Positions 1 to 9,043 of a DNA stretch of 9,043 bases are shown piece by piece (position 1 is the stretch's first letter; each line of letters starts with the position of its first letter). The stretch covers positions 1 to 9,043 of the forward strand of contig CAMVNN010000028.1 of the NCBI GenBank assembly GCA_947168865.1, written 5' to 3'. The notes under the pieces were generated by a model that saw only the letters and a list, made by a program, of their open reading frames with translations, searched no databases and was not told the origin of the DNA. The position numbers and the translations under genes are program-made. Source of the DNA: an uncultured Bacillota bacterium. GTDB taxonomy: Bacteria > Bacillota_I > Bacilli_A > RF39 > UBA660.

Positions 1-4
1 TAGT

Positions 5-211
5 ATGATCTTAGAAAAAAATATTGATGAATTAGAACTCAATAATAATATTTCAAAAAAGTTAAAAAATTATAACCTAGTTAGAATAAAAGACTTATGG
101 AATTTAAAAAGAAAAGATTTAAAATCATTAGGTTTTTCTGATAATGAAATAGGTCAAATAATTGTTAAATTACAATTGCATGCAATAGACTTAAATAAAA
201 AAATATATTAG
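5..211 (+). CDS. Small helix-hairpin-helix protein resembling the RNA polymerase alpha C-terminal domain (possibly 5'-partial)
   Basis: The 68 residues follow the pattern of the RpoA C-terminal domain: an 'IDELELNNNISKKL' opening like the 'LDELELSVRAYNCLK' of alpha, then 'IKDLWNLKRKDLKSLGFSDNEI' in the place of the helix-hairpin-helix that contacts UP-element DNA. The core polymerase assembly domain is absent. Such stand-alone modules occur in Firmicutes, and their role is not established; DNA or protein binding is an inference. Only four bases precede the ATG and they contain no stop in frame, so the protein may extend beyond the window and this may be only its tail. It ends with TAG at 209-211, directly before a terminator hairpin. 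It is convergent with the ORF6N gene on the other strand. Confidence 0.6.
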   Translation: MILEKNIDELELNNNISKKLKNYNLVRIKDLWNLKRKDLKSLGFSDNEIGQIIVKLQLHAIDLNKKIY

Positions 212-237
212 AAAATGTCACCAATAGTGACATTTTT
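212..237. terminator. Bidirectional intrinsic terminator between convergent genes
   Basis: A perfect 10-bp stem (212-221 with 227-236) and a 5-base loop are flanked by A-rich sequence on the left and a T-run on the right. Either strand therefore reads as a hairpin followed by U's. It lies immediately after the small HhH gene (stop at 211) and 13 bases beyond the end of the minus-strand ORF6N reading frame (stop at 250-252), so it can serve both. Confidence 0.85.
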
Positions 238-249
238 ATTTGAAAAAAT

Positions 250-1116
250 TTAAATATTAATTACATCTAATATATCATCAATATAAGTATTATCTAATTT
301 ACCAATATAAAAACATTTCTTACCTATATCTTTAAAAGATGAACCACAAGAATATAGTTTTTTCTTGTCAATTATAATAAATCTATCATGAAAAGAATCA
401 TTATTTATAAAAGTAATATTATTATATTGACTCTCATACCTTTTCTTTAATTTACTATCTATATTTTTAGAAATAACAACTATTTTTACTTCTATATCTT
501 TTAATACATCGAATAACTAAACATAATTATCTATTATAATTATTTCTTTTCTAGCTTTATTTAGAATATCTAATAATAGCGAATAAGCATCATAAAATTC
601 ACCTTCAAAGAAAATCTTATCTTTAACAATCTCTTTAGGATCAAATTTATCAAACAATTCATTTATTCTTTTAGTATTTTCATCAGTTCTTTTTTCTAAT
701 AAAAGAATACGATTAGGCAACAAATCACCATTATAATTAATGTAATGTCGCATATGCACAAATGCTCGCATAATGTTTATGCTCGTTTGTACTGCAATAT
801 CAGTATGAAGAACAGAGGCTAACATTGCAACCCCTTGCTCTGTAAATACATGTGGTAAATATTTAATGTGTTGACCTCGAAAATTACCTTTACTGTTTAA
901 GGTTCCAGATTGGAACCTTAAAGATTCTTCATCAGTTAATTCAAAATAGAAATCTTTAGGAAATCTATCCTCATTCCTTTTAACAGCTTTATTAATATCT
1001 TTTGTCCCATTTGCACATTGATATATTTCTGCTAAATCAGAATCTAACATGACTTGCATTCCCCTAATCTCATAAATTTTCTTTTCAATTGTGTCTTTTT
1101 CTATTAATTCATTCAT
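250..1116 (-). pseudogene. ORF6N-domain (phage antirepressor-like) protein interrupted by one in-frame TAG
   Basis: Translation starts at ATG 1116, preceded by AAAGGAGG seven bases upstream; the longer open frame above it only reads through a leader hairpin. Residues 1-125 match the ORF6N domain, a KilA-N-related module of phage antirepressors and mobile-element regulators: an opening region with 'IRGMQVMLDSDLAEIY' and the hallmark 'YLPHVFTEQGVAMLASVL' at 87-103. Residues 130-199 form a charged linker and the start of an alpha/beta part ('KEIIIIDNYV'). TAG at 517-519 is codon 200. The same frame then continues for 88 codons to TAA at 250-252 and contains 'FHDRFIIIDKKKL' and a Cys-Gly-Ser-Ser segment. 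These resemble the phospholipase-D-like tail I recall on many ORF6N proteins. The tail has no ATG, GTG or TTG for restart. I infer a 288-residue protein broken by a nonsense change; a functional 199-residue short form cannot be excluded. Confidence 0.75.
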
Positions 1117-1130
1117 ACTATTACCTCCTT
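1117..1130 (-). promoter_or_regulatory. Shine-Dalgarno site fixing the ORF6N start
   Basis: AAAGGAGG on the minus strand is followed by seven bases and ATG at 1116. It lies just downstream of the U-run of the leader terminator, so translation is only possible when transcription passes that terminator or starts below it. Confidence 0.8.
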
Positions 1131-1138
1131 TGAATAAT

Positions 1139-1171
1139 AAAAAAAGAGTATACCCCTTAAAAGGTATACCC
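1139..1171 (-). terminator. Strong intrinsic terminator in the leader of the ORF6N gene
   Basis: On the minus strand an 11-bp stem (1161-1171 with 1146-1156, three G-U pairs) with a TTAA loop is followed by seven U's (1145-1139). It sits between the upstream promoter and the ribosome site of the ORF6N gene. It could be an attenuator for that gene, the end of a small RNA, or simply the terminator of the XRE gene that ends at 1281, which has no other hairpin after it. Confidence 0.85.
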
Positions 1172-1257
1172 GCAATCATACTCACCCTTATTTTGCCTCT
1201 AAAAGTGAGCCCTATCGATTAAATTGTCATATAAATATCAGGCAAACTATTTAATAC
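1139..1257 (-). ncRNA. Candidate structured leader RNA with predicted pseudoknot
   Basis: From a start near 1257 to the U-run at 1139 the transcript would be about 120 nt. It holds a hairpin with 9-bp arms (1201-1209 with 1181-1189, two G-U pairs) and an 11-base loop. Seven bases of that loop (AGGCAAA, minus strand 1198-1192) are exactly complementary to TTTGCCT at 1246-1240 near the 5' end, so a long-range pseudoknot can form. A second, stronger hairpin followed by U's closes the RNA. I do not recognise it as a known riboswitch or ribozyme class. Existence as a discrete RNA is inferred from promoter, fold and terminator occurring in order. Confidence 0.5.
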
Positions 1258-1263
1258 ATTTTA

Positions 1264-1272
1264 ATTATAACA
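1264..1272 (-). promoter_or_regulatory. Extended -10 promoter for the leader and ORF6N gene
   Basis: The minus strand reads TGTTATAAT, a perfect TGnTATAAT extended -10, nine bases below the XRE stop codon. The -35 position 17 bases upstream (TTTAAT) is poor, as is usual for extended -10 promoters. The predicted start is near 1257, about ten bases before the 5' strand of the pseudoknot. Confidence 0.5.
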
Positions 1273-1280
1273 TGATTTTA

Positions 1281-1886
1281 TTAATTATTAAATGTCTTAT
1301 CTGGATCAATTCCACATTTTCCATTCTTTGCTAAAACATATTTTTCAATATCTTTTATTGCTACATTAAAATCATCATAATCACTAATATTAAAATTATC
1401 GAGTAGTTCGTTATCGGTTGTAGTTAAAACCAAAGTGCCATCAGCTATATTTTTCATAACACTATATTTATAATATTTATTATCAATCATGCAATAAGCT
1501 TCAACTCCAGCAGAAGTTGCTGAAACAGTATTAGCATAATAAACACTACAAAATAAATTCCACAAAACTAAAACTATAATTAAAAACAAGCCAAAATAAA
1601 GTAAACTTATCCAACTTAAATGTGAAAGTTTCTTTAAGATAAAATTAGACTTTTCTTCAACACTATTAACTTTATCATATAAAATATCTTCACGATTTAT
1701 TCCAACTAATTCATCTAACGTCACATTAAATACTTTAGCAAGTTCGCTAGCTTGTTTTAAATCAGGTGATGTTTCACCTAATTCCCAATTAGAGATTGTT
1801 TGTCTTGTAACATCTATTTTCTCAGCTAGTTTTTCTTGAGATAAATCATTTTTCTTTCTTAATTCTAATATCTTATCACCTATCAT
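1281..1886 (-). CDS. Membrane-anchored XRE-family (HTH_3) transcriptional regulator
   Basis: The protein has 201 residues from ATG 1886, chosen because AAAGGAGG precedes it by six bases; the in-frame ATG at 1919 lacks such a site. Residues 5-61 form a Cro/C1-type helix-turn-helix: 'LRKKNDLSQEKLAEKIDVTRQTISNWE' is the classic DNA-binding core, and 'LDELVG' closes the domain. After a short linker, residues about 91-115 form one hydrophobic membrane segment ('LLYFGLFLIIVLVLWNLF'). The last 85 residues are hydrophilic and of no family I recognise; with the HTH inside the cell they would lie outside the membrane. A one-step sensor-regulator is therefore plausible but inferred. The gene stands alone between the rsmI terminators and the ORF6N leader. 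Its target may include its own promoter or the ORF6N gene. Confidence 0.85.
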   Translation of the reverse strand: MIGDKILELRKKNDLSQEKLAEKIDVTRQTISNWELGETSPDLKQASELAKVFNVTLDELVGINREDILYDKVNSVEEKSNFILKKLSHLSWISLLYFGLFLIIVLVLWNLFCSVYYANTVSATSAGVEAYCMIDNKYYKYSVMKNIADGTLVLTTTDNELLDNFNISDYDDFNVAIKDIEKYVLAKNGKCGIDPDKTFNN

Positions 1887-1930
1887 TTTTATCCTCCTTT
1901 CAATAAAATAGTAATTCAATAATATCTTTT

Positions 1931-1950
1931 ATTCTACCAAATTTCTTTGG
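1931..1950 (-). promoter_or_regulatory. Possible -10 and palindromic operator upstream of the XRE gene
   Basis: On the minus strand CCAAAGAAATTTGG (1950-1937, a dyad with 5-bp arms) directly abuts TAGAAT (1936-1931), a one-mismatch -10. A dyad placed against the -10 is what an autoregulated XRE gene often shows. No good -35 is spaced at 17 bases, and the dyad is short in AT-rich DNA, so this is weak. Confidence 0.25.
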
Positions 1951-1991
1951 AAACGTGTGCAAATTTATTTAACATTTCTATGATATTTCTT

Positions 1992-2016
1992 AAAAAGCAA
2001 GTGCTCCTTGCTTTTT
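1992..2016. terminator. Bidirectional hairpin terminator between rsmI and the XRE gene
   Basis: A perfect 10-bp stem (1992-2001 with 2007-2016) and a 5-base loop have A's on one side and T's on the other. On the minus strand it is a second stop point about 60 bases after the rsmI terminator. It insulates the XRE gene from the replication/RNA operon. Confidence 0.75.
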
Positions 2017-2060
2017 TGGATTACCTTTCATTAATATCATCTTTATTATTCATTTAAAAT

Positions 2061-2089
2061 AAAAGAAAAAAACAACCTTAGTTGTCTTT
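2061..2089 (-). terminator. Terminator overlapping the end of rsmI
   Basis: The last codons of rsmI (AAA GAC AAC) form the 5' arm of a 9-bp stem (2089-2081 with 2076-2068, one G-U pair). The stop codon and one further base make up the 4-base loop (2077-2080), and a T-rich tract follows. It ends the dnaX operon. Confidence 0.8.
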
Positions 2090-2917
2090 TATATGATATT
2101 CTTTATAAACTTCATTTTTATTTATTTTTCTATCTTTAGCTACTTTCTTAATAGAATCCATTACAGAATAACCCTCTTTTATATAGCTATTAACATGTTC
2201 AACAATAGAAATATCGTTATAATCAACCTTACTAGAACCCTCAACTATAACAACAATTTCACCCTTAATATCATTAATCTCTTTCAAAACTTCTTCCACT
2301 TTTCCACGATAAATCTCTTCATACTTTTTAGAAATCTCTCTTGAAATACTTATATTACGATTACCCATAACGTCTTTTAAATCAACAAGCATCTCATTTA
2401 TACGATGTGGAGCCTCATAAAATATAAGAGTATAAGGCATATTCTTTAATAATTCCATCTCTGTTTTTCTCTTACCACTCTTACTATCTAAAAAACCATA
2501 AAATAAGAAATGATCGGTTGAAATACCAGATGAAGTTAAAGCCGGAACAAAAGCTGTTGCTCCAGGTAAAGAAACGACATGAAATCCATGTTCTATAGCA
2601 ATTTTAGCAAGTTCTGACCCAGGATCACTTATCCCAGGTGTACCTCTATCACTTAAAACCGCTACTGAATAACCATTACTCATAAGTTCCACTAACTTAT
2701 TTTCATTTTTTTTCTCATTATATTTATAATTTGAAATAATTTTTTTATTTATATTTAAGTGATTTAAAAGTTCACGAGTAACCCTAGTATCTTCAGCAAA
2801 AACAACTTCAACTTCTTTTAAAACATTGATAGCACGAAGTGTTATATCATCTAAATTTCCAATTGGACTTGGAACCATATAAAGAATTGGTTTTCCATCA
2901 TAACTCTTCTGAGACAC
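2078..2917 (-). CDS. rsmI: 16S rRNA (cytidine1402-2'-O)-methyltransferase RsmI
   Basis: RsmI methylates the ribose of C1402 in the decoding centre of 16S rRNA using S-adenosylmethionine. The 279 residues are the usual family length. Visible motifs are 'PSPIGNLDDITLRAI' at 16-30, 'AEDTRVTRELL' at 41-51 and the SAM-binding loop 'SDRGTPGISDPG' at 89-100, where the family normally has Ala in place of Arg91. 'SLPGATAFVPAL' (116-127) and 'YEAPHRI' follow. I place the start at GTG 2917, not at the GTG at 2926, because AAAGGAAGTGAT ends on the latter and lies eight bases from the former. One base separates it from the trmN6 stop. It is the last gene of the operon. Confidence 0.93.
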   Translation of the reverse strand: MSQKSYDGKPILYMVPSPIGNLDDITLRAINVLKEVEVVFAEDTRVTRELLNHLNINKKIISNYKYNEKKNENKLVELMSNGYSVAVLSDRGTPGISDPGSELAKIAIEHGFHVVSLPGATAFVPALTSSGISTDHFLFYGFLDSKSGKRKTEMELLKNMPYTLIFYEAPHRINEMLVDLKDVMGNRNISISREISKKYEEIYRGKVEEVLKEINDIKGEIVVIVEGSSKVDYNDISIVEHVNSYIKEGYSVMDSIKKVAKDRKINKNEVYKEYHIKDN

Positions 2918-2933
2918 TTTAATCACTTCCTTT
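2918..2933 (-). promoter_or_regulatory. Extended Shine-Dalgarno that decides the rsmI GTG start
   Basis: AAAGGAAGTGAT (2933-2922) is almost the full complement of the 16S rRNA tail. It lies within the last codons of trmN6, whose TAA (2921-2919) sits between the site and the GTG at 2917-2915. This arrangement favours coupled translation. Confidence 0.7.
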
Positions 2934-3638
2934 AAAATATTTCATAATTTCTTCCGTATATTTACCATTTTCATAAGTAATAATTGGTTCAAGAACTTTA
3001 AGACCAATTTTTCCATTCTTAATCGCTTCAACTAAAACAATATTAGCTTCTTCATTTTTCTTAGGATAAACAAATTGTACTTTCTTAACTTCAAGCTTAT
3101 TTTTCCTACAAATATCAATAATATCTGCTAGCCTTGCAGGACGATGAACTAACCCAAATACACCATTATGCTTTAAATAACGAGCTGATATCTTAACTAA
3201 AGACTCCAAATCTAAAGCAACTTCATGACGTGCAATTAACTTACTCGTTTTTTCACTCAAATAGCCATTCTCAGCCACTTTAAAGTACGGAGGGTTAGAT
3301 AATACCATATCGAATGATTCAGCCTCAAAAGAGGTCTTTTTGATATCTTCATTGATAATCTCAATTTGATCTTCTAACTCATTTATTTCAACTGATTTTC
3401 TAGCTAATTCAGCAATACTTTCTTGAATCTCAACTCCAACTATTTTAGCATCAGTTCTTGTTGATAAAACTAAAGGAATAGGCGCATTACCTGTTCCTAT
3501 ATCTAGTATTTTTTTAGTATTCTTTGGAATATCAATAAATTTAGGTAGAAGTACTGAATCAAGTGAAAACACAAATGATTCATTATCTTGATAAATCTTC
3601 AAATTCTTGTAATAAAGTAAATCATTCAACACTATCAT
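2919..3638 (-). CDS. trmN6: TrmN6/YabB-family adenine-N6 methyltransferase (tRNA1Val A37-type)
   Basis: This is a SAM-dependent N6-adenine methyltransferase of the YabB/TrmN6 (YfiC) family, whose known member methylates A37 of a tRNA-Val. The 239 residues include 'SFVFSLDSVLLPKFI' typical of the N-terminus, motif I 'LDIGTGNAPIP' (45-55), the acidic end of strand 2 'GVEIQ' and the catalytic 'NPPY' at 115-118. The exact tRNA target in this organism cannot be read from sequence. The ATG at 3638 overlaps the end of ricT by 17 bases, with only a weak ribosome site, so translation is probably coupled. The neighbour rsmI follows after one base, the order also seen in Bacillus (yabB near yabC/rsmI). 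Confidence 0.88.
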   Translation of the reverse strand: MIVLNDLLYYKNLKIYQDNESFVFSLDSVLLPKFIDIPKNTKKILDIGTGNAPIPLVLSTRTDAKIVGVEIQESIAELARKSVEINELEDQIEIINEDIKKTSFEAESFDMVLSNPPYFKVAENGYLSEKTSKLIARHEVALDLESLVKISARYLKHNGVFGLVHRPARLADIIDICRKNKLEVKKVQFVYPKKNEEANIVLVEAIKNGKIGLKVLEPIITYENGKYTEEIMKYFKGSD

Positions 3639-4413
3639 TAGCTTTAATCTCTGTTAAAGTGTTATTTCCATTATCTACTTTATAAGTACGATTTAAAATA
3701 TCAACACTCATAACAGTTCCTTCACCATCTTTAGTTTTAACCTTATCTCCAACTTTAGGTAAACCTTTTTTACATTCTTTATAGTTATCATCTTCATATT
3801 TTAAACAGCAAAGAAGACGACCACATAAACCGTTTATTTTAGTTGGATTTAAAGACAAATTCTGATTCTTGGCCATATTAATAGTAATTGAATCAAACTC
3901 ATCTAAAAATGAATTACAACAAATAGTACGACCACAAACACCTATTCCACCAACACAAGCAGCTTTATCACGAATACCTACTTGTCTTAATTCAATACGG
4001 GTTTTATATATATTAGCTAAATCTTTAGCAAGATCTCTGAAATCAACACGATCAGCTGAAATAAAATGAAATAATAATTGATTACGATCAAAGGTAAAAC
4101 TTGCATCAATAACATTCATATCAAGTTCATACCCAGCTGCTATTTCGCGGCACTTTTCTAATGCTTCTTCAGCATCTTTCAAGTTTCTTTCATATTTTTC
4201 TTCATCTTTTTTATTAGCTTTTCGAATAATTTTCTTCAAATCACCTTTAATTTGTTCTTTTTTTAAGCTAATAATATCAGTATCAATTGTACCTAATTGT
4301 AATCCTCTTTCTGTTTCAACTATTACTTTACTTCCTCTTTCGTATTTTTCACCTGATGGGTCAAAATAATATATACGAGGATTATTAAATATAACTCCGA
4401 TTACTTCTTGCAT
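3622..4413 (-). CDS. ricT: RicT/YaaT, PSP1-domain factor of the RNase Y-associated Ric complex
   Basis: In Bacillus RicT (YaaT) forms an Fe-S-containing complex with RicA and RicF that works with RNase Y in mRNA maturation. The 263 residues start 'MQEVIGVIFNNPRIYYFDP' and carry the PSP1 core around 100-215. Cysteines lie at 153, 160, 165, 166, 197, 202, 203 and 214, in 'CVGGIGVCGRTICC' and 'LCGRLLCC'; these are the conserved cluster ligand region. The ATG at 4413 has AGGAGG seven bases upstream inside holB, and its first base is the last of the holB stop (TAATG). It ends in TGA, a direct sign that TGA is a stop here. RicA and RicF partners are not in the window. Confidence 0.93.
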   Translation of the reverse strand: MQEVIGVIFNNPRIYYFDPSGEKYERGSKVIVETERGLQLGTIDTDIISLKKEQIKGDLKKIIRKANKKDEEKYERNLKDAEEALEKCREIAAGYELDMNVIDASFTFDRNQLLFHFISADRVDFRDLAKDLANIYKTRIELRQVGIRDKAACVGGIGVCGRTICCNSFLDEFDSITINMAKNQNLSLNPTKINGLCGRLLCCLKYEDDNYKECKKGLPKVGDKVKTKDGEGTVMSVDILNRTYKVDNGNNTLTEIKANDSVE

Positions 4414-5288
4414 TATAATTCCTCCTGCCTCAAGATAAATTTATCAAATTCCATTGGAATATTAACATTATATTTCAAATCATCTAAAACTTCAATAATA
4501 AGCTTGATTTTACTTACTATTTGCTCACTTGTGTTAGCTCCACTTATTCCTTTAATATTCGTCATATAACTATCAAATACAGAGACTTTCTGTAACGTCT
4601 TATATTCTAACACATCTTTATAAAATAAAAGCATTATATTAAATAAAATTGTCGTATCAGTTTTATCAAATTTATTATTTTTCAAGACTTTCTTTAAATG
4701 AATTAAAGCCTTACTCTTATTTTTATCAACATATTCAAGAAATTTAATCGATTCCTCGATTTTTTCTTCATCAATACTAACAGCTTCTGTTAAAAATATT
4801 GAATTCTTGATTTTCTCTAACTTATCCAGATTTCCACTATTTTTATGAACTAAAGGAACAAGTACACATCTTGATTTAATTGTTTCTAAAACTTGATTTA
4901 TATTATCAGTAACAAGTATGGCAACAATATTTGGTTCTGGTTCTTCTAAAAACTTGAGTAAAGCACTACTAGCTGATGCATTTAATTTTTCAGCATTTCT
5001 GATAATATAAACTTTATTTTCACCAACAATTGCTTTAGTTGAGAATCTTTCTTTTATTTCATCGATTTGCTCTTTTTTAATACTTGCCCCATCTGGTTCT
5101 ATTACTAAAGCATTAGCAGATATTTCAATTCGAGAATCAATTAAGAGATTGCAAAAAGAACAAGCGAGATCAAATCCTTGTTTTGTTCCATTATCATCTA
5201 TTAAATAAGCATTAGCAACACGTTTATTCTTGTAAGCATTATTTAATAGATTATAAGCAATTTCTTGAGTTTCTTTAAATTCTTCCAT
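4413..5288 (-). CDS. holB: DNA polymerase III delta' subunit
   Basis: Delta' is the rigid stator of the clamp loader, paired with DnaX and delta to load the sliding clamp. The 291 residues show the AAA+ fold without ATPase motifs: at 29-45 the P-loop is degenerate (no GKT), as is normal for delta'. 'NAEKLNASASSALLKFLEEP' follows (98-117), and the 'SRC' sensor motif stands at 139-141. The zinc cysteines found in many relatives are missing. I chose ATG 5288 because AGGAGG precedes it, although the gap is only three bases; an in-frame TTG 24 bases upstream lacks a site. The gene starts seven bases after the BofA-like gene, whose TAG overlaps this ribosome site. tmk and yaaQR, which precede holB in Bacillus, are absent. 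Confidence 0.9.
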   Translation of the reverse strand: MEEFKETQEIAYNLLNNAYKNKRVANAYLIDDNGTKQGFDLACSFCNLLIDSRIEISANALVIEPDGASIKKEQIDEIKERFSTKAIVGENKVYIIRNAEKLNASASSALLKFLEEPEPNIVAILVTDNINQVLETIKSRCVLVPLVHKNSGNLDKLEKIKNSIFLTEAVSIDEEKIEESIKFLEYVDKNKSKALIHLKKVLKNNKFDKTDTTILFNIMLLFYKDVLEYKTLQKVSVFDSYMTNIKGISGANTSEQIVSKIKLIIEVLDDLKYNVNIPMEFDKFILRQEEL

Positions 5289-5295
5289 AATCCTC

Positions 5296-5466
5296 CTAGA
5301 AAAATCTAACAAATATAAAGTAAAATACCGAAGGTATACCTAAAAAATAAAACATGGTCAAACTATATAAATTAATAGGTACATTGATATCAATTGGTTG
5401 CAAACAAATATTAAGTGTGTATAAAAACCCTAATGCAAAAACTATTTTCTTTAATCTTTTTAACAT
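5296..5466 (-). CDS. BofA-like small membrane protein
   Basis: The 56-residue protein has a basic start (MLKRLKK), a hydrophobic stretch at about 8-22 and a second at about 34-54. The segment 'INVPINLYSLTMFYFLGIPSVFYFIFV' matches the end of BofA-family proteins (a V/L-P-I-N start, then L-G-x-P). In Bacillus BofA sits just after recR and inhibits the SpoIVFB protease during sporulation, so both the sequence and the position fit. Whether this organism sporulates cannot be told here. The start at ATG 5466 is chosen because GAGG lies nine bases upstream; the in-frame ATG at 5481 overlaps that site. Its TAG stop lies inside the holB ribosome site. The family call rests on a short match. Confidence 0.6.
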   Translation of the reverse strand: MLKRLKKIVFALGFLYTLNICLQPIDINVPINLYSLTMFYFLGIPSVFYFIFVRFF

Positions 5467-5475
5467 AAAAAGACA

Positions 5476-5495
5476 CCTCATTTAAAAATATGAGG
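5476..5495 (-). promoter_or_regulatory. Hairpin that can hide the ribosome site of the BofA-like gene
   Basis: Between the recR stop and the BofA-like start the minus strand reads CCTCAT, eight bases, then ATGAGG: a perfect 6-bp stem. The 3' arm contains the GAGG ribosome site (5479-5476). Folding would block initiation, and a following run of five T's also gives it the look of a weak terminator. Confidence 0.4.
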
Positions 5496-5496
5496 A

Positions 5497-6108
5497 TTAT
5501 TCTTTTTCTAGTACTGAACGATTAGATAAAGCAATTTCTAAAGTCATTGGATCTATATATTCCATATCAGTTCCCATTGGAACTCCATATGCAATTTTAG
5601 TTATTTTAATATTGTTTTTAGCTAATTTCTTTTGAATATATAAAGCCGTTGTCTCCCCTTCAACACTCGGTTTTAAGGCAAGTATTACTTCTTCTATTTC
5701 TTCTTTTTCAATTCGATTAAATAAACTATCTAAATTGATATCTTCTGGGTTAATACCATCAAGTGGTGAAATAAGTCCACCTAATACATGATAAACTCCT
5801 GAATAAGCCCCTGTTTTTTCAAATAAAACAAGGTTTTTCGTATTTTCAACAACACATATTACTTTATGATTTCTTGTTTGATCCAAACAAATTCCACATA
5901 ATTCTTCTTCAGATAAGTTATCACAAATCTTACAATGTCTTGTTTTTTCTTTAATTTCTTTTATAGAACTAGAAAAAACATCAATTATTTCATCATCAAG
6001 TTCAAGAGTTGCAAACGCTAGTCTTTCAGCATTCTTTTCACCTATTCCTGGTAGTTTCTTATAACATTCAATTAAATTATTAAATGTTTTGGGATACAAA
6101 TTAGACAT
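5497..6108 (-). CDS. recR: Recombination mediator protein RecR
   Basis: RecR works with RecO (and RecF) to load RecA onto SSB-coated single-stranded DNA during gap repair. The 203 residues have the expected layout: helix-hairpin-helix 'LPGIGEKNAERLAF' (19-32), a zinc finger with Cys59, 62, 71 and 74, a Toprim domain from about 82 ('VICVVE'), 'LKPSVEGETTALYI' (145-158) and a C-terminal 'YGVPMGTDMEYIDPMTL'. Its ATG shares one base with the yaaK stop (TAATG), and no strong ribosome site is present, which points to coupled translation. The dnaX-yaaK-recR trio is conserved in most bacteria. Confidence 0.97.
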   Translation of the reverse strand: MSNLYPKTFNNLIECYKKLPGIGEKNAERLAFATLELDDEIIDVFSSSIKEIKEKTRHCKICDNLSEEELCGICLDQTRNHKVICVVENTKNLVLFEKTGAYSGVYHVLGGLISPLDGINPEDINLDSLFNRIEKEEIEEVILALKPSVEGETTALYIQKKLAKNNIKITKIAYGVPMGTDMEYIDPMTLEIALSNRSVLEKE

Positions 6109-6404
6109 TAGAATAAACCTGGCATTCCTTTTGTATATTTACCCATTTTCTTTTCAGTATCTTCATCAATTTTCTTCATAGCATCATTAATTGCTACTTG
6201 TAAAATATCTTGTAACATTTCAATATCATCTTTATCCATAGATTCTTGATCTATTTTAATTTCAACGATTTCTTTTTTACCATTAACTTTTACTTTAACA
6301 AATGATGATTCTCCTTCATAGATAGTATTATCTATATTTTCTTTTTCCTTCATCATTTCTTTTTGAATTTTTTGTGCTTCGCGCAACATTGCTTGCATAT
6401 TCAT
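6108..6404 (-). CDS. yaaK: YbaB/EbfC-family nucleoid-associated protein
   Basis: The 98-residue protein matches the YbaB/EbfC/YaaK family: a start 'MNMQAMLREAQKIQKEM', a central 'VKVKVNGKKEIVEIKID' sheet region, 'LQDILQVAINDAMKKI' and a Gly/Met-rich end ('KYTKGMPGLF'). Family members are dimeric DNA-binding proteins, and the tie to dnaX and recR is conserved without a settled reason. ATG 6404 has AGGAG nine bases upstream; a second ATG two codons later is less well placed. It begins 12 bases after dnaX ends. Confidence 0.93.
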   Translation of the reverse strand: MNMQAMLREAQKIQKEMMKEKENIDNTIYEGESSFVKVKVNGKKEIVEIKIDQESMDKDDIEMLQDILQVAINDAMKKIDEDTEKKMGKYTKGMPGLF

Positions 6405-6416
6405 AATTTATCTCTC

Positions 6417-8123
6417 CTATTCATATGATATTATATCAGAAAAATTTTCATCTAGAAAATCTCCTGTTACTTTACTTAAATTATTAATTAAATTCCTTAT
6501 TTCTTCTGTTTCTTCTTCTTTAATATATTTCTTCTTTTTAGAATTGAATTCTTCTTTAATTACTTCCCATTCTTCATTATTAATAGAAATTACTTTAAAA
6601 TCATTACCTGTGATTATTTTAATTAAAGATTCAACTCTTAGAATATTTTTATTGAATTTCTCACTTTCAATTTCTTCATCATAAACATACATCATGTATT
6701 CTTTACTAGCTGCTTTTAATTTGCCATCAAGCATAATTGAGGCAATCTCATTATATTCTAAATCAACAGCATAGTCTTTAACACTATCCATTTTCTTTTG
6801 AAGTGAATTAAGTGTTCTTTTATCAAACTCTGCTAATGTATTATTAATTCTTATTTCTTTTACTTTATTTAAATCTTCCGAAGAAACTTTAACTTCTTCT
6901 TTAGTTTCTTCCTTTTTTTCTTCTTTTTCTTCTTTTTCTTCATTTAATTCTTGAAACTCTTTTTTAATAGCTTCGACATATTTAGGATTAACTATTGCTT
7001 TAGAAGGTTTCTTTATTTCTTCTTTTGATTCAACTTTTACTTCTTTAATTACCTTTTCTTCTTTAACCTCATTTTCAATTGAATTAATCATGAGCATTTC
7101 AAAGACAATTTTTTTATTACTTACAGTTTTAATTTCACCTGCTGCGACATTAAATTTTCTTATTAATTCAATTAATCTTTCAATTGAAACTAAATCTTTT
7201 AATTCATCATAATCATTTTTAGAATAAATATTATCTTCAACTTTAATATTATTTTTAATTAAAACAAGATTGTGAGCTAGATAAATCATTTCGTCAATCA
7301 ACTTTGGAAAATCAACACCTACTTCTTCAGCATTATCAATTATATTAAAACATGACTGAATATCATTTTTAACAATTGAAACAAATAGTTTTTTTGTTTC
7401 TTCACAAGATAAAATTCCATTTATTTTATGAACATCATCGATTGTAATATTTTCAGAATAGGCCCATACTTGTTCAAGTAAACTAATAGCATCACGCATT
7501 CCACCATTTGCTAATCTTGCTATTTCAGTTAAGGCATCATCTTCTATTTTAATATTTTCTTGCTTACATATATAATTTAATCTTTCAATGATATTTTCAT
7601 TGGTAATTGCCCTGAAATCTAATCTTTGACAACGCGATAATATAGTTGCAGGAATTTTATAAACTTCAGTTGTTGCAAGAATAAAAATTGCATGAGCAGG
7701 TGGTTCTTCAAGGGTTTTTAATAAAGCATTAAAAGCACTTGTAGAAAGCATATGAACTTCATCTATAATATATACTTTGTATTTAGAAATCGATGGTACA
7801 AGGGCTATTTTATCTCTCAAATCACGTATTTCATCTACTCCATTATTTGATGCTGCATCAATTTCAACAATATCAGTATTGTTTTGTGTACATACTACAC
7901 ATTTGTTACAAGGACATCCATCTTTTGGATCAAGGCAGTTAATAGTACGAGCAAATATTTTAGCAATACTTGTCTTACCAGTACCTCTGATTCCTGCAAA
8001 CAAATAAGCATGAGCTATACGATTATTCTTAATTGCATTCTTTAAAATCTTAACCGGAACTTCTTGTCCAACTACTTCATCAAAGTTACTCGGTCTATAT
8101 TTTCTATACAACGATTGATACAT
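6417..8123 (-). CDS. dnaX: DNA polymerase III tau (gamma/tau) subunit
   Basis: DnaX is the motor of the clamp loader; tau also ties it to the polymerase and helicase. The 568 residues show Walker A 'GIRGTGKT' (44-51), zinc ligands Cys63, 72, 75 and 78, Walker B 'DEVH' (121-124) and the 'SRC' finger (163-165). An oligomerisation domain runs to about 365, a Glu/Lys-rich linker (about 365-420) follows, then a C-terminal tau region ('INNEEWEVIKEEF'). The ATG has GAGGTGAT seven bases upstream. Within the linker, codons 402-404 (GAA AAA AAG) hold the heptamer A_AAA_AAG. A -1 shift would add Gly-Arg-Asn and stop, giving a 407-residue gamma-like form (see findings). It heads the operon and ends in TAG. 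Confidence 0.97.
   Translation of the reverse strand: MYQSLYRKYRPSNFDEVVGQEVPVKILKNAIKNNRIAHAYLFAGIRGTGKTSIAKIFARTINCLDPKDGCPCNKCVVCTQNNTDIVEIDAASNNGVDEIRDLRDKIALVPSISKYKVYIIDEVHMLSTSAFNALLKTLEEPPAHAIFILATTEVYKIPATILSRCQRLDFRAITNENIIERLNYICKQENIKIEDDALTEIARLANGGMRDAISLLEQVWAYSENITIDDVHKINGILSCEETKKLFVSIVKNDIQSCFNIIDNAEEVGVDFPKLIDEMIYLAHNLVLIKNNIKVEDNIYSKNDYDELKDLVSIERLIELIRKFNVAAGEIKTVSNKKIVFEMLMINSIENEVKEEKVIKEVKVESKEEIKKPSKAIVNPKYVEAIKKEFQELNEEKEEKEEKKEETKEEVKVSSEDLNKVKEIRINNTLAEFDKRTLNSLQKKMDSVKDYAVDLEYNEIASIMLDGKLKAASKEYMMYVYDEEIESEKFNKNILRVESLIKIITGNDFKVISINNEEWEVIKEEFNSKKKKYIKEEETEEIRNLINNLSKVTGDFLDENFSDIISYE
6881..6918 (-). promoter_or_regulatory. Candidate -1 programmed frameshift site in dnaX
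   Basis: The minus strand has A_AAA_AAG in the dnaX reading frame (6918-6912). A perfect 9-bp stem GAAGAAACT / AGTTTCTTC (6911-6903 with 6889-6881, 13-base loop) follows at once. The -1 frame stops at TAA 6903-6901. The heptamer is the same as that used in Escherichia coli dnaX. Weak points are the absence of spacing between heptamer and stem and the lack of a clear upstream Shine-Dalgarno stimulator. Confidence 0.5.
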
Positions 8124-8138
8124 AATATCACCTCTTTA

Positions 8139-8147
8139 ATTATAACA
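8139..8147 (-). promoter_or_regulatory. Extended -10 promoter for the dnaX operon
   Basis: TGTTATAAT on the minus strand is a perfect extended -10, located just after the tadA terminator. The -35 region is poor. The expected start near 8132-8134 would leave a leader of only about 10 bases and would cut into or just keep the GAGGTGAT ribosome site. It may act alongside readthrough from tadA. Confidence 0.4.
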
Positions 8148-8153
8148 AAAATT

Positions 8154-8185
8154 AAAACAAAAGGCTTATTTATTCCTTTTGTTTT
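8154..8185 (-). terminator. A/U-rich terminator overlapping the end of tadA
   Basis: An 11-bp perfect stem (8185-8175 with 8164-8154) has its 5' arm in the last codons of tadA and the TAA in the 10-base loop. A T-rich stretch follows. The stem has few G-C pairs, so termination may be partial. Confidence 0.5.
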
Positions 8186-8597
8186 TAAAAAAATTATTAA
8201 GTATTTCTGCTATTTCTTTAGCACAGATCTTTTGAACAATTTCTATCTTAGGCATATAGTTAATATATTTAGTAAATCCCATTTTTTCATTAGCAACACC
8301 ATATACAATTTTTTTAATATTAGTTCTGGTTATTGCACCATAGCACATCAAACATGGCTCCATTGTCACATACATAACACAATCATCTAAATATTGATTA
8401 CCTATTTTCTTTATTGCGTCATTTATACAATTAATTTCAGCATGGGCATGTACAGATTTTTCTTTTTCACACTGATTGTAAGATTTGGATATAACGACAT
8501 CATTTTTAACAATAACTGCTCCAACTGGTATATCAGACTCTTTTAAACTTTTTAAAGATTCTTCAATTGCAATTTTCATATATTTTTCATCATTCAT
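8166..8597 (-). CDS. tadA: tRNA-specific adenosine deaminase TadA
   Basis: TadA converts adenosine 34 to inosine in the anticodon of tRNA-Arg(ACG), allowing one tRNA to read several arginine codons. The 143 residues show the cytidine-deaminase fold with zinc ligands His52, Cys82 and Cys85 and the proton-shuttling Glu54 ('HAEI' and 'PCLMC'). 'DIPVGAVIV' near the start and 'IVYGVANEKMG' after the second motif are also typical. ATG 8597 is chosen because GGAG lies eight bases upstream; a longer frame to 8624 would run into the SRP RNA. No promoter fits between the SRP RNA and this gene, so it is probably co-transcribed with that RNA. Confidence 0.95.
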   Translation of the reverse strand: MNDEKYMKIAIEESLKSLKESDIPVGAVIVKNDVVISKSYNQCEKEKSVHAHAEINCINDAIKKIGNQYLDDCVMYVTMEPCLMCYGAITRTNIKKIVYGVANEKMGFTKYINYMPKIEIVQKICAKEIAEILNNFFKNKRNK

Positions 8598-8611
8598 AAG
8601 TATTACTCCAT

Positions 8612-8689
8612 AAAAAGAGCGCACACACTCATTGATTCTTAAGGCTGCTATCTTCCGATCCTGACCTGGTTCAAATATAAATGTTGCGC
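8612..8689 (-). ncRNA. ffs: Bacterial signal recognition particle RNA (small, 4.5S-like)
   Basis: The RNA binds Ffh and targets nascent membrane proteins to the Sec translocon. The minus strand carries the invariant helix 8 core ACCAGGTCAGG, a GGAA tetraloop and AGCAGCC (8669-8641). The loop-closing pairs differ from the usual ones but still pair (U-A and A-U in place of C-G pairs), which supports a real structure. GCGCA at 8689-8685 pairs with TGCGC at 8623-8619, closing a single rod of about 75 nt, and five U's follow. The Alu part found in Bacillus scRNA is absent, so it is the short form known from Mollicutes and E. coli. Confidence 0.92.
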
Positions 8690-8695
8690 AAAATA

Positions 8696-8724
8696 ATTAT
8701 ATAATATTTATCTATTTTTAACAA
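8696..8724 (-). promoter_or_regulatory. Promoter of the SRP RNA
   Basis: TTGTTA (8724-8719) and TATAAT (8701-8696) are separated by exactly 17 bases. The expected start, seven bases on, is G8689, the first base of the closing SRP RNA helix. The nearest parS site lies 10 bases above the -35 box. Confidence 0.8.
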
Positions 8725-8734
8725 ATATTATTAA

Positions 8735-9043
8735 TGTTTCACGTGGAACATTGCTTCTTTATTCAATCTTTATTCTATGTTTCACATGGAACATTGCTTC
8801 TTTATTCAATTTCATTTCTATGTTTCACGTGGAACATTATTCTTTTATTCAATTTTTATTCTATGTTTCACGTGGAACATTATTCTTTTGTTCAATCTTT
8901 ATTCTATGTTTCACGTGGAACATTATTTTTTTATTCAATCTTTATTCTATGTTTCACGTGGAACATTGCTTTTTTTATTCAATTTCATTTCTATGTTTCA
9001 CGTGGAACATTATTCTTTTGTTCAATCTTTATTCTATGTTTCA
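8735..9043. repeat. Tandem parS array, 43-bp period (7 full copies and 1 cut by the window edge)
   Basis: Sixteen-base sites begin at 8735, 8778, 8821, 8864, 8907, 8950, 8994 and 9037. On the minus strand they read TGTTCCACGTGAAACA, an exact match to the ParB (Spo0J) target TGTTNCACGTGAAACA. Intervals are 43 bases six times and 44 once. Spacers are 27-28 bases, T-rich and similar to each other; those at 8880-8906 and 9010-9036 are identical. The array runs off the right end, so the true copy number is unknown. It should nucleate ParB and load SMC near the replication origin; this role is inferred from the motif. Confidence 0.93.
8778..8793. other. Variant parS site with a changed central base
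   Basis: The second copy reads CACATG on the plus strand where every other complete copy has CACGTG. The change lies in the palindromic centre contacted by ParB and should lower affinity. Confidence 0.7.

Follow-up and report, generated by a model that had tools for sequence, protein, structure and literature searches.

What is a regular tandem array of parS sites doing at the edge of a housekeeping operon, and is it the centromere of the chromosome that carries it? One study (PMC7333895) treats as unsettled both why bacteria differ in their number of parS sites and what makes these sites cluster. The initial annotation of this DNA took chromosomal parS sites to be normally single and dispersed. 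This is too strong, as the available parts of two sources describe parS sites clustered within 5-40 kb in most bacteria (PMC8357415) and 22 sites within 3 kb in Myxococcus xanthus (PMC3899335). According to the same part of PMC8357415, widely scattered parS sites are found in few lineages, Bacilli among them, and clustered strong sites were argued to avoid SMC collisions in Bacillus subtilis. The window analysed here is the whole stretch of 9,043 nucleotides from an uncultured Bacillota bacterium, and it closes with such an array.

The array occupies positions 8735..9043 of the plus strand and runs past the window end. Seven complete sites lie at 8735..8750, 8778..8793, 8821..8836, 8864..8879, 8907..8922, 8950..8965 and 8994..9009, followed by the first seven bases of an eighth (9037..9043), which is truncated by the window end. 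The start-to-start intervals are 43, 43, 43, 43, 43, 44 and 43. Our motif search thereby reproduced all that the initial annotation had read, namely the seven complete sites, the eighth begun at the edge and the period of 43 (once 44); the tandem parS array as first described is real. Six of the seven complete sites, including the first, read TGTTTCACGTGGAACA (TGTTCCACGTGAAACA on the minus strand), a perfect fit to TGTTNCACGTGAAACA, and the single deviating site is the second, with one central change (CACATG). These palindromic repeats have the 16-bp parS palindrome of a chromosomal ParABS centromere. With up to three mismatches allowed, the window holds 7 matches, against a mean of 0.04 and a maximum of 1 in 200 shuffles. 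Over the six complete units of 43/44 bases, 1 of 96 parS letters departs from the consensus, compared with 20 of 162 spacer letters (Fisher p 0.0007, for tandem copies that are not independent of each other). Since the spacers vary from copy to copy, the array is not one read repeated by the assembler.

All the genes leading away from the array lie on the minus strand, and some of their names are inferred from Pfam domains. The first is ffs, encoding the bacterial small SRP RNA (8613..8695), which is also present in the array locus of relatives. It is followed leftward by a gene with deaminase domains by Pfam in the place of tadA (8166..8624; the name is inferred, and the ATG at 8597 is the probable start), dnaX for a clamp loader subunit (6417..8123), a ybaB family gene (6108..6404) and recR (5497..6108). 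Beyond a small ORF come a holB-like clamp loader subunit gene (4413..5312; delta'-type domain, name inferred), the yaaT/PSP1 gene (3622..4413), which served as anchor in relatives, and two methylase-type genes. At the left end of the window, 517-1185 and 1281-1919 encode an ORF6N-domain protein and a Cro/CI-type HTH protein, possibly the cargo of a mobile element. The GC skew is negative in every row of the window, so that replication most likely runs leftward from the array end. The skew check proposed by the initial annotation therefore fits replication entering from that side.

Because the repeats are palindromic and adjoin ffs, they could in principle act as RNA, in the leader or the terminator of this gene. 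A promoter-like site for ffs on the minus strand (TTGTTA-17-TATAAT, 8696..8724), 10 bases from the array, lies between the array and ffs. It is a consensus match only and a weak argument, as the stretch holds 2 promoter-like sites where 3.3 are expected by chance and the ffs site does not stand above chance. On this weak evidence the RNA role was rejected. Moreover, in relatives the sites are found on either side of tadA or even inside dnaX, and we consider a function of the repeats as RNA highly unlikely.

To place the array in its chromosome, we relied on relatives. Close parS pairs were scanned in genome contigs (at least 118 stretches, from which no frequencies are drawn) and in viral contigs (95 stretches). 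Among the stretches listed, the larger clusters include one in uncultured Bacilli with 10 sites at 55 bp (L108) and another, also from uncultured Bacilli, with four parS at 44 bp between ffs and tadA (L040). The reference set consisted of 385 genomes of one order, probably RF39, of 0.6-1.9 Mb, chosen around a third record of this kind, L045 (G002), and including the genome of L108. The window likely belongs to the same order; its YaaT is 56-62% identical to the closest relatives among the best matches listed in these genomes. A search of 395 genomes of the class at E 1e-106 returned no close relative of the window; this limit is stricter than the best match in the order, and the result means merely that nothing closer is present there. 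Proteins 73-94% identical to those of the window were found in a search that gives no genomic context.

Of the 385 genomes, 32 have a dense parS triple, defined as three consecutive sites separated from one another by 10-40 bases; the reversed control pattern occurs in none. We fetched 30 array loci and L266, leaving out G345, and in 31/31 of these array genomes (of the 32) the array lies beside or within the gyrA-tadA-dnaX segment, the very slot it has in the window. The ffs gene was present in all 18 loci scanned (14 array loci, one locus at a contig start and three without a dense triple). In G274, the gene order is noc-like, rsmG, mnmG, mnmE, jag, yidC, rnpA, dnaA, dnaN, a small unnamed gene, recF, gyrB, gyrA, array, tadA, dnaX, with tadA and dnaX named by BLAST to the window and the others by NCBIfam; L266 has the same genes so far as tblastn covered it. 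The array and the dnaA-rnpA gap (oriC) are about 9 kb apart in the five stretches of G003, G274, G302, G177 and G387; for G003, G302 and G387, genes were named by their order and size. Thus, the suggestion that the array marks the origin side of the tadA-dnaX operon is borne out by the relatives, in which dnaA and oriC lie about 9 kb from the array where measured. The genome of the window presumably follows its relatives, and gyrA is predicted to sit directly past the window end. As side observations at this locus, L231, L232, L257 and L040 each have three parS in frame inside dnaX, translating as NVPRET- or NVSRGT-type repeats, and L311 (G231) has two SRP RNA matches in one locus (5088-5184 and 5529-5609), the second barely above the gathering score.

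The remaining 353 genomes of the order show no dense triple, which indicates that the array form is not required, although some arrays are masked by assembly breaks and longer periods. Of 71 plus-strand yaaT matches among the best ones listed, 23 are less than 10 kb from the start of their contig, 13 of them at 4.3-5.0 kb, a bin picked after the list of best matches had been viewed. The first 200 bases of these 13 contigs hold at least two parS in nine cases (one with its first base cut), one in three and none in one. Periods of about 73, 78 and 96 bp at contig starts fall outside the dense-triple pattern. The figure of 32/385 is therefore an underestimate, because assemblies break at the array and long periods escape the pattern. 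The window itself also seems to break there, and the array may explain why draft assemblies of this group end at this spot.

Dense centromere arrays are known from plasmids. The sopC centromere of the F plasmid consists of tandem direct repeats, each with an inverted repeat, at a period of 43, and the window array resembles it in all three respects. A centromere of this kind belonging to a plasmid or phage, either on a mobile element or integrated, would account for this form, and one contig of the viral collection (L192) has 8 parS at 6137-6445, mostly at 38 bp (five steps). Pfam recognised none of the three ORFs scanned in this contig, and the oriC-region genes looked for were all absent from it. 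However, sopC has another motif and is carried on a plasmid, whereas the array in the window has the chromosomal parS motif, adjoins a housekeeping operon and is flanked in relatives by housekeeping and oriC genes. Nor did it match any of 72,556 plasmid or 50,697 phage records, which speaks against a plasmid contig, one of the findings that the initial annotation would have counted against a chromosomal centromere. We therefore reject an F-type centromere and regard a plasmid or phage origin of the array as very improbable.

We next looked at how parS sites are distributed within whole genomes. In 6/6 array genomes searched with one mismatch allowed, all perfect parS sites were at the array locus: 10 in G003 (and one more with a mismatch), 11 in G274, 4 in G302, 7 in G177, 5 in G387 and 6 in G214, where they are split between two contig ends, interpreted as opposite flanks of the locus. 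The reversed control gave a single match in these six genomes, in G214. Off the locus, G387 has two matches with one mismatch, and in G002 a site with up to two mismatches lies about 11 kb from the array (L269). We also searched 15 genomes lacking the triple, picked for long contigs and not at random. In eleven of them there are 1-7 perfect sites, which in each genome share one contig, span no more than about 1.2 kb and lie at a distance of 3.8-5.4 kb from yaaT. In the other four, the stretch fetched holds variants at the corresponding position, namely CGTTTCACGTGAAACA, two copies of TGTTCCACGTGAAACT and, in two of these genomes, TGTTGCTCGTGGAACA or its complement in 5-6 copies. In total, every perfect site is at this locus in 17/17 tested genomes with canonical sites. 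Many scattered single sites, which would have spoken against a compact one-locus centromere in a reduced genome, were thus absent from the relatives tested, and these small genomes support that proposal. Elsewhere in the class, seven of eleven genomes searched contain parS sites (1-3 each); six of the seven have them all at one place, and G404 has one more on another contig. Single-locus placement is hence not confined to this order, and the special part is the dense array.

The proteins that would act on such a locus are present. ParB was detected above cut-off in 32/32 array genomes and in 8/8 others, so that the absence of parB, likewise named in the initial annotation as an argument against a centromere, does not apply to the relatives. 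Its best relative of solved structure is Stage 0 sporulation protein J (6sdk). A ParA-like gene adjoins parB in both relatives examined, SMC was found in 11/11 genomes tested, and parB lies 17-51 kb from the array in genomes with both on one contig. Taking position, single-locus distribution and machinery together, we consider it highly likely that the array is the ori-proximal centromere of its chromosome, with a predicted position between gyrA and ffs-tadA-dnaX about 9 kb from oriC, where ParB would bind and SMC would be loaded.

A second ParB-family gene, Noc-like where examined, is present in 30/32 array genomes, and the sites might instead serve this paralogue and mark a zone of division inhibition. 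In L259 (G288), at 9-334, units of 50-53 bp alternate 7 parS with 6 sites that read ATTTCCCAGGAAAT/ATTTCCCGGGAAAT and resemble the Noc box, and at least one Noc-box-like site with up to two mismatches was seen in 11 of 30 array loci, a count made without a chance control. However, the repeats of the window have the letters of parS, and the window has no match to the Noc box at up to three mismatches. A Noc-binding array was rejected on this ground, and we judge it very improbable that the sites belong to the paralogue. In G274, the noc-like gene product matched the Noc model below cut-off, and ParB matches that model likewise. The Noc-like paralogue (L262 14970-16535, L264 9806-11470 and others) has a long C-terminal extension, with open frames of up to 747 aa, and the two proteins scanned had no Pfam domain beyond ParB_N and HTH_ParB.

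A separate observation concerns L308 (G278) and L309 (G324), which have no canonical parS in the genome and 5-6 copies of TGTTGCTCGTGGAACA or its complement at the locus. Their ParB proteins read S-H-A-K where most others read G-H-A-R. This change as the cause of the variant sites is weakened by 4umk, presumably the Helicobacter ParB, which also has H-A-K, and by G262, which has S-H-A-R with canonical sites.

We then considered the regular form of the array. The initial annotation had attached meaning to the period of 43 bp, both as shared with sopC and as about four helical turns, which would set ParB dimers on nearly the same face. Neither idea holds in the relatives. Their periods span 26 to 96 bp, so that 43 bp has no special meaning and its equality with sopC is likely a coincidence, and 29 period values show no helical phasing (Rayleigh p 0.97). 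Copy number, too, differs widely between genomes. By eye, the spacers are similar within a genome and dissimilar between genomes. Over 14 arrays, 27 of 1360 parS letters are changed against 216 of 2577 spacer letters (p 1e-17), a count that assumes independent tandem copies and could hide decayed sites, since copies were located by parS with up to three mismatches. As the steps in these arrays are regular, internal copies do not seem to have been overlooked; L272 and L273, both among the 14, are two ends in one genome.

These results can be read in two ways, both of which accept the centromere. In the first, which contests just the benefit of the array, its regular tandem form would be neutral: copies are gained and lost through slippage close to oriC, and one or two sites are enough. 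The wide variation of period and copy number and the lack of a dense triple in most genomes of the order agree with this, as does the sufficiency of a single parS in P. aeruginosa, according to the title of PMC4368675. However, the motif is less changed than the spacers over the 14 arrays, even if only 6/14 are significant at 0.05 when taken singly, and the same slot is occupied by an array in many genomes. We see neutrality as possible but lean against it. In the second reading, the array is most likely a satellite-like tandem form of such a centromere, to which ParB would bind. Its full version supposes that the chromosome in this order has a single centromeric locus and no other centromere. 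Within each genome the parS repeats of this locus would be copied and homogenised, and from one genome to another the spacer, the period and the number of copies would turn over in the manner of eukaryotic centromeric satellites, parS playing the part of the conserved box; the repeats may reach into the dnaX frame, interleave with Noc boxes or change the parS letters. We put this full version forward tentatively, as a possibility of nearly even weight.

The closest precedent is the parS cluster of M. xanthus, in which many chromosomal sites are likewise packed at one ori-proximal place; the available text of PMC3778016 gives 24 sites about 30 kb from ori. That cluster binds ParB in vitro, has a mean spacing of ~140 bp with sites in both orientations and lies ~4 kb from parA, whereas the arrays described here consist of direct repeats with periods of 26-96 bp, adjoin gyrA and tadA, and are 17-51 kb from parB. 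B. subtilis shares the type of motif, together with ParB and SMC; its preferred parS cluster is ~60 kb wide with further sites distal to it, and the part of PMC8357415 available describes no tandem array. In the open-licence literature we found no report of such parS arrays in this group, and none of the items retrieved with RF39 and parS concerned segregation by title. The array is most likely a parS centromere of the chromosomal type, with an unusual form and a consistent position.

In the mechanism that we propose, a ParB dimer would bind at each parS and, on uptake of CTP, form a closed clamp able to slide. Such clamps would spread over the adjacent DNA, ParA would pull the complex and SMC would be loaded at the locus. 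This order of small-genome Bacilli would keep its parS sites together at one locus. In a minority of genomes, tandem duplication would have turned the locus into a regular array, and such an array would multiply the entry of ParB with SMC loading still at a single point. The number of parS copies may therefore matter. With regard to widely scattered parS, this order would be the opposite extreme. With canonical sites at one point in 1 to 11 copies and periods from 26 bp up, its genomes form a natural series for testing copy number against ParB flux, and the same genomes allow testing whether single-point SMC loading avoids collisions.
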